A stretch of DNA of 64,000 bases from Pedobacter glucosidilyticus DSM 23534 (lineage in GTDB: Bacteria > Bacteroidota > Bacteroidia > Sphingobacteriales > Sphingobacteriaceae), in contig NZ_AULF01000013.1 in NCBI RefSeq assembly GCF_000425145.1, positions 1 to 64,000 of the forward strand, read 5' to 3'. Position numbers and translations under genes: made by a program. Of the stretch, positions 1 through 64,000 are shown piece by piece (position 1 is the first letter of the stretch; every line of letters starts with the position of its first letter). The notes beneath the pieces are model-generated. The model saw only the letters and a program-made list of their open reading frames with translations, had not been told where the DNA came from and did not search any database.

Positions 1-225
1 TTTATCAAGATAAAGAAGGTTGTCAAACTTCATTTCTTCCTCAAAAGGTAATGTCGGGGCGTAATTGTCAATAAAATCTTGGGCTACAACCTTTAAGGTT
101 TCCAATTCAGCCATTGTTTTAGCAGAACCTATATGTTTATAAACAACCCTTTTGCGATTTAGATAGTAGATCACCTGAACTGCTATGGAGCCAGAAGCTG
201 TTTTTATTGTACGAATTCGTAGCAT
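1..225 (-). CDS. Transposase, N-terminal fragment (runs off the window)
   Basis: An open frame of 75 codons starts at an ATG at 225 and runs out of the window without a stop. The visible protein begins MLRIRTIKTASGS and continues through AVQVIYYLNRKRVV and KHIGSAKTMAELE. This resembles the N-terminal domain of IS1634/IS4-like DDE transposases, which read a short beta-rich segment followed by a His-Ile-Gly motif before the catalytic core. The catalytic DDE residues lie outside the window, so family and intactness cannot be judged. The family call rests on pattern memory only. Confidence 0.6.
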   Translation of the reverse strand, partial: MLRIRTIKTASGSIAVQVIYYLNRKRVVYKHIGSAKTMAELETLKVVAQDFIDNYAPTLPFEEEMKFDNLLYLDK

Positions 226-264
226 TAATATCCCTTAGTGCGACAATTTACATCTTTTTACAAT

Positions 265-280
265 ATAATCAATTGATTAT
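265..280. repeat. 16-bp perfect palindrome upstream of the transposase
   Basis: ATAATCAATTGATTAT is a perfect palindrome about 40 bp upstream of the transposase start. It could be part of the insertion-sequence end or a transposase operator. The other end of the element is not in the window, so terminal repeats and target duplication cannot be compared. Confidence 0.3.
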
Positions 281-372
281 CAATGGAATTATTTTTATTA
301 GTGCTGCATAGGGACAAGTCAGGAAAAATTATCAGCAAAAACGCAGTAAACCAAAGTCTTAAAATAATCTAA

Positions 373-402
373 AAAAGCCCTAGCATTTAGTGCAGGGCTT
401 TT
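373..402 (-). terminator. Rho-independent terminator of the ndh operon
   Basis: A 9-bp perfect stem (AAAAGCCCT / AGGGCTTTT) with a GCA/TGC inner extension is followed by a T tract when read on the minus strand. It lies about 65 bp past the ndh stop and ends the redox operon. The plus strand also has T-rich sequence after the stem, so it may work both ways. The rest of 226-467 shows no gene. Confidence 0.75.
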
Positions 403-467
403 CTTATTTTTCTTGTAGTTGTAATGATTCTTTGGATATGGCAAGGTAATCATTTAAAATGTAAATT

Positions 468-1763
468 TTAAATAGCTTCTGCCTCTTCTTTCATTAAATC
501 TCTATCAAACTTTCTGATAATCAAACGTGTGCCTCTATCGTAACTGAAATAGTTTACAATCCAATTCATCAGGGTAACCATTTTATTTCTAAAACCTACT
601 AAGAAAAGTAGGTGAATAAACATCCATGTTAACCAAGCAAAAAAACCTTGAAATTTCCAATATTTTAAATCAACTACAGCTTTATTTCTTCCTATAGTAG
701 CCATAGAACCTTTATCAAAATATTCAAAAGATTTTGTTGGTTCGTTATTGATAATTCTGACTAAGTTTTTAGCTAACTGTTGCCCTTGTTGTATCGCAAC
801 CTGAGCTACACCCGGGTGTCCAAAAGGATATTCTTCACTTTCTATAGATGCTAAATCTCCGATGGCAAAAATGTTATTATAGCCTACAATTAAATTATCG
901 GGTTGTACTTTAATACGACCACCTCTTACAATTTCTGCTTTGTCTAGACCAGGTATAAGAGCACCTTTTACGCCTGCACTCCATATCACTGCTTTAGTGG
1001 GTAAAATTTCGCCGTCTTTTAAAGTTACTTTGTCACCATCATAAGCTGCAACAAGTTTTTCAAGCATTACGGTTACACCCATGTTTTCCAAAAATTCTTG
1101 TGCTTTGTAAGAGGCCTGTTCAGAGAATGGTGTTAATACACGTTCAGAATTTTCTATTAAAAAAATACGCATCCTTTGTATATCCAATTCTGGATAATCA
1201 GCGGGTAAAACGTGGTTTTTAAGCTCGGCAAGTGCCCCAGCTGTTTCTACACCTGTTGGACCGCCACCTACTACCACAAAATTTAAAAGAGCATCTCTTC
1301 TTATTGGGTCTTCTTCTATAAGGGCTTCTTCCAAGTTTTGTAGAATTAAAGAGCGCAGGTTTAAGGCTTCAGGAACCGTTTTCATAGGCATGGCATAATG
1401 CTCTATTTCTTTTTGTCCGAAGAAATTGGTTTCTGATCCTGTAGCTAATACCAGATAGTCATAATCAAAATCACCTATATCTGTGCTAATGCTATTAAGC
1501 TCTGTATGGATAGCTGTAACATTAGCAACCCTAAAAGCTAAATTTTTTTGTTCGCGAAATACTTTACGAATAGGAAAAGCAATAGAATCTGGCTCTAAAC
1601 CACCGGTTGCAACCTGATATAATAAAGGCTGAAATGTGTGGTAATTATGCCTGTCTAACATCAGTATGTTTACTTCTGCATGTTTTAATTTTTTTGCCAG
1701 TTGTATGCCTCCAAAACCACCACCAATGATGATGACTTTTGGGAATTTTTTATCGCTTTTCAT
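468..1763 (-). CDS. ndh: Type II NADH dehydrogenase (NDH-2)
   Basis: This 431-residue flavoprotein is predicted to pass electrons from NADH to quinone at the inner face of the membrane without pumping protons. The FAD-binding GGGFGG lies near residue 14. The second, NAD-binding, dinucleotide motif VVGGGPTGVE is near residue 165, and IFAIGDLA is near residue 300. The C-terminus has a hydrophobic, aromatic stretch (WLTWMFIHLLFLVGF), typical of the membrane-anchoring end of NDH-2. The length fits the family. It is the last gene of an operon with MarR, ferredoxin reductase and ferredoxin, 10 nt after the ferredoxin stop. The enzyme class is secure; the electron acceptor is inferred. Confidence 0.85.
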   Translation of the reverse strand: MKSDKKFPKVIIIGGGFGGIQLAKKLKHAEVNILMLDRHNYHTFQPLLYQVATGGLEPDSIAFPIRKVFREQKNLAFRVANVTAIHTELNSISTDIGDFDYDYLVLATGSETNFFGQKEIEHYAMPMKTVPEALNLRSLILQNLEEALIEEDPIRRDALLNFVVVGGGPTGVETAGALAELKNHVLPADYPELDIQRMRIFLIENSERVLTPFSEQASYKAQEFLENMGVTVMLEKLVAAYDGDKVTLKDGEILPTKAVIWSAGVKGALIPGLDKAEIVRGGRIKVQPDNLIVGYNNIFAIGDLASIESEEYPFGHPGVAQVAIQQGQQLAKNLVRIINNEPTKSFEYFDKGSMATIGRNKAVVDLKYWKFQGFFAWLTWMFIHLLFLVGFRNKMVTLMNWIVNYFSYDRGTRLIIRKFDRDLMKEEAEAI

Positions 1764-1773
1764 ATTTTAATTA

Positions 1774-2094
1774 TTAAGCTTCTTCGCCTCTAATTTTTAT
1801 TTTAATGCCATTTAATTGTTCGTTAACCTTCAACTGACATGCCAATCTACTATCGGTGCCGGCATCTGGTAAAGTATCTAGCATGTCTAGCTCTGCATCT
1901 TGCACATCTGCTAATTGTTCTAAACCTTCTAAAACCTGTACATGGCAGGTAGCGCATAAAGCCATACCTCCGCAAGTGGCTAAAATATTGTATTCAGAAG
2001 CTTTTAAAACTTCCATTAAGTTGAGGTTAATATCCGTAGGAATTTCAATCTCTTGCTCGGTATCATCCCTATCTATAACAGTTAATTTTATCAT
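1774..2094 (-). CDS. 2Fe-2S ferredoxin (adrenodoxin-type)
   Basis: A 106-residue soluble electron carrier. The cluster ligands are visible as Cys41, Cys47 and Cys50 (CGGMALCATC) plus Cys86 (RLACQ), the C-x5-C-x2-C-xn-C spacing of adrenodoxin-type ferredoxins. The size is normal. It lies 2 nt after the ferredoxin-NADP reductase and 10 nt before ndh, so the reductase is the obvious partner. The final acceptor is not shown by the sequence. Such ferredoxins can serve iron-sulfur assembly or oxygenases, but neither is encoded nearby. Confidence 0.88.
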   Translation of the reverse strand: MIKLTVIDRDDTEQEIEIPTDINLNLMEVLKASEYNILATCGGMALCATCHVQVLEGLEQLADVQDAELDMLDTLPDAGTDSRLACQLKVNEQLNGIKIKIRGEEA

Positions 2095-2096
2095 AT

Positions 2097-3110
2097 TTAA
2101 AAAGTGTTTACACCATAAACGGTAGTGTATTTAAAAGATAATTTTTGATCTGGATAAACATATTTAAAAGCACTCTGGCACATTAAAGCAGCTTCATGGA
2201 AACCACTTAAAATTAGTTTTAGTTTACCAGGGTAGGTATTGATATCTCCAATGGCATAAATTCTTTCTACATTGGTAGAATAATCCTCGGTATTTACTGC
2301 AATAGCAGATTTTTCTATATTTAGACCCCATTCACCAATGGGGCCAAGTTTTGGACTTAAGCCAAATAAGGGAATGAGATAATCTGCATTTAGTATTCTT
2401 TCTTCTTTACTTTTGCTAAGCAGATGCACTTTTTCTAAATGAGTATCGCCATTAATTTTATGAAGATGTGATGAAAGAATTAAGTTAATTTTGCCCATTT
2501 CAGCAAGTTTAAAGACTTTTTCTGCCGAGTCTGGCGCACCTCTAAAAGTATCTCCACGATGCACTAAAGTAACTTCTTGTGCAATGTTTGCCAAGAAGAT
2601 AGTCCAATCCAAAGCAGAATCTCCACCGCCAGCTAAAACCACTTTTCTATCACGATAAAGCTCTGGATTTTTTACCATATAGCTTACACCTTTACCTTCA
2701 AACAATTGAAGATTTTCTATATCTGGCTTTCTAGGCTCAAAACAGCCTAAACCACCGGCAATCACCACAACTTTACAGTGGATATTTGTTTGATCACTGG
2801 TAACTACTAAATAGCTTCCATCTTCTTGCTTGTCTAAACGCTCTACTCTTTCTCCCAAAGTAAAACCTGGATCAAATGGTTTAATCTGCTCCATCAGATT
2901 ATCAACCAATTCCTGAGCTTTAATTTCTGGATAACCTGGTATATCGTAAATAGGTTTTTGGGGATATATTTCTGATAATTGACCTCCTACCTGAGGTAAA
3001 ACATCAACCAAATGGCAACGCATTTTAAGTAAACCTGCTTCAAAAACGGCAAACAAGCCAACCGGACCTGCACCTATTATGCAAATGTCTGTACTAATTT
3101 GTGTGTTCAT
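2097..3110 (-). CDS. Ferredoxin-NADP+ reductase, thioredoxin-reductase-like type
   Basis: This 337-residue FAD protein matches the YumC-type ferredoxin-NADP+ reductases. An N-terminal FAD motif GAGPVGL (residues 13-19) is followed by PQVGGQLSEIYPQKPIYDIPG, characteristic of that group. The second nucleotide motif VLAGGGDSALDW and a C-terminal AIGDINTYPGK are also present. There is no CxxC redox-active disulfide, which argues against thioredoxin reductase. It starts inside the last codons of the marR gene (4-nt overlap) and is followed after 2 nt by the ferredoxin, its likely partner. Confidence 0.85.
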   Translation of the reverse strand: MNTQISTDICIIGAGPVGLFAVFEAGLLKMRCHLVDVLPQVGGQLSEIYPQKPIYDIPGYPEIKAQELVDNLMEQIKPFDPGFTLGERVERLDKQEDGSYLVVTSDQTNIHCKVVVIAGGLGCFEPRKPDIENLQLFEGKGVSYMVKNPELYRDRKVVLAGGGDSALDWTIFLANIAQEVTLVHRGDTFRGAPDSAEKVFKLAEMGKINLILSSHLHKINGDTHLEKVHLLSKSKEERILNADYLIPLFGLSPKLGPIGEWGLNIEKSAIAVNTEDYSTNVERIYAIGDINTYPGKLKLILSGFHEAALMCQSAFKYVYPDQKLSFKYTTVYGVNTF

Positions 3111-3541
3111 ATCTCTAAAGATTGATAAATAGTATTTAAAATTCTTTTTAAGTCTTCGTAATCTTTTTCAGTAAGATTTTCCCAAGCTTTCATTCTAATT
3201 TCAGCAACTTTAGGAGCCCATTCTTCCATTTTTTGTTTTCCTTCATCAGTAAGATGTAGGGTAAAACATCGCCTATCACTAGGGAGTTGTCTTCTTTCAA
3301 CCAATTCTTTTTTACATAGTAAATCAATAATACGGGTAAGGGTAGGGTTGTCTTTACCAATTTGCTCTGCTAGTTCGCTTTGGTTTTGATCATTCTCTTG
3401 GTTTAATGATTTTAAAACCAACCATTGGTCTACTGTAATATCAAAGCTTTCTTCTTTAAACCGCTTTTGTGCAAATTGTTTTATTCTTCTATTTGTACGA
3501 TCTAGCAGGTAAGAGTAAGTATTAAAAGATTCTTTTGCCAT
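3107..3541 (-). CDS. MarR-family transcriptional regulator
   Basis: A 144-residue winged-helix repressor. The recognition region QSELAEQIGKDNPTLTRIIDLL is followed by the wing motif RRQLPSDRRCFTLHLTDEG, the MarR signature (DxRxxxLxLTxxG). Helices at both ends would form the dimer interface. It is the first gene of the redox operon and overlaps the next gene by 4 nt, so it probably autoregulates the ferredoxin reductase, ferredoxin and ndh genes. It has two cysteines (in DLLCKKEL and RRCFTL), but whether they sense oxidants is unknown. Confidence 0.85.
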   Translation of the reverse strand: MAKESFNTYSYLLDRTNRRIKQFAQKRFKEESFDITVDQWLVLKSLNQENDQNQSELAEQIGKDNPTLTRIIDLLCKKELVERRQLPSDRRCFTLHLTDEGKQKMEEWAPKVAEIRMKAWENLTEKDYEDLKRILNTIYQSLEI

Positions 3542-3558
3542 AACAATAATTAGTACAA

Positions 3559-3566
3559 CAAATATA
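3559..3566 (-). promoter_or_regulatory. Bacteroidota-type -7 element before marR
   Basis: On the minus strand TATATTTG matches the TAnnTTTG -7 consensus and lies 18 bp before the marR start. No clear TTTG is seen at the expected -33 position, so the promoter is tentative. Confidence 0.35.
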
Positions 3567-3776
3567 TGAGAATTGTTTTAAACTATATTATTTTAGTAGA
3601 GATTAATTTGATAAAATTTTAATGGTTACGAATTTTGTTTTAATCGTTTATGGCAGTTGTTTAGCATTGCAGAATTATATCAGAATTGAGCATTAAATGC
3701 TATATGGAGAGTGCTTAAATAAGGATGTTGTTAAATTTGATGGTGATTATAGATAAGCTAGGGATGAAAAAATAAA

Positions 3777-3806
3777 AAAGCGCCTCCTTAAAAAAAGAGA
3801 CGCTTT
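3777..3806 (-). terminator. Rho-independent terminator after the first symporter gene
   Basis: Stem AAAGCG-C-CTC / GAG-A-CGCTTT with an A-rich loop. It is followed on the minus strand by a T run, about 35 bp past the symporter stop. Apart from this terminator and the marR promoter region, 3542-3839 contains no gene. Confidence 0.75.
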
Positions 3807-3839
3807 GGAAATTATTTAATTAGTTTAATCTCTATCTTA

Positions 3840-5108
3840 TTACCTGATTTTGCTTCCTTTTACAGCGTAAAACCAGATAAACAAATAGCAAGGCACCATA
3901 ATCCAATAAGCTTGCTGCGAGTTAAAAGCATCTGCTAAGGCACCATATAATAAAGGAATAACAGCCCCACCAGCAATACCCATCACCAATAAAGAAGAGC
4001 CTGCTTTGGTAAATCTGCCCAAGCCATTTAAAGCCAAAGGCCAAATAGCTGGCCACATTAAAGCATTTGCTAGACCTAATAATGCAATAGCTAAAACAGA
4101 AGTATAACCGCTAGAAAAGATAGCCACCATTGCAAAAGCTATACCTAATACGGCGCAAAGTTTTAAAGCATTTTCTTGTTTGATATATTTAGGAATACAA
4201 ATAATGCCTAAAATATAACCTACTACCATAGCTATTAAAGTATAAGTAGTAAAGAAAGTAGCAGTATCTGGCGAAATGCCTTGGCTCAAACCGTAACTAA
4301 TAATGGTATCGCCGGCAATTACCTCAACCCCTACGTATAAGAATAAAGTGATAACTCCTAATACGAGATGTGGAAATTGTAAAACACTGGTTTTTCCTGA
4401 ATTTGATGCTGCTACGCTTTCATCCTCAGCATTGGTATCAATTTCTGGTAAGCTAGAACGATAGATTAAAAAAGCCAGAATTGCTAAAACTGCTATGATA
4501 GCCAAGTAAGGCGTAATCACCCGAGAAGCCAATTCATCTAGCTGAGCTGCTTTAGCAACTTCATTTAAGTTGGTTAAATTCTCTTCAAAGCTTTTTGTGT
4601 CTTTTAAAATGATAGAACCTAAAATTGCAGGAGCAGCAGCACCAGCAAGTTTATTACAAATCCCCATGATACTGATACGCTTAGCAGCACTTTCAGCAGG
4701 TCCTAAAATGGTAATATATGGGTTTGAGGCGGTTTGTAAAATTGCCAAACCACTACCTTGTACAAATAAACCTAACAAGAAAAGATTGTAAGTTCTAGTC
4801 ATGGCAGCAGGTATAAATATCAAAGCACCAATAGCCATAATAACTAAACCAACAGCCATTCCGTTTTTAAAACCGAATACGTTTAAGGCTTTGGTAGATA
4901 CCGGAGCCATTACTAAATAAGCAATATAAAAAGCAAAAGCTACCAAATAGGATTGAAAATGGTTAAGCTGACAAGCTATTTTTAAATAGGGGATAAGTAC
5001 AGAGTTTAACCAAGTAACAAACCCGAAGATAAAAAACAGTGCTCCAATAATAAATATTGGATTTAAACCTGACTTTTGCGCAGGTTGATAAGATGAAGAT
5101 TGGGTCAT
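3840..5108 (-). CDS. nagP: FucP/GluP-type MFS sugar:H+ symporter, NagP-like (copy 1)
   Basis: A 422-residue major facilitator protein with about 12 hydrophobic segments. FGHS-family signatures include FVTWLNSVLIPYLKIACQL near the N-terminus and QTASNPYITILGPAESAAKR near residue 130. These transporters bring fucose, glucose/galactose or N-acetylglucosamine across the inner membrane. Its position 25 nt behind the NagB fusion gene points to an N-acetylhexosamine, hence the NagP assignment. A closely similar paralogue lies at 13736-15013, also beside a NagB fusion. The two could be split between GlcNAc and GalNAc; the sequence alone does not decide. Confidence 0.8.
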   Translation of the reverse strand: MTQSSSYQPAQKSGLNPIFIIGALFFIFGFVTWLNSVLIPYLKIACQLNHFQSYLVAFAFYIAYLVMAPVSTKALNVFGFKNGMAVGLVIMAIGALIFIPAAMTRTYNLFLLGLFVQGSGLAILQTASNPYITILGPAESAAKRISIMGICNKLAGAAAPAILGSIILKDTKSFEENLTNLNEVAKAAQLDELASRVITPYLAIIAVLAILAFLIYRSSLPEIDTNAEDESVAASNSGKTSVLQFPHLVLGVITLFLYVGVEVIAGDTIISYGLSQGISPDTATFFTTYTLIAMVVGYILGIICIPKYIKQENALKLCAVLGIAFAMVAIFSSGYTSVLAIALLGLANALMWPAIWPLALNGLGRFTKAGSSLLVMGIAGGAVIPLLYGALADAFNSQQAYWIMVPCYLFIWFYAVKGSKIR

Positions 5109-5133
5109 ATAATTTGTTTAGTTCTCGTTTACA

Positions 5134-7053
5134 TTAATATTCCCATCTCACAAAAGCTTCCATTGCTTCGTACTCTGCCAAGCCTAATTGGTCATAAGCT
5201 TTAGCTGTTTCGCTAGTTCTTTCCTCAGCTCTCACCCAAAACTCTCTAGAATCGTCTCCAGGGAAAACTGGTAAATCTTTTTGAGATTGGTGTTTAAATA
5301 TGGCTAAACGTTTTCTTTTTACCTCCTGAGGAGAAAGTGGTACCGCCATTTGAATTTCATGAATCTCAAACTCATGCCATGCACCACGGTATAACCAAAG
5401 CCAGCAATCTTTTATCCAATCTTCGGTAAGTTTTAATCTTTGTAAAGCTGTTAATATAATGTTAAAACAAACTTTATGTGTGCCATGTGGGTCGGCAAAA
5501 TCACCAGCAGCAAATACCTGTTGTGGTTTATATTTTTTCAATAATTCCATGGTTTGGATGATGTCATCCTCAAAACTTACTTTATTGCTAGTTTTAGAGC
5601 GGTCGTAAAAAGGTAAATCCATAAAATGGATGTTTTCATCTTTTAAGCCTGCAAATCTGGCTCCTGCAATAGCTTCGCCTTTTCTTATCAAACCTTTAAC
5701 GGTAAGTAATTCCTTAATGTCTGCTTGGTTTGGTTTTTTAGTAGTTAAGAAACTTCTTACCTCTTTATAAGTTTTTTCAAGTGTAGAAGCATCATTACCC
5801 TGTGCTTTGGCGAAATCAATAGCAAATTCTAAGTATCGTAAGGCATCATCATCCCAAACGGCTGTATTACCTGATGTTTGGTAAGCCACATGCACATCAT
5901 GCCCTTGGTCTGCTAAGCGGATAAAAGTACCACCCATAGAAATCACATCATCATCAGGGTGTGGAGAAAATATAATAGAAGTTTTCTTTGTTGGATTAGC
6001 TCTTTCTGGTCTTTGACTATCATCAGCATTAGGCTTACCACCCGGCCATCCCGTAATGGTATGTTGTAATTTATTAAATATCTCTATGTTGATGTTGTAA
6101 ACAGGACCTTTTTCTGTTGCTAATTGTGCCATACCGTGGTTATTGTAATCTTCTTCGGTAAGCTTCAAAATAGGTTTATTAACCGTTTTAGCAAGCCAGA
6201 TAACGGCTTTTTTAATAGTTTTAGCATCCCAAATACAATCTCTTACTAACCAAGGCGTATCAAAACGGGTAAGTTCTGATGCGGCATCGCTATCTAAGAT
6301 AAATTCTACCTGATCTGATAATTGTAAATAAGTTGCAGGAACTTCGGCAGAAATTTCGCCTTCAACAGCCTTTTTAATTATAGGTGCTTTTTTCTGGTTC
6401 CATGCCATCAAAATGATTTCGCGGGCTTTAAAAATGGTGCCTACACCCATGGTAATAGCTTTTGTAGGTACATTTTCTTTACCACCAAAATCTCTTGATG
6501 CGTCTCTTCTGGTTAAGTCATCAAGGGTTACTAACCGTGTGCCCGAGTTTGGTGCAGAACCTGGCTCGTTGAAACCAATATGCCCCGTACGCCCAATACC
6601 TAATATTTGAAGATCTAAACCACCGTAGGCACTTATCTTTTTCTCATAGTTTAAGCAGAAATCTGCAACTTCATTTTCTGGTAAAGTGCCATCTGGAATA
6701 TGTATATTTTCTTTCTCAATATCAATATGATTGAATAGCTGTTCGTTCATGAAAGTAACATAACTTTGCACAGCATCTGGTCTCATAGGGTAATATTCAT
6801 CCAGATTAAAAGTGATAACGTTTTTAAAAGATAAGCCTTCTTCTTTGTGCATACGTACCAATTCTGCATAAACACCAACTGGTGTAGCGCCTGTTGCTAA
6901 TCCTAAAATAGCTTTTTCGCCTTTTTGTTGTTTGGCTTTTATCAAATTTGCTATTCTTTGTGCTACATTTATAGAAGCAGCATGCTGGTCTGTAAATACG
7001 GTAACGGGTAGTTTCTCAAAACGGGTTTCTTCAAGAAGGTTTAAACGAGACAT
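5134..7053 (-). CDS. nagB: Glucosamine-6-phosphate deaminase fused to a PIG-L/LmbE deacetylase domain (copy 1)
   Basis: This 639-residue protein has a NagB domain (about residues 1-300) and a PIG-L/LmbE-like zinc hydrolase domain (about 355-639). The NagB part shows GLATGATPV (51-59), FNLDEYYPM with Asp85, and GRTGHIGFNEPGS with His158 and Glu163. The position matching E. coli Asp141 is Thr156. The second domain has HPDDD (365-369) and DPHGTH (521-526), the two PIG-L metal motifs. NagB converts GlcN-6-P to fructose-6-P and ammonia. PIG-L domains remove N-acetyl groups from sugars, so the fusion could deacetylate GlcNAc-6-P and then deaminate it. First gene of a pair with nagP; divergent from the nagX-like gene. 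Confidence 0.85.
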   Translation of the reverse strand: MSRLNLLEETRFEKLPVTVFTDQHAASINVAQRIANLIKAKQQKGEKAILGLATGATPVGVYAELVRMHKEEGLSFKNVITFNLDEYYPMRPDAVQSYVTFMNEQLFNHIDIEKENIHIPDGTLPENEVADFCLNYEKKISAYGGLDLQILGIGRTGHIGFNEPGSAPNSGTRLVTLDDLTRRDASRDFGGKENVPTKAITMGVGTIFKAREIILMAWNQKKAPIIKKAVEGEISAEVPATYLQLSDQVEFILDSDAASELTRFDTPWLVRDCIWDAKTIKKAVIWLAKTVNKPILKLTEEDYNNHGMAQLATEKGPVYNINIEIFNKLQHTITGWPGGKPNADDSQRPERANPTKKTSIIFSPHPDDDVISMGGTFIRLADQGHDVHVAYQTSGNTAVWDDDALRYLEFAIDFAKAQGNDASTLEKTYKEVRSFLTTKKPNQADIKELLTVKGLIRKGEAIAGARFAGLKDENIHFMDLPFYDRSKTSNKVSFEDDIIQTMELLKKYKPQQVFAAGDFADPHGTHKVCFNIILTALQRLKLTEDWIKDCWLWLYRGAWHEFEIHEIQMAVPLSPQEVKRKRLAIFKHQSQKDLPVFPGDDSREFWVRAEERTSETAKAYDQLGLAEYEAMEAFVRWEY

Positions 7054-7103
7054 GTTTTATTTTTTTTGGATTTAATAAAATATACTATTTTAATTCTATT
7101 TCA

Positions 7104-7158
7104 AACTTAATAAAAAAATCATATTTTGTTATAATCTTTTTAAAAAATTTATTAAGTT
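7104..7158. promoter_or_regulatory. Inverted repeat in the nagB / nagX divergent promoter region
   Basis: AACTTAATAAA (7104-7114) and TTTATTAAGTT (7148-7158) are perfect 11-bp inverted copies 33 bp apart, placed between the two divergent starts at 7053 and 7186. This could be a shared operator or a looping site. The region is very AT-rich, which lowers the weight of the match. Confidence 0.3.
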
Positions 7159-7185
7159 AGTATTGTTAAACTTTTTTCACATAAT

Positions 7186-8319
7186 ATGGAGCATTTCAAA
7201 CCAGTTCAGACAAGGTATCTTTCTTTAGATGTTTTAAGAGGGCTTACTGTATGCCTGATGATTGTGGTTAATACACCAGGTAGTTGGAGTCATATTTATG
7301 CTCCTTTTAAACATGCGGACTGGCATGGCTTTACCGTTACAGATTTGGTTTTTCCAACTTTCTTATTTGTGGTAGGTAATGCTTTAAGTTTCGGTATGCA
7401 AAAGTTAAAAGCAGCTGGCGATTCCGTTTTTTTGAAGAAAGTATTTAAAAGGGCTATACTTATTTTTTTAATAGGTTTGATGCTTAATTATTTTCCTTTT
7501 ATAAAATGGGAGGAAAATAACTTGGTAGCTAAAAATATATTAGAGCTAAGGGTTTGGGGTGTTTTACAAAGAATTGCCGTTTGCTACCTGTTTGGGGCTT
7601 TAATTGTATATTATTTTAGTCGAGTTTATGTTATTGTTGTAAGTGTAGGCCTTCTATTGTTTTATTGGTTTATTTTGAGCAATTTTTCTATAGGCGCAGA
7701 CCCCTACAGTTTAGAAGGAAATTTGGTAACACAAGTTGATTTATGGTTGTTACCTGCACAAAATTTGTATAAAGGCTTTGGTATACCCTTTGATCCGGAA
7801 GGACTTTTAAGTACGCTGCCAGCTATTGTAAATGTAACTTTTGGTTTTTTAGCAGGAGTATTTATTCAGGAAAATACAAATAAGGGAAAGGCAGCCTTCA
7901 AACTTTTATTTATAGGATTGGCATTATTGGCAGTTGCCTTACTTTGGGCTACGGTATTTCCTATTAATAAACCTATATGGACAAGTTCTTATGTACTTTA
8001 TACTGTAGGATGGGATTTGCTATTGATAGCTGCGTTAATGTATGTTATAGAAGTTATTCATATCAAAAAATGGACTTATTTTTTTGAGGTATTTGGCAGA
8101 AATCCACTTTTTATATTTGTACTTTCTGGTGCACTTATTAAGTTATTGAGTTTGATAAGATTTAACGATACTTCTTTAAATAAATTGGTGTACGAACAGT
8201 TATTTACCACTTGGTTGTCAGATAAAAACGCATCATTAGCCTTTGCTTTAACTTATATGCTTATTTTATGGTTAATAGGTTTTATGCTTGATAAAAGGAA
8301 AATATATGTTAAAGTTTAA
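7186..8319 (+). CDS. nagX: HGSNAT/NagX-like transmembrane N-acetyltransferase
   Basis: A 377-residue integral membrane protein with about ten hydrophobic segments. The N-terminus SLDVLRGLTVCLMIVVN and the following FKHADWHGFTVTDLVFP closely resemble human heparan-alpha-glucosaminide N-acetyltransferase, whose active-site His lies in the matching FKHASWNG segment (here His43). In that family acetyl groups pass from cytoplasmic acetyl-CoA across the membrane to glucosamine. In Proteobacteria the bacterial form, NagX, is often found in GlcNAc utilisation loci. Here it diverges from the nagB-nagP pair across 132 bp. The activity on GAG-derived sugars is inferred. Confidence 0.7.
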   Translation: MEHFKPVQTRYLSLDVLRGLTVCLMIVVNTPGSWSHIYAPFKHADWHGFTVTDLVFPTFLFVVGNALSFGMQKLKAAGDSVFLKKVFKRAILIFLIGLMLNYFPFIKWEENNLVAKNILELRVWGVLQRIAVCYLFGALIVYYFSRVYVIVVSVGLLLFYWFILSNFSIGADPYSLEGNLVTQVDLWLLPAQNLYKGFGIPFDPEGLLSTLPAIVNVTFGFLAGVFIQENTNKGKAAFKLLFIGLALLAVALLWATVFPINKPIWTSSYVLYTVGWDLLLIAALMYVIEVIHIKKWTYFFEVFGRNPLFIFVLSGALIKLLSLIRFNDTSLNKLVYEQLFTTWLSDKNASLAFALTYMLILWLIGFMLDKRKIYVKV

Positions 8320-8454
8320 CCTCTTAAATATTTTTGGATTGAATTTGCTTTAGGCTTCTATCTACAGCCTTAGCTTCTCTGGGTTTAAAATACTAAGCAA
8401 CTCGGATTTATGGAATAAGGGATTTACGTTTCATTAACGATCTTTATAAAATAC

Positions 8455-8491
8455 AAAAACCGATTGAGCTTTTCAGATTCAATCGGTTTTT
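8455..8491. terminator. Bidirectional terminator between nagX and kduD
   Basis: A perfect 13-bp stem (AAAAACCGATTGA / TCAATCGGTTTTT) with an 11-nt loop. A and T runs at its ends give a U tract in either direction. It sits between the converging nagX-like (+) and kduD (-) genes and should end both transcripts. No gene is seen in 8320-8510. Confidence 0.88.
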
Positions 8492-8510
8492 AAATATAGT
8501 TTAGTGGCGT

Positions 8511-9314
8511 TTAAACGATGTCGTTTTCGCCTTTAACATAACCGAAGTTAGCTAAGATACCACCATCAACAAACAAGATATGTCCGTTAACAAAATCACT
8601 TGCTTTAGAAGCTAAGAATAAAGCGGCATTAGCTACATCTTCTGGCTCACCCCATCTTCCGGCAGGTGTTCTGGTCATTACTAAATCGTTAAAAGGATGA
8701 TTTCCTTCTCTGATAGCAGCTGTTTGTGAAGTAGCAATATAACCTGGGCCAATACCATTTACTTGAATGTTGTATTTAGCCCACTCGCAGCACATGTTAG
8801 CTGTTAATAGTTTTAAACCACCTTTTGCAGCTGCATAAGCAGAAACAGAATTTCTTCCGTAAATACTCATCATAGAGCACATATTGATGATTTTACCGTA
8901 TCTCTTTTTAATCATGTTAGGCGCCACACGCTTAGAAATAATCAAAGGAGCAATTAAATCAATATCAATAACTTGTTTAAAATCAGCTATAGGCATATCT
9001 AAAATTGGAATTCTTTTGATGATACCAGCATTGTTTACTAAAATGTCAACACTACCAACTTCGTTTTCAATTTGGGTAATTCCGCGGTCAACATCAGCCT
9101 CGTCTGTTACGTCAAATTTTAAAGTATAAGCATCAATACCATGTTTTTTGTATTCTACTTTACAAGCTTCAAGTTTATCTTCAAAAATATCATTCACACA
9201 AATTTTAGCTCCAGCTTTTCCTAACATGGTAGCAATAGCAAAACCAATTCCGTGTGTACCTCCGGTTACAAGTACTACTTTGCCGGATAAATCAAATAAA
9301 GAGTTCATATTCAT
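8511..9314 (-). CDS. kduD: 2-dehydro-3-deoxy-D-gluconate 5-dehydrogenase (SDR family)
   Basis: A 267-residue short-chain dehydrogenase. The nucleotide motif TGGTHGIG lies at residues 17-24, NNAG at 104-107 region start, catalytic Ser at 147 and Tyr160-x3-Lys164 (YAAAK). KduD reduces 2,5-diketo-3-deoxygluconate to KDG in the breakdown of unsaturated uronic acids. The family alone could also be gluconate 5-dehydrogenase, but the gene lies 10 nt behind kduI, which supports KduD. KDG kinase and aldolase are not in the window. A start at the second Met (9308) is equally possible. Confidence 0.82.
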   Translation of the reverse strand: MNMNSLFDLSGKVVLVTGGTHGIGFAIATMLGKAGAKICVNDIFEDKLEACKVEYKKHGIDAYTLKFDVTDEADVDRGITQIENEVGSVDILVNNAGIIKRIPILDMPIADFKQVIDIDLIAPLIISKRVAPNMIKKRYGKIINMCSMMSIYGRNSVSAYAAAKGGLKLLTANMCCEWAKYNIQVNGIGPGYIATSQTAAIREGNHPFNDLVMTRTPAGRWGEPEDVANAALFLASKASDFVNGHILFVDGGILANFGYVKGENDIV

Positions 9315-9324
9315 TGTTGTTTAA

Positions 9325-10161
9325 TTATTTAAGTTGAAAAGGTTGTACAATATCCATATCGCCATAATCCAGGTTCTCGCCAGCCATACCCCAAATAAAA
9401 GAGTAATTTGATGTACCAGCACCACTATGGATAGACCAAGATGGAGAGAATACAGCTTGCTCATTAGTTAACCAAATATGACGTGTTTCATCAGGCTGAC
9501 CCATGTAATGACAAACAGCTTGATTTTGCGGAACTTCAAAATAAAAATAAGCTTCCATTCTTCTGTTATGCGTATGTGCTGGCATAGTATTCCAAACACT
9601 ACCTGTCTTAAGCTCGGTTAAGCCCATTTGTAATTGACAAGTTTCTACTACAGAACTTACCAATAGTTTACAAATTCTACGAGCATTACAAGTTTCTAAA
9701 CTTCCCATCTCTACAATTTCTGCTTCATTAAGCGTTACTTTTTTAGTTGGGAATTTATGATGAGCAGGAGCAGAGTTGATATAAAACTTTGCAGGCTCTT
9801 GTGCATTTGCCGAGCTAAAACTTACCTCTTTAGTTTCTTTTCCGATGTATAAAGCTTCTTTATAACCTAATTCATAGCTAACACCATCAGCAACAACAGT
9901 ACCTTTAGCGCCAACGTTAATAATTCCTAGCTCTCTTCTTTCTAAAAAGTAAGGCGCTTTTAAAGGATCAATAGTTTCTAAAACCAAAGTTTTGTGAACT
10001 GGTAAAGCACCACCAACAATGTATCTATCATAAAGAGAATAAACCAAGCTTATTTCATCTTGCTGAAATAAATCAGGCATTAAAAACTCTTCTCTGATTC
10101 TGGTGGTGTCGTAATTTTTGAAATCTGCTGGATGAGCAGCGTATCTTTCTGTGTATTTCAT
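9325..10161 (-). CDS. kduI: 5-dehydro-4-deoxy-D-glucuronate isomerase
   Basis: A 278-residue cupin isomerase that converts 4-deoxy-L-threo-5-hexosulose uronate to 2,5-diketo-3-deoxygluconate. The zinc ligands known in E. coli KduI fall at identical positions here: His196, His198, Glu203 (AHTHNRRMEAYFYF) and His245 (WSIHSG). The length is standard. The gene overlaps the lacI stop by 4 nt and precedes kduD, forming a three-gene operon. Its substrate would come from GH88 cleavage of lyase-made disaccharides, and both GH88 and PL8 genes are encoded further on. Confidence 0.93.
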   Translation of the reverse strand: MKYTERYAAHPADFKNYDTTRIREEFLMPDLFQQDEISLVYSLYDRYIVGGALPVHKTLVLETIDPLKAPYFLERRELGIINVGAKGTVVADGVSYELGYKEALYIGKETKEVSFSSANAQEPAKFYINSAPAHHKFPTKKVTLNEAEIVEMGSLETCNARRICKLLVSSVVETCQLQMGLTELKTGSVWNTMPAHTHNRRMEAYFYFEVPQNQAVCHYMGQPDETRHIWLTNEQAVFSPSWSIHSGAGTSNYSFIWGMAGENLDYGDMDIVQPFQLK

Positions 10162-11171
10162 AACTTTTGAGTTGATTTTCTGATAATTAACTGTGGTAAT
10201 ATTTCAATATTTTGATATTGATCTGAGATTTCTTTGCGCTGTACTTTTTCTAGTAATAAACTAGCTGCTGATTTTCCCATATCTGTACTAAACTGCTCTA
10301 CTGATGTTATGTCAAGTAATTCTGTAAAGGGTTCATTGGCAAAGCCTGCAACGCCAACCTGCTCTGGTACTAAAATGTGGTGTTGTCTTAAACATAAAAT
10401 TGCTCCTAAAGCAGAGTAATCTCCCGAAGCAAAAATGGCATCAAAATCTACCTTTTGTTTCAGTAGTTCTTCAACTGCCGCAATTCCTTTATCTTTTGTA
10501 AGCGTGTTTTCGATGATAAAATCTGGATTAAAAGCTATTTGATAATCTGCTAAAGCTTTTTTATAGCCATTTAACCTATCCTGATAAATATTAATGTAAA
10601 GCGGACCACTAAAATGAATAATTTTTTGATAGCCTTGTTTGATAAGATGTTCCGTAACCTCGTAAGCTCCTTTAAAATTATTATTCACCACTTGATTGCT
10701 TACCAAGTTGTTTAAAGCCCTATCAAACATCACAAAAGGGATTTTATTAGTTAAGATTTCTTGAAAAGAGCTTTCATTTTGTGTTTCTTTAGATATAGAC
10801 ATGATGATACCCGCAACGTTGTTACTCAGTAAAGTCTTTACATTATCTTCTTCATCTTTAACACTTTCGTTAGATTGACAAATGATAACGTTAAAACCTT
10901 GTTGTTTTGCGATGGTTTCTACACCATGTATCACATTAGAAAAGAAAACACGATTAATACGTGGGACAATTAATCCTATTGTATTACTGTATCCTTTTTT
11001 TAGTTTTTGAGCAAAAGAATTTGGTTGATATCCCATCAATTTCGCTTGCTTTAAAACACTTTGTTTGGTAGCATCGCTGATTTTAGGACTGTCATTTAAT
11101 GCTCTAGAAACGGTTGAATAATTGGTGTTCAACTCGCGAGCAATATCTTTTATGGTTACTTTCTTTGTCAT
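10158..11171 (-). CDS. LacI-family regulator of kduI-kduD
   Basis: A 337-residue LacI/GalR repressor. The N-terminal HTH reads TIKDIARELNTNYSTVSRALN (about residues 5-26), with a hinge and a periplasmic-binding-like sensor (NTIGLIVPRINRVFFSNVIHG, then FASGDYSALGA). It is the first gene of the operon and overlaps kduI by 4 nt. A palindromic CAAACGTTTG lies 39 bp upstream over the predicted promoter, so autoregulation with kduID is likely. The effector would logically be a uronate intermediate such as KDG, but this is inference. Confidence 0.88.
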   Translation of the reverse strand: MTKKVTIKDIARELNTNYSTVSRALNDSPKISDATKQSVLKQAKLMGYQPNSFAQKLKKGYSNTIGLIVPRINRVFFSNVIHGVETIAKQQGFNVIICQSNESVKDEEDNVKTLLSNNVAGIIMSISKETQNESSFQEILTNKIPFVMFDRALNNLVSNQVVNNNFKGAYEVTEHLIKQGYQKIIHFSGPLYINIYQDRLNGYKKALADYQIAFNPDFIIENTLTKDKGIAAVEELLKQKVDFDAIFASGDYSALGAILCLRQHHILVPEQVGVAGFANEPFTELLDITSVEQFSTDMGKSAASLLLEKVQRKEISDQYQNIEILPQLIIRKSTQKL

Positions 11172-11181
11172 TTAGGTTGCC

Positions 11182-11213
11182 CAAAGCTAAGCTATTTTTT
11201 ATATTTGTGCAAA
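11182..11213 (-). promoter_or_regulatory. Predicted promoter of the lacI-kduI-kduD operon
   Basis: On the minus strand TTTG (plus 11213-11210) is followed after 20 bp by TAGCTTTG (plus 11189-11182), matching the Bacteroidota TTTG / TAnnTTTG pattern. The -33 part lies inside the LacI-type palindrome. The ATG follows only about 10 nt after the -7 box, so the leader would be very short. Confidence 0.5.
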
Positions 11214-11219
11214 CGTTTG
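11210..11219. promoter_or_regulatory. LacI-type operator CAAACGTTTG
   Basis: A perfect 10-bp palindrome with the central CG typical of LacI-family operators, set over the -33 part of the promoter of the lacI-kduID operon. Likely bound by the adjacent regulator. Confidence 0.6.
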
Positions 11220-11328
11220 TATTAAATATTTTGATACCTGATTTGCCAATACAATAAAATAAGCTTTTTAACAGTAGCAAAGCACCGCCTTCTAAATAAA
11301 AAATAATATTTTTTGTTTTTATATTATT

Positions 11329-11342
11329 TTTGTGCGCAAACG
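11329..11342. promoter_or_regulatory. Operator-like site and -7 box before the second LacI gene
   Basis: TTTGTGCGCAAACG is an imperfect copy of the palindrome TGTTTGCGCAAACA, ending 9 bp before the regulator ATG. It overlaps a perfect -7 element, TATTTTTG (11325-11332), so binding would block transcription. This supports autoregulation. Confidence 0.5.
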
Positions 11343-11351
11343 CAAAGCAAT

Positions 11352-12422
11352 ATGAAAGATAAAACAGTACGTATTAAAGATATAGCACTTAAAGCAAATG
11401 TATCTACTGGTACTGTAGACAGAGTTTTACATAAACGTGGTAGGGTGGCTAAAGATGTGGAAGAGAGAGTACTGCGGATTATTAATGAACTTAATTATGA
11501 GCCTAATTTAATGGCCAGAGCTTTAGGTTCGCAAAAAGTATACAGGTTTGCAGCTTTAATTCCAGATGCGCAATTTGATGTTTATTGGTATGGGCCTAAA
11601 GCAGGAATAGAACATGCTTTTAAAGAATTGAAGCAATTTGGTGTTGAGGTTAAAGTGTATTTATTTAATCCGTACGAGGCTGATTCTTTTATAACCGCCG
11701 CAAAGCAATTAAATGCAACCCAGCCCGATGGTGTTTTGCTTTCACCAATATTTTATCGCGAGGCTTTACCATTTTTTGAGCATTGGAAGGCACAAAATAT
11801 ACCCTTTGTGCTTTTTAATACAGAAATTACCGATCATCAACCGTTAAGTTATATTGGTCAAGACTCTTATTTAAGTGGAATGTTGGCCGCAAAAATGCTT
11901 CAATATGGTTTGCCCGAGCCTTGTAGTATTTTGATAGCACATTTTGATGAAGATATCAGTAATGCTGCCCATTTGGTAAAAAAGGAGAGTGGTTTTAGAA
12001 AATATTTTATACAAAACCAATTACACGATTCTTATAAGTTGATAAAGGGAGAATTTAACAGCGCTAAGTTTTCTGTTTTTCATCAACAATTGAGTGATGT
12101 TATAGAAAATAACCCCGATTTAAAAGGTATTTACGTAACTACTTCTAAAGCTTTTGAAATTGCTGCTTATTTGAAAGAGCGTCATATTCATGATTTTAAG
12201 ATTGTTGGGTACGATTTGCTGCCTAAAAATGTACACTTCTTAAATAACGGTATGATTAGTTTCCTCATTAACCAAAACCCTAAAGGACAAGGTTATTGGG
12301 GTATTCATCAATTAGCTAATCATTTGATTTTTAAAAAGGAGGTTGCTGTATTTAAGTATCTACCTTTAGATATTGTAACCAAAGAGAATCTTAACTATTT
12401 CTTAGATAAACCTGAGTATTAA
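11352..12422 (+). CDS. LacI-family regulator of the amino-sugar operon
   Basis: A 356-residue LacI-family protein with an N-terminal HTH (RIKDIALKANVSTGTVDRVLH) and a sugar-binding sensor domain. The frame extends upstream to a TTG at 11313, but the ATG at 11352 starts directly at the conserved HTH (MKDKTVRIKD) and leaves the promoter and operator outside the gene, so it is preferred. It precedes the nahK-nagP-nagB-glmM-galE operon by 190 bp, and operator-like palindromes flank it. The effector is probably an amino sugar or its phosphate; this is inference. Confidence 0.87.
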   Translation: MKDKTVRIKDIALKANVSTGTVDRVLHKRGRVAKDVEERVLRIINELNYEPNLMARALGSQKVYRFAALIPDAQFDVYWYGPKAGIEHAFKELKQFGVEVKVYLFNPYEADSFITAAKQLNATQPDGVLLSPIFYREALPFFEHWKAQNIPFVLFNTEITDHQPLSYIGQDSYLSGMLAAKMLQYGLPEPCSILIAHFDEDISNAAHLVKKESGFRKYFIQNQLHDSYKLIKGEFNSAKFSVFHQQLSDVIENNPDLKGIYVTTSKAFEIAAYLKERHIHDFKIVGYDLLPKNVHFLNNGMISFLINQNPKGQGYWGIHQLANHLIFKKEVAVFKYLPLDIVTKENLNYFLDKPEY

Positions 12423-12441
12423 CTTTTTTTTAACTTATTAG

Positions 12442-12455
12442 TGTGTGCGCAAACA
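12442..12455. promoter_or_regulatory. LacI-type operator, best copy
   Basis: TGTGTGCGCAAACA differs at one base from the perfect palindrome TGTTTGCGCAAACA. It lies just after the regulator stop and 105 bp before a related site at 12547, a spacing that would allow looping over the nahK promoter region. Confidence 0.55.
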
Positions 12456-12546
12456 GTTAAAATAACCTGGAATTTCACTATATTTAATTGTTTTTGAGAA
12501 TTATTTTAAATTAATTGAAAAAATATTTAGAATTAATTTGCTTTTG

Positions 12547-12560
12547 TGTGTGCGAACACA
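12547..12560. promoter_or_regulatory. LacI-type operator before nahK
   Basis: TGTGTGCGAACACA is a third related palindrome. It lies 6 bp after TTAATTTG (12533-12540), which matches 7 of 8 bases of the TAnnTTTG -7 consensus. It would sit around the transcription start of the nahK operon. It also shows that the nahK frame extension back to 12538 is not coding. Confidence 0.5.
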
Positions 12561-12612
12561 TTATATTTACTTTATAAATCTCACATGTGTAACGGCGCAT
12601 GATCAAGTCAAT

Positions 12613-13734
12613 ATGAAAGCTAAAGCAAGGGCAGCAGACATCAAAAAAATAGTAGAGAACTTCTTAATCTCTGGTGAAGTTGAAACTTCTGGTTTAAATT
12701 ATGGTTCGGGGCATATTAACGATACTTATTGCTTGAATAACAAGCAGCCTCTTGAGCCTGATTATTTGTTACAACGCATCAATCATCATGTTTTTAAAGA
12801 TGTATTGGCTTTAACGGATAATATTTATCTGGTATTAAACTATCTTAAAAATAAAATACAGCATTTACCGCATAGCGATTTGCAGGTATTAGAACTTATT
12901 CCAGCAAAAAATAAAATGCTTTATCATAAAGATGAAGATGGTAATTACTGGCGGATGTATGTTTTTATAAAAGGTTCTAAAAGTTTTGATATTGTTGAAA
13001 CAGAGCAACAAGCAGAAGAAGGAGGAAGAGCTTTTGGGCAGTTTCAGGCTTTGCTATCTGATATGAATGCTTCCCTTTTAAGTGAAACTATTGTAGATTT
13101 TCATAATATTTTATTTAGGCTAGATAACTTTACTAAAGCTTTAAAAGAAAATAAAGCTGGTAGAGCTGCAACAGTGCAACATGAGGTAGATTTTATTTTG
13201 GCCCGAGTTACCCAAATGCGCAGGATATATGACATGGGGCAGCAAGGTCTTCTACCTAAAAGAATTACCCATAACGATACGAAGTTTAACAATATACTTT
13301 TCAATCAGGATGATAAAACCATTTGTATTATTGATTTAGATACTGTAATGCCCGGTTATATAGCCTATGATTTTGGTGATGCGATACGAACCATTATCAA
13401 TACCGCTGCGGAAGACGAGGCTGATTTAAGTAAGATTAAATTAAACATCCCTTTATTTGAGGCTTATACAAAAGGTTATTTGGCAGAAGCAGGTAAATTT
13501 TTAACCCTTGAAGAAGTGAAATCTTTGCTTTTAGGAGTTTTTCTACTTCCTTATATGCAGGCTGTGAGATTTCTTACAGATTACTTAGAAGGCGACCATT
13601 ACTTCAAAATTGCTTATCCAGAGCATAATTTGGTGCGTACCAAAGCACAATTGCATTTGCTAAAACAGCTAGAAGAGCATGAAGCAGAGCTACTTGAAAT
13701 TATATCTACTTACAGTATTTATCAGCTAAAATAA
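12613..13734 (+). CDS. nahK: N-acetylhexosamine 1-kinase-like phosphotransferase (APH fold)
   Basis: A 373-residue aminoglycoside-phosphotransferase-fold kinase. The catalytic loop ITHNDTKFNN has Asp222, and CIIDLDTVMPG gives the metal-binding Asp241, with YDFGDAIRT following. In Bifidobacterium NahK this fold makes GlcNAc-1-P or GalNAc-1-P from the free sugars. The frame opens at a TTG at 12538, but the ATG at 12613 is chosen because the leader overlaps an operator and reads unlike protein. It is the first gene of a tight operon, 1 nt before a symporter. The family is clear; the acceptor sugar is inferred from context and other kinases of this fold exist. Confidence 0.7.
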   Translation: MKAKARAADIKKIVENFLISGEVETSGLNYGSGHINDTYCLNNKQPLEPDYLLQRINHHVFKDVLALTDNIYLVLNYLKNKIQHLPHSDLQVLELIPAKNKMLYHKDEDGNYWRMYVFIKGSKSFDIVETEQQAEEGGRAFGQFQALLSDMNASLLSETIVDFHNILFRLDNFTKALKENKAGRAATVQHEVDFILARVTQMRRIYDMGQQGLLPKRITHNDTKFNNILFNQDDKTICIIDLDTVMPGYIAYDFGDAIRTIINTAAEDEADLSKIKLNIPLFEAYTKGYLAEAGKFLTLEEVKSLLLGVFLLPYMQAVRFLTDYLEGDHYFKIAYPEHNLVRTKAQLHLLKQLEEHEAELLEIISTYSIYQLK

Positions 13735-13735
13735 T

Positions 13736-15013
13736 ATGCAACATCACTCAAATGTTCAAAAAGGTGTTAATCCTATCATCATCATTGGAGCCTTATTTTT
13801 TGTATTCGGGTTTATCACTTGGTTAAACTCGGTATTAATACCTTATCTTAAAATTGCCTGCCAGTTAGATAATTTTGAGTCATACTTGGTAGCTTTTTCT
13901 TTTTACATTTCCTATTTAGTGATGGCCGTACCATCTGGTAAATTACTAAAATATACAGGCTATAAAAAAGGGATGAGCATAGGTTTGTTGGTGATAGCTT
14001 TAGGCGCTTTAATATTTATTCCGGCCGCTTTAAGCAGAACTTATGGCGTTTTTCTATTAGGTTTGTTTATACAAGGCACAGGTTTAGCTATTCTACAAAC
14101 AGCTTCTAATCCTTACATTACGGTGTTAGGTCCGGCAGAGAGTGCTGCAAAAAGAATCAGTATTATGGGAATTTGCAATAAACTGGCTGGTGCTTTGGCG
14201 CCTATAGTTTTAGGTGCTGTTACTTTAAAAAATACCGATGCTATAGAACAGCAATTGCTTAACATGTCGGCAATCCAAAAGGAAACTGTTTTAAATGAAT
14301 TATCTGCAAGGGTAATTATTCCTTATTTATTAATCGTAACTGCATTACTACTATTAGCTTTTTGGGTTTATCGTTCTAGTTTACCAGAAATTAATACGGA
14401 TGAAGAAGATGCGCAAACATCGGCAGCTAATGAAGGAAAAAAATCAATTTTACAATTTCCACACCTGATAGTTGGTGCCATTGCTTTATTTCTATATGTA
14501 GGGGCTGAAGTTATAGCCGGGGATACCGTAATCAGCTACGGTGCCTCACAAGGCATCGCTTTATCAACAGCTAAATACTTTACCACTGCAACTTTAATAA
14601 GCATGATTGTAGGTTATTTAATAGGTATCATTTGTATTCCAAAATACATCAATCAACAACAAGCTTTAACTATTTGTGCGCTATTGGGTTTGGTGCTTTC
14701 TACGGCAGCTATTTTAACCTCGGGCTTTTTATCAGTAGTTTTTATTTCTTTGTTAGGTTTAGCAAATGCGCTAATATGGCCAGCTATTTGGCCTTTGGCT
14801 ATGGCTAAATTAGGTCGGTTTACCAAAGAAGGCGCTTCCTTACTGATTATGGGTATTGCCGGCGGTGCTATTTTACCACTTTTATACGGCTACCTAGCTG
14901 ATGTTTTAAATACCCAACAGGCTTACATCATCCTGATACCTTGTTACTTATTTATAGGTTATTTTGGGGTATATGGTTATCAATTAAAATCGTCTCATAA
15001 AAAATTATCATAA
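13736..15013 (+). CDS. nagP: FucP/GluP-type MFS sugar:H+ symporter, NagP-like (copy 2)
   Basis: A 425-residue MFS symporter closely similar along its length to the protein at 3840-5108. It shares FITWLNSVLIPYLKIACQL, QTASNPYITVLGPAESAAKR and GVEVIAGDT-like segments (here GAEVIAGDTVISYG). It has about 12 membrane segments. It lies 1 nt after the kinase and 1 nt before the second NagB fusion, so it most likely imports the N-acetylhexosamine used by this operon. GalNAc from chondroitin or GlcNAc from hyaluronan are both possible substrates. Confidence 0.82.
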   Translation: MQHHSNVQKGVNPIIIIGALFFVFGFITWLNSVLIPYLKIACQLDNFESYLVAFSFYISYLVMAVPSGKLLKYTGYKKGMSIGLLVIALGALIFIPAALSRTYGVFLLGLFIQGTGLAILQTASNPYITVLGPAESAAKRISIMGICNKLAGALAPIVLGAVTLKNTDAIEQQLLNMSAIQKETVLNELSARVIIPYLLIVTALLLLAFWVYRSSLPEINTDEEDAQTSAANEGKKSILQFPHLIVGAIALFLYVGAEVIAGDTVISYGASQGIALSTAKYFTTATLISMIVGYLIGIICIPKYINQQQALTICALLGLVLSTAAILTSGFLSVVFISLLGLANALIWPAIWPLAMAKLGRFTKEGASLLIMGIAGGAILPLLYGYLADVLNTQQAYIILIPCYLFIGYFGVYGYQLKSSHKKLS

Positions 15014-15014
15014 C

Positions 15015-16940
15015 ATGTTAAGACTTAATTTATTAGAAGAAACCCGTTTTGAAAAACTACCCGTACAGGTTTTTGAAAATCCACAAACAGCTTCTATCCA
15101 TGTGGCTCATAAAATTGCTCAGCTGATTAAAAATAAGAATGCACAGGGCGAAAAAGTTGTTTTAGGTTTAGCAACTGGTGCAACTCCGGTTTTAGTTTAT
15201 CAGGAGCTAATCAGGCTACATAAACAAGAAGGCTTAAGCTTTAAAAATGTTATCACTTTTAATCTGGATGAATATTACCCTATGCAGCCTGATGCTGCAC
15301 AAAGTTATGTTCATTTCATGAAGCAGCAGTTATTCAATCATATCGATATTGATATGAACAATGTGCATATACCTGATGGGACTTTGCCTGAGGATGAAAT
15401 AGCAGATTTTTGCCTAAGTTATGAGAAGAAAATTAACGATGCTGGAGGTTTAGATTTACAAATATTAGGAATTGGACGTACAGGGCATATTGGTTTCAAC
15501 GAGCCAGGTTCTGCACCAAACTCGGGTACGCGTTTGGTAACCTTGGATGATTTAACCAGAAGAGATGCTTCCCGAGATTTTGGTGGTAAAGATAATGTGC
15601 CTCGTAAAGCCATTACGATGGGAATTGGTACCATTTTTAAAGCTAGAGAGATTATCTTGATGGCTTGGAACGAGAAGAAAGCGGCCATAGTAAAGAAAGC
15701 CGTTGAGGGTGAAATATCATCTGAAGTACCAGCAACCTATTTACAGCTTTCAGATCAGGTTACTTTTATATTAGATGAAGATGCAGCTTCGGCATTAACC
15801 CGTTTCCATTTACCTTGGTTGGTAAAAGATTGTGTTTGGGATAAAACCTTAATCAAAAAAGCTGTCGTATGGTTAGCTTCTACATTGCAAAAACCAATTT
15901 TAAAGCTTACAGAAGAAGATTATAACAACAATGGTATGGCACAACTGGCAACAGAGATGGGGCCGGTTTACAATATCAATATCGATGTATTTAACCAGAT
16001 ACAACATACCATTACCGGTTGGCCGGGTGGCAAGCCAGAGGCTGATGATTCGCAACGACCAGAAAGAGCTTTGCCAGCTAAGAAAAGAGCTATTGTGTTT
16101 TCTCCGCATCCAGATGATGATGTGATTTCTATGGGAGGTACTTTTATCCGCTTGGCAGACCAAGGGCATGAGGTACATGTGGCTTACCAAACATCAGGTA
16201 ATACCGCAGTTTGGGATGATGATGCCCTACGTTTTGTTGAGTTTACGATAGATTTCTTGAAATCTCAAGGTTTTGAAAGCAATAGCGAGCAGCTGGCTAA
16301 GCAATATCAGGAGATGCGAGATTTTATCAACAAGAAAAAACCTAATCAGGCGGATACCATTCCTTTAAGAACCATTAAAGGTTTAATCAGAAAAGGAGAA
16401 GCTATTGCAGGCGCTAGATATGCTGGTTTACCTGATGAAAATATCCATTTCCAAAACTTACCTTTTTACGATAGAAATAAAAGTGCTAAGCAAGTTGATT
16501 ATGAGGATGATATCCAAGAAACAATGGCTCTGTTGCAAAAAATAAAGCCTCATCAGGTTTTTGCTGCCGGAGATTTTGCTGACCCACATGGTACCCACAA
16601 GGTATGTTTTGATATCATCTATCAGGCTCTTAAACGCTTAAAGGAGACTGATGAATGGGTAAAAGATTGCTGGTTATGGTTATATCGTGGTGCATGGCAT
16701 GAATTTGAAATACACGAAATAGAAATGGCAGTACCGCTTTCGCCTCAAGAAGTAGCTCGTAAGCGTATGGCTATATTTAAGCATCAATCTCAAAAAGATA
16801 TTCCTGTTTTCCCGGGTGATGATGCTCGTGAATTTTGGGTGAGGGCAGAAGAAAGAACCAGCGAAACAGCTCAACGCTATAATCAATTGGGCTTGGCAGA
16901 ATATGAAGCTATTGAGGCTTTTGTACGTTTTAAATTTTAA
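15015..16940 (+). CDS. nagB: Glucosamine-6-phosphate deaminase fused to a PIG-L/LmbE deacetylase domain (copy 2)
   Basis: This 641-residue paralogue of the protein at 5134-7053 is, by eye, about four-fifths identical, with the same domain order. NagB motifs are GLATGATPV, FNLDEYYPM (Asp85) and GRTGHIGFNEPGS (Thr156, His158, Glu163). PIG-L motifs are HPDDD (365-369) and DPHGTH. As in copy 1, Thr replaces the E. coli Asp141 equivalent. The operon has no nagA, so the PIG-L domain is the natural candidate for GlcNAc-6-P deacetylation before deamination. That role is inference; PIG-L enzymes act on several N-acetyl sugars. Confidence 0.85.
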   Translation: MLRLNLLEETRFEKLPVQVFENPQTASIHVAHKIAQLIKNKNAQGEKVVLGLATGATPVLVYQELIRLHKQEGLSFKNVITFNLDEYYPMQPDAAQSYVHFMKQQLFNHIDIDMNNVHIPDGTLPEDEIADFCLSYEKKINDAGGLDLQILGIGRTGHIGFNEPGSAPNSGTRLVTLDDLTRRDASRDFGGKDNVPRKAITMGIGTIFKAREIILMAWNEKKAAIVKKAVEGEISSEVPATYLQLSDQVTFILDEDAASALTRFHLPWLVKDCVWDKTLIKKAVVWLASTLQKPILKLTEEDYNNNGMAQLATEMGPVYNINIDVFNQIQHTITGWPGGKPEADDSQRPERALPAKKRAIVFSPHPDDDVISMGGTFIRLADQGHEVHVAYQTSGNTAVWDDDALRFVEFTIDFLKSQGFESNSEQLAKQYQEMRDFINKKKPNQADTIPLRTIKGLIRKGEAIAGARYAGLPDENIHFQNLPFYDRNKSAKQVDYEDDIQETMALLQKIKPHQVFAAGDFADPHGTHKVCFDIIYQALKRLKETDEWVKDCWLWLYRGAWHEFEIHEIEMAVPLSPQEVARKRMAIFKHQSQKDIPVFPGDDAREFWVRAEERTSETAQRYNQLGLAEYEAIEAFVRFKF

Positions 16941-16949
16941 TTGTTTGAG

Positions 16950-18326
16950 ATGACATTAATAAAATCTATATCAGGAATAAGAGGAACCATCGGAGGTAAA
17001 GCAGGCCAGGGGCTAACTCCGCCAGATATTTTAAAATTTACCGCTGCTTTTGGTAAATGGATGCTATCTAAAACCAATAACCCGAAAATTGTAATTGGTA
17101 GAGATGCCAGAATTTCTGGTACTATGGTAAACAATTTAGTTACCGGTACTTTGCAAAGTTTGGGTATAGAGGTGATTGATTTAGGCCTTTCTACAACACC
17201 AACAGTAGAAATAGCAGTTCATTTGGAACATGCTGGTGGTGGTATTATTTTAACCGCAAGTCATAACCCAAAAGAATGGAATGCCCTTAAATTGTTAAAC
17301 CATAGAGGTGAGTTTATTAGTGATGCTGATGGTAAAGAAGTATTGCAATTGGCAGAGCAAGAGTTTGATTATGTAAATGTAGATCAACTAGGTGCTGTTT
17401 ACTATAAAGATAATTATGTACAACAGCATATAGATATGATTTTAGATTTGCCTTTGGTTGATAGGGAAGCCATTAAAGCAGCAAATTTCAGTATTGTTGT
17501 AGATGCGGTAAACTCTAGTGGTGGCATATTTGTACCTCAATTGTTAAAAGCGTTAGGCGTAAATCAGGTTTACGAATTATTTTGTGAACCTAACGGGCAT
17601 TTTCCTCATAATCCCGAACCTTTAGCAGAACACCTCACAGAACTTTCTGCTTTAGTTGTAGAAAAAAAGGCGCATTTAGGAATAGCTGTAGACCCAGATG
17701 TTGACCGTTTATGTTTTGTTTGTGAAGACGGACAGATGTTTGGCGAAGAATATACTTTAGTGGCTGTAGCCGATTATATATTACAACACCAACCAGGTGC
17801 TACGGTTTCTAACTTATCATCAACCAGAGCTTTAAGAGATATTACCAGAAATGCAGGAGAATCATATTTCGCATCAGCAGTGGGTGAGGTAAATGTGGTT
17901 AACCTGATGAAAGAAAAAAATGCAGTTATTGGTGGCGAAGGTAATGGAGGTATCATTTATCCTGAATTACATTATGGTAGAGATGCTTTGGTGGGTATAG
18001 CTTTGTTTTTGACTCATCTGGCAAAAAAGAAAATCACGATTTCTGCTTTAAGAAAAAGCTATCCGGCTTATTACATGTCTAAAAATAAAATCACATTAAG
18101 TGCATCACAATCTATAGATGATATTTTGGAGCAATTGAAAAACAAGTATCAGCATGAGGATTGTAATACCATAGACGGTTTAAAAATAGATTTTGAAGAC
18201 CAATGGGTGCACTTGAGGAAATCTAATACAGAACCTATCATTAGGGTTTATGCAGAAGCAACTTCTGAAGAAGCAGCTGAGGCAATTGCTCATCAAATCA
18301 TAGAAGACGTAAAAGCATTATCATGA
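16950..18326 (+). CDS. glmM: Phosphoglucosamine / phospho-N-acetylglucosamine mutase
   Basis: A 458-residue alpha-D-phosphohexomutase. The phosphoserine loop is TASHNPKEWNALK with Ser104, the metal loop DPDVDRLCF, the sugar loop GEGNGG, and the phosphate-binding RKSNTEPIIRVY near the C-terminus. The N-terminus (LIKSISGIRGTIGG) is typical of Bacteroidota GlmM. An upstream TTG at 16941 is in frame, but the ATG at 16950 fits the family better. It follows nagB by 9 nt. In this operon it could turn GlcNAc-1-P into GlcNAc-6-P, linking the 1-kinase to NagB; alternatively it serves cell-wall precursor synthesis. Confidence 0.82.
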   Translation: MTLIKSISGIRGTIGGKAGQGLTPPDILKFTAAFGKWMLSKTNNPKIVIGRDARISGTMVNNLVTGTLQSLGIEVIDLGLSTTPTVEIAVHLEHAGGGIILTASHNPKEWNALKLLNHRGEFISDADGKEVLQLAEQEFDYVNVDQLGAVYYKDNYVQQHIDMILDLPLVDREAIKAANFSIVVDAVNSSGGIFVPQLLKALGVNQVYELFCEPNGHFPHNPEPLAEHLTELSALVVEKKAHLGIAVDPDVDRLCFVCEDGQMFGEEYTLVAVADYILQHQPGATVSNLSSTRALRDITRNAGESYFASAVGEVNVVNLMKEKNAVIGGEGNGGIIYPELHYGRDALVGIALFLTHLAKKKITISALRKSYPAYYMSKNKITLSASQSIDDILEQLKNKYQHEDCNTIDGLKIDFEDQWVHLRKSNTEPIIRVYAEATSEEAAEAIAHQIIEDVKALS

Positions 18327-19345
18327 TGAATATGACAGAAAAGACAGTATTAGTTACTGGTGGGTTGGGCTATATAGGCTCTCATACGGTGGTAGAGTTA
18401 CTTGTGGCTGGTTATCAGGTTATTGTAGTAGATAATTTAAGTAATTCTGAACGTTTTATTTTCGATAGAATTATCAAAATTGCGCAAAAAGAACCTGTGT
18501 TTTATCAGGATGATGTTTGCGATTTAGCTGCCATGAGTAATATTTTCAAGAAACATCAGGTAGATGTAGTTATTCATTTTGCAGCGTTTAAATCAGTTGG
18601 CGAATCGGTAGAAAAGCCACTGCTTTACTATCAAAATAATTTAATATCTCTGCTTAACATCTTACAATTGGTACAAGAAAACAGTGTAGAGGGTTTGGTC
18701 TTTTCATCATCGGCGACGGTATATGGCGAGCCAGATGTATTACCAGCTACAGAAGAAACGCCATTTATAAAAGCTTTATCGGCCTATGGTAGTACCAAAC
18801 AAATGGGTGAAGAAATTATAGAAATGGTAACCTCTTCTGGGGTATTTAAAGCAATTTCTTTAAGATATTTTAATCCGGTAGGGGCGCATGAAACAGCTTT
18901 AATTGGCGAGTTACCAAAAGGTATTCCTAATAATTTATTTCCTTATGTTACCCAAACAGCAAAAGGTAAATTGGCTATGTTAACTGTTTTTGGTGATGAT
19001 TATAATACAGTAGATGGCACTTGTGTGAGAGATTACATTCATGTAGTTGATTTGGCAAAGGCTCATTTAGCTGCATGCAGAAGAATTATTAATCAGGAAT
19101 GCCAAAGTGCTTCAGAAGTTTATAATATAGGTACCGGTAATGGAACAACTGTATTAGAAATTATCAAACAATTTGAAGCTACAACAGATAAGCTATTACC
19201 CTATAAAATAGGTGCCAGAAGACCCGGAGATGCAGAAGCTGTTTATGCAGATAGCAGCAAAGCCGAAAAAGAGCTTTTATGGAAGGCAACTTTAAATTTA
19301 AAAGATATGATACAGTCTTCTTGGGCTTGGGAAAACACTTTGTAA
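18323..19345 (+). CDS. galE: UDP-glucose / UDP-N-acetylglucosamine 4-epimerase
   Basis: A 340-residue extended SDR enzyme. The NAD motif GGLGYIGSH is near residue 13, SSSATVYG is near 130, the catalytic pair is Tyr155 and Lys159 (YGSTK), and RYFNPVGAH follows. It interconverts UDP-Glc with UDP-Gal, and in many bacteria UDP-GlcNAc with UDP-GalNAc. It overlaps the glmM stop by 4 nt (ATGA) and is the last gene of the operon. Here it would make sense for GalNAc from chondroitin, but a uridylyltransferase acting on GalNAc-1-P is not encoded in the window. Confidence 0.88.
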   Translation: MMNMTEKTVLVTGGLGYIGSHTVVELLVAGYQVIVVDNLSNSERFIFDRIIKIAQKEPVFYQDDVCDLAAMSNIFKKHQVDVVIHFAAFKSVGESVEKPLLYYQNNLISLLNILQLVQENSVEGLVFSSSATVYGEPDVLPATEETPFIKALSAYGSTKQMGEEIIEMVTSSGVFKAISLRYFNPVGAHETALIGELPKGIPNNLFPYVTQTAKGKLAMLTVFGDDYNTVDGTCVRDYIHVVDLAKAHLAACRRIINQECQSASEVYNIGTGNGTTVLEIIKQFEATTDKLLPYKIGARRPGDAEAVYADSSKAEKELLWKATLNLKDMIQSSWAWENTL

Positions 19346-19356
19346 AAAGTGTTTTC
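19331..19356 (+). terminator. Terminator hairpin overlapping the galE stop codon
   Basis: GAAAACACTTT and AAAGTGTTTTC form a perfect 11-bp stem around the GTAA loop that contains the galE stop (19343-19345). The T content afterwards is modest. It is well placed to end the nahK-to-galE transcript. Nothing else is seen in 19346-19498. Confidence 0.65.
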
Positions 19357-19498
19357 TCGGTTTTCTAGCATGATAGTTTAAACTTAGTTTAGTATCTAAA
19401 CTTTTTGGTATTTAATTATGTAGAATACTCATGAGTGATACTATATTTATCTTAAATTAGTATTTATTGTAAATAGCCTTAAATACTAAACAAAAATT

Positions 19499-22400
19499 AT
19501 GTTTAGACGTAGCCTGTCAATTGTTTTTTTATTCTTTTATACCGCTATAGCTTATGGTCAGTTATCTTTTGACCATATATCCATCAGTAGTGGTTTATCA
19601 CAAAGTACAGTGCTTTCTATTTATAAAGATAGCAGGGGCTATATGTGGTTTGGTACCAGAGATTGTTTAAACCGATATGATGGTAGAAGCATCAAAATCT
19701 ATAAAAACAACCCAAAAGATTCGTCCTCTATCAGTACCGATGATTATATCTACAGCATTTATGAAGACAGAAGCAAAAATTTATGGATTGGTACGCAGGA
19801 CGGTTTAAATAGGTATATCCCAGAAAGTGATTCTTTTGAACGCATTAAGTATAATCCTAAAGACAAAAATAGCATTAGCGATAGAATTGTATTAGCTATC
19901 CATCAAACTAAAGATGGGAAACTATTTTTTGGTACCAATGATGGATTAAGTATTCTGGAAGCATCTGAGAGTAGAAATTTTAAAAAGCTATATAAAAAAA
20001 ATGGTTTGGCTGGAAACCAAGTTTATAGCGTATTTGAGGATAGCAAAAAAAGAGTTTGGATAGGTACTACTACAGGTTTATCTGTTTTAACTTTTAAGAA
20101 TCATAAACCTTACATCACATCGTACTATCATAATAAAAATCTTAAAAGCAGCATAAGCGGTAACTCTATTAAATCCATAGCCGAAGATAGTGATGGAAAC
20201 ATTTGGATTGGAACAGAAACTAATGGACTAAATAAGTTTATAGAAAGTACCCGAAGTTTCATACGCTATCAGGTTAAACCTTTAGAGAAAAATAGTTTAA
20301 GTAGTAATAACATCCGTAAGATTATTAAAGATAGAAAAGGTAATTTATGGATTGCAACCATGACAGGTTTAAACATCCTAAATACCAAGGATATGAAATT
20401 TATGATTTATCGTCATGATTCTGAAAATCCTAATAGCTTAAGTGATAATTCTATCAAAGAGATTTATGAAGATAACCAAGGGTCTATTTGGTTAGGAACT
20501 ATGTTTGGTGGCGTAAATGTTAAACATCCTAATACCATCCCTTTTACAGTAGAAAAATATAGTAAGTACAGAAATAGTATAAGCAGCGATATTATTAGTG
20601 CTATTACAGCCGATAAATATGGTAATTTATGGATTGGTACAGAGGGGCAAGGTTTGAATTTTTACAATAAGAAAACGCAGTTGTATACCAATTTCTTAAA
20701 TCAGCCACTAAATTCTAATAGTATTGGTCATAATACAGTTAAAGATATTTTTGAGGACAGTAAAGGCAATATATGGATTGGTCTTTTTCAAGGAGGATTA
20801 GACGTTTATAATCCTAAAACAGGTACTTTTAAACACTATACTCCAGACCCCAATAATCCTAAAGCATTAAGTTATGGCTACGTAAGCAGTATTACAGAAG
20901 ATAAAGATGGGCAACTATGGGTAGCAACTTCTTCTAAAGGAATAAATCTTTTTAATAGGGATACCGAAACTTTTACAGTATATGATACAAGTAAAAATTC
21001 TAGAATTAAGATAAGCAGTAGTTATATCAGACAAGTATTTTGTGACTCGAAGGGTAATTTATGGATAGGGACAGCGAAGGGTTTAAATTTAATACCTTAT
21101 AAAAGTACAAAAGCAATTTATTTTACAAAAAATACAGCATCCAAAACTGCTTTACAATCAGGGCATATCAATGCTATTTTAGAAGATAGTAAAGGTCGTA
21201 TTTGGATAGGCTCTCATCATGGTGGTTTAAGTTTATATGTGCCTAAAACCAATAGTTTTATAAATTACGATATAAAAAATGGTGTGGCTAGTAATAATAT
21301 TATCAATATTTTAGAAGATAAAGAGGGATACTTATGGGTAAGTACAGATAGAGGACTTTCTAAATTTGATACGCAAAGAAAAATCTTTAAAAACTATACT
21401 GTAGCAGATGGCTTACCTGCAAATGAGTTTAATTACAACTCGGCTTTTAAAGATAAAAATGGAAAGCTATATTTTGGTAGTTATAATGGTTTGGTAAGTT
21501 TCCAGCCTAAAGAGATAGAGGAAAATAAAACCATACCTAAAGTAGTGTTTTCTGGTTTAAAGTTATTTAATAAACCAGTAGGCATTAATAGTTCTGATGG
21601 TTTGTTAGAAAAAGATATCTCCTTTACAAAAGAGATTGTTTTTAATGCAAACCAGAACATTTTTACCATAGACTTTTTAGCTTTAAACTATATCAACCCA
21701 GAGCGTAATAAATATGCATATAAATTAGATGGTTTTGAAAAAGATTGGAACTATGTTAGCACACCATCAGCAACTTATACCAATTTGCCTCCGGGTAAGT
21801 ATGATTTTTTAGTTAAAGCCAGTAATAATGATGGTTTGTGGAATCCAGAAGCCACCAAATTAGTTATCATCATAAAACCACCATTATGGAAAACCTGGTG
21901 GGCTTATTTATTATATTTTATCATGGCTTCTGGCTTGCTTTTTTTAGTCATCAGATTTTTTAGAAGACAAGCCCGGTTAGAAACTCAATTATATTACGAA
22001 CACTTAAATACCCAGAAAATAGAAGAATTATATCAGTTAAAGCTCGATTTTTTTACCAGAATATCTCATGAAATTAGAACACCTTTAACATTAATATTTG
22101 CGCCTTTAGAAAACTTAATTAAACAAACCGCAGAACAACAGGTTGTTAGCAAGCAAATTATACAAATCAAGAACAATGCAGAACGCTTGTTAAGGTTGAT
22201 TACTGAGTTACTAGATTTTAGAAAAATAGAAACCGGTAATATGAAAATCTTGGTTCAACAGTATAACTTGGTAGATTTTTGCGAGACCATTTTCAACTCT
22301 TTCACCACAATTGCAGAAAGCAGGCAAATAGATTATAGCTTTAAAACCTCAAACCAGCAATTACTTTTATTTTTTGATGCTAATCAAATGGAAAAAGTGC

Positions 22401-23599
22401 TCTATAACATTTTATCCAATGCTTTTAAATACACACCAGATGGAGGTACAATTGTTTTAGCTTTAGCTGATGATAAAGAGGAAGTACACCTAACTGTTGA
22501 AGATAATGGAATAGGTATCTCTTTGGTCGATCAAAAAAAGATATTCACCAATTTTTATCAAGCTAATCAAAATACATATAAAAAAGAAGGGTGGGGTATT
22601 GGTTTAGCTTTATCAAAAAATATTGTAGAACAACATCATGGTCGTATTAGCTTGATAAGCAAGCCAGAAACAGAAAATACAGCAGGGAAAACTTCTTTTA
22701 AAGTAAGTCTTAAAAAAGGTCAGGCACATTTTAGTAAAGAAGAATTTGCCCAAGAAAATGATGTTTTTGAAAATCAGCCTGTATGGTTACCAGAAATTGA
22801 TTTATATCCACAGCCTTTTATAGAAGAAGAGAAAGTTCTATCGCAAGAAAAAAAATATACCATTTTAATTGTTGAGGATAATGATGAGCTGAGAACATTT
22901 ATCCGACAATCATTAGAAAAATATTACCATATTATGGAAAGCCTTAACGGTTTGCAAGCTTGGGAACTGGCTATTGAGCAACTTCCAGATATCATCATTA
23001 GTGATGTAAATATGCCGGTGATGGATGGTTTTGAACTATGCAGCAAACTTAAACAGGAAGAAAGAACAAGCCATATTCCTGTAATTTTGCTAACCGCTAT
23101 GGCAGCAAATATGCATCAAATAGATGGTTTACAAGCTGGTGCAGATATTTATCTTACAAAACCATTCAGTATTCAGGTTTTAGAACTTAGTGTTAAAAAC
23201 TTACTTGCAGGCCGCGAAGCTTTAAAAGATAGATACAGCAAGCAAGTGATGCTGATGCCAAGAAAGCTAGAGTTAGAATCTCCAGATGAAAAGTTTTTAA
23301 ATAAATTGATGAAATTGATAGAAGATAACCTGGAAGATCCCGAATTTAATGTAACCAGTTTAGTAGTAGAAATAGGGATGAGCCAAACCGTCTTGTATAA
23401 AAAAATTAAGGCTTTAACAGATTTATCTATCACAGATTTTATTAAATCAGTACGTTTAAAAAGAGCGGCCCAATTGCTAGAAGACAATCAATTAAGTATT
23501 GCCGAGATTGCTTACTCAGTAGGTTTTAACGACCGTAAATATTTTAGTAAAGAATTTAAAAAACAATTCGGAAAAGCGCCTTCTGATTACAGAGATTGA
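19499..23599 (+). CDS. Hybrid two-component system regulator (HTCS)
   Basis: A 1366-residue one-protein sensor-regulator of the type that controls polysaccharide utilisation loci. A signal peptide is followed by about 14 Reg_prop repeats (pattern D-x-G-x-hWhGT-x-x-GL; two seven-bladed propellers) and a Y_Y_Y domain. A membrane segment lies near residues 800-820. Then come HisKA with His857 (ISHEIRTPL), the ATPase domain, a receiver with Asp1169 (SDVNMPVMDG), and a C-terminal AraC HTH (SIAEIAYSVGF). The order and length match the family. Neighbouring GH88 and downstream PL8/sulfatase genes suggest it senses chondroitin or hyaluronan oligosaccharides; the ligand is inferred. Confidence 0.93.
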   Translation: MFRRSLSIVFLFFYTAIAYGQLSFDHISISSGLSQSTVLSIYKDSRGYMWFGTRDCLNRYDGRSIKIYKNNPKDSSSISTDDYIYSIYEDRSKNLWIGTQDGLNRYIPESDSFERIKYNPKDKNSISDRIVLAIHQTKDGKLFFGTNDGLSILEASESRNFKKLYKKNGLAGNQVYSVFEDSKKRVWIGTTTGLSVLTFKNHKPYITSYYHNKNLKSSISGNSIKSIAEDSDGNIWIGTETNGLNKFIESTRSFIRYQVKPLEKNSLSSNNIRKIIKDRKGNLWIATMTGLNILNTKDMKFMIYRHDSENPNSLSDNSIKEIYEDNQGSIWLGTMFGGVNVKHPNTIPFTVEKYSKYRNSISSDIISAITADKYGNLWIGTEGQGLNFYNKKTQLYTNFLNQPLNSNSIGHNTVKDIFEDSKGNIWIGLFQGGLDVYNPKTGTFKHYTPDPNNPKALSYGYVSSITEDKDGQLWVATSSKGINLFNRDTETFTVYDTSKNSRIKISSSYIRQVFCDSKGNLWIGTAKGLNLIPYKSTKAIYFTKNTASKTALQSGHINAILEDSKGRIWIGSHHGGLSLYVPKTNSFINYDIKNGVASNNIINILEDKEGYLWVSTDRGLSKFDTQRKIFKNYTVADGLPANEFNYNSAFKDKNGKLYFGSYNGLVSFQPKEIEENKTIPKVVFSGLKLFNKPVGINSSDGLLEKDISFTKEIVFNANQNIFTIDFLALNYINPERNKYAYKLDGFEKDWNYVSTPSATYTNLPPGKYDFLVKASNNDGLWNPEATKLVIIIKPPLWKTWWAYLLYFIMASGLLFLVIRFFRRQARLETQLYYEHLNTQKIEELYQLKLDFFTRISHEIRTPLTLIFAPLENLIKQTAEQQVVSKQIIQIKNNAERLLRLITELLDFRKIETGNMKILVQQYNLVDFCETIFNSFTTIAESRQIDYSFKTSNQQLLLFFDANQMEKVLYNILSNAFKYTPDGGTIVLALADDKEEVHLTVEDNGIGISLVDQKKIFTNFYQANQNTYKKEGWGIGLALSKNIVEQHHGRISLISKPETENTAGKTSFKVSLKKGQAHFSKEEFAQENDVFENQPVWLPEIDLYPQPFIEEEKVLSQEKKYTILIVEDNDELRTFIRQSLEKYYHIMESLNGLQAWELAIEQLPDIIISDVNMPVMDGFELCSKLKQEERTSHIPVILLTAMAANMHQIDGLQAGADIYLTKPFSIQVLELSVKNLLAGREALKDRYSKQVMLMPRKLELESPDEKFLNKLMKLIEDNLEDPEFNVTSLVVEIGMSQTVLYKKIKALTDLSITDFIKSVRLKRAAQLLEDNQLSIAEIAYSVGFNDRKYFSKEFKKQFGKAPSDYRD

Positions 23600-23636
23600 T
23601 GCTGTTTCATCGAAAGATTTATTTTTATATGAATGG

Positions 23637-23653
23637 ATGGTTGTATCAACCAT
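23637..23653. repeat. Small palindrome after the HTCS gene
   Basis: ATGGTTG-TAT-CAACCAT is a 7-bp inverted repeat 38 bp past the HTCS stop. It may be a weak terminator or an operator; no T run follows. Confidence 0.3.
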
Positions 23654-23753
23654 ATCATCAATTTCAAACTACGCTTTTTATACACTTAACTTCTTTTTTC
23701 TTAAATAACCATTAATTCTTGTGGGACTTTTTCAGTTCTGGCGGTCATACCTC

Positions 23754-23780
23754 ATATAGGCATAGGCCTAAAACCTATAT
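23754..23780. promoter_or_regulatory. Inverted repeat upstream of the GH88 gene
   Basis: ATATAGG (23754-23760) and CCTATAT (23774-23780) flank an AGGCCT core, ending 17 bp before the GH88 start. It could be part of a regulator site, perhaps for the adjacent HTCS. No second copy was found at other promoters in the window, so support is weak. Confidence 0.3.
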
Positions 23781-23797
23781 ATCCATAAATTAATAAT

Positions 23798-25057
23798 ATG
23801 AATAAGCTCTTTTTAACATTTAAACCAAGGTTTTATACCATTTTAACTCTGTTTTTATTATTAGCAATAAATAGTAAGGCGCAAGATTATTTTATAAAGA
23901 GAAGTTTTGCAACTGCGGCTCCTTTGTATGATAATTTATTAAAAACAACCGAAGGAAATTTTAAAGATTACCCACATGCTTTACATCCGGATGGCACACT
24001 AAAATATCTTCAAATTGATGAGTGGACAGGAGGTTTTTGGCCTGGTATTTTATGGTATATGTATGAATTTACCAAAGAAGAAAAATGGCGTAAGCATGCA
24101 GAAGCATGGACAAATTCTTTAGAAAGTAACCAATATAATACAGCCCATCATGATATTGGTTTTATGATGTATTGTAGCTACGGTAATGCTATCAGATTTA
24201 ATCCTAATCCTAAATATCAGGATATTCTGATACAATCGGCAAAATCACTTTTAAAAAGGTATTCACCAACTGTAGGTAGCATCCAATCGTGGAATAAACG
24301 CAAATCAAAAGGAAACATTAATACTTGGGAGTATCCGGTAATTATGGATAATATGATGAACCTAGAATTGCTTTTTTATGCCTCTAAAGTTACCGGTGAT
24401 ACTATTTATAAACATGTAGCTATTAAACATGCCGAACAAACCATGAAAAATCATATCAGAACAGATAATAGCACTTATCATGTAGTAAATTACGACCCAC
24501 AAACAGGTAAAGTTTTACATCAGCAAACTTTGCAAGGTTTTTCTGATAATTCTACCTGGGCAAGAGGACAAGCATGGGGTATTTATGGTTTTACAAGCAC
24601 TTATAGAGAAACAAAAGATCAAAGATTTTTAAATACCGCCATAGCTTTAGCTGATTTTTTTATCCAACATCCAAATCTGCCTAAAGACAAAATTCCTTAT
24701 TGGGATTTTAATGTTGGGCAAGCAGGTTATAAACCAGATTGGGATTTTAACCCACAACAATACCAACCTATACCAAGAGACGCATCGGCAGCAGCCATAA
24801 CCAGCTCTGCTTTACTAGAATTAAGCACTTTTGTAAAAGGCGAAAAAGCAAAACGTTATAAAAATATTGCGCTTAAAATGTTAAAGTCTTTAAGTTCTGA
24901 GGCTTATTTAAATACTGACAATACTAATCCTTATTTTTTATTAAAGCATAGTACTGGCAATTTACCAAGCAATAACGAAGTAGATGTACCACTTATTTAT
25001 GCAGATTATTATTTTTTAGAAGCATTATTAAGATATCAGCGTTTAACAGCTCAGTAG
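23798..25057 (+). CDS. GH88 unsaturated glucuronyl hydrolase
   Basis: A 419-residue glycosidase with a signal peptide (cleavage near residue 28, SKAQ). GH88 enzymes hydrolyse the delta-4,5-unsaturated uronic acid from oligosaccharides made by polysaccharide lyases, by a hydration mechanism. Two Asp residues fit the known catalytic pair: Asp119 (HHDIGFMMYCSYGN) and Asp184 (VIMDNMMNLELL). ARGQAWGIYGF and PRDASAAA are further family signatures. It follows the HTCS and belongs functionally with the PL8 lyases at 34168 and 38623, whose products it would split into unsaturated uronate for KduI and an N-acetylhexosamine. Confidence 0.9.
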   Translation: MNKLFLTFKPRFYTILTLFLLLAINSKAQDYFIKRSFATAAPLYDNLLKTTEGNFKDYPHALHPDGTLKYLQIDEWTGGFWPGILWYMYEFTKEEKWRKHAEAWTNSLESNQYNTAHHDIGFMMYCSYGNAIRFNPNPKYQDILIQSAKSLLKRYSPTVGSIQSWNKRKSKGNINTWEYPVIMDNMMNLELLFYASKVTGDTIYKHVAIKHAEQTMKNHIRTDNSTYHVVNYDPQTGKVLHQQTLQGFSDNSTWARGQAWGIYGFTSTYRETKDQRFLNTAIALADFFIQHPNLPKDKIPYWDFNVGQAGYKPDWDFNPQQYQPIPRDASAAAITSSALLELSTFVKGEKAKRYKNIALKMLKSLSSEAYLNTDNTNPYFLLKHSTGNLPSNNEVDVPLIYADYYFLEALLRYQRLTAQ

Positions 25058-25061
25058 AATC

Positions 25062-25847
25062 ATGAAGAAACTTATTTATACAATATTAATATTGTTATTT
25101 ACCACAAAGTTAATAGCACAAGAAAAAGGTATCGTCCTAAAAGTATTATCTTTTAATATACACCATGCAAATCCGCCAGCAGATGAAAAAAGTGGAAAAA
25201 TAGATTTAAATGCTATAACAGAAGTTATTAAACTGGTTGATGCAGATTTAATAGCATTACAAGAAGTTGATGAAAATACCAAAAGAAGCGGTAAAGGAAA
25301 TCAAGCCAAGTTGATAGCGCAAAAGTTGGATTTAAAAGTTTATTTTGCTAAAGCAATAGATTTTGATGGCGGAGCTTATGGGATAGCCATTCTTTCTAAA
25401 TACCCTATCAGTAAACACACCATTTATCGCTTAACAAACCAAGCCGATACAAGTGCCGAACCTCGTATCATGCAAACTGTAAAAGTAAAACTGCCGGGTA
25501 AAAAATACATACGCTTTGCCAATACCCATTTAGATTTTTTAGAAACCGGTAATAGAGAGCTACAAGCAAAACAGATTGTAAATATCGTTAATCAAGAAAA
25601 ATTACCATTGATATTGGCTGGTGACTGGAACGCTGCTTTACCAAGTAAAACACTTGACATTATGGATAGTGCCTTAACCAGAACTTGTACAAATTGTCCA
25701 GCCACATTTTCTGATGAAAATAGTTTAGCCATAGACTTTATTGCTTACCATAAAAAGAGTTCCTTTAAAGTGAAAAATCATGTTGTTTTAAACCAAGTTA
25801 CAGCATCAGATCATTATCCTATTTGGGCAGAGCTTCTTGTTTTTTAA
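25062..25847 (+). CDS. Secreted endonuclease/exonuclease/phosphatase-family protein
   Basis: A 261-residue protein with a signal peptide (KKLIYTILILLFTTKLIAQ). The EEP fold motifs are visible in order: LSFNIHH, LIALQEVD, FANTHLDF, LAGDWNA and a terminal SDHYPI. This metal-dependent fold hydrolyses phosphodiesters or phosphomonoesters on nucleic acids, lipids or inositol phosphates. The substrate cannot be told. It lies 4 nt behind the GH88 gene, so it is probably co-transcribed with it, though a role in glycan use is not obvious. Confidence 0.8.
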   Translation: MKKLIYTILILLFTTKLIAQEKGIVLKVLSFNIHHANPPADEKSGKIDLNAITEVIKLVDADLIALQEVDENTKRSGKGNQAKLIAQKLDLKVYFAKAIDFDGGAYGIAILSKYPISKHTIYRLTNQADTSAEPRIMQTVKVKLPGKKYIRFANTHLDFLETGNRELQAKQIVNIVNQEKLPLILAGDWNAALPSKTLDIMDSALTRTCTNCPATFSDENSLAIDFIAYHKKSSFKVKNHVVLNQVTASDHYPIWAELLVF

Positions 25848-25857
25848 GAGTTAAAAT

Positions 25858-25978
25858 AAAAGAGATTGTCTAAAATTGATGTTTTATCTCATACAGAGTC
25901 GAAATTTTTTCTGAGCATGTTTAGAGTAAACTCCAACGCTGTTTTATGTGATAAACAAGATTTTTGACAACCTCTTTT
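25858..25978. repeat. 121-bp imperfect palindromic element
   Basis: The ends AAAAGAGATTGTC and GACAACCTCTTTT are inverted copies with one mismatch. The inner arms continue as a diverged inverted repeat towards a central CATG near 25918-25921. It lies between the converging EEP and 25993 genes and could fold into one long hairpin. It resembles a decayed dispersed palindromic repeat or MITE more than a simple terminator. Confidence 0.5.
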
Positions 25979-25992
25979 CAAAAGTTAGATTC

Positions 25993-26535
25993 TTAATCTC
26001 TCCCTTTATTTTTACCATTTCCATGTCCTTTTCCTTTATGGCCACCACGGTAGTAATCTCGATCATTTCGGTTATAAGAGGTATACTTTGATTTATAATA
26101 ACGATTATCGTCATGATGTCTATACCTTGGATGTCCTTTTACGACATAGTATCTAGGATTATTACTTCTATAAATAATAGCCTGTGATCTATTATGTTTA
26201 TATCTTGAATATCTTACTCTATGATCTCTAAAATGTAAATATGGTCTTGGAGAGTTAATTACTACTTTATAACCATTATACAAATCGTAATTTCTATATC
26301 TGTTAGGTAAAGAAGTGGCAAAAACCCAGTTTCCGTTACTCAGATAAATAAATTGTCTACTTGGTACGTAGTAATAACTTTCAATATCAGGTAAATAGTA
26401 ATAGTCTACTCGGTCATATCCAACTGGCCCCCAAACCGGTTGAGCACCTATATTTACATTGATGTTTACTTGTGATTGTGCGCCATGAGTGATAAAGCCT
26501 ATCATCACTATAGCAATGAAAATTGTCTTCTTCAT
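25993..26535 (-). CDS. Conserved secreted hypothetical protein, Tyr/Arg-rich
   Basis: A 180-residue protein with a signal peptide (MKKTIFIAIVMIGFITHGAQS). The mature part begins with QVNINVNIGAQPVWGPVGYD and YYYLPDIESYYYVPSRQFIYL, a pattern I recall from conserved Bacteroidota envelope proteins of unknown function. The C-terminal third is rich in Tyr, Arg and His and ends GKGHGNGKNKGRD. The frame is open for nine codons upstream (26562), but the ATG at 26535 starts the signal peptide. It lies 71 bp behind the DUF4382 gene with a hairpin between. No function is assigned. Confidence 0.7.
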   Translation of the reverse strand: MKKTIFIAIVMIGFITHGAQSQVNINVNIGAQPVWGPVGYDRVDYYYLPDIESYYYVPSRQFIYLSNGNWVFATSLPNRYRNYDLYNGYKVVINSPRPYLHFRDHRVRYSRYKHNRSQAIIYRSNNPRYYVVKGHPRYRHHDDNRYYKSKYTSYNRNDRDYYRGGHKGKGHGNGKNKGRD

Positions 26536-26566
26536 CTTTATATCTCTTTCTAGGTTAAACATTTAG

Positions 26567-26594
26567 AAGGCAGGTTTTATACATCACCTGCCTT
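26567..26594 (-). terminator. Hairpin between the DUF4382 gene and the 25993 gene
   Basis: AAGGCAGGT / ACCTGCCTT forms a perfect 9-bp stem with a 10-nt loop 12 bp past the DUF4382 stop. No strong T run follows on the minus strand, so it may be a weak terminator or an RNA-processing or stability hairpin that sets the ratio of the two messages. Confidence 0.5.
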
Positions 26595-26606
26595 TCTGAT
26601 ATATAA

Positions 26607-27395
26607 TTACGGTTTAAGTGTAATAACTCCTAAACTTTTTATCTGACCAGCCATGAGGCTAACATTTGTAATGGTAGAATCTTTAAAGCCAGCTACAGGT
26701 ACAAATTTTACTGAGTAAATTCCAGCTCTTAATCCACCAACGGTGAATGCTCCAGTTTCTACATTAGGTATAGTACCAACAGTATCAGTACCTGATATCA
26801 CTAAAACTTCTGGAGCGCTTTCTAATGGTAGAACAGTACCAGAAATTAAACCTGTTGTTGCTGCGGTTATACCTCTTACTACAGGTTTTAAAAGATATTT
26901 ACCATTTCCAGTCTTAACAATTGATTTAGCTGCATCAAAATCTAACAAAAGGGAGTAAGCTACGCCTGATAATAATTCTGGATTTTCTGTTAGTTTAACT
27001 TTAAAACCTGATGATTGTCCGCTTGGCGTTTGTAGTGGCATTTCTTCACCATTAATTACAATGGTATTTCCTTCATCAAGTATCAGTCTTATTTCTGTAA
27101 TTTCTCCGGCGGGCATTTCTCCGGAAGCCACTAAAATATCAGGCTTACTAGTACCAATTCTAAAATCAAGGATATTAAAAATATTGGTTGTTACAGGAAA
27201 AACATAAGTCTCATCTCCAGAAACTAATATAATTTCTTTAACATCCAGATTAATAGCGTCAAAACTACCTGGCGCATCAGTCATCCTGATTTCTACTTTA
27301 CTTTTACCGTCAGTAATTTCTTCTTTCTGACAAGCAGAAAATAAACCTATACTAGATACCAATCCAATGATAGCGTATGCAAATTTCTTTTTCAT
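26607..27395 (-). CDS. DUF4382-type lipoprotein
   Basis: A 262-residue protein with a lipoprotein signal (GLFSAC, lipid-attached Cys22). The first domain (KVEIRMTDAPGSFDAINLDVKEI) matches the start of DUF4382 domains. The C-terminal part (LISGTVLPLE to AGQIKSLGVITLKP) looks like a carboxypeptidase-regulatory-like beta-sandwich. The frame is open further upstream to 27467, but the ATG at 27395 begins the lipoprotein signal. Function unknown. It diverges from the 27612 operon that encodes a two-component system. Confidence 0.78.
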   Translation of the reverse strand: MKKKFAYAIIGLVSSIGLFSACQKEEITDGKSKVEIRMTDAPGSFDAINLDVKEIILVSGDETYVFPVTTNIFNILDFRIGTSKPDILVASGEMPAGEITEIRLILDEGNTIVINGEEMPLQTPSGQSSGFKVKLTENPELLSGVAYSLLLDFDAAKSIVKTGNGKYLLKPVVRGITAATTGLISGTVLPLESAPEVLVISGTDTVGTIPNVETGAFTVGGLRAGIYSVKFVPVAGFKDSTITNVSLMAGQIKSLGVITLKP

Positions 27396-27492
27396 GTTTT
27401 TATATTCAAATGGATAAATAATAAGTTTTGTATAATCAAAGTTGTGAGGGGAAGATGAAAAGAACATGAAAAAGAAATTTTTTTTTATTTCT

Positions 27493-27513
27493 AAAATTTC
27501 ATCAAAATTTCAT
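27493..27513. promoter_or_regulatory. Tandem 11-bp direct repeats, OmpR/PhoB-type site
   Basis: AAAATTTCAT occurs at 27493-27502 and again at 27504-27513, an exact 11-bp period. OmpR/PhoB-family regulators bind such head-to-tail repeats one helical turn apart. The response regulator encoded at 28745 is the obvious candidate. The site lies between the divergent DUF4382 gene and the 27612 operon. Confidence 0.5.
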
Positions 27514-27570
27514 TTAAGGGGTACATCTTTGTTATACTTAACGAACTCCATGTTAAGGATAGGTAGATGA

Positions 27571-27600
27571 GTTTGTCTCCTCAGGGAGACAAACTTTTTT
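27571..27600 (+). terminator. Perfect terminator-like hairpin in a 5' leader
   Basis: GTTTGTCTCC / GGAGACAAAC is a perfect 10-bp stem with a TCAG loop and a run of six T. It lies only 11 bp before the ATG at 27612. No plus-strand gene lies upstream to be terminated, so it is either an attenuator or leader hairpin of the operon, or the 3' end of a small RNA starting in 27515-27570. A six-codon ORF (27550-27570) ends right at the stem. Confidence 0.7.
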
Positions 27601-27611
27601 ATATTTACAGC

Positions 27612-27878
27612 ATGAACAGAATTTTCCATCTTCGGTTATTGGCTTTTATATTATTTAGCGTATGTGCTGATCATGTTTTTGCGTCTGAAATTGAGTTTTA
27701 TCAAGAAAAAGATAAAAAAACGCTGGATGTAAAACCAGCAGACCCCAAAGAGACACAATCAAAGCCAGAGATAAAGCAAGTTCCTAAGGCAAAAAAACAA
27801 CCTAAACCTGCTAGTGTGAAGCCAAAAGTACAGCCTAAAAAGGTTAAAATTGTTAAGCCGAATATTAAAAAACGATAA
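27612..27878 (+). CDS. Small Lys/Pro-rich secreted protein
   Basis: An 88-residue protein with a signal peptide (MNRIFHLRLLAFILFSVCADHVFA). The mature region of about 64 residues is mostly Lys, Pro, Val and Gln (KPKVQPKKVKIVKPNIKKR) and strongly basic, with no recognisable domain. The frame is also open to an ATG at 27567 that would read through the leader hairpin; the ATG at 27612 is preferred because the signal peptide starts there. It is the first gene of an operon with a beta-barrel protein and a two-component system. It could be a periplasmic partner or signal for the kinase, but this is speculation. Confidence 0.55.
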   Translation: MNRIFHLRLLAFILFSVCADHVFASEIEFYQEKDKKTLDVKPADPKETQSKPEIKQVPKAKKQPKPASVKPKVQPKKVKIVKPNIKKR

Positions 27879-27892
27879 TTAATAGCTATCTC

Positions 27893-28738
27893 ATGATTAG
27901 AAAAATTACCTTTCTATTCATACTATTTAATGTGTGGACTTTAGCTTTAAAAGGGCAAACAGATACTTTGAAAGCGTCTAAAACATTAACATTAGCAGCT
28001 TTATATAATAGTAATATTAGTTATTACGGCCAAGTAACATCAGAAAGGTTGCCTTATGCTTTACTAAATGCAACACTAAGATTTCCATCTGGTTTATATT
28101 TCTCTGTAGGTTCTTATAGACTATTTAATGATAGTTCTTTCGTTTCGGAAGGAGATTTAGGAATAGGTTATGATTATGAAATTAATGATAAGTTAAGCGT
28201 TGGTCTTTCTTATTATAAATTCTTTTATCCTAAAAATTCCCCTTTACTACAAGCCGCCAATACCAATAATTTAAGTTTCATGGCAACTTATCATTTTCCT
28301 TGGTTTAAGAGTGTTTTTAGCACCGATTATTCTTTTGGTAAGGCAGATGATATTTTTATGAGTTTAGGCCAATCCAAAGATATTTCTTTGTTTAACATCA
28401 CAAAAAATGATTTAATATCTATTGAGCCTTGTATAGAGCTGGTTGCAGGTAGCCGAAATTTTTTTGAAACTTATACCATAGAGAGGGCAAAAAAAGGGAA
28501 AGGTAAAAACCCTTATACAGGAAATGGTAATGCAGGTAATACTATTATCACAACCGAAATTATTGAGACTTCTGCTTTTACCATATTGGCCTATAATTTT
28601 AAACTACCTATAAATTACAGTAGGGCAAATTATTTAGCAGAACTTAGCTATCAATTCACCATTTTAGGACATGAAACCGAGCCTGGTGTAAAACGAAATC
28701 AGTCTTTTTTTGGTTTAGCATTTTATTATCAATTCTAA
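27893..28738 (+). CDS. Predicted outer-membrane beta-barrel protein
   Basis: A 281-residue protein with a signal peptide ending near LKGQ. Alternating aromatic strands (SNISYYGQVTSER, LYFSVGSYRLF, LSVGLSYYKFF) and a terminal aromatic residue (LAFYYQF) are typical of outer-membrane barrels. No named family is recognised. It lies 14 nt after the Lys/Pro-rich gene and 6 nt before the response regulator, so all are likely one transcript. It may be a stress-related or signalling-linked barrel. Confidence 0.6.
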   Translation: MIRKITFLFILFNVWTLALKGQTDTLKASKTLTLAALYNSNISYYGQVTSERLPYALLNATLRFPSGLYFSVGSYRLFNDSSFVSEGDLGIGYDYEINDKLSVGLSYYKFFYPKNSPLLQAANTNNLSFMATYHFPWFKSVFSTDYSFGKADDIFMSLGQSKDISLFNITKNDLISIEPCIELVAGSRNFFETYTIERAKKGKGKNPYTGNGNAGNTIITTEIIETSAFTILAYNFKLPINYSRANYLAELSYQFTILGHETEPGVKRNQSFFGLAFYYQF

Positions 28739-28744
28739 TTCATT

Positions 28745-29422
28745 ATGAAAGTTTTAATCATTGAAGATGAAAAAACCTTGGCTTACGAAATGGAAACCTT
28801 TCTTAAAAAGGCTTTTTATGTTTGTGATTTGGCGCACACCTTTCATGACGGGTTAGAAAAGGCACAAATAAATTCTTACGATTTTATCCTGATTGATTTA
28901 GGTTTACCCGATGGTGATGGTCTTGATATCCTGAAAAGGATAAAAAAATCGCATCCAGAAGCGGCATTTATCATCATTACAGCCAGAGGGAGTTTAGAAG
29001 ATAAAATAACTGGTTTAGATTTGGGTGCTGATGATTATTTAGCAAAACCTTTTTATCTATTAGAATTGCAATCTAGAATGCAGGCTATTGCCCGTAGGAA
29101 GTTTAACGTTCAGGATGAGTTATTAACTGTAGGCGACTTTGAGATAGATATACAAAAACGCATAGTTATCCATAACAAACAAGAAATAGAACTGTCCAGA
29201 AAGGAATTTGATTTATTAAGCTATTTACTTCTACACAAAAACAGGGTGTTAACACGTATGCAATTAAGTGAGCATATTTGGGGTACCTTTGCAGATGTAG
29301 ATTATGATTCTAATTATATAGATGCACATATCAAGAATATTAGAAAAAAATTGAATGTTTTAGCATCTACAGAATGGTTAGAAACCGTTAGAGGTGTAGG
29401 TTATAGGATAAGGAAATCATGA
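28745..29422 (+). CDS. OmpR/PhoB-family response regulator
   Basis: A 225-residue regulator with an N-terminal receiver (IIEDE, phosphorylated Asp51 in LIDLGLPDGDG, conserved Lys in LAKPF). The C-terminal winged-helix domain includes ELSRKEFDLLSYLLLH and NYIDAHIKNIRKKL and ends GVGYRIRKS. Its start is 6 nt after the barrel gene and it overlaps the kinase by 4 nt. The tandem 11-bp repeats at 27493 are a plausible autoregulatory target. Confidence 0.93.
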   Translation: MKVLIIEDEKTLAYEMETFLKKAFYVCDLAHTFHDGLEKAQINSYDFILIDLGLPDGDGLDILKRIKKSHPEAAFIIITARGSLEDKITGLDLGADDYLAKPFYLLELQSRMQAIARRKFNVQDELLTVGDFEIDIQKRIVIHNKQEIELSRKEFDLLSYLLLHKNRVLTRMQLSEHIWGTFADVDYDSNYIDAHIKNIRKKLNVLASTEWLETVRGVGYRIRKS

Positions 29423-30753
29423 AGCTAGCTACCAAGTTACTCTTATTCATTGCAGGTTCTAAGCTTGTTGTTTCAGCTTTGTTTATTTTGTTATTGCCAT
29501 TTTTGGTAGATCAAATTGCATCAGAATACACCAATTATATTTTAAGAGAGCAACAACAAAAAGTAATGGACATTGTTGCTAAAAACGGCATTCAGTATTA
29601 TTTACAAGGAGAAGATAGTTATGGTAGTTATACACTTTTAAAGGAAGAGTATATTGCACTAGAGCCTCAGGTAGATAAAACCATCTTAGATACCATAAAA
29701 GACACTAAAAGAATTATAGAAGGAGATACACTTAACTATCGGGTTTTAAGTCATACATTCAATTATCAAAATAAACCTTATTTGTTAGAGGTTGGCAAAA
29801 CTTTAGCAAGTATCCACCAATACAACCAAACTCTGCAACGTTTTGCAATTTACGTTCTTATCGGTTTAATTGTTTTTACGGTATCAATTGATATTACTTT
29901 TACCCGTTTATTGGTAAAACCTCTGGGGCAAATTATTAAAACCAGATTGGTGAACCGTAAATTTCCCTTTAAAGATCAAGAGATTAAAATAAATACTAGT
30001 ACTACAGATTTTAGCTATCTGGATGAATCTATCTTGATTTTAATGAGGCAAATAAATGAAGCTTTTGCAAAAGAAAGAGAGTTTACTGCTAATGCATCGC
30101 ATGAGTTAATGACACCTATCAGTATTTTACAACATAAGCTAGAAAACTTATTAAGAGATGAAGAATTATCAGAATCTGCTGAATTAGGAATACTCGAAAC
30201 CATGAAAACTTTAGATAGGCTAAAAAAGATTTCGAGTTCTTTATTGCTTATCTCGAGGATAGATAATGAGCAATTTGTGAAAAGGGATGAAGTAAAACCC
30301 GTTGTATTGTTACAAGAAATTCTGGAAGAAATAAGTCATCGTTTAGAAGAGAAAAACATTCAAATTTATTTGAATTTAAAAGAAGATGTGCTGTTAAAGC
30401 AGGTTAATCACGATTTACTTTTTCAGCTTTTTTATAACCTCATTAATAATGCTATAAAATTCAATAAAGAAAACGGAACTATTGAAATCTTTGACGAGTT
30501 ATTAAGCTTTAATCAATACCAGATAACGGTAAAAGATACGGGTAGAGGCATCGCTAAAGCGCAAATTCCTTTTATATTTAATAGGTTTAGAAAAAGTAAT
30601 CAAGCAGAAAACCCTGGCTATGGTTTAGGCTTGGCTATTGTAAAAAGTATAGCAGCTTATCATCAGATAGATATAAGAGTAAATTCTGAGGTAGATAAAG
30701 GTACTAGTTTTAGGGTTGTATTTAATTTGTTTAATGATGCTTCAAAACTTTAA
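29419..30753 (+). CDS. Sensor histidine kinase
   Basis: A 444-residue membrane kinase. One N-terminal membrane segment, a periplasmic domain of about 110 residues and a second membrane segment (FAIYVLIGLIVFTVSIDI) precede HisKA with His228 (NASHELMTPIS) and an ATPase domain (NLINNAIKF, DTGRGIA, GYGLGLAI). It overlaps the response regulator by 4 nt and is its partner. The periplasmic domain has no recognised ligand family. The neighbouring barrel and basic peptide suggest an envelope signal. Confidence 0.92.
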   Translation: MKLATKLLLFIAGSKLVVSALFILLLPFLVDQIASEYTNYILREQQQKVMDIVAKNGIQYYLQGEDSYGSYTLLKEEYIALEPQVDKTILDTIKDTKRIIEGDTLNYRVLSHTFNYQNKPYLLEVGKTLASIHQYNQTLQRFAIYVLIGLIVFTVSIDITFTRLLVKPLGQIIKTRLVNRKFPFKDQEIKINTSTTDFSYLDESILILMRQINEAFAKEREFTANASHELMTPISILQHKLENLLRDEELSESAELGILETMKTLDRLKKISSSLLLISRIDNEQFVKRDEVKPVVLLQEILEEISHRLEEKNIQIYLNLKEDVLLKQVNHDLLFQLFYNLINNAIKFNKENGTIEIFDELLSFNQYQITVKDTGRGIAKAQIPFIFNRFRKSNQAENPGYGLGLAIVKSIAAYHQIDIRVNSEVDKGTSFRVVFNLFNDASKL

Positions 30754-31330
30754 AAACTACATACAAAATCATTCTGATATTACGGATGAACAGTTTTCAG
30801 AAATTAGTCATTATTTAAAATCTAAATCCATAAAAAAGGGAGAATTTGTATTAAGACAAGGAGAAATTTGTGGCTATTCTTTCTTTGTTTCTAAAGGTTT
30901 ATTGCGCTCTTACACCATTGATGAACAAGGTAAGGAGCATATCATCCAATTTGCGCCAGAAGACTGGATTATTGTAGATAGAAGCAGTTATTTCTTTAAT
31001 GAGCCATCAGAATTGTTTATTGATGCCGTAGAGGATACAGAGCTGGTGATGTTAAATGAAGATTTTATTACACATGCTTGTAACATAAGTACGGTTTACA
31101 GAGCTTTTAACCATAAAGCATTACATAGTCATATCAGGCATTTGCAAAAAAGAGTAAATCTTTTATTGGGCGCTACTGCAGAACAACGTTATCTAGATTT
31201 TATCAAGCTTTATCCAGAACTTACGTTACGTTTACCACAATGGATGATAGCTTCTTATTTGGGGCTTACGCCAGAATCTTTAAGCAGAGTACGTAAGGAG
31301 TTAGCCCGAAGAAACTTCAAACCTCATTAA
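30734..31330 (+). CDS. Crp/Fnr-family regulator
   Basis: A protein of 198 residues with a cyclic-nucleotide-binding-like beta-roll (IKKGEFVLRQGEICGYSFFVSKGLLRSYTIDEQGKEH) and a C-terminal HTH (PQWMIASYLGLTPESLSRVRKELARR). The start overlaps the kinase end by 20 nt; ATGs at 30734 and 30737 are both possible, and a TTG at 30716 is less likely. The ligand-binding Arg of true Crp is not evident, so the effector is unknown. It is followed after 68 bp by the pirin gene, which it may regulate. Confidence 0.83.
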   Translation: MMLQNFKNYIQNHSDITDEQFSEISHYLKSKSIKKGEFVLRQGEICGYSFFVSKGLLRSYTIDEQGKEHIIQFAPEDWIIVDRSSYFFNEPSELFIDAVEDTELVMLNEDFITHACNISTVYRAFNHKALHSHIRHLQKRVNLLLGATAEQRYLDFIKLYPELTLRLPQWMIASYLGLTPESLSRVRKELARRNFKPH

Positions 31331-31398
31331 TTTCTTATCATACATCAATGCTCAGCTTTTTTCTTTCCTTTAAATTTGAATCATAAAATTTAAAGAAA

Positions 31399-32274
31399 AT
31401 GAAAACTAAAAGCATTGAACATATTTTTACTCCGCCAGCCCCACACATGGTAGGCGATGGTTTTAGAGTACACAATTTTATACCAGGAAGCTTTGGTTTA
31501 AGCATGCAAAGGATGAGTCCTTTTATCATGCTCGACTATAATTCTAAATTTTATTTCCCTCCAACAGATAAACCTAGAGGAGTAAGCGTACACCCACACC
31601 GTGGTTTTGAAACGGTAACGATAGCCTATAAAGGAAAAGTTGCCCATCATGATAGCGCTGGAAATAGCGGCATTATTGGAGAGGGTGATGTGCAATGGAT
31701 GACAGCCGCCTCAGGTGTATTACACAAAGAATATCACGAGCAAGAGTTTAGCAAAGCTGGTGGTGATTTTCAAATGGTACAGTTATGGGTAAATTTACCT
31801 GCAAAGGATAAAATGTCTAAGCCTAAATATCAGGAAATCACCAAAGAAAATATTCAAAAATATCCTTTGGATAATGATGGAGGAACTATTGAAGTAATTT
31901 CTGGGGCTTACCAAGATACACTTGGTGCAGCATCAACCTTTACGCCGGTTCATTTGCAAAACGCAAAACTAAATACAGGTGGAAAAGCGGAATTTTCTTT
32001 CCCTCCTCATTACAATACAGCATTATTGGTTATAGAAGGTAGCATTAAAGTAAATGATGAAAAAACTGTAGCTACAGATAATTTCTTACTATTTAAAAAC
32101 GAGGGAGAAGATTTTACCATAGAAGCATTAGAGCAAAGTGTGGTTTTGGTTTTAAGCGGAGAACCTATTTTAGAACCTATTGCAGCTCATGGTCCTTTCG
32201 TGATGAATACCCGCGATGAAATTATTCAGGCATTTGAAGATGTTAATTTGGGTAAGTTTGGATATTTGGATTAA
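31399..32274 (+). CDS. Pirin-family protein
   Basis: A 291-residue bicupin. The pirin metal ligands are visible as His65, His67 (VHPHRGFETVT), His109 and Glu111 (GVLHKEYHE). A second cupin and the typical C-terminal GEPILEPIAAHGPFVMN motif follow. Some family members are quercetin dioxygenases and others affect redox regulation; the substrate here is unknown. It probably follows on from the Crp-like gene. Confidence 0.9.
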   Translation: MKTKSIEHIFTPPAPHMVGDGFRVHNFIPGSFGLSMQRMSPFIMLDYNSKFYFPPTDKPRGVSVHPHRGFETVTIAYKGKVAHHDSAGNSGIIGEGDVQWMTAASGVLHKEYHEQEFSKAGGDFQMVQLWVNLPAKDKMSKPKYQEITKENIQKYPLDNDGGTIEVISGAYQDTLGAASTFTPVHLQNAKLNTGGKAEFSFPPHYNTALLVIEGSIKVNDEKTVATDNFLLFKNEGEDFTIEALEQSVVLVLSGEPILEPIAAHGPFVMNTRDEIIQAFEDVNLGKFGYLD

Positions 32275-32631
32275 TAATTAAGTGGTTGGTAACTAACTTA
32301 AAATAGTTTTGAGATGTTATTTATAGACTAATTTCAATTGATTTTCATATCGTTGCTGTAGAAGACGAAGAAGTAATCTCTTTCTATTTTTTTTGCATTA
32401 TAGGTTGCCATTTAATAATATTGGCACCAAAAGCTTAAAAAAATTAGTTGAGCGTATTAACTCTTCGTCTTTTGCTTTTAGCTTCTTACCTATGAGTTGC
32501 TTAAAAAACGATTATTTACCCCTACAATAACCAATTTTTAACCTTAATCAACAAGCTATTTATAGAATATTTGACATTAGAATAGGTTTTAAAACACTTG
32601 ATACCTAGCTAACCAATTTTTTATAATAATC
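32275..32631. other. Intergenic region without a gene
   Basis: A 357-bp AT-rich stretch with no convincing ORF. GAAGACGAAGAAGTAA (near 32355) and TTAACTCTTCGTCTTTT (near 32457) are partly inverted copies. Together with TATCGTTGCTG just before, they look like a decayed dispersed Bacteroidota repeat. It separates the pirin gene from the sulfatase-lyase operon and should contain that operon's promoter, which I could not define. Confidence 0.4.
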
Positions 32632-34152
32632 ATGTTGAGACTTCAATTTTTACTTTTTTTATTTCTTTTTACTGCAAATACCTTTGCACAGCAACAGCCT
32701 AATATTGTACTTATTTATACCGATGATTTGGGCTATGGTGATGTAAGTTGTTATGGGGTCAACAAAATAAAAAACCCCCATATAGATAAACTAGCTAAAC
32801 AGGGTTTACGTTTTACCAATGCCTTTGCCACATCATCCACCTGTACACCGTCAAGGTTTTCTCTACTTACAGGTAGATATGCCTGGAGAAAATCAGGTAC
32901 AGATATAGCTCCAGGAAATGCCGGATTAATTATCCCAACCAATACCCCAACCTTACCTGCAATGCTGCAAAAAGCAGGTTATAAAACCGCTGCTATAGGC
33001 AAGTGGCATTTAGGTTTAGGTCCAGATGGTGGTCCCAACTGGAACGGTACTATTAAGCCCGGTCCATTAGAAATTGGTTTTGATTATTGTTTCCTCATCC
33101 CGGCAACGGCAGATCGTGTGCCAACCGTTTTTATGGAAAATCGCCATATCATCAACCTAGACCCTAAAGACCCTATAGAAGTTGATTATAAGAAAAAAGT
33201 AGGAAACGAGCCTACAGGAGAAGAAAATCCTGAGTTATTGAAAATGAAACTTACAGAAGGTCATGCGCAAACCATTGTAAACGGCATTAGCAGAATTGGT
33301 TATATGAGTGGGGGTAAAAAAGCACTTTGGAAAGATGAAGAACTGGCTTCCCATATCGCAACGCAATCTGTAAAGTTTATCGCTCAGAATAAAAATAATC
33401 CCTTTTTCTTATATCTGGCTACTAACGATATTCATGTACCCAGAGCGCCCAATCAACAATTTGTAGGTAAAAGTGGTTTAGGCCCAAGAGGGGATGTGAT
33501 TTTACAACTCGACTGGACGGTTGGCGAAGTCGTAAGAGCTTTAGATAGCCTAAAACTTACTGAAAATACTTTGATTATTTTTAGTAGCGATAATGGTCCT
33601 GTTTTAGATGATGGCTATGCCGATTTTGCCAATGAAATGCTAAATGGGCACACTCCATCAGCTCATTTACGTGGTGGTAAATACAGCGCTTTTGATGCCG
33701 GAACAAAAGTTCCTTTTATAGCTTACTGGCCAAAAACTATCAAACCAGCTGTTTCTTCTGCGGCTATCAGTCAGGTTGATTTATATGCTTCTTTAGCAGC
33801 ACTTACTCAACAACCTTTAGCTGTAAAAGAAGCTCCAGATAGTTTTAATATGTTGGATGCACTTTTAGGAAAATCTGCTAAAAGTAGGCCTTATATTGTT
33901 CAACATGCGGTAAATGGTACTTTGTCACTTATTAAAAACAATTGGAAATATATAGAACCTGGTAAAGGTCCGGAGGTATATCCGGTAACCAATATCGAGA
34001 GTGGCAACTCAGAAAATGGATTGCTTTTTAATTTAAAGCAAGATCCATCAGAGCAGGAAGATTTATTAGCTCAAAAACCTAAAAAAGCCTTAAAGCTGGC
34101 TAAAGAGCTTAAGCGTATTAAAGAAAATCAGGTTACCAGATTAAGCAAATAA
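32632..34152 (+). CDS. Secreted sulfatase (formylglycine type) 1
   Basis: A 506-residue S1-family sulfatase with a signal peptide (FTANTFAQ). The metal site starts with TDDLGYGD. The Cys converted to formylglycine is Cys71 in CTPSRFSLLTGR, and GKWHLGLG is a further family motif. The stretch PGPLEIGFDY with a following DRVP/ENRHI segment resembles sulfatases acting on the 6-sulfate of GalNAc, from memory only. It begins the operon with the two PL8 lyases, so chondroitin sulfate is the likely substrate class. Confidence 0.88.
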   Translation: MLRLQFLLFLFLFTANTFAQQQPNIVLIYTDDLGYGDVSCYGVNKIKNPHIDKLAKQGLRFTNAFATSSTCTPSRFSLLTGRYAWRKSGTDIAPGNAGLIIPTNTPTLPAMLQKAGYKTAAIGKWHLGLGPDGGPNWNGTIKPGPLEIGFDYCFLIPATADRVPTVFMENRHIINLDPKDPIEVDYKKKVGNEPTGEENPELLKMKLTEGHAQTIVNGISRIGYMSGGKKALWKDEELASHIATQSVKFIAQNKNNPFFLYLATNDIHVPRAPNQQFVGKSGLGPRGDVILQLDWTVGEVVRALDSLKLTENTLIIFSSDNGPVLDDGYADFANEMLNGHTPSAHLRGGKYSAFDAGTKVPFIAYWPKTIKPAVSSAAISQVDLYASLAALTQQPLAVKEAPDSFNMLDALLGKSAKSRPYIVQHAVNGTLSLIKNNWKYIEPGKGPEVYPVTNIESGNSENGLLFNLKQDPSEQEDLLAQKPKKALKLAKELKRIKENQVTRLSK

Positions 34153-34167
34153 ATCAGCATCCCAAAC

Positions 34168-37100
34168 ATGAAAAAAATAGTATTTATACTTTGTTTGTTT
34201 ATTGCATTACAGCATCAGGCTTTAGCCCAACTACAAAAAGATATTTGTGAAAAAGAAGTGCCTAAACAATGGCAAGCTAAAAACGGTAAGTTAGCTATCA
34301 GTACCCAACATCAGAAAATGGGCGAAAGTTCTGTTGCATGGGCTTGGACAAAAGGGAATGAAAGTACTTTAAACATTGTTTCAGATGAGTTTAAAAAGGT
34401 AGCATCAGATAAACGCAGTACTTTTGTTTTTTGGATTTATAATGAAAATCCGGTTGCAGAGAAACTAAGTTTTACCTTTTATGCTGCCGACAAAGAAGCT
34501 TGTAAATTTGATTTTAACCTCAATTTTAAAGGTTGGCGTACAGCTTGGGTGATGTACCACCGTGATATGCAAGGTACACCGCAAACCAATATGAATCGTT
34601 TAGAAATTAAAGCTCCGGTAACAATAAAAAAAGGAACTTTATTCCTAGACCAAGTGATGTATCAGGTAAATATCAATCCAAGGTCGCCCATGCGAGATTT
34701 TCAATTGCCTTTTGTGAATTTAGAAGGAGACCAAGCGGCCAATGCCCATTGGAATTCACTTTATAAATTTAGCACAACGCCAGACTATTTACCTCTAAAA
34801 TCCGCTATAACTCCGCAAGATAAAAAAGAAGTTAGCCAAATTTATAAACGTTTCTTAGAAGTAATTCTTCCTTCAAAAAAACTTATAACAGATAGCATTA
34901 TAAGTAAACTAGAAAAAGAATATGCTTTTTGGAAAATTAAAAGAAACGGGCAATACATTAACGGAAGAACAATTTTTTCTACCAATGATATCGAATTGTC
35001 TAATAGCAGAACATTAGATTCTGCAAAAAAGATAAATGTGAAAACCAATATCAACAGGTACAGTAATTTAATGCTTGCTGTAGCAGAAGCCCATCATTTT
35101 AGTACTACCCAAACCAATAAAGATAAGCTAGCAACAATGTTTATAAATCTGCTAGACCATGCAGAAAATCAAGGATGGTCTTTTGGGAGTGGTATGGGTG
35201 CTTTACATCACTTAGGTTATAATTTAGAAAGTTATTATACGGCATGCTTACTCATGAAAGATGTTATCAAAGCATCGGGCAAGCTTGAGCAAACCTTTAA
35301 AAGTATGTTTTGGTTTAGCGGCTTGGGCCGAGCTGTGGAAGTGACAGAAAAAATGCCTGAGTCTAATATTGATGTTTTAAATACACTTTTACAAGGAATG
35401 TTGAGTAGTATTTTAATTTTAGATGATACGCCGGAAAAAATGCGCTTCCTACAATATTACTCACGTTGGTTATCTTTCAACATGAAACCCAATGTAGCTA
35501 TAACAGGTGCTTTTAAACCCGATGGAGCAGTTTTTCATCATGCAACTTTGTATCCGGCTTATGGCGTTGGAGGCTATAATGGTTTAGCCCCAATTGTTTA
35601 TGTGCTGAGTAAAACAAGCTATCAGGTAGCGCAAGAAGCGCATCAAAAATTTAAAGAAAATTTATTGATGATGCATTACTATACCAATCCTTATAAATGG
35701 CCAATCAGCATTTCGGGAAGGCACCCAACGGGAACTTGGAGCATCCCTGACAAACCTTATGCTTACCTAGCACTTGCTGGTACTCCGGATGGTAAAGAGG
35801 CTATTGACGAGGAAATGGCTGCCGTTTACTTATTAGTAGCTAAGAAGAAAAATTTGGCTTGGGATAAAAAGTTTAAGCAAATAGGTGTACAAGCAGCAAA
35901 ACACCCTTCCGGACATTGGAGTTTGAACTACGGTTTATTAGAAATTCATAGAAGAGATAATTGGTTGCTAACCGTTAAAGGTCATAATAGGTATATGGTA
36001 AGTCATGAGGCTTATCCTAAAGCAAATGTATTTGGTAGATACTTAAGTTATGGTCATGTAGAAGTATTGTTTCCGGAAACTAAAACCACAACAGGAAGTA
36101 ATTTTGCTGATAAAGGTTGGGATTGGAACCGCATACCCGGAACAACCACCTTACATGTCCCTCTAGATAAACTAAGGGCAAATATCCTTAATGTGGATGA
36201 TTATAGTGGGGTAGAAGAAATGCTTTTAACCGATGAAGTTTTTGCTGGAGGCAGTTCTTTAAACCAACAAGGGCTTTTTGCCATGAAGTTGAGAGGGCAT
36301 GATAAATACAATTTAGGAAGCTTTAAAGCTATAAAATCTTGGTTTATGTTTGATAGCTTGTTGGTTTGCTTAGGTTCTGATATTGAGAATAGCATCAAGG
36401 AATATCCAGCAGAAACAACCATTTTTCAAAACTATTTAAACAAAACCAACGAAGTTGTATTGCTTGATCATCAACCAATTGATTTTCCCGCTCAATTATC
36501 AAAAACTTTAACAACGCCAGCTTTTGTATTAGATAACAGAGGGATAGGCTATTATTTAGCAGCCAATAGTAATATTACGCTAAGTAAAAATCAACAGCAA
36601 TCTAGAGATCAAAAAGATACGCAAAACACAAAGGGTAATTTTGCTAGCTTAGTTTTACAACATGGTTCTGCACCAAAAAATGAAGGTTATGAATATGCCA
36701 TGTTGATTGGTGCTGACGCACAAAAAATGCAGACTTTTAAAACGCAAATGTCTAGTAAAACGCCTGTTTATCAGGTTTTACAAAAAACCGCTGATGCACA
36801 TAGCGTAAAATATACAGCGCAGCAGCTTACAGGTTTGGCACTTTTTAAAGAGAATAGTAAATCAACAGATCCGCTTATCATCAACAACAGTAAAGCTTGT
36901 TTAATTTTATATCAGCAAAAGACAGACAAATTAAATTTAGCAATTACCGACCCTGATTTAGGCTTTTACCAAGGTGCAGATGAAACACCGCTAAATAGCG
37001 ATGGTACTAGAAAAGAGGTAAGTATTTATTCTCGTTATTGGTTTAAAACAGATGCTCAACCATCAGTAATACAGTTAGAATTAAAAGGTAATTGGCTAAA

Positions 37101-37215
37101 AGCCGATGATAGCAAGAAATATGAAGTTGCAAAAACAACCCAAGGTAATACTTTAATTAAAGTAAATTGTGCTTATGGTTTGGCTACTCCATTGAAATTA
37201 ATAAAAGGAAATTAA
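34168..37215 (+). CDS. PL8 chondroitin ABC-type lyase
   Basis: A 1015-residue secreted lyase. An N-terminal jelly-roll domain (about 25-180) precedes the toroid catalytic domain and C-terminal beta-sandwich domains, the layout of chondroitinase ABC. Matching the Proteus enzyme's His501 and Tyr508, His458 and Tyr465 stand seven apart in FHHATLYPAY. Arg518 (ISGRHPTGTW) and Glu614 (SHEAYPKANVFGRYLSYG) fit Arg560 and Glu653. It would cleave chondroitin or dermatan sulfate, and possibly hyaluronan, to unsaturated disaccharides. It lies 15 nt after sulfatase 1 and directly before sulfatase 2. Confidence 0.87.
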   Translation: MKKIVFILCLFIALQHQALAQLQKDICEKEVPKQWQAKNGKLAISTQHQKMGESSVAWAWTKGNESTLNIVSDEFKKVASDKRSTFVFWIYNENPVAEKLSFTFYAADKEACKFDFNLNFKGWRTAWVMYHRDMQGTPQTNMNRLEIKAPVTIKKGTLFLDQVMYQVNINPRSPMRDFQLPFVNLEGDQAANAHWNSLYKFSTTPDYLPLKSAITPQDKKEVSQIYKRFLEVILPSKKLITDSIISKLEKEYAFWKIKRNGQYINGRTIFSTNDIELSNSRTLDSAKKINVKTNINRYSNLMLAVAEAHHFSTTQTNKDKLATMFINLLDHAENQGWSFGSGMGALHHLGYNLESYYTACLLMKDVIKASGKLEQTFKSMFWFSGLGRAVEVTEKMPESNIDVLNTLLQGMLSSILILDDTPEKMRFLQYYSRWLSFNMKPNVAITGAFKPDGAVFHHATLYPAYGVGGYNGLAPIVYVLSKTSYQVAQEAHQKFKENLLMMHYYTNPYKWPISISGRHPTGTWSIPDKPYAYLALAGTPDGKEAIDEEMAAVYLLVAKKKNLAWDKKFKQIGVQAAKHPSGHWSLNYGLLEIHRRDNWLLTVKGHNRYMVSHEAYPKANVFGRYLSYGHVEVLFPETKTTTGSNFADKGWDWNRIPGTTTLHVPLDKLRANILNVDDYSGVEEMLLTDEVFAGGSSLNQQGLFAMKLRGHDKYNLGSFKAIKSWFMFDSLLVCLGSDIENSIKEYPAETTIFQNYLNKTNEVVLLDHQPIDFPAQLSKTLTTPAFVLDNRGIGYYLAANSNITLSKNQQQSRDQKDTQNTKGNFASLVLQHGSAPKNEGYEYAMLIGADAQKMQTFKTQMSSKTPVYQVLQKTADAHSVKYTAQQLTGLALFKENSKSTDPLIINNSKACLILYQQKTDKLNLAITDPDLGFYQGADETPLNSDGTRKEVSIYSRYWFKTDAQPSVIQLELKGNWLKADDSKKYEVAKTTQGNTLIKVNCAYGLATPLKLIKGN

Positions 37216-38613
37216 ATGAATATCAAGCTATTTATAACTACTTTATTGTGTGCTATAAATTTACAGTTAGTAGCACAGTCAAAGGCAAAACCAAATGTCA
37301 TTGTTATTTTAAGTGACGATGCCGGTTATGCAGATTTTGGATGTTACGGAGGTAAAGAAATACCTACTCCAAACATTGATGCGCTAGCAAGAAACGGGGT
37401 ACGCTTTACCAATGCTTATGTTACAGCAGCAGTTTGTGCACCATCTAGAGCGGGTTTACTTAGTGGCCGTTACCAACAACGTTTCGGTTTTGAGCATAAT
37501 ACTTCTACCAAACCTGTTGATGGTTTTCAGTTAAGTGATATAGGTTTAAATCCATCGGTTAAAACCATAGGAGACCAAATGCAAGCCAATGGTTATAAAA
37601 CCATTGCGATAGGTAAATGGCATTTAGGCGAGGAAAAAAAGCATTTTCCGTTAAACAGAGGTTTTGATGAGTTTTATGGTTTTATTGGTGGGCATCGTAA
37701 CTTTTTCGCTTACAATAAGGAACCTAAAAGAGAGCTACAATTGCTGCATAACAGAAAAGCTGTATCAGAAAAAGAGATATACTACCTTACAGATATGTTT
37801 ACCGATAAGGCCATATCTTTTGTAAAAGAACATCAAAAAGAGCCCTTTTTTATGTATTTGGCTTATAATGCGGTACATACGCCTATAAATGCTCAACAAG
37901 AATTGATGCAACAATTTGCTCATATCCAAAACGCAGAAAGAAGAGCTTATGCCGCTATGATGACTTCCTTAGACCGTAACATAGGTAAATTGGTAGCTAC
38001 TTTAAAAGAGCAAAAGCTTTACGAAAATACTTTAATTGTTTTCTTAAATGATAATGGTGCTGCAACCAATAACGCTGCTGATAATGGTGTGCTCAGAGGT
38101 TTGAAAGGTTCTAAATGGGAGGGTGGCATTCGTGTAGCCTACATCATGCAATGGCCTGCAAAATTATCAGCTAATCAAGTTTATCATCCTATAGTTTCTG
38201 CTATGGATATTACTCCTACAGCTATTGCGGCTAGTGAGGGGAAAGCCTTGAAAGGGCAGGTTTTAGATGGTGTAAATCTTTTGCCTTACTTGTCAAATCC
38301 TAAAAAAGCTATTCCTCACAAAGATTTGTTTTGGCGAAGAGGCGTAGCTGCAGCCGTTAGAAGTGGCGACTGGAAATTGATTAAAACAGCTAATAATCCT
38401 TTACTCTTATTCAATTTAAAGGATGATGTAAGCGAACAAAATAACCTGGCGAGTACCTATCCCCAAAAAGTGAAACAGTTAGAAAAGAAGCTTCAAAACT
38501 GGGAACAAAAAATGCAACAACCACATTGGGTGAGTGATTATGGCGATGACAATCAAATAAAAAAGCACCGTATGGAGGTTATTGGAAGAGAAATGGAAAT
38601 AAAATATCCTTAA
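37216..38613 (+). CDS. Secreted sulfatase (formylglycine type) 2
   Basis: A 465-residue S1-family sulfatase with a signal peptide (NLQLVAQS). Motifs are LSDDAGYADFGCYGG, Cys74 in CAPSRAGLLSGR (the formylglycine site), GKWHLGE and NDNGA. The start codon follows the lyase stop with no gap, so translation is probably coupled. It differs clearly from sulfatase 1, suggesting a different sulfate position. The regiospecificity cannot be read from the sequence. Confidence 0.88.
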   Translation: MNIKLFITTLLCAINLQLVAQSKAKPNVIVILSDDAGYADFGCYGGKEIPTPNIDALARNGVRFTNAYVTAAVCAPSRAGLLSGRYQQRFGFEHNTSTKPVDGFQLSDIGLNPSVKTIGDQMQANGYKTIAIGKWHLGEEKKHFPLNRGFDEFYGFIGGHRNFFAYNKEPKRELQLLHNRKAVSEKEIYYLTDMFTDKAISFVKEHQKEPFFMYLAYNAVHTPINAQQELMQQFAHIQNAERRAYAAMMTSLDRNIGKLVATLKEQKLYENTLIVFLNDNGAATNNAADNGVLRGLKGSKWEGGIRVAYIMQWPAKLSANQVYHPIVSAMDITPTAIAASEGKALKGQVLDGVNLLPYLSNPKKAIPHKDLFWRRGVAAAVRSGDWKLIKTANNPLLLFNLKDDVSEQNNLASTYPQKVKQLEKKLQNWEQKMQQPHWVSDYGDDNQIKKHRMEVIGREMEIKYP

Positions 38614-38622
38614 TTAATAAAG

Positions 38623-40722
38623 ATGAAAAAAGTATTCATTACCCTATTTTGTATCGGCTTTTTACCTTTTATGGTAAAAGCACAAGCGACTTATCCTTTT
38701 GGTACTATTATGAAAAGGATTTTTGACGACGCCAGTAAGTCTTTCGCTAAAGCAGATGCTTCGGCTAAAGCAACTTTAGACGCTTTACAGCCCGATGGAA
38801 GCTGGAGTGATATCAATTATCAAGCTAGAGATATCTCTAAATGGGCGCCCGTAAATCATTTGGAAAAAACACATTTATTGATACAGGCTTACGTAAATAA
38901 AGGCGGTAGTTACTATAACAATAAAGCTTTTTTAGATGCCATCATCAAAGCTTATGAATATTGGTATGCTACAGACCCAAAAAGCGATAATTGGTGGCAC
39001 AATGAGATTAGCGTACCACAAAGACTTGGCGAATCTCTTATTTTACTCAAGTTTGGCGATAGCTACTTACCAGAAGAACTAGAAAAAAAGCTCTTAGAAC
39101 GAATGAAAAGAGGAGTTGCCGAGGATAAAACCGGAGCTAACAAAACTGATATTGCGATGCACTATTTTTATAGAGCTTTACTTACAGAAGATAATGATTT
39201 GCTTAAATCATCCTTAGACCAGCTTTTTGAACCTGTTGTTTTAACCGAAGCAGAAGAAGGCTTACAGCATGATTATTCTTACCTACAACACGGACCGCAA
39301 TTGTATATTTCTGGCTATGGTAATGTTTTTATAGGTGGTGTAACTAAAATTGCTAACTATGTAAGAGCAACACCTTATGCGTTAAGTGCAGAGAAGTTGG
39401 AGGTTTTCTCTAAGTTTTACAGACAAACCTATATTAATGCGTTTAGATCAAGGTATATAGATTTTAACGTAGAAGGGAGGGGTGTTACCAGAAAAGGAAA
39501 TCTTAAGAAAACTTCTGAAAAATATCGTATCCAAACGGTAAAAGCCATAGATGCTAGTAGAGAAGAAGAGTGGGAAACCATCAGACAGCGAGTAGATAGC
39601 TTGGTAGCGCCAGATAATGAGCTTAAACCCTTTCATCAACATTATTGGAAAGGCGATTACACGCAGCATGTACGTCCTCAATACGCTGTTCATGTACGAA
39701 TAGCTAGTAACCGTACCAAAAGATCAGAAAGTGGAAACAAGGAGAATTTATATGGAAGATACCTTTCTGATGGTGCAACCAATATACAAGTAAGAGGCCC
39801 AGAGTATTTTGATATTATGCCTTTATGGGAGTGGGATAAAATCCCTGGAACAACCAGTGTAGATAATCCGGAAGATGTTTTGTTAGAAAAACAATGGGGA
39901 GAATTTGCGCTAAATCCTTATGCTGGAGGTGTTTCTGATGGTATTTATGGCGCAACCGCTTATCATTTAAATTATGATGGCGTTACAGCTAAAAAGGCAT
40001 GGTTTTTCTTTGAACAGGAAATTGTTTGTTTGGGTGCTGATATTCAATCGACCAGTGCTTTGCCTGTTACCACTACGCTAAACCAATCTTGGTTAAATGG
40101 TAATATTCAGCTTTCTGTAGGTAAAGCGCAAAAGAAAGATGAGTTAAATGAATACGCTTTAAGTAATAACAGTTGGGTACAGCATGATGGTATTGCTTAT
40201 TATTTTCCTAGTGGAGCAAATGTGAAGCTTAGTTCTCAAAAGCAAAGCGGTACATGGCACAAAATCAATAACTCGCAGCCTAAAAATGAAGTTAGCGGAA
40301 ATGTGTTTAAATTATGGATAAACCATGGTAGCAAACCACAAGCGGCTACTTATAACTATATTGTTTTACCAGCTGTAAAAGATGTGAAGGGTTTTAATCC
40401 AGAGCAGTTACAAACCATCAGCAATACGGCCAGTCAGCAAGTGGTATATCACAAAGGCTTAAAAATATTACAGGCCGTTTTACACGAGGCTACAGAAGTA
40501 AAAACTGATGAGCTCAGTATAAAAACTGATAAGCCTTGTGTTTACATGATTAAAAGTGTTAAAGGCAAAAAGACTTTATATGTTGCCGATCCTTTACAAC
40601 AAGAAAAGCAAATCACATTCAACATAAGTGATATTAAGTCTGGTAAAAAAGTAGATTTAATAGTAAAAATGCCACAAAAACCCTTTGCAGGCTCAAGTAA
40701 AGAAGTTCCTTTATCTTTATAA
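38623..40722 (+). CDS. cslA: PL8 chondroitin AC lyase
   Basis: A 699-residue secreted lyase resembling Pedobacter heparinus chondroitinase AC along most of its length. Catalytic positions keep the known spacing: Asn in GANKTDIAMHYFYRALL, His223 and Tyr232 in LQHDYSYLQHGPQLYISGYG, Arg286 and Arg290 in GRGVTRKG, and Glu in SGNKENLYGRYLSDG. The enzyme cleaves chondroitin 4- and 6-sulfates and hyaluronan by beta-elimination, leaving unsaturated glucuronate ends. It follows sulfatase 2 by 9 nt and ends the operon. The products fit the GH88 enzyme at 23798. Confidence 0.93.
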   Translation: MKKVFITLFCIGFLPFMVKAQATYPFGTIMKRIFDDASKSFAKADASAKATLDALQPDGSWSDINYQARDISKWAPVNHLEKTHLLIQAYVNKGGSYYNNKAFLDAIIKAYEYWYATDPKSDNWWHNEISVPQRLGESLILLKFGDSYLPEELEKKLLERMKRGVAEDKTGANKTDIAMHYFYRALLTEDNDLLKSSLDQLFEPVVLTEAEEGLQHDYSYLQHGPQLYISGYGNVFIGGVTKIANYVRATPYALSAEKLEVFSKFYRQTYINAFRSRYIDFNVEGRGVTRKGNLKKTSEKYRIQTVKAIDASREEEWETIRQRVDSLVAPDNELKPFHQHYWKGDYTQHVRPQYAVHVRIASNRTKRSESGNKENLYGRYLSDGATNIQVRGPEYFDIMPLWEWDKIPGTTSVDNPEDVLLEKQWGEFALNPYAGGVSDGIYGATAYHLNYDGVTAKKAWFFFEQEIVCLGADIQSTSALPVTTTLNQSWLNGNIQLSVGKAQKKDELNEYALSNNSWVQHDGIAYYFPSGANVKLSSQKQSGTWHKINNSQPKNEVSGNVFKLWINHGSKPQAATYNYIVLPAVKDVKGFNPEQLQTISNTASQQVVYHKGLKILQAVLHEATEVKTDELSIKTDKPCVYMIKSVKGKKTLYVADPLQQEKQITFNISDIKSGKKVDLIVKMPQKPFAGSSKEVPLSL

Positions 40723-40734
40723 GCTTTTTTAAAT

Positions 40735-40775
40735 TGATAGAATAATTGATGTAATAAATTTCAATTATTCTATCA
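40735..40775 (+). terminator. Hairpin after the lyase operon
   Basis: TGATAGAATAATTGA / TCAATTATTCTATCA is a perfect 15-bp stem with an 11-nt loop, 12 bp after the cslA stop. It lacks a T run, so termination may be weak, but its place at the end of the operon fits. The remaining part of 40723-41068 (346 bp) shows no gene; it should hold the promoter of the next operon. Confidence 0.55.
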
Positions 40776-41068
40776 TTATAGGTTAAGCCTAATAAGATTC
40801 CTCTCCAACTTTTATTTCTATCAACTCCTAAATAAGAGTACCAACTTTAAAAAATCAAGCTAATCCTAAAAATATTTTATTGAAAACCAAATTCTCAATA
40901 AAAGTTTAGTCTACTTCAATAACCTTCCTGTTACAGAGATAAGATGCTATAATTCTTAGAGAAAAACCTACAAAGAATAAGCCTTTTAATAACCTATTTT
41001 TGAAATCAATATGCTTAATAGCAATTGTTGTTAAGGTTTTTTTAAAAATCTGCAAACCTAAATTTTAT

Positions 41069-43798
41069 ATGAAGCTCATTCTCAGATTTACAGGATACAC
41101 TGTTTGTATGATGTTTTCTTTGCTGTTCAACTCGGCAATTGCCAAAACAGCCAAAGAAAAAATTAATGTTGTAGTACCCGCACAAGCTAGCTCAAGGGTA
41201 ATGTTTGGCGCTACACAGTTAGTGAAACAGCTTAATCAATTAGCTTATCAAGCTCAAATAGCTAAGAACAATAAGCCCAATATTAGAACAAAAAATATCA
41301 TCTTAACCAACCAAAAAACAAGCGGTAAAGAAAGTTATTCGATTATTTCTGATACTAAAGGAAATATCAATTTAGCTGGTGGAGATGATTCTGGAATCTT
41401 ATACGCTTTTACCACTTTAACAGAACAAGTTAAAGCACAAGGTAAATTGCCTGAAAACCTACAAATTAAAGATAAGCCAGAAATGGTTTTGCGTGGTACA
41501 GCTATAGGTTTGCAAAAGCCAGATTATCTGCCTGGTCGTGATGTTTATGAATATCCATACACACCAGAAACTTTTCCTTGGTTTTACGATAAGCAACAGT
41601 GGATAGCCTACTTAGATATGATGCTGGCCAACCGTTACAACTCTTTGTATTTATGGAACGGACATCCTTTTTCTTCTTTAGTAAAGCTAAAAGAATATCC
41701 TTACGCTTTAGAAGTTGATGAAGCTACTTTTAAAAAGAATGAAGAGATCTTTAAATTTTTAACCGAGGAGGCCGATAAGCGTGGGATTTGGGTTATTCAG
41801 ATGTTTTATAACATCTTGATACCAAAACCTTTTGCAGAAAAACACGGATTAAAAACTCAGGATAGAAACCGCCCAATTATCCCAATTATTGCAGATTATA
41901 CGCAGAAATCTATTGCTGCTTTTGTACAAAAATATCCTAACGTAGGTTTATTGGTTACTTTGGGCGAGGCTATGGAAGGCGTAGGGCAAGATGATATTGA
42001 TTGGTTCACGAAAACCATTATCCCGGGTGTGCATGATGGTTTAAAAGCGCTAGGAAGTAAAACCGAGCCACCTATTGTATTAAGAGCACATGATAGTGAT
42101 GCGCCTGCGGTTATGAAAGCAGCTTTACCATTGTATAAAAATTTATATACCATGGCTAAATACAATGGCGAGGCTTTAACAACTTATACACCACGTGGTA
42201 AATGGGCCGATTTACACCGAAGCCTTAGCAGAATAGGAACCGTACATGTTCAAAATGTACATATTTTAGCTAATCTAGAGCCTTTTAGATATGGCTCGGC
42301 AGATTTTATTCAAAAATCTGTACAGGCAATGCACCATGTTTATGAGGCTAACGCTTTGCATCTATACCCGCAAGCATCTTATTGGGATTGGCCTTATACA
42401 GCCGATAAAGCACCAAATAGATTGATGCAATTAGACCGCGATTGGATTTGGTATAAAGCCTGGGCAAGATATGCTTGGGATTCTAAAAGAGAGCGCTCAG
42501 CAGAAATTGCCTATTGGTCTAAAGAGTTAGGCGCAAAATACGGAGCAAATCAAGAAACGGGTAAACATATTTTAGATGCTTACGAAGAATCAGGAGAGAT
42601 TTCCCCTAAATTATTAAGACGTTTTGGTATTACCGATGGAAATAGGCAAACCCTTACTTTGGGTATGCTTACTACGCAGTTTATCAATCCTTTCCGTTAC
42701 GGAGTTTTTACTTTGATGTACGAGTCTGAAGCTCCCGAAGGCGAGATGATTATTGACTATGCCGAGAAAGAGTGGAAAAAACAAGGTCATATAGGCGAAA
42801 CGCCTGTTCAAGTTGCTAAAGAAGTGGTTGAGCATGGTAGAAAAGCTATTGCCGCAATAGAAAAAGCAAAAGCTGGTGTAAAGGCAAATCAGGATGAATT
42901 TGATAGATTGCTTAACGATATGTATTGCTACGATGCTATGGCAAACTTCTATGCCGATAAAGTAACCGCAGCATTATGGATTTTGAAATTCAAATATTCT
43001 AACGATGTTAAAGATTTAGACCAAGCATTACCATTCTTAGAAAGTAGCGTTCAGCATTATCAGAAATTGGTTAAACTAACAGAAAATCATTATTTATACG
43101 CCAACAGCATGCAAACCAAGCAGCGTAAAATACCTATGCGTGGTGTTGATAAAACTTTTATCCATTGGAAAGAAGTATTACCTGTTTTTGAAACCGAATT
43201 GAAGAATTTTAAACATAGTATTGATTCTTTAAAAAGCACCAAAACAGCAAGTAATATCGCCGTTAAGGCTTATGAAAATGCAGGAGTTAAATTTCAAGAC
43301 AAACAATTGTTTTATACCGTAAAAGAGCAAGCTAAGGCTTTCGCCGATGAAGATTTGAGAATAAAAGCTTTAACACCAGAGCTTGTTGGTTTAAACGCTT
43401 TACAATTATCAGCGGCAGCGCAAATAAAAAATGGTACGCAAATTACTTTTACCAATGCTAAGCCTGTAACCGTTTTGGTAGGATTTTTTAATAAAAAAGA
43501 TGCTCAGTTCTCGCCAACGCCAGAGTTAGAGACTGATGCCAGTGCTAACAATTACGGACAAGCAGAAAGTAAAATTTCTAATGCCATCATCATAGAAAAT
43601 TATCCGGCTATAAATGTACATGCTTATACTTTCCCTGCCGGAAAAAATACTTTAAGTTTAGCTAAAGGAAAAGCCTTAGTTTTAGGTTTTATAGATGCAA
43701 ATCAAAAAATTAAAATTTTTGATGCAGGTTTAAACGGCAATGGCAGAGATATAGATTGGCTTTTTGGTTATTACGCACCAACTGATGTTAAATTGTAA
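41069..43798 (+). CDS. Secreted putative glycoside hydrolase, alpha-glucuronidase-like
   Basis: A 909-residue protein with a signal peptide (YTVCMMFSLLFNSAIAK). The N-terminal 120 residues resemble the small alpha/beta domain found before GH20, GH67 and GH115 catalytic domains (GILYAFTTLTEQV). The middle looks like a TIM barrel (WIAYLDMMLANRYNSLYLWNGHPF, LVTLGEAMEG), with a helical region and a beta-rich end. I do not recognise an assigned family. The frame extends upstream to a TTG at 41000, but the ATG at 41069 begins the signal peptide. First gene of a five-gene glycosidase operon. Confidence 0.6.
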   Translation: MKLILRFTGYTVCMMFSLLFNSAIAKTAKEKINVVVPAQASSRVMFGATQLVKQLNQLAYQAQIAKNNKPNIRTKNIILTNQKTSGKESYSIISDTKGNINLAGGDDSGILYAFTTLTEQVKAQGKLPENLQIKDKPEMVLRGTAIGLQKPDYLPGRDVYEYPYTPETFPWFYDKQQWIAYLDMMLANRYNSLYLWNGHPFSSLVKLKEYPYALEVDEATFKKNEEIFKFLTEEADKRGIWVIQMFYNILIPKPFAEKHGLKTQDRNRPIIPIIADYTQKSIAAFVQKYPNVGLLVTLGEAMEGVGQDDIDWFTKTIIPGVHDGLKALGSKTEPPIVLRAHDSDAPAVMKAALPLYKNLYTMAKYNGEALTTYTPRGKWADLHRSLSRIGTVHVQNVHILANLEPFRYGSADFIQKSVQAMHHVYEANALHLYPQASYWDWPYTADKAPNRLMQLDRDWIWYKAWARYAWDSKRERSAEIAYWSKELGAKYGANQETGKHILDAYEESGEISPKLLRRFGITDGNRQTLTLGMLTTQFINPFRYGVFTLMYESEAPEGEMIIDYAEKEWKKQGHIGETPVQVAKEVVEHGRKAIAAIEKAKAGVKANQDEFDRLLNDMYCYDAMANFYADKVTAALWILKFKYSNDVKDLDQALPFLESSVQHYQKLVKLTENHYLYANSMQTKQRKIPMRGVDKTFIHWKEVLPVFETELKNFKHSIDSLKSTKTASNIAVKAYENAGVKFQDKQLFYTVKEQAKAFADEDLRIKALTPELVGLNALQLSAAAQIKNGTQITFTNAKPVTVLVGFFNKKDAQFSPTPELETDASANNYGQAESKISNAIIIENYPAINVHAYTFPAGKNTLSLAKGKALVLGFIDANQKIKIFDAGLNGNGRDIDWLFGYYAPTDVKL

Positions 43799-43802
43799 AC
43801 CA

Positions 43803-45344
43803 ATGAAGAAATTACTTTATAGCTTGTTAATAATCTTATGTGCTAAAATTTCGGTTTTTGCACAGCAGGTAAACCTTGGTCAAAAATTAAATCAATACGT
43901 TAAGCAATTTAATGTTGATGATAACGAAGCGGTAAAAAATTTAGTGCCTAATGCCGATGCCTATCAATGGTTAAATGAGAATATCCCTTTATTAGATTTT
44001 CCGGATAAAGAGATAGAAGAGAAGTATTATTTCCGTTGGTGGTCTTTTAGAAAACATCTAAAACAAACACCTGATGGCTATATCTTTACCGAGTTTATAG
44101 AACCAGTAAAACATGCCGGAAAGCATCAATCTATCAGCTGTGCTTTAGGTCATCATATCTATGAGGGTAGGTGGTTAAAAAATCAAGAATACATGAAGCA
44201 ATATCTTAATTTTTGGTTGTATGATGCTGATAAAGGACAATCAAAACCACGTTTCCATCAGTTTAGTAGTTGGGTAGATGATGCTGTTTTAGCGCAATAC
44301 ATGGTTCATCCTGATAAAGCATATCTCCAAAAGATACTACCCGCTTTAGATGCCGATTATGAAAAATGGGAGCAAGAGCGCAAGCTTAAAAACGGTATGT
44401 TTTGGCAGCATGATGTTAAAGATGGCATGGAAGAATCTGTTAGCGGAAGCAGAAAGGACGAGAATTTGCGCCCAACCATTAACAGTTATATGTATGGTAA
44501 TGCAAAAGCTTTAGCTTTGTTAGCAAATGAAGTTAATAACCCAGTATTAACGCAAAAATATAGTAACAAAGCAGCTGTTTTAAAGCAATTGGTTCAGGAT
44601 TCTTTATGGGATGCGAAAGATAAATTCTTTAAAACTAGAATGGCTAAAGGAGATACTTTGCATGGTGCTAGAGAAGCCATAGGTTTTATCCCTTGGTATT
44701 TTAATTTACCTGCCGATAAGAAGGAATATGCGAAGGCTTGGAGTCAGTTATTAGATACGGCTGGTTTTAAAGCTAAATGGGGCTTAACAACTGCCGAGCG
44801 TAGAGAGCCTACTTTTAGAACTCGCGGAAGCGGACATGGTTGCGAATGGGATGGTGCTATTTGGCCTTTTGCTACTTCACAAACTTTGCGTGGCTTATCC
44901 AATTTGCTGAATGATTACAGCAAAAAAGGTAAAATGAATGCATCTGTTTTTTACAACGAGTTACATAAATATGCTTGGTCTCAGCAGATGTATGGCAAGC
45001 CATATATCGGTGAATATCAGGATGAAAGTAATGGCGAGTGGTTAAAAGGAGATCATCCGAGAAGTAAATTTTATAACCACTCTACCTTTATGGATTTGGT
45101 TATTCAGGATTTAATCGGCTTAAAGCCACAGCTTGATAACTCAATTATTATTAAACCCTTAATCCCGAAAGGTAAAGCAGATTGGTTTCAACTAAGTCAG
45201 GTGCCTTATAAAGGTAAAATACTCGCCATCATTTGGGATAAAACCGGAGAGCGCTATCAAAAAGGAAAAGGTTTAATGCTTTTTGCTGATGGTAAACTTA
45301 TAGCTCAATCTAAAAAGCTTCAAACTTTAAAAGTTAATTTATAA
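43803..45344 (+). CDS. Secreted (alpha/alpha)6-barrel glycosidase, MGH1-like
   Basis: A 513-residue protein with a signal peptide (LLYSLLIILCAKISVFAQ). The body resembles MGH1-like six-hairpin glycosidases related to GH37/GH63. YYFRWWSFRKHLK, FWQHDVKDGMEESVSGSR, GREAIGF-like and GHGCEWDGAIWPFATSQTL are typical substrate-pocket segments. A short beta-sandwich end follows. The frame is open to 43764, but the ATG at 43803 starts the signal peptide and lies 4 nt after the previous stop. The acidic residues in DGMEES and EWDGAIWP are candidate catalytic groups. The substrate is unknown. Confidence 0.6.
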   Translation: MKKLLYSLLIILCAKISVFAQQVNLGQKLNQYVKQFNVDDNEAVKNLVPNADAYQWLNENIPLLDFPDKEIEEKYYFRWWSFRKHLKQTPDGYIFTEFIEPVKHAGKHQSISCALGHHIYEGRWLKNQEYMKQYLNFWLYDADKGQSKPRFHQFSSWVDDAVLAQYMVHPDKAYLQKILPALDADYEKWEQERKLKNGMFWQHDVKDGMEESVSGSRKDENLRPTINSYMYGNAKALALLANEVNNPVLTQKYSNKAAVLKQLVQDSLWDAKDKFFKTRMAKGDTLHGAREAIGFIPWYFNLPADKKEYAKAWSQLLDTAGFKAKWGLTTAERREPTFRTRGSGHGCEWDGAIWPFATSQTLRGLSNLLNDYSKKGKMNASVFYNELHKYAWSQQMYGKPYIGEYQDESNGEWLKGDHPRSKFYNHSTFMDLVIQDLIGLKPQLDNSIIIKPLIPKGKADWFQLSQVPYKGKILAIIWDKTGERYQKGKGLMLFADGKLIAQSKKLQTLKVNL

Positions 45345-45370
45345 ATCTTACAAATTTTCATCAACATCAC

Positions 45371-46933
45371 ATGTTAAAGATATTTAAAAGTATAAGTTTC
45401 ATTTGCTGCTTAAGTCTTTGCTTAAATGCTTACTCGCAAAACTTCTACAATGTTGTAAAATATGGTGCAAAAAACGACAGTAGCAAGCTAGCCACACAAG
45501 CCATAAGCAAAGCTATAGCAGCAGCTTCAAAAGCAGGCGGTGGTACGGTTTATTTTCCTGCTGGGAAATATTTAACAGGTCCTATTCACTTAAAAAGTAA
45601 TATTACCATTTTTATTGATGCTGGTGCCGAGCTTCATTTTAGCGATAATTTTGATGATTATTTGCCGATGGTGAAATCTAGATGGGAAGGCACAGAGGTT
45701 ACCAATTTCTCGCCATTTTTTTACGGTTATGAATTAGAAAATATTGCCATTGTTGGCAGGGGGAAAATTGATGGGCATGGTAAAAAATGGTGGGCTTTTT
45801 CTGAAGTTCATGTAAAGAAATTAACAGAAGATTCTAAATGGCAAAAAGAGTTTAAAAGGTTAAATAAAGATGTTTTAGCTCCGGATTTACCGGGCTGGAT
45901 AGAAAGAGGATTTTTACGTCCGCCTTTTATACAATTTATGTATTGCAAAAATGTACAAATTAAGGATATTACCATTGTAAACTCTCCGTTTTGGACGGTT
46001 AACCCACAATTTTGTGAAAATGTAACTGTTGATGGTGTTACGATAGAAAATCCGCCTTCACCAAATACAGATGGTATAAATCCAGAATCTTGCAATAATG
46101 TACATATTTCTAATTGCCATATTAGCGTTGGCGATGATTGTATCACGATAAAATCTGGTAAAGACCGCTCGGGTAGGAAATTAAATGTACCGGCAGAAAA
46201 TTATACCATTACCAATTGTACCATGTTGCGTGGTCATGGTGGTGTGGTTATAGGTAGCGAAATGTCTGGCGGCGTTAAGAAAATTACCATTTCTAATTGT
46301 GTTTTTGATGGTACAGATAGAGGCTTACGTATTAAAACCGCTCGTGGTAGAGGTGGCGTAGTAGAAGAAATCAGGGTAGATAATATCATCATGAAAAATA
46401 TCAGAGATCAAGCCATTGTTTTAGATATGCAATATGCTAAAACAGATGTAGAGCCTATTTCAGAAAGAACTCCGGCATTTAGAAATATACATTTCAGTAA
46501 TATCACCGCTCAGGTAAATCAAGCTGGATATTTGAATGGTTTAGAAGAAATGCCTATAGAAAATATCAGTTTTAATGATATTAATATTGATGCAAAAAGC
46601 GGTTTTAAGATTAAAAATGCAAACCGCATTTCTTTCCATAATGTGCAAGTAAATACTAAAATGGGCTCTGCCATAGTTGCAGAAAATGTAAAAGATTTAG
46701 TTATTGATGATGTTAAATCTTACAGTCCTTTAAAAGGCGTTCCTTTAATTGATTTTATGAATGTTGAAGATGCTTTTCTTTACAATTCTTATCCTGTAAA
46801 AGGAACAGATATTTTCTTAAGATTAAAAGGCGAACAAACTAAAGATATTACCGTTAAAAACAACTTGTTAAAGCATGTTGTAACGCCAGTATTAAAAGAA
46901 AAAGAGGTTAAGATTGATGTTGTTGCTGATTAA
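45371..46933 (+). CDS. GH28 polygalacturonase-like enzyme
   Basis: A 520-residue secreted right-handed beta-helix. The GH28 active-site set is complete: NTDGIN with Asp234, GDDC with Asp255 and Asp256, GHGG with His289, and RIKT with Arg320 and Lys322. The N-terminus has a signal peptide and the usual YGAKNDSS / GGGTVYFPAGKYLTGPIHLKSN opening. Family members cleave polygalacturonan, rhamnogalacturonan or xylogalacturonan. Between unusual glycosidases it more likely attacks a branched pectin. It follows the MGH1-like gene by 26 nt. Confidence 0.9.
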   Translation: MLKIFKSISFICCLSLCLNAYSQNFYNVVKYGAKNDSSKLATQAISKAIAAASKAGGGTVYFPAGKYLTGPIHLKSNITIFIDAGAELHFSDNFDDYLPMVKSRWEGTEVTNFSPFFYGYELENIAIVGRGKIDGHGKKWWAFSEVHVKKLTEDSKWQKEFKRLNKDVLAPDLPGWIERGFLRPPFIQFMYCKNVQIKDITIVNSPFWTVNPQFCENVTVDGVTIENPPSPNTDGINPESCNNVHISNCHISVGDDCITIKSGKDRSGRKLNVPAENYTITNCTMLRGHGGVVIGSEMSGGVKKITISNCVFDGTDRGLRIKTARGRGGVVEEIRVDNIIMKNIRDQAIVLDMQYAKTDVEPISERTPAFRNIHFSNITAQVNQAGYLNGLEEMPIENISFNDINIDAKSGFKIKNANRISFHNVQVNTKMGSAIVAENVKDLVIDDVKSYSPLKGVPLIDFMNVEDAFLYNSYPVKGTDIFLRLKGEQTKDITVKNNLLKHVVTPVLKEKEVKIDVVAD

Positions 46934-46976
46934 TCCATAATCTCTAAACTACATGTTTACGGCAAATTTCTGATTC

Positions 46977-49775
46977 ATGAAAAATGTAATTCTAAAATAC
47001 GGGTTTCTAATAGGCATCGCTTTAAGCAATATCACTTATGCCCAGCAAAGTCAACAACTTTGGTATAAGCAAGCTGCAGTAAAATGGACAGATGCTTTGC
47101 CTATTGGTAACGGTAGGCTAGGCGCTATGATATTTGCTGGCGTTGCAGAAGACCATATCCAATTTAACGAAGAAACATTATGGACTGGCCAACCACGTGA
47201 TTATAATCGCGAAGGTGCAGCAGCTTATTTACCTAAAATAAGACAGCTTTTGGCCGATGGTAAACAAAAAGAAGCCGAGGATTTGGCTGCCCAGTATTTT
47301 ATGGGCTTAAAAAGTAAAGAAGGAAATAAAGCTAGTTGGACAAAAGCTGTAAGCAGCCAAAAATCTTTTGCTGAGGTAAATTTTAACGATAGCCAATGGA
47401 AAACTTTCCCAGTTCCTACTTATGAAGGCTGGGAATCTACCGGATTAGAAGGTTTAGATGGCTCTTTATGGTTTAGAACAACTTTTACAGTACCAGAAAA
47501 TCTTGTCAATAAGAAACTAGTTTTAGATTTAAACAGAATCAGAAATTACGATATAACCTATATTAACGGTAAATTAATTGGAAGCACAGAAGGGGATGGA
47601 GCTAGAAAATACAGCATACCGGCAGGTTTATTAAAAGTTGGTAAAAACACTATTGCCGTACAAGTACTCAATTATTATGATAAAGGCGGAATTGCTGGTT
47701 TTAAAGATACTTCAAAGCATATTGGCATTTATCCAGAAGGGCAAAGTATAAAAGAAGGCATTTCTTTAAATGGCAATTGGAAATATTTTGTTCAAGATGA
47801 TAATCCGCCAGAAGTAGCACAATTTCAGGCAGCTTATCAGCCTTTTGGAGATATATACTTGCGTTTTAAAGGGCATGAAAAGTATCAAAACTATAAAAGG
47901 ACTTTAGATTTAGAAACCGCCATTAGCACTACCAGCTATACCGTTAACGGAGTAGATTTTAAAAGAGAATATTTTGCTTCGCAGCCAGACCAAGCTGTAG
48001 TTATCAGGTTAAGCGCCAATAAAGCTAAGAGTTTAAATCTCGAGGCTGTATTGGCATCAGTACATCAAAATTTTAGCTTAAGTAAGGTTGATAACCAAAC
48101 AATAGCTCTAAAAGTAAAGGTAAAACATGGCGCTTTACATGGCGAGAGTTGGTTAAAAGCAACAGTTAAAGATGGTGTTATCACTCAAAAAAATGGTAAA
48201 CTTATCATCAATAATGCTAGCGAAGTGGTTTTGTATTTAGTTGCAGCTAGCAATTTCCAGAACTATGAAAATGTAGGAGGAAATCCTCAGTTGTTATGTC
48301 AACAAGCTATGCAAAAGCTTCAAACTAAATCCTTTGAGACTATTTTATTATCCCATTTAAAAGAATATCAAAGTTATTTTAAGGCATTCTCTATCACACT
48401 TGGACAACAAGATTTGAGCCATTTACCTACTGATGTAAGGATAGACAAATTTGAAGAAGGCAAAGACGCAGATTTAGCAGCACTTTACATACAATACGGA
48501 AGGTATTTATTAATTGCTAGCTCTAGACCGGGTACACAACCTGCTAACTTACAAGGTATTTGGAACGATTTACTATCGCCACCATGGGGAAGTAAATACA
48601 CCACCAATATCAATGCTGAGATGAATTATTGGCCAGCAGAAGTCCTTAATTTATCGGCAACGCATCAAGCATTTTTAAAAATGGTTGAGGAATTGGCTGT
48701 TAGAGGTACAGAAACTGCACAAAAATATTATGGTGCCAGAGGCTGGGTTTTACACCATAATACAGATTTATGGCGAGGAACAGCACCTATAAACGCATCA
48801 AACCATGGTATTTGGCAAGGTGGTTCTGGCTGGGTAAGCAGTCATTTATATGAACATTATTTGTTTACACAGGATAAAGAATTTCTGAAAAACAAAGCTT
48901 ATCCAATCATGAAGAGTGCGGCTCAGTTTTATGTTGATGTATTGATAAAAGATCCAAAAACGGGGTGGCTCATCAGTACACCATCAAATTCGCCAGAGAA
49001 TGGGGGCTTAGTTGCTGGTCCAACTATGGATCATCAAATCATCAGAAATTTATTTAAAAGTTGTATAGCTGCCGCTGATGTTTTGGGGATTGATACAGAT
49101 TTTAGAGATACCTTAAAGCAAAAATATCTGCAAATAGCACCTAACCAAATTGGTAAGCATGGGCAGTTACAAGAGTGGTTGCAAGATATAGATGATCCGC
49201 AAAATAAACACCGTCATGTTTCGCATTTATGGGCTGTGCATCCCGGAAATGAAATCAATTACGATGAAACACCAGATTTAATGAGAGCCGCTAAACAATC
49301 TTTAATTTACCGTGGCGATGAAGGTACAGGCTGGAGTTTAGCTTGGAAAATTAATTTCTGGGCTAGATTTAAGGATGCTGAGCATAGTTTCAAAATGCTT
49401 AAAATGCTCATTAAACCAGCAGAAAAAGGTGGTGGTGCTTATGTAAATTTATTTGATGCGCATCCGCCATTTCAAATTGATGGCAATTTTGGAGGTGCTG
49501 CTGGTATTGCAGAAATGTTAGTGCAAAGTCAGTTAAATTACATCGATTTATTACCTGCTTTACCAACAGCTTGGTCTAGCGGAGAAGTTAAAGGCATTTG
49601 TGCCCGTGGTGGTTTCGAGCTTAGTTTTAGCTGGGCAAATGGGAAACTTAAAGAAGTTAAGGTTTTATCTAAAGCTGGGCAACCTTGTGTACTCAAATAC
49701 GGAAATGCACAAATGACTATCCATACAGAAATAGGTAGAACTTACACATTAAATCAAGATTTAAAGCCATTATAA
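46977..49775 (+). CDS. GH95 alpha-L-fucosidase/galactosidase with an inserted jelly-roll domain
   Basis: A 932-residue secreted enzyme. It opens with the GH95 N-terminal domain (WYKQAAVKWTDALPIGNGRLGAM, FNEETLWTG) up to YFMG at residue 109. A segment of about 170 residues (112-282) resembling a GH2 sugar-binding domain is inserted (SLWFRTTFTVP, YINGKLIGST). The GH95 fold then resumes at YQPFGDIYL. Catalytic-domain motifs are TTNINAEMNYWPAE, GTGWSLAWKINFWARF and DGNFGGAAGIAEML. GH95 enzymes release alpha-L-fucose or alpha-L-galactose from plant or host glycans. It lies 43 nt after GH28. Confidence 0.88.
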   Translation: MKNVILKYGFLIGIALSNITYAQQSQQLWYKQAAVKWTDALPIGNGRLGAMIFAGVAEDHIQFNEETLWTGQPRDYNREGAAAYLPKIRQLLADGKQKEAEDLAAQYFMGLKSKEGNKASWTKAVSSQKSFAEVNFNDSQWKTFPVPTYEGWESTGLEGLDGSLWFRTTFTVPENLVNKKLVLDLNRIRNYDITYINGKLIGSTEGDGARKYSIPAGLLKVGKNTIAVQVLNYYDKGGIAGFKDTSKHIGIYPEGQSIKEGISLNGNWKYFVQDDNPPEVAQFQAAYQPFGDIYLRFKGHEKYQNYKRTLDLETAISTTSYTVNGVDFKREYFASQPDQAVVIRLSANKAKSLNLEAVLASVHQNFSLSKVDNQTIALKVKVKHGALHGESWLKATVKDGVITQKNGKLIINNASEVVLYLVAASNFQNYENVGGNPQLLCQQAMQKLQTKSFETILLSHLKEYQSYFKAFSITLGQQDLSHLPTDVRIDKFEEGKDADLAALYIQYGRYLLIASSRPGTQPANLQGIWNDLLSPPWGSKYTTNINAEMNYWPAEVLNLSATHQAFLKMVEELAVRGTETAQKYYGARGWVLHHNTDLWRGTAPINASNHGIWQGGSGWVSSHLYEHYLFTQDKEFLKNKAYPIMKSAAQFYVDVLIKDPKTGWLISTPSNSPENGGLVAGPTMDHQIIRNLFKSCIAAADVLGIDTDFRDTLKQKYLQIAPNQIGKHGQLQEWLQDIDDPQNKHRHVSHLWAVHPGNEINYDETPDLMRAAKQSLIYRGDEGTGWSLAWKINFWARFKDAEHSFKMLKMLIKPAEKGGGAYVNLFDAHPPFQIDGNFGGAAGIAEMLVQSQLNYIDLLPALPTAWSSGEVKGICARGGFELSFSWANGKLKEVKVLSKAGQPCVLKYGNAQMTIHTEIGRTYTLNQDLKPL

Positions 49776-49793
49776 TTTTCTGATTTCTAAATC

Positions 49794-52700
49794 ATGATAA
49801 AAAACATCCCGAAAGGTTATACATTATTTTTAATTGTCTTTTTACTGCTAATGAGCTCGGTTTTAAAAGCGCAAGAGCCTCGTATAAGCATTTCTTTAAA
49901 TAGCAATTGGCGCTCAGTTGCAGATGATTATAACCCTAAGAGATATGACGGATTTGAAAATCCTGATTTTAAAGATCAGGCTTGGGAAAAAGTTCAAGTT
50001 CCGCACAATTGGGATAAATACCATGGTTATAGGCGTATGCTACACGGCAACAGACATGGTTATGCTTGGTATCGTAAAAGCTTTAAAATCAATCAACAAC
50101 AAAAGAATAAGCGTTATTTTTTATATTTTGAAGGTGTAGGTTCTTATGCTACGGTTTGGTTAAATGGTAAAAAATTAGGTTACCATGCTGGCGGAAGAAC
50201 AACTTTTACTTTAGACGTATCTGCAGTTATCAAACTCAATGGCGAAGAAAATATTTTGGCAGTAAGGGCAGACCACCCTGCAGAAATTCGTGATTTACCT
50301 TGGGTAGATGGTGGATGCTCAACAGAACGAGGTTTTTCTGAAGGTTCGCAGCCTATGGGGATTTTTAGGCCTGTACATTTAGTAATTACCGATGCGGTAA
50401 GAATAGAACCTTTTGGTGTGCATATCTGGAACGATAAACAAATATCAGCGAAAGCGGTAAAACTTTTCATCAATACAGAACTTAAAAATTACAGCGCTAA
50501 AAAAGAAGATGTTTTAGTGCTACAAGAATTTAAGAATCATGAGGGTAAAGTGGTTTTTACTTTACGTCAACATGTGGCTTTAGAACCTCAAGCTACTAAA
50601 ATAGCCAAACAAGAAACTACTATTCAGAACCCACGGTTATGGTCTTTAGAAAATCCGTATTTGTATCAATTACAAACCAAAATCATTAGAAATAATAAAA
50701 TTACCGACAAGCTAACTACACCATACGGCATCCGTTGGATTAGCTGGCCTATAGGCGAAGAAGCCCGACTTTCTAAACAGTTTTTGTTAAACGGAAAACC
50801 TGTTTTTATCAACGGAATTGCAGAATATGAGCATTTAATAGGTAATAGTCATGCTTTTAGCGATGAGCAAATACGGTCTAGAGTTTTACAAATGAAGGGG
50901 GCAGGTTTTAACGCTTTCCGCGATGCTCATCAGCCACATAACCTTTTATATCAAATCTATTGGGATAAACTGGGTATATTATCTTGGACACAAATGGCAG
51001 CGCATATTTGGTTTGATAACGAAGCTTTTAGAACCAATTTTAAAAATCTACTGAAAGATTGGGTGAAAGAACGAAGAAACAGCCCTTCGGTTGTGCTTTG
51101 GGGTTTAGAAAACGAAAGTACTTTACCCGAAGATTTTGCTAAAGAATGTTCAGCACTGATACGTTCTTTAGACCCAACAGCATCATCGCAAAGAAAAATA
51201 ACCACTTGTAATGGCGGTAGCGGTACAGATTGGGATGTACCCCAAAACTGGACAGGAACTTATGGTGGCAACCCGCTACATTATGGCGAGGATTTAAAAA
51301 GACAAATTTTGGTAGGGGAGTATGGCGCATGGCGTACACTAGAAGCACATAGCGAAGGTCCGCATTTACCTAATGTGAGCGATTATAACGAAGACCGTTT
51401 TACCGAACTGATGGAAACTAAAGTAAGACTGGCAGATTCTGTAAAAAATGAAGTGGCAGGGCATTACTTCTGGTTATGGACATCGCATGATAACCCGGGT
51501 AGGGTACAAGGTGGCGAAGGTTTAAGAGAGTTAGATAGAATTGGGCCTGTAAATTATAAAGGCTTATTAACACCTTGGGAAGAGCCTTTGGATGCTTATT
51601 ATATGTTTAGGTCTAATTTTGCGCCTAAAGATAAAGAGCCAATGGTTTACATTGCCTCGCATACTTGGCCACAAAGGTGGACGAGCCCTGGTGTAAAAAA
51701 CAACATCAGAATATATTCAAATTGCGATGAAGTAGAACTTTTTAATGATTTAGATGCATCTTCTTTAGGCAGAAGAACGAAAAATGGTATAGGTACACAT
51801 TTCCGTTGGGATGGAGTGATGATTAAGTACAATATCCTTTATGCTATTGCTTATGTTAATGGAAAAGCCGTTGCCCGGGATACCATTGTCTTGCAAAATT
51901 TACCTAAAGCACCAAATTTCAATCTTTTATATGAAGGTGCTCAAAATATAACAGCATCAGCGAAAGCTTATAATTACTTATATAGGGTAAATTGTGGTGG
52001 CCCAGATTATCAGGATGAAAACGGACAAACTTGGATAGCCGACCGTCAGTTGCAAGATAAAAACGTATGGGGTTCAACATCATGGGCATCAACTTTTGAT
52101 TTGCAACCAAATTTCTTTGCCAGTCAGCGTAGAACCTTTGACCCCATAAAAGGCACAAAAGATTGGGCTCTTTTTCAGGATTTTAGGTATGGAAGAGACG
52201 AGTTAAGCTATCATTTCCCGGTGCCAGATGGTGAGTATTTATTAGAGCTTTATTTTACCGAACCTTGGTTGGGCACAGGTGGAGGAATTGATTGTACAGG
52301 TTTTAGATTGTTTGATGTTGCCGTAAATGATGAAGTTGTATTGGATGATTTAGACATCTGGAAAGAAAGTGGGCATGATGGGGCTTTAAAAAAAGCTATA
52401 AAAGTACAAGTGAAGGGAGGTGTACTAAAAATACATTTTCCAGAAGTAAAAGCAGGACAAGCTTTAATTTCTGCTATTGCGATAGCAAGTTTAAATCAGG
52501 ATGTAAAAGTAGAAAATGCTTCAGTTGCTCTTATTAAAGAGTTACAAGTTAAAGGTGATGACTTAAAAGAAACTTATAGCTTAGATATTGGTCAGCACCA
52601 ATTTACCCAAAGTGATGAAACTTTTGTGAGTTTACCTTCTGTACTATATGGTGCAAATTGGTTAAAAAGCTCCGGAAAAGCATTGGATGCATTAAGCTTT

Positions 52701-53330
52701 AAAGCTAACGCAAAACTCGATTTTTATATCGGCATAAAACAGTCATTAAGCTTACCTCAGTGGATAAAAGATTTTGAGGATACCCAAACCTTCGTAACAA
52801 ATAATAAGGGAACACAATACCGTATTTATAAGAAAAAGTTAGCTCAGGACGAATGGTTTTCTATCCGTGATTTTAAACAAGAAAAAGGCATTTTTATAGC
52901 CTATATGCCAGAAAATAATCTCCAGCCAGCTTTTGATCTCAAGAAAAATACTTCTTACAAAGCCGCTCTTACCACACTGGATAAAGGTGTTGAAAAGCAT
53001 CAGTTGATGAACCAAGAAAGATTGATATTTAAAGCAGATCATGCCCAAATAAAGTTTAATATTAAAGTTGGGGTTGCCGATACTTATTCTTTAACGGTAA
53101 AATATCATAATCCTTTTAAAGAGCTTAAACAAGCTACTATTAGTGTAATTGCTGCTGATGGTACTTTAATGAAAGCGGCAGAATTGTTTGATTTAGAACC
53201 AAGTAAAGAAGGTAAGTGGAGTTATTTTAACACCACTACGGGTACGATGATAAATGCCGGAACTTATCAGGTTATCATTCAAGCAAAAGACGCGATTGGT
53301 ATAAGTGTAGATGCTTTAGATGTACAGTAA
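49794..53330 (+). CDS. GH2-family glycosidase with malectin domain
   Basis: An 1178-residue secreted enzyme. The GH2 sugar-binding domain (VPHNWDKYHGY, YFEGVGSYATVWLNGKKLGYHAGG), an immunoglobulin-like domain and the barrel follow in order. The acid/base is in the GLENES motif (Glu441 after Asn440) and the likely nucleophile is Glu509 (LVGEYGAW). A malectin-like domain is seen around residues 725-890 (NCGGPDYQDENG), then an unassigned beta-rich end. GH2 covers beta-galactosidases, glucuronidases and arabinosidases, so the sugar is open. Last gene of the glycosidase operon, 18 nt after GH95. Confidence 0.85.
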   Translation: MIKNIPKGYTLFLIVFLLLMSSVLKAQEPRISISLNSNWRSVADDYNPKRYDGFENPDFKDQAWEKVQVPHNWDKYHGYRRMLHGNRHGYAWYRKSFKINQQQKNKRYFLYFEGVGSYATVWLNGKKLGYHAGGRTTFTLDVSAVIKLNGEENILAVRADHPAEIRDLPWVDGGCSTERGFSEGSQPMGIFRPVHLVITDAVRIEPFGVHIWNDKQISAKAVKLFINTELKNYSAKKEDVLVLQEFKNHEGKVVFTLRQHVALEPQATKIAKQETTIQNPRLWSLENPYLYQLQTKIIRNNKITDKLTTPYGIRWISWPIGEEARLSKQFLLNGKPVFINGIAEYEHLIGNSHAFSDEQIRSRVLQMKGAGFNAFRDAHQPHNLLYQIYWDKLGILSWTQMAAHIWFDNEAFRTNFKNLLKDWVKERRNSPSVVLWGLENESTLPEDFAKECSALIRSLDPTASSQRKITTCNGGSGTDWDVPQNWTGTYGGNPLHYGEDLKRQILVGEYGAWRTLEAHSEGPHLPNVSDYNEDRFTELMETKVRLADSVKNEVAGHYFWLWTSHDNPGRVQGGEGLRELDRIGPVNYKGLLTPWEEPLDAYYMFRSNFAPKDKEPMVYIASHTWPQRWTSPGVKNNIRIYSNCDEVELFNDLDASSLGRRTKNGIGTHFRWDGVMIKYNILYAIAYVNGKAVARDTIVLQNLPKAPNFNLLYEGAQNITASAKAYNYLYRVNCGGPDYQDENGQTWIADRQLQDKNVWGSTSWASTFDLQPNFFASQRRTFDPIKGTKDWALFQDFRYGRDELSYHFPVPDGEYLLELYFTEPWLGTGGGIDCTGFRLFDVAVNDEVVLDDLDIWKESGHDGALKKAIKVQVKGGVLKIHFPEVKAGQALISAIAIASLNQDVKVENASVALIKELQVKGDDLKETYSLDIGQHQFTQSDETFVSLPSVLYGANWLKSSGKALDALSFKANAKLDFYIGIKQSLSLPQWIKDFEDTQTFVTNNKGTQYRIYKKKLAQDEWFSIRDFKQEKGIFIAYMPENNLQPAFDLKKNTSYKAALTTLDKGVEKHQLMNQERLIFKADHAQIKFNIKVGVADTYSLTVKYHNPFKELKQATISVIAADGTLMKAAELFDLEPSKEGKWSYFNTTTGTMINAGTYQVIIQAKDAIGISVDALDVQ

Positions 53331-53396
53331 GCTATCCCTCATACAGGATAAGGCTACATCTAAAACACAGTCATTTTTTATATCTTTGCTATCCTT

Positions 53397-54113
53397 ATGA
53401 AGTTTCCAAAATTTAAAGATTTAATCATTTTTGAGGATAATGATTTGATAATTGTTAACAAACCTCCATTTTTAGCGTCATTAGATGAAAGAGAAGGTGG
53501 TGATGTAAATTTATTACGATTGGCAAAGCAATACCATGCTGATGCTCAAATATGCCACCGTTTAGATAAGGAAACTTCAGGCTTAATAATCGTTGCTAAA
53601 AATCCTGAAGCTTACAGGCATATTGCTATGCAGTTTGAGCATCGTAAAGTAAAAAAAGTTTACCACGCTATTGTTGATGGAACGCATATTTTTGAAGACT
53701 TACTGATTGATTTACCTATTTTAAATGCAGGAAAAGGCAATGTAATGATTAGCAGAAGCGAGGGTAAAAAAGCCGATACTTATTTTAAATCTCTAAAATA
53801 TTTCAAACATTACACGCTTATAGAAGCCAGACCAGTTACTGGTAGGATGCACCAAATTAGGATACATTTAGCTACTCAAAGAGCATCTATTACAGGCGAC
53901 GATATGTATGGTGGAAAACCTGCTTTCTTATCTAAAATTAAAAGAGGCTACCGTTTAACGGATGAAGAAGAGCAGCCCATCATGAAGAGGTTTGCCTTAC
54001 ATGCAAAAGAATCAACCTTTACTATGCTAAATGGTGAGGAAAGAACTTTTGAAGCTCCATATCCCAAAGATTTTGCTGTTTTATTGAAATTGTTAGAGAA
54101 AAACGACGTTTAA
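53397..54113 (+). CDS. RluA-family pseudouridine synthase
   Basis: A 238-residue RNA-modifying enzyme that isomerises uridine in rRNA or tRNA. The catalytic motif HRLDKETSGL has Asp57; GRMHQIRIHLA and LHA near the end are further family marks. No S4 RNA-binding domain is present, so it is the short RluA-like form. The target RNA position is not predictable. It lies upstream of the thiamine riboswitch and is probably transcribed separately. Confidence 0.9.
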   Translation: MKFPKFKDLIIFEDNDLIIVNKPPFLASLDEREGGDVNLLRLAKQYHADAQICHRLDKETSGLIIVAKNPEAYRHIAMQFEHRKVKKVYHAIVDGTHIFEDLLIDLPILNAGKGNVMISRSEGKKADTYFKSLKYFKHYTLIEARPVTGRMHQIRIHLATQRASITGDDMYGGKPAFLSKIKRGYRLTDEEEQPIMKRFALHAKESTFTMLNGEERTFEAPYPKDFAVLLKLLEKNDV

Positions 54114-54181
54114 TTCTCCAAAATAAATTAGAATTCTAAATTTTTGTTGCATTCTCATAAATAATCCCTAGTTTTAGCGAA

Positions 54182-54259
54182 ACTTTAGGGGTGTCCCGTT
54201 TGCGGGCTGAGATTATACCCTTTGAACCTGATGCAGTTCATACTGCCGAAGGGAAAAGT
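54182..54259 (+). ncRNA. TPP riboswitch (THI element)
   Basis: The conserved THI-box pieces appear in order: GGGGTGT, GGGCTGAGATTATACCC, TTTGAACCTGATGCAGTT, then ATACTGCCGAAGGGAAAAGT. A P1 stem pairs ACTTT with AAAGT. It lies in the 222-bp leader of the thi operon and would lower expression when thiamine diphosphate is plentiful. Confidence 0.95.
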
Positions 54260-54260
54260 G

Positions 54261-54282
54261 AAAAGCTTTCTATAGCTTTTTT
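54261..54282 (+). terminator. Expression-platform terminator of the TPP riboswitch
   Basis: AAAAGCT / AGCTTTT forms a stem with a 6-nt loop followed by more T, directly after the aptamer P1. This is the layout of a ligand-controlled terminator ahead of thiS. Confidence 0.7.
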
Positions 54283-54335
54283 CGTTTGGCTTTCCATAGG
54301 TCATTCCTAAAGTGTGTTTTTAAACTGTTTTAGGA

Positions 54336-56447
<2,112 letters not shown>

Positions 56448-56448
<1 letters not shown>

Positions 56449-57032
56449 TGGAATTAGTAGTTATTTCGAGTCCTATTGAAGTTTATGATGAAATTAATTT
56501 AGTTAAACAATTATTTAATAATGGTTTAACTAAATTTCATTACCGTAAGCCCACGGCAACTCTAGAGCAGTGTAAAGACTTTCTAAATGCTTTTGATAAA
56601 GCTGATTTAGCTAAAATAGCTTTACACCAATTCCATCATTTGGTGAAAGATTTTGATATCAAACATTTGCATTTTAAAGAGCGAGATAGGCATTACAGTA
56701 GCGCTTTAGAACTGGCAAATTTAAAGTTAGAAGGCTTTACTTTAAGCACTTCTATTCATGATGTTAAGGATATTCAGACTTTAGCTCATTTTGATTATGC
56801 TTTTCTTGGGCCTGTTTTTAATAGTATTTCAAAAGTTGGATATGAAAGTACATTGAATGAAACATGGCAAAGGGCTATTAAAAATTCTGACATTCTGCTT
56901 TATGCTATAGGAGGCATTAATAAAGCTAATATTAAACAGATCAATGCTTTAGGATTTAAAGGAGCTGCTGTTTTAGGTGCTATTTGGCAAGCCGTAAATC
57001 CTGTAGAGGAATTTAAACTATTAAAATTATGA
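56448..57032 (+). CDS. tenI: ThiE/TenI-like protein, possible thiazole tautomerase
   Basis: A 194-residue TIM barrel of the ThiE/TenI family. Recognisable parts are LSTSIHDVKDI, FDYAFLGPVFNSISK, AIGGINKANI and GAAVLGAIW. A canonical ThiE is encoded at 57781, and this protein lacks the usual ThiE pyrophosphate and pyrimidine motifs, so TenI-type thiazole tautomerase is more likely. It overlaps the thiC stop by 1 nt and thiD by 4 nt. The assignment to TenI rather than a second ThiE is inference. Confidence 0.7.
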
Positions 57033-57784
57033 TACCTATAACAAGACCATATGTATTAAGTATTGCAGGCTTAGACCCTAGTTCCGGAGCAGGCTTAATA
57101 GCTGATTGTAAAGTTTTTGAGCAATTAAAGGTTTATGGTTTTGGGGTGAGTTCTGCTCTTACCGTACAAGATGAAGCAAATGTATATGAACTCAATTGGC
57201 TTACTAAAAATCAAATTATTAAACAGCTAGAGCCTTTGGTTGCTACATATCCTATCAAAGCCTGTAAAATAGGTATTGTAAAAGATATTAATTTATTACT
57301 GCAAATAGTTGATTTTCTGAAAGATAAACTCCCTCATATAAAGATTATAGTAGACCCAATTCTTAAAAGTTCATCAGGTTTTGATTTTATGAATTATAAT
57401 GATGAACAATTATGGTTTCAACTTTTAACAAAAGTTGAATTAATAACGCCTAATTACATAGAAATGAAAATGCTATCACAAAGTAGAGATGTGTTGGAAG
57501 CAACAAAAGAATGGTCCAGATACGGAAATATTTTATTGAAAGGCGGACATCATGCTGAACATTTAGGTGTTGATTTACTTTTTACAAATCAAGAAGTTAA
57601 GCGCTTTATGCCATCAGAAACTTTAGTTTACCCTAAACATGGTTCTGGCTGTGTTTTGTCTGCCGCAATTACTTCATATTTAGCCTTAGGTTTTTGTTTG
57701 ACTGAATCCTGCGAGTTGGCCAAAACCTATACAGAACAATTTTTAAATAGTGAAAAAGGACTTTTAGGATACCATCATTTATGA
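57029..57784 (+). CDS. thiD: HMP / HMP-phosphate kinase ThiD
   Basis: A 251-residue ribokinase-fold kinase that phosphorylates HMP and HMP-P. The N-terminal SIAGLDPSSGAGLIADCKVF and SALTVQDE are ThiD hallmarks. KHGSGCVLSAAITSYLALG carries the anion-hole and catalytic region; note Ser instead of the commoner Thr in the GTGC-type motif. It overlaps both neighbours by 4 nt. Confidence 0.93.
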   Translation: MIPITRPYVLSIAGLDPSSGAGLIADCKVFEQLKVYGFGVSSALTVQDEANVYELNWLTKNQIIKQLEPLVATYPIKACKIGIVKDINLLLQIVDFLKDKLPHIKIIVDPILKSSSGFDFMNYNDEQLWFQLLTKVELITPNYIEMKMLSQSRDVLEATKEWSRYGNILLKGGHHAEHLGVDLLFTNQEVKRFMPSETLVYPKHGSGCVLSAAITSYLALGFCLTESCELAKTYTEQFLNSEKGLLGYHHL

Positions 57785-58410
57785 TTTCGAAACTACACTA
57801 TATCTCGCAAGGAGAAACTTCTGAAGCACATTTAATGGCTATAGAAAGCGTATTAAAAGCTGGTGCTAAATGGATTCAACTGCGTATGAAAAAGTTTGAT
57901 GAAGCCATGGTTTTGGCTACCGCAAAAGAGGCTAAATCACTTTGTAATACTTATGAAGCAAAGTTAATTATCAATGATTATCCATTGGTAGCCAAGGAAG
58001 TACAGTCTTTTGGTTTACATTTAGGTTTAAATGATATGCCTATTCAAGAGGCTAGGGCAATTGTTGGTCATCAAATGATTATTGGTGGTACAGCTAATAC
58101 TTTTGCTGATGTTGAAAAACGTATTACGGATGGTGCAGACTATATAGGTTTAGGTCCTTACAGATTTACCAAAACTAAAGAAAACTTAAGTCCGGTTTTA
58201 GGTGCACAAGGCTACCGCCACATGATACAAAAGATGAAAGAATATGGTTATAAAACACCAATTATTGCCATAGGAGGTATTGTTAAAACTGATATCCCTG
58301 AGTTGAAACGCAAAGGTGTATATGGGGTTGCGCTATCTGGCGAGTTAACCAATGCCAATAATAAATATCAACTAATTAGTGAAATACATAGCTTATTAGA
58401 AGCAGAATAA
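57781..58410 (+). CDS. thiE: Thiamine-phosphate synthase ThiE
   Basis: A 209-residue TIM barrel that joins HMP-PP with thiazole phosphate. Family marks are WIQLRMKKFDE, LIINDYPLVAKEVQSFGLHLG, GGTANTFADVEKR, ADYIGLGPYRFTKTKENLSPVLG and PIIAIGGI. Start overlaps thiD by 4 nt; the stop is 15 nt before thiG. Confidence 0.92.
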   Translation: MISKLHYISQGETSEAHLMAIESVLKAGAKWIQLRMKKFDEAMVLATAKEAKSLCNTYEAKLIINDYPLVAKEVQSFGLHLGLNDMPIQEARAIVGHQMIIGGTANTFADVEKRITDGADYIGLGPYRFTKTKENLSPVLGAQGYRHMIQKMKEYGYKTPIIAIGGIVKTDIPELKRKGVYGVALSGELTNANNKYQLISEIHSLLEAE

Positions 58411-58425
58411 AATATAAAAACATCT

Positions 58426-59190
58426 ATGTTAAAAATAGCAGATAAAACTTTTAAATCATGTTTATTTACGGGAACTGGTAAATTTGGCTCTGCCAAGTTG
58501 ATGGAAGAAGCTTTATTAGTATCCGAGTCAGAATTGGTAACGGTAGCCTTAAAACGAGTTGATTTACAGCACAAAGAAGATGATATCCTTCAACATTTAA
58601 ATCATCCACATTTAAACTTATTACCTAATACATCGGGTGTTAGAAATGCTAAAGAAGCGGTTTATGCCGCACAACTGGCTCGTGAAGCATTAGAAACCAA
58701 TTGGGTTAAATTAGAAATACATCCTGATCCGAAATATCTGATGCCAGACCCGATAGAAACTTTATTGGCTACTGAAGAACTGGCAAAATTGGGCTTTATA
58801 GTTTTACCTTACATACATGCCGACCCAGTGTTGTGTAAGCGTTTAGAAGATGCAGGTACAGCAGCAGTAATGCCTTTAGGCTCGCCAATTGGTAGTAATA
58901 AAGGCCTAAAAACAATTGATTTTCTGGAGATTATCATCTCGCAAAGTAAAGTCCCTGTAGTTATTGATGCTGGCATTGGAGCACCATCAGATGCAGCAAA
59001 AGCCATGGAAATAGGTGCCGATGCTGTTTTGGTAAACACAGCTATTGCTGTTGCAGGTAATCCTGTAGAGATGGCTAAAGCCTTTAAAATGGCCGTTGAA
59101 GCGGGTAGAAAGGCCTATGAAGCCAAATTAGCAAAAACAGTAAACCATGCAGTTGCAAGTAGTCCATTAACTTCTTTTTTAGATGTCTGA
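58426..59190 (+). CDS. thiG: Thiazole synthase ThiG
   Basis: A 254-residue TIM barrel that builds the thiazole from deoxyxylulose phosphate, dehydroglycine and ThiS-bound sulfur. [16 protein letters not shown] at the start, [31 protein letters not shown] and [32 protein letters not shown] are clear family segments. The 3' end overlaps thiH by 8 nt. Confidence 0.96.
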
Positions 59191-60292
59191 GTTTTTAGAA
59201 ATATTTAAGCAATACCATTGGGATGATGTTAAAGCATCTATCTACAATAAAAACCATATTGATGTTGAAGAGGCTTTACACAACCCCAAAAGAGGTTTAG
59301 AAGACTTTAAAGCCTTGGTTTCGCCAGCAGCATCAGCTTATTTAGAGCCTATGGCACAATTAAGTCATCAGCTTACGCAAAAGCGTTTTGGTAAGACTTT
59401 GCAAATGTATATTCCACTTTATTTATCTAACGAGTGTAATAACATTTGCACTTATTGCGGTTTTAGCCTCGATAATAAAATCAAAAGGAAAACGCTAAGC
59501 CCCTTAGAGATTATGCAGGAGGTAAGTGTTATCAAAAATATGGGGTACGACCATGTTTTACTAGTTACAGGCGAAGCCAACCAAACGGTACATGTAGATT
59601 ATTTTAAAAAGGTTTTAGATTTGATTAGACCTCATTTCTCACATATATCTATGGAAGTACAGCCTTTAGACCAAGAAGATTATGAAGCTTTAATCCCGCT
59701 AGGTTTAAATACTGTTTTGGTTTATCAAGAAACTTATCATCAGGAAGATTACAAAAAACATCACCCGAAAGGGAAAAAATCAAATTTTGAATACCGTTTA
59801 GCAACGCCTGATAGGTTGGGGAGAGCCGGAATCCATAAAATGGGTTTAGGTGTTTTAATTGGATTGGAAGATTGGAGAACAGATTGCTTTTTTACAGCCT
59901 TACATTTGCAATATCTAGAAAAAACCTATTGGCAAACAAAGTACAGCTTATCGTTCCCGCGATTGAGACCTTTTAGTGGTGGTTTAGAACCAAAAGTAGC
60001 CATGAATGATAGAGAATTGGCACAATTAATTTGCGCTTATAGGATTTTTGATGAAGAGGTAGAATTGTCTTTATCTACCAGAGAGTCAGCTTCTTTTAGA
60101 AATCATATCATTAAAATGGGAATTACCTCTATAAGCGCCGGAAGTAAAACCAACCCAGGCGGCTATACCGTAGAGCCAGAATCTTTAGAACAGTTTGAAA
60201 TTAGCGATGATCGTAGTCCGCAAGAAATTGCCCAAATGATAAAAAACAGCGGATATGAGGTTGTTTGGAAAGATTGGGATCAAGTTTTGTAA
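59183..60292 (+). CDS. thiH: 2-iminoacetate (tyrosine lyase) synthase ThiH
   Basis: A 369-residue radical-SAM enzyme making dehydroglycine from tyrosine. The cluster motif is [10 protein letters not shown] (C-x3-C-x2-C), and [14 protein letters not shown] and [10 protein letters not shown] are ThiH signatures. Because ThiH rather than ThiO is used, the pathway does not need oxygen for this step. It overlaps thiG by 8 nt. Confidence 0.95.
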
Positions 60293-60318
60293 ATTGCTGA
60301 GCTTTTAAATATGATAAG

Positions 60319-61359
60319 ATGGACTTAAACGAGGCAGAAAAGATAAGATATAACAGGCAACTCATTTTACCTGAGCTAGGTTTATCTGGCCAGAATAAAC
60401 TTAAAAATGCCAAAGTTTTAATGATTGGTGCTGGAGGTTTAGGTTGCCCGGTTTTGCAATATCTGGCTGCAGCAGGAGTAGGGCATATAGGCATTATTGA
60501 CCATGATGTGGTTGATGAAAGTAATCTTCATCGTCAAATTTTATATAACCATTTAGATATAGGTAAAAACAAAGCTTTAGTTGCCCAAGAAAAATTGTCT
60601 TTGTTAAATCCTTTAATCAAAACTGATGCTTATTCCTTTAAGTTAAGTGATGAAAATGCTTCAGAAATTATCCAAAACTATGATTTAATAATTGACGGTT
60701 CTGATAATTTTAAAACTCGGTATTTGGTTAATGATGTTTGTGTTACCTTAAATAAACCGTGGGTATTTGGTTCTATTTTTAAATTTGAAGGTCAGGTTGC
60801 TATTTTTCATCCCGAAAGGGCAAATACTTATCGTGATGTTTACCCAGAAGCTCCAGATGAAAGTACAGTACCCAATTGTGCAGAAATTGGTGTTTTAGGA
60901 GTGCTACCGGGTTTAATAGGTTTGATAATGGCTAATGAAGCTATCAAGTTTATTTGCGATATTGGTGAAACTTTATTGGGTAAATTGTTGGTTTATGATA
61001 CTTTAGAGAATGATTTTAAGATTTATCAACTTACACAACCCAAACTAAAAATAGAAGAAAAACCATTAAAAGCGGATAAAAACGTGGCCACAGAAATAGA
61101 ATTTGACGATTTAGAACAATTAGGAAATTATTATTTATTAGACATAAGAGAAGAGTGGGAGTTTGAAGATTTTAATAAAGGAGGTACCAATATCCCTTTA
61201 AATCTTTTACCTCAGCAATTGCATGTATTAGCAGGAGAGGATAAAATTGTTTGCTGCTGTAATTATGGTAATAAAAGTAAAATAGCAGTAAAACTTATTA
61301 AAGACCAATATCCTTATAAGGAAGTTTATAGCGTAAAAAACGGTATAGAAGAGTGTTAA
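60319..61359 (+). CDS. thiF: ThiF/MoeB-type adenylyltransferase fused to a rhodanese-like domain
   Basis: A 346-residue protein. The E1-like domain has the ATP motif GAGGLGCPVLQYLAAAG (about residues 34-50), HRQILY, and Cys187 in VPNCAEIGVLGVLPG, matching the E. coli ThiF Cys184 region. The zinc-binding CxxC pairs of classical ThiF/MoeB are absent. The C-terminal 80 residues form a rhodanese-like domain whose active loop CNYGNKS places Cys314 at the catalytic position. It would activate ThiS, and the rhodanese part could deliver the sulfur. Last gene of the thi operon; its stop overlaps the converging gene by 4 nt. A role for MoaD is also possible. Confidence 0.85.
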   Translation: MDLNEAEKIRYNRQLILPELGLSGQNKLKNAKVLMIGAGGLGCPVLQYLAAAGVGHIGIIDHDVVDESNLHRQILYNHLDIGKNKALVAQEKLSLLNPLIKTDAYSFKLSDENASEIIQNYDLIIDGSDNFKTRYLVNDVCVTLNKPWVFGSIFKFEGQVAIFHPERANTYRDVYPEAPDESTVPNCAEIGVLGVLPGLIGLIMANEAIKFICDIGETLLGKLLVYDTLENDFKIYQLTQPKLKIEEKPLKADKNVATEIEFDDLEQLGNYYLLDIREEWEFEDFNKGGTNIPLNLLPQQLHVLAGEDKIVCCCNYGNKSKIAVKLIKDQYPYKEVYSVKNGIEEC

Positions 61360-62537
61360 GCTACTTTTCTTTTAGATTTTTCCCATGCAGCAGATTGTTG
61401 GCCTTTAAAATATCTGATAGTGCCTGCCAAGGCTGCATAGTTCATTAAACAAAAATAATAAGGAATAAAAAACAGCTTAATTTTTAGTTTTTTCTGTTCT
61501 AAAAACCAACCCAAAGCTGATGCTGTATAGAAAAGCACTTGCATAAGCAAAATTACTTGGTATAAAAGTAAATCTGGATATTGGTAAACAATTAAACAGT
61601 TTAAAATAAAAGCTACCAACATTAAAGCTGGTGTAACTGCCCATCTCAATACTTTATGACTAATGTATTGAAAAGTTAAAATAGGATTATTAAAAGGATT
61701 AGCAGCCTTTTTTAACCTAAAAATAGATTGAATTCCGCCAGCTACAATTCTAATTTTTCTTTTAAGTTCTTCTGCGGAGTTTTCTGATGCGGTTTCAATA
61801 GCATAAGCCTTTGGCTCATAAGCAATAATATAACCTTGCTCTGCAATGCGCATGGCTATCATGTGGTCGTCTATAATGGTATCGCTTTCTACAGGTTGGT
61901 ATAAAGCAGTTCTGATACTGAATAGCTCTCCAGCTGCGCCAATACTAGAATAAAGCTCGTAATCCCATTTTTTTAAAGCCGATTCATATTTCCAATAAAA
62001 ACCTTCTCCGGCAGCGCTGGCATCAGCTTTTTCATCAACCATAATGCGTTTTTCGCCAGCAACAGCACCAACTTTAGCTAGTTGGTAATGTTTTACAAGT
62101 TCTTTTATCGCCTCGGGATTTAAAAAAGTATTAGCATCCGTGAAAACGGTAATTTCGCCTTTTATGTAGGGGATAGCCCTTTTAATAGCTGCCATTTTTC
62201 CTGCTCTACTATCTTGATGAAGCAGCTCTATATCTTTATACTGACTAATAATTTGCGGTGTTTGGTCTGATGAGCCATCTGTGATAAACAAAATCTGAAA
62301 CTTATTTTTTGGATAATCTATAGCTAAACAGTTTTGTATTTTTTCTTCTATAAAATCTTCCTCGTTAAAAGCAGCTATCAATAAAGTTGTATTTGGTAAA
62401 TGGTTATCTACTAGGTTTTTAATCTCTTTTTTAGGTTTAAAAAGTCTTTTTATTTTTATCAATACAAAAAGTAAAATTCCATAGCCCAAGAAAGCGTAAA
62501 ACACCACAAATAAAGAAAACCAGAAAAAAGCTATCAT
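61356..62537 (-). CDS. Membrane-bound GT2 glycosyltransferase
   Basis: A 393-residue protein with an N-terminal membrane segment, a cytoplasmic GT2 domain (LIAAFNEEDFIEEKI, FITDGSSDQT, VFTDANTFL as the DxD-like site, IDDHMIAMRIAEQG) and about three membrane segments near the C-terminus. The layout resembles the biofilm or capsule-type polymer synthases and related processive enzymes. Its stop overlaps the converging thiF stop by 4 nt. It overlaps the upstream GT2 gene by 4 nt and is translated with it. Sugar and acceptor unknown. Confidence 0.85.
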   Translation of the reverse strand: MIAFFWFSLFVVFYAFLGYGILLFVLIKIKRLFKPKKEIKNLVDNHLPNTTLLIAAFNEEDFIEEKIQNCLAIDYPKNKFQILFITDGSSDQTPQIISQYKDIELLHQDSRAGKMAAIKRAIPYIKGEITVFTDANTFLNPEAIKELVKHYQLAKVGAVAGEKRIMVDEKADASAAGEGFYWKYESALKKWDYELYSSIGAAGELFSIRTALYQPVESDTIIDDHMIAMRIAEQGYIIAYEPKAYAIETASENSAEELKRKIRIVAGGIQSIFRLKKAANPFNNPILTFQYISHKVLRWAVTPALMLVAFILNCLIVYQYPDLLLYQVILLMQVLFYTASALGWFLEQKKLKIKLFFIPYYFCLMNYAALAGTIRYFKGQQSAAWEKSKRKVA

Positions 62538-63454
62538 GAATTTTTAATTTTAAAGCCTAAATTTTTGCTGTTTTTAGGGTTGGTAAAGTTCCATAAAACA
62601 CCTTTTAAAACCCATTTTATTAAATCTTTTCTGCCTTTTAAAAGGTATTGAAGCATCATTCTAGGGCAGGCAATGCTACAATAATAAATACTAAAAGCAA
62701 AAGTGTTTAAAGAGCTAGTATTTTTTCTGATGAAAAGCATCCTGTTTCTTACAGAGAAATAGGTTTTTAATGCGCTCTCTTTGCCAACACTTACTGATTC
62801 TTTATGGTAAATATGTGTTTTTCCGGTAAACCATATTTTTTTACCCATTCTTTTAAACTTCTCGCACCAATCTAATTCTTCGTAATACAAAAAATAATTT
62901 TCATCCATTTGCCCAGCTTTTTGTAAATCGGTTTTACGGCACATTACAGCGGCACCGTGGCAATAACCAGTTTCGTTACTTATTTCTAGGTATTGCCCAT
63001 TATTAGTTTCAAACTGGCCAATACAATCATTTCTGGCAGTTAAATAGTTCAGAGGAGTGAAACCTGCATATTGTATCAGGCTTTTATCTTCATGGTAAAG
63101 AATTAATGGAGATAGTAAGCCAATGTCTGGGTTTTGTTCCAATTCAGAAATCATGGTTTCTATGCAACCCGGGATTATTTCTGTATCATTGTTTAAAAGG
63201 AAGAGATAATCTCCTTTGACAACTTGTAAACCTAAATTGTTACCACCGGCAAAACCAAGGTTTTTTTCTGAGCGTATAAAAACTATTTCTGGGTAATGTT
63301 TAAGAAATGTTTCATGATGATTTTCATCACTGCCATTATCTATCAAAATAACTTCTAAATTAGCAGTTGAATAATGTGCCTTAACTGATTTTAGAAAATC
63401 TATTGTAGCTTGTGGCTGATTATAGTTTACAGTGATGATGGAGACTAAACGCAT
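62534..63454 (-). CDS. GT2 glycosyltransferase, rhamnosyltransferase-like
   Basis: A 306-residue cytoplasmic GT-A enzyme. It opens with SIITVNYNQPQATIDFLKS and ILIDNGSDEN; LLNNDTEI supplies the DxD-like metal site, and NEDENYFLYYEELDW-like residues (MDENYFLYYEELDWC) are typical of the WbbL/rhamnosyltransferase group. It is the first gene of a two-gene minus-strand unit for cell-surface polysaccharide or glycan assembly. Confidence 0.87.
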   Translation of the reverse strand: MRLVSIITVNYNQPQATIDFLKSVKAHYSTANLEVILIDNGSDENHHETFLKHYPEIVFIRSEKNLGFAGGNNLGLQVVKGDYLFLLNNDTEIIPGCIETMISELEQNPDIGLLSPLILYHEDKSLIQYAGFTPLNYLTARNDCIGQFETNNGQYLEISNETGYCHGAAVMCRKTDLQKAGQMDENYFLYYEELDWCEKFKRMGKKIWFTGKTHIYHKESVSVGKESALKTYFSVRNRMLFIRKNTSSLNTFAFSIYYCSIACPRMMLQYLLKGRKDLIKWVLKGVLWNFTNPKNSKNLGFKIKNS

Positions 63455-63499
63455 TGGTTAAAGAGAATAAAAAATATACAGCTTTCAAAATAAAAGATT

Positions 63500-64000
63500 T
63501 TGTCTGACGAAAAAAACATATCCGAGCAATTTAAGGCCTTTAAAGACCTTGAAAACAAAGATTTAAGTTTGGAAACAAAGTTAGATGAGTTAATTCTATT
63601 GCTTGAAAAAAATGAGTTAGATACAGAGAGCATTAAAAAGATGCAACAGAAATTTAACCATGTGGTTAATAAAAAGATTGCGCAGAAAGCTACTATTAAT
63701 GAAATTAAGGATATATCCTTAAAAAATTTAGATCATATAGATAAGTTAAATCAGCTTGAAATTTTATTAAATACAAATCATATAGACTCTAAACAAGCTA
63801 GCAAAATCAAAATAGAAAATGGTCTAGTAAAATTTGTTAAAGTAATTATTGGCTTTTTGATGATTACACTAGGTTTTGCCATGATTATTTTACCTACACC
63901 ACACTCTTTTGAGATGTTTACCATTTTTTGGTTTAACCCAAATGATGGTGTTACCTTAATGGATTTAATTTCTTTGATTATCATTGCTACGGGCGTGTAC
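63500..64000 (+). CDS. Membrane protein of unknown function, N-terminal part (runs off the window)
   Basis: An open frame of 167 codons extends to the right edge. The only start between the in-frame stop at 63491 and the coding region is TTG at 63500; an internal ATG would lose about 45 charged residues. The N-terminal 110 residues are hydrophilic and helical, with many Lys, Glu and Leu. Two membrane segments follow (VKVIIGFLMITLGFAMIIL and LMDLISLIIIATGVY). No family is recognised. It diverges from the GT2 pair across 45 bp. Confidence 0.6.
   Translation, partial: MSDEKNISEQFKAFKDLENKDLSLETKLDELILLLEKNELDTESIKKMQQKFNHVVNKKIAQKATINEIKDISLKNLDHIDKLNQLEILLNTNHIDSKQASKIKIENGLVKFVKVIIGFLMITLGFAMIILPTPHSFEMFTIFWFNPNDGVTLMDLISLIIIATGVY

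Follow-up and report, generated by a model that had tools for sequence, protein, structure and literature searches.

The intergenic region between positions 27395 and 27612 of the analysed window, a stretch of 64 kb from a 4.02-Mb genome of the family that includes Pedobacter, carries two outward-facing pairs of direct repeats, a Bacteroidota-type -7 element at a fixed distance behind each pair, and a conserved, covarying, terminator-like hairpin. The best reading, to which we assign a probability of slightly under one half (about 0.48), is an autoregulated divergent promoter which would give rise to a short terminated RNA with a function of its own, the operon behind it being expressed by read-through.

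On one side, the region borders a gene on the minus strand (26607–27395) that encodes a DUF4382 protein (PF14321, E 2.3e-28); the statement of an initial annotation of this DNA that no plus-strand gene precedes the hairpin was correct. On the other side lies an operon of four genes on the plus strand. The first gene (27612–27878) encodes a small protein of 88 amino acids with, as judged by eye, a signal-peptide-like N terminus and a tail rich in K, P and Q. A start at 27567, which would render the hairpin coding, was rejected in favour of 27612 because G012, which together with G013 is the nearest relative carrying the locus, has an in-frame TAG in the hairpin loop, between the two starts; the variation of the loop length by 1–2 nt among relatives also opposes a coding hairpin. 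The second gene (27893–28738) encodes an outer-membrane beta-barrel-like protein whose match to PF13505 (E 7e-4) is under the Pfam cut-off. In G013 (L010/L041) the barrel gene consists of two overlapping pieces and is probably frameshifted. The third gene (28745–29422) encodes the response regulator of the OmpR/PhoB type recognised initially, with the domains Response_reg (PF00072) and Trans_reg_C (PF00486) above cut-off; its nearest NCBIfam models are of the PmrA, RppA, CopR and PhoB types, all under cut-off. Lastly, a sensor histidine kinase with HisKA and HATPase_c domains above cut-off is encoded at 29419–30753.

Two exact repeats 11 bp apart had been reported in front of this operon, and both copies of AAAATTTCAT are found with this spacing at 27493–27502 and 27504–27513. 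They constitute half of a mirrored, outward-facing pair, the minus-strand partner of which had been missed: a direct repeat TTTCAT-N5-TTTCAT directed toward the operon (27497–27513, plus strand) and an exact one directed toward the DUF4382 gene (27455–27471, minus strand). The first reading had also missed the identical distance of 14 bp on both sides between the repeat and the TTTG of a -7 element, namely CATCTTTG (27524–27531, plus strand) and CAACTTTG (27437–27444, minus strand). Both TTTG motifs are preceded by an A three bases upstream, fitting TAnnTTTG, which the accessible part of PMC7366714 gives as the consensus of the Bacteroidota -7 element. The transcript of the plus strand would begin near 27538. 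Operators of the OmpR/PhoB family, such as PhoB- and PmrA-type boxes, are composed of direct half-sites every 11 bp. The repeats resemble such operators in their 11-bp periodicity, in their location just upstream of the core promoter and in the presence of a family regulator in the operon; in contrast, the half-site is TTTCAT, the -7 element of the Bacteroidota follows at a fixed 14 bp, and the sites form a mirrored outward pair. From linkage and geometry, the repeats are assigned to the operon's own OmpR/PhoB-type regulator as its predicted sites, a proposal of the initial annotation which conservation and fixed spacing strongly support.

The sites were compared across 44 orthologous loci, 43 from 399 genomes of the family (barrel-family E at most 5.6e-92) and one from a named genome; the loci L082, L083, L084, L087 and L089 (G285, G100, G255, G342 and G249) were left out as duplicates, recognised by matching leaders or matching site contexts. 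The repeat toward the operon is retained with at most one mismatch in all 44 loci and the repeat toward the DUF4382 gene in 42 of them, with TTTG at +14 in 41/44 loci on the plus side and in each of the 42 loci with a minus-strand repeat. The gap between the paired sites measures 15 bp in 17 loci and 24–25 bp in 18, two clusters that differ by about one helical turn. A shared gene order accompanies the sites: the DUF4382 gene is divergent throughout (44/44), opposite genes for a small secreted protein, a beta-barrel protein and the response regulator, the last of which stands behind the barrel gene in all 32 loci that were long enough and in all 12 that were extended later. Among 28 further, weaker barrel-family matches, none has a divergent TTTCAT pair.

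Within the 4.02-Mb genome, the exact composite TTTCAT-N5-TTTCAT-N14-TTTG occurs twice, against 0.02 per genome expected from base composition; both copies are at the locus, and no further exact composite site of the regulator was found elsewhere in the genome. Repeats of AT-rich DNA beside a random hairpin are a very improbable explanation of the region. A chance origin could draw on one further exact TTTCAT-N5-TTTCAT pair in the genome that lacks a gene context (C1:201562; the reversed-pattern control gives 5) and on the composite with one or two mismatches, whose 31 further matches are only about twice the 16 of the reversed pattern, but it leaves unexplained that both sites and their spacing persist in 42–44 of 44 loci, that the hairpin covaries and that conservation exceeds that of the gene. 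The pair at C1:201562 was rejected as a third site of the regulator, because TTTG is missing at +14 and the sequence that follows offers no convincing gene.

The hairpin in front of the first gene (P2, 27569–27600, plus strand) had been described as perfect, of 10 bp and followed by six T. Hairpin and T6 are present, and the perfect stem is of 11 bp, 27570–27580 pairing with 27585–27595 around a TCAG loop, with T6 at 27595–27600; the ATG at 27612 follows 11 nt after the T run, as had been noted. Within the 64-kb window, both strands considered, P2 is the sole perfect stem of at least 9 bp that precedes T5; compared with dinucleotide shuffles, the local fold reaches z = -2.98. At sequence level, it displays the stable stem directly before a U tract that characterizes intrinsic terminators, and most transcripts probably stop at it early, yielding a small RNA. 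The hairpin model R1 matches it with E 2.4e-4 and yields nothing else convincing in this genome; a match at C34:20953 (30.2 bits) was dropped since it lacks a TTTCAT site. A strict test that required GTTT...AAAC ends and a minimum of 8 pairs out of 9 found the hairpin in 25 of the 44 orthologous loci and not in the other 19, which include L101 (G261), whose weaker hairpin was scored absent. The leaders of some of these 19 loci are shorter than 25 nt, and the operon can therefore do without the hairpin.

The strict test fixes stem positions 1–4 and leaves positions 5–9 free. Among the latter, four pairs have changed on both sides among relatives, and covariation amounts to 15 cells changed on both sides, compared with an average of 4.0 in 500 shuffles, none of which reached this value; these counts come from a model-based alignment of 45 matches in 32 distinct rows which was fitted to the structure and hence is biased toward it. 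Slid versions of the structure give at most one pair changed on both sides. Alignment A8 included four antisense rows and A9, from which these and also L095 were missing, gave the same picture, while A4, A5 and A7 were excluded from the counts for misalignment or antisense rows. The G-U pairs among the stem changes favour an RNA structure over a DNA palindrome.

The same stem could instead leave transcription unterminated and act within the 5' UTR, either by raising mRNA stability or by adjusting the initiation of translation at the ATG 11 nt further on; we consider this unlikely. Such a role would suit its position next to the conserved sequence context TTTATATTTA that immediately precedes the ATG, and the U tract is broken by a C (TTTCTTTATATTTA) in many Pedobacter. 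By the rules that hold for E. coli, terminators with an interrupted U tract are weak. Hairpins of the window type and of the G246 type, however, are followed by an uninterrupted run of 6–7 T, and in the orphan copies described below the start-codon context TATATTTA has decayed and T7 has been kept. This TATATTTA just before the ATG may also be a second promoter; species with short leaders carry it inside the presumed transcript.

In genus g14, which by matching leaders includes Pedobacter ginsenosidimutans and others, the hairpin model matches 44 of 145 genomes, and the matches other than that in G460 were inspected. Those in G152 and G243 are unrelated, with neither TTTCAT sites nor two-component genes. 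A match of the hairpin model in G174 was likewise dropped after inspection. A further hairpin, P1 (CTTAAC/GTTAAG, 27537–27557, plus strand), is a weak candidate with z = -0.8 here; it forms in one of the predicted folds but is absent from the longer one, is clearer in some Pedobacter and lacks support in many leaders. The underlying scan comprised 39 leader rows with valid values for P2, of which nine with no TTTG in the expected place (G436, G273, G384, G372b, G318b, G424, G303b, G231 and G375) have no values for P1 or the upstream ORF, and G252 was scored from a later TTTG. The sequence GTGGCGCAGAT, a candidate single-stranded seed, recurs in many Pedobacter leaders at two different loci (L168, L178, L078, L144 and relatives).

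The hairpin may also act in cis as a conditional terminator, a protein, an RNA or the translation of the leader deciding on the output of the small-protein, barrel, regulator and kinase genes, with the short RNA as a by-product; we regard this attenuator, the main rival of the preferred reading, as possible, if doubtful. It is favoured by the short and steady distance between hairpin and start codon and by the position of the inspected Pedobacter hairpins, which lie directly before the small gene apart from the two orphan copies and two weak matches that are unrelated. Against it stands that no leader peptide is conserved. The six-codon ORF noted at the foot of the stem exists (27550–27570, plus strand; ATG TTA AGG ATA GGT AGA TGA), and its peptide MLRIGR is identical in the two nearest relatives only; other hairpin-bearing leaders read MYGGF, MNMNMF, MKTVSFKVG, longer frames or none, and a functional part for it could not be upheld, the ORF being judged incidental. 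Complementarity between the linker and the 5' arm of the stem extends over 8 bp here; for the window, G013 and G012, 29–38 of 200 shuffles did equally well. In most other leaders it does not exceed shuffles, and no antiterminator common to the family was found.

The RNA is conserved much more strongly than the gene that follows it. Over about 65 positions that start just past the -7 element and extend to the T run, the RNA of the window differs from that of G013 at 0/65 and from that of G012 at 1/65 positions, compared to 40/267 and 53/267 differences in the first gene (Fisher 1.6e-4 and 5.6e-5, respectively). Within the G246 group, the pairs compared differ at 0–2 of 63 positions in the RNA and at 26–38 of 285–288 in the gene. 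Among close species, the stem and the RNA upstream of it are equally conserved, which argues against an attenuator.

An observation in favour of a separate RNA comes from two sister genomes, G122 and G204. Besides the complete operon, both possess a second copy of both sites, the promoter, P1, the linker, P2 and T7, located next to a different gene, a homologue of that at 25993–26562 of the window. Behind the T run of this orphan copy, one genome lacks the small gene and the other has only a degenerate remainder of it; in the stretch examined, genes for a regulator or a kinase were not found. The orphan RNA differs between the two genomes at 1 of 70 positions, against 32/248 in the left flank (Fisher 0.003) and 81/277 at third codon positions of the next gene (2e-8). 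The hairpin of the complete operon in these genomes has lost one pair and, at -7.6 and -8.2 kcal/mol, is weaker than that of every other row (-12.6 to -18.1 kcal/mol). G366, G372, G318 and G303 each contain a pair of such two-component operons, of which just one has the hairpin in each of these four genomes. This pattern and the orphan are as expected if the RNA functions beyond the gene behind it, and the retention of RNA and terminator without that gene speaks against an attenuator. The orphan copy tilts the choice toward a separate short RNA. It falls short of proof because it represents one lineage and because a gene that by eye is AraC-like lies downstream in the same orientation, at 106 and 231 nt. 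Complements of GTGGCGCAGAT were searched in the genomes of eight relatives, with one conserved 11-mer from relatives rather than the window's own RNA as the seed; among 35 matches, which include the RNA itself, 30 were read in context and no shared start-codon target was found.

A second two-component locus occurs in several Pedobacter (L166, L167, L169, L172–L174, L179 and L183), with the same small gene, regulator and kinase and without the barrel gene. It is divergent from a gene that by eye resembles that at 25993–26562 of the window, mostly followed by two genes that, again by eye, are BlaI/BlaR1-like.

The evidence from genus g44 points the other way. Here the hairpin model matches nine genomes, and the three that were opened (G143, G139 and G147) share the order small gene, barrel, regulator and kinase, preceded by a gene for 109–119 amino acids, all on one strand, with the hairpin between the latter and the small gene. 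No divergent TTTCAT pair was seen in the g44 leaders inspected. That the hairpin keeps its place within an extended operon where a TTTCAT promoter is not visible tilts the balance back toward a role in cis, as an internal terminator or attenuator, which for g44 is the simplest reading. The g44 operon is longer in L244, L245 and L247, with genes for 109–119 and 646–650 amino acids upstream and the hairpin internal. The proposal of the initial annotation, attenuation or a short terminated RNA, is supported in part: the conserved, covarying, terminator-like hairpin fits such a scheme, the orphan leaning to the short RNA and g44 to the cis role.

For the preferred reading of an autoregulated promoter with a released RNA, the following course of events is proposed. 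The response regulator would bind both outward-facing TTTCAT-N5-TTTCAT sites and activate the DUF4382 gene and the operon through the -7 elements 14 bp past each site. The operon transcript, beginning at about 27538, would reach the strong hairpin and U tract that end at about 27600, where most transcripts would be released as an RNA of approximately 60–65 nt, and the small-protein, barrel, regulator and kinase genes would be expressed by read-through. The RNA set free would also be functional in itself. Visible in the sequence are the sites, their spacing, the gene order and a hairpin that covaries, is strongly conserved and, in one lineage, persists without the gene behind it; from these we infer that the regulator binds and activates, that transcription terminates at the hairpin and frees the RNA, and that the RNA might act in trans. 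More tentatively, a two-component system of the Sphingobacteriaceae may produce its leader RNA as an output in its own right, and in one lineage the regulator sites and the promoter may have been retained, along with the RNA and its terminator, as an independent small-RNA gene once the operon genes at that location had been lost.

No family of Rfam 15 matched the locus at gathering score. With a relaxed threshold, one family of the Bacteroidota was listed, FopS (RF04319), with 19.5 bits against a cut-off of 56. Elsewhere in the 64-kb window, a TPP riboswitch at 54177–54271 (76.3 bits) is the sole match at gathering score. The FopS and GibS RNAs of Bacteroides are described, in the accessible part of the source, as 65–70 nt long, with a promoter of the sigma-ABfr type, a 3' terminator hairpin and a single-stranded 5' part (PMC11697453). 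The leader RNA predicted here would be similar in size and form; in contrast, it scores under the FopS cut-off and occurs once in its genome, compared with the 14 copies given there. In E. coli, IspZ and ChiZ are small RNAs derived from 5' UTRs, and IspZ (81 and 60 nt) is attributed to intrinsic termination in the text available (PMC7815308). These share with the present prediction a short RNA that ends inside a 5' UTR; judged by that text, what sets the element apart is its position before a two-component operon, its occurrence in a lineage of the Bacteroidota and an orphan copy without the gene. Pedo-repair (RF01715), listed for Pedobacter in the portion consulted of PMC2864571, is likewise a structured RNA candidate from the same bacterial group, but the locus gives no Rfam match at gathering score. 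A description of the leader element was not found in searches of the open-access literature. Leader-derived small RNAs are known elsewhere, and the leader element of the Sphingobacteriaceae would be a new one among them, with an unusual evolutionary record.

If the proposed reading is true, a conserved RNA element would be added to a phylum whose regulation by RNA has been little explored beyond Bacteroides, and this RNA would come with a ready-made regulator and binding site. Species that have the RNA in the operon, those with an orphan copy and those with none would then provide a natural experiment in which its function can be tested.
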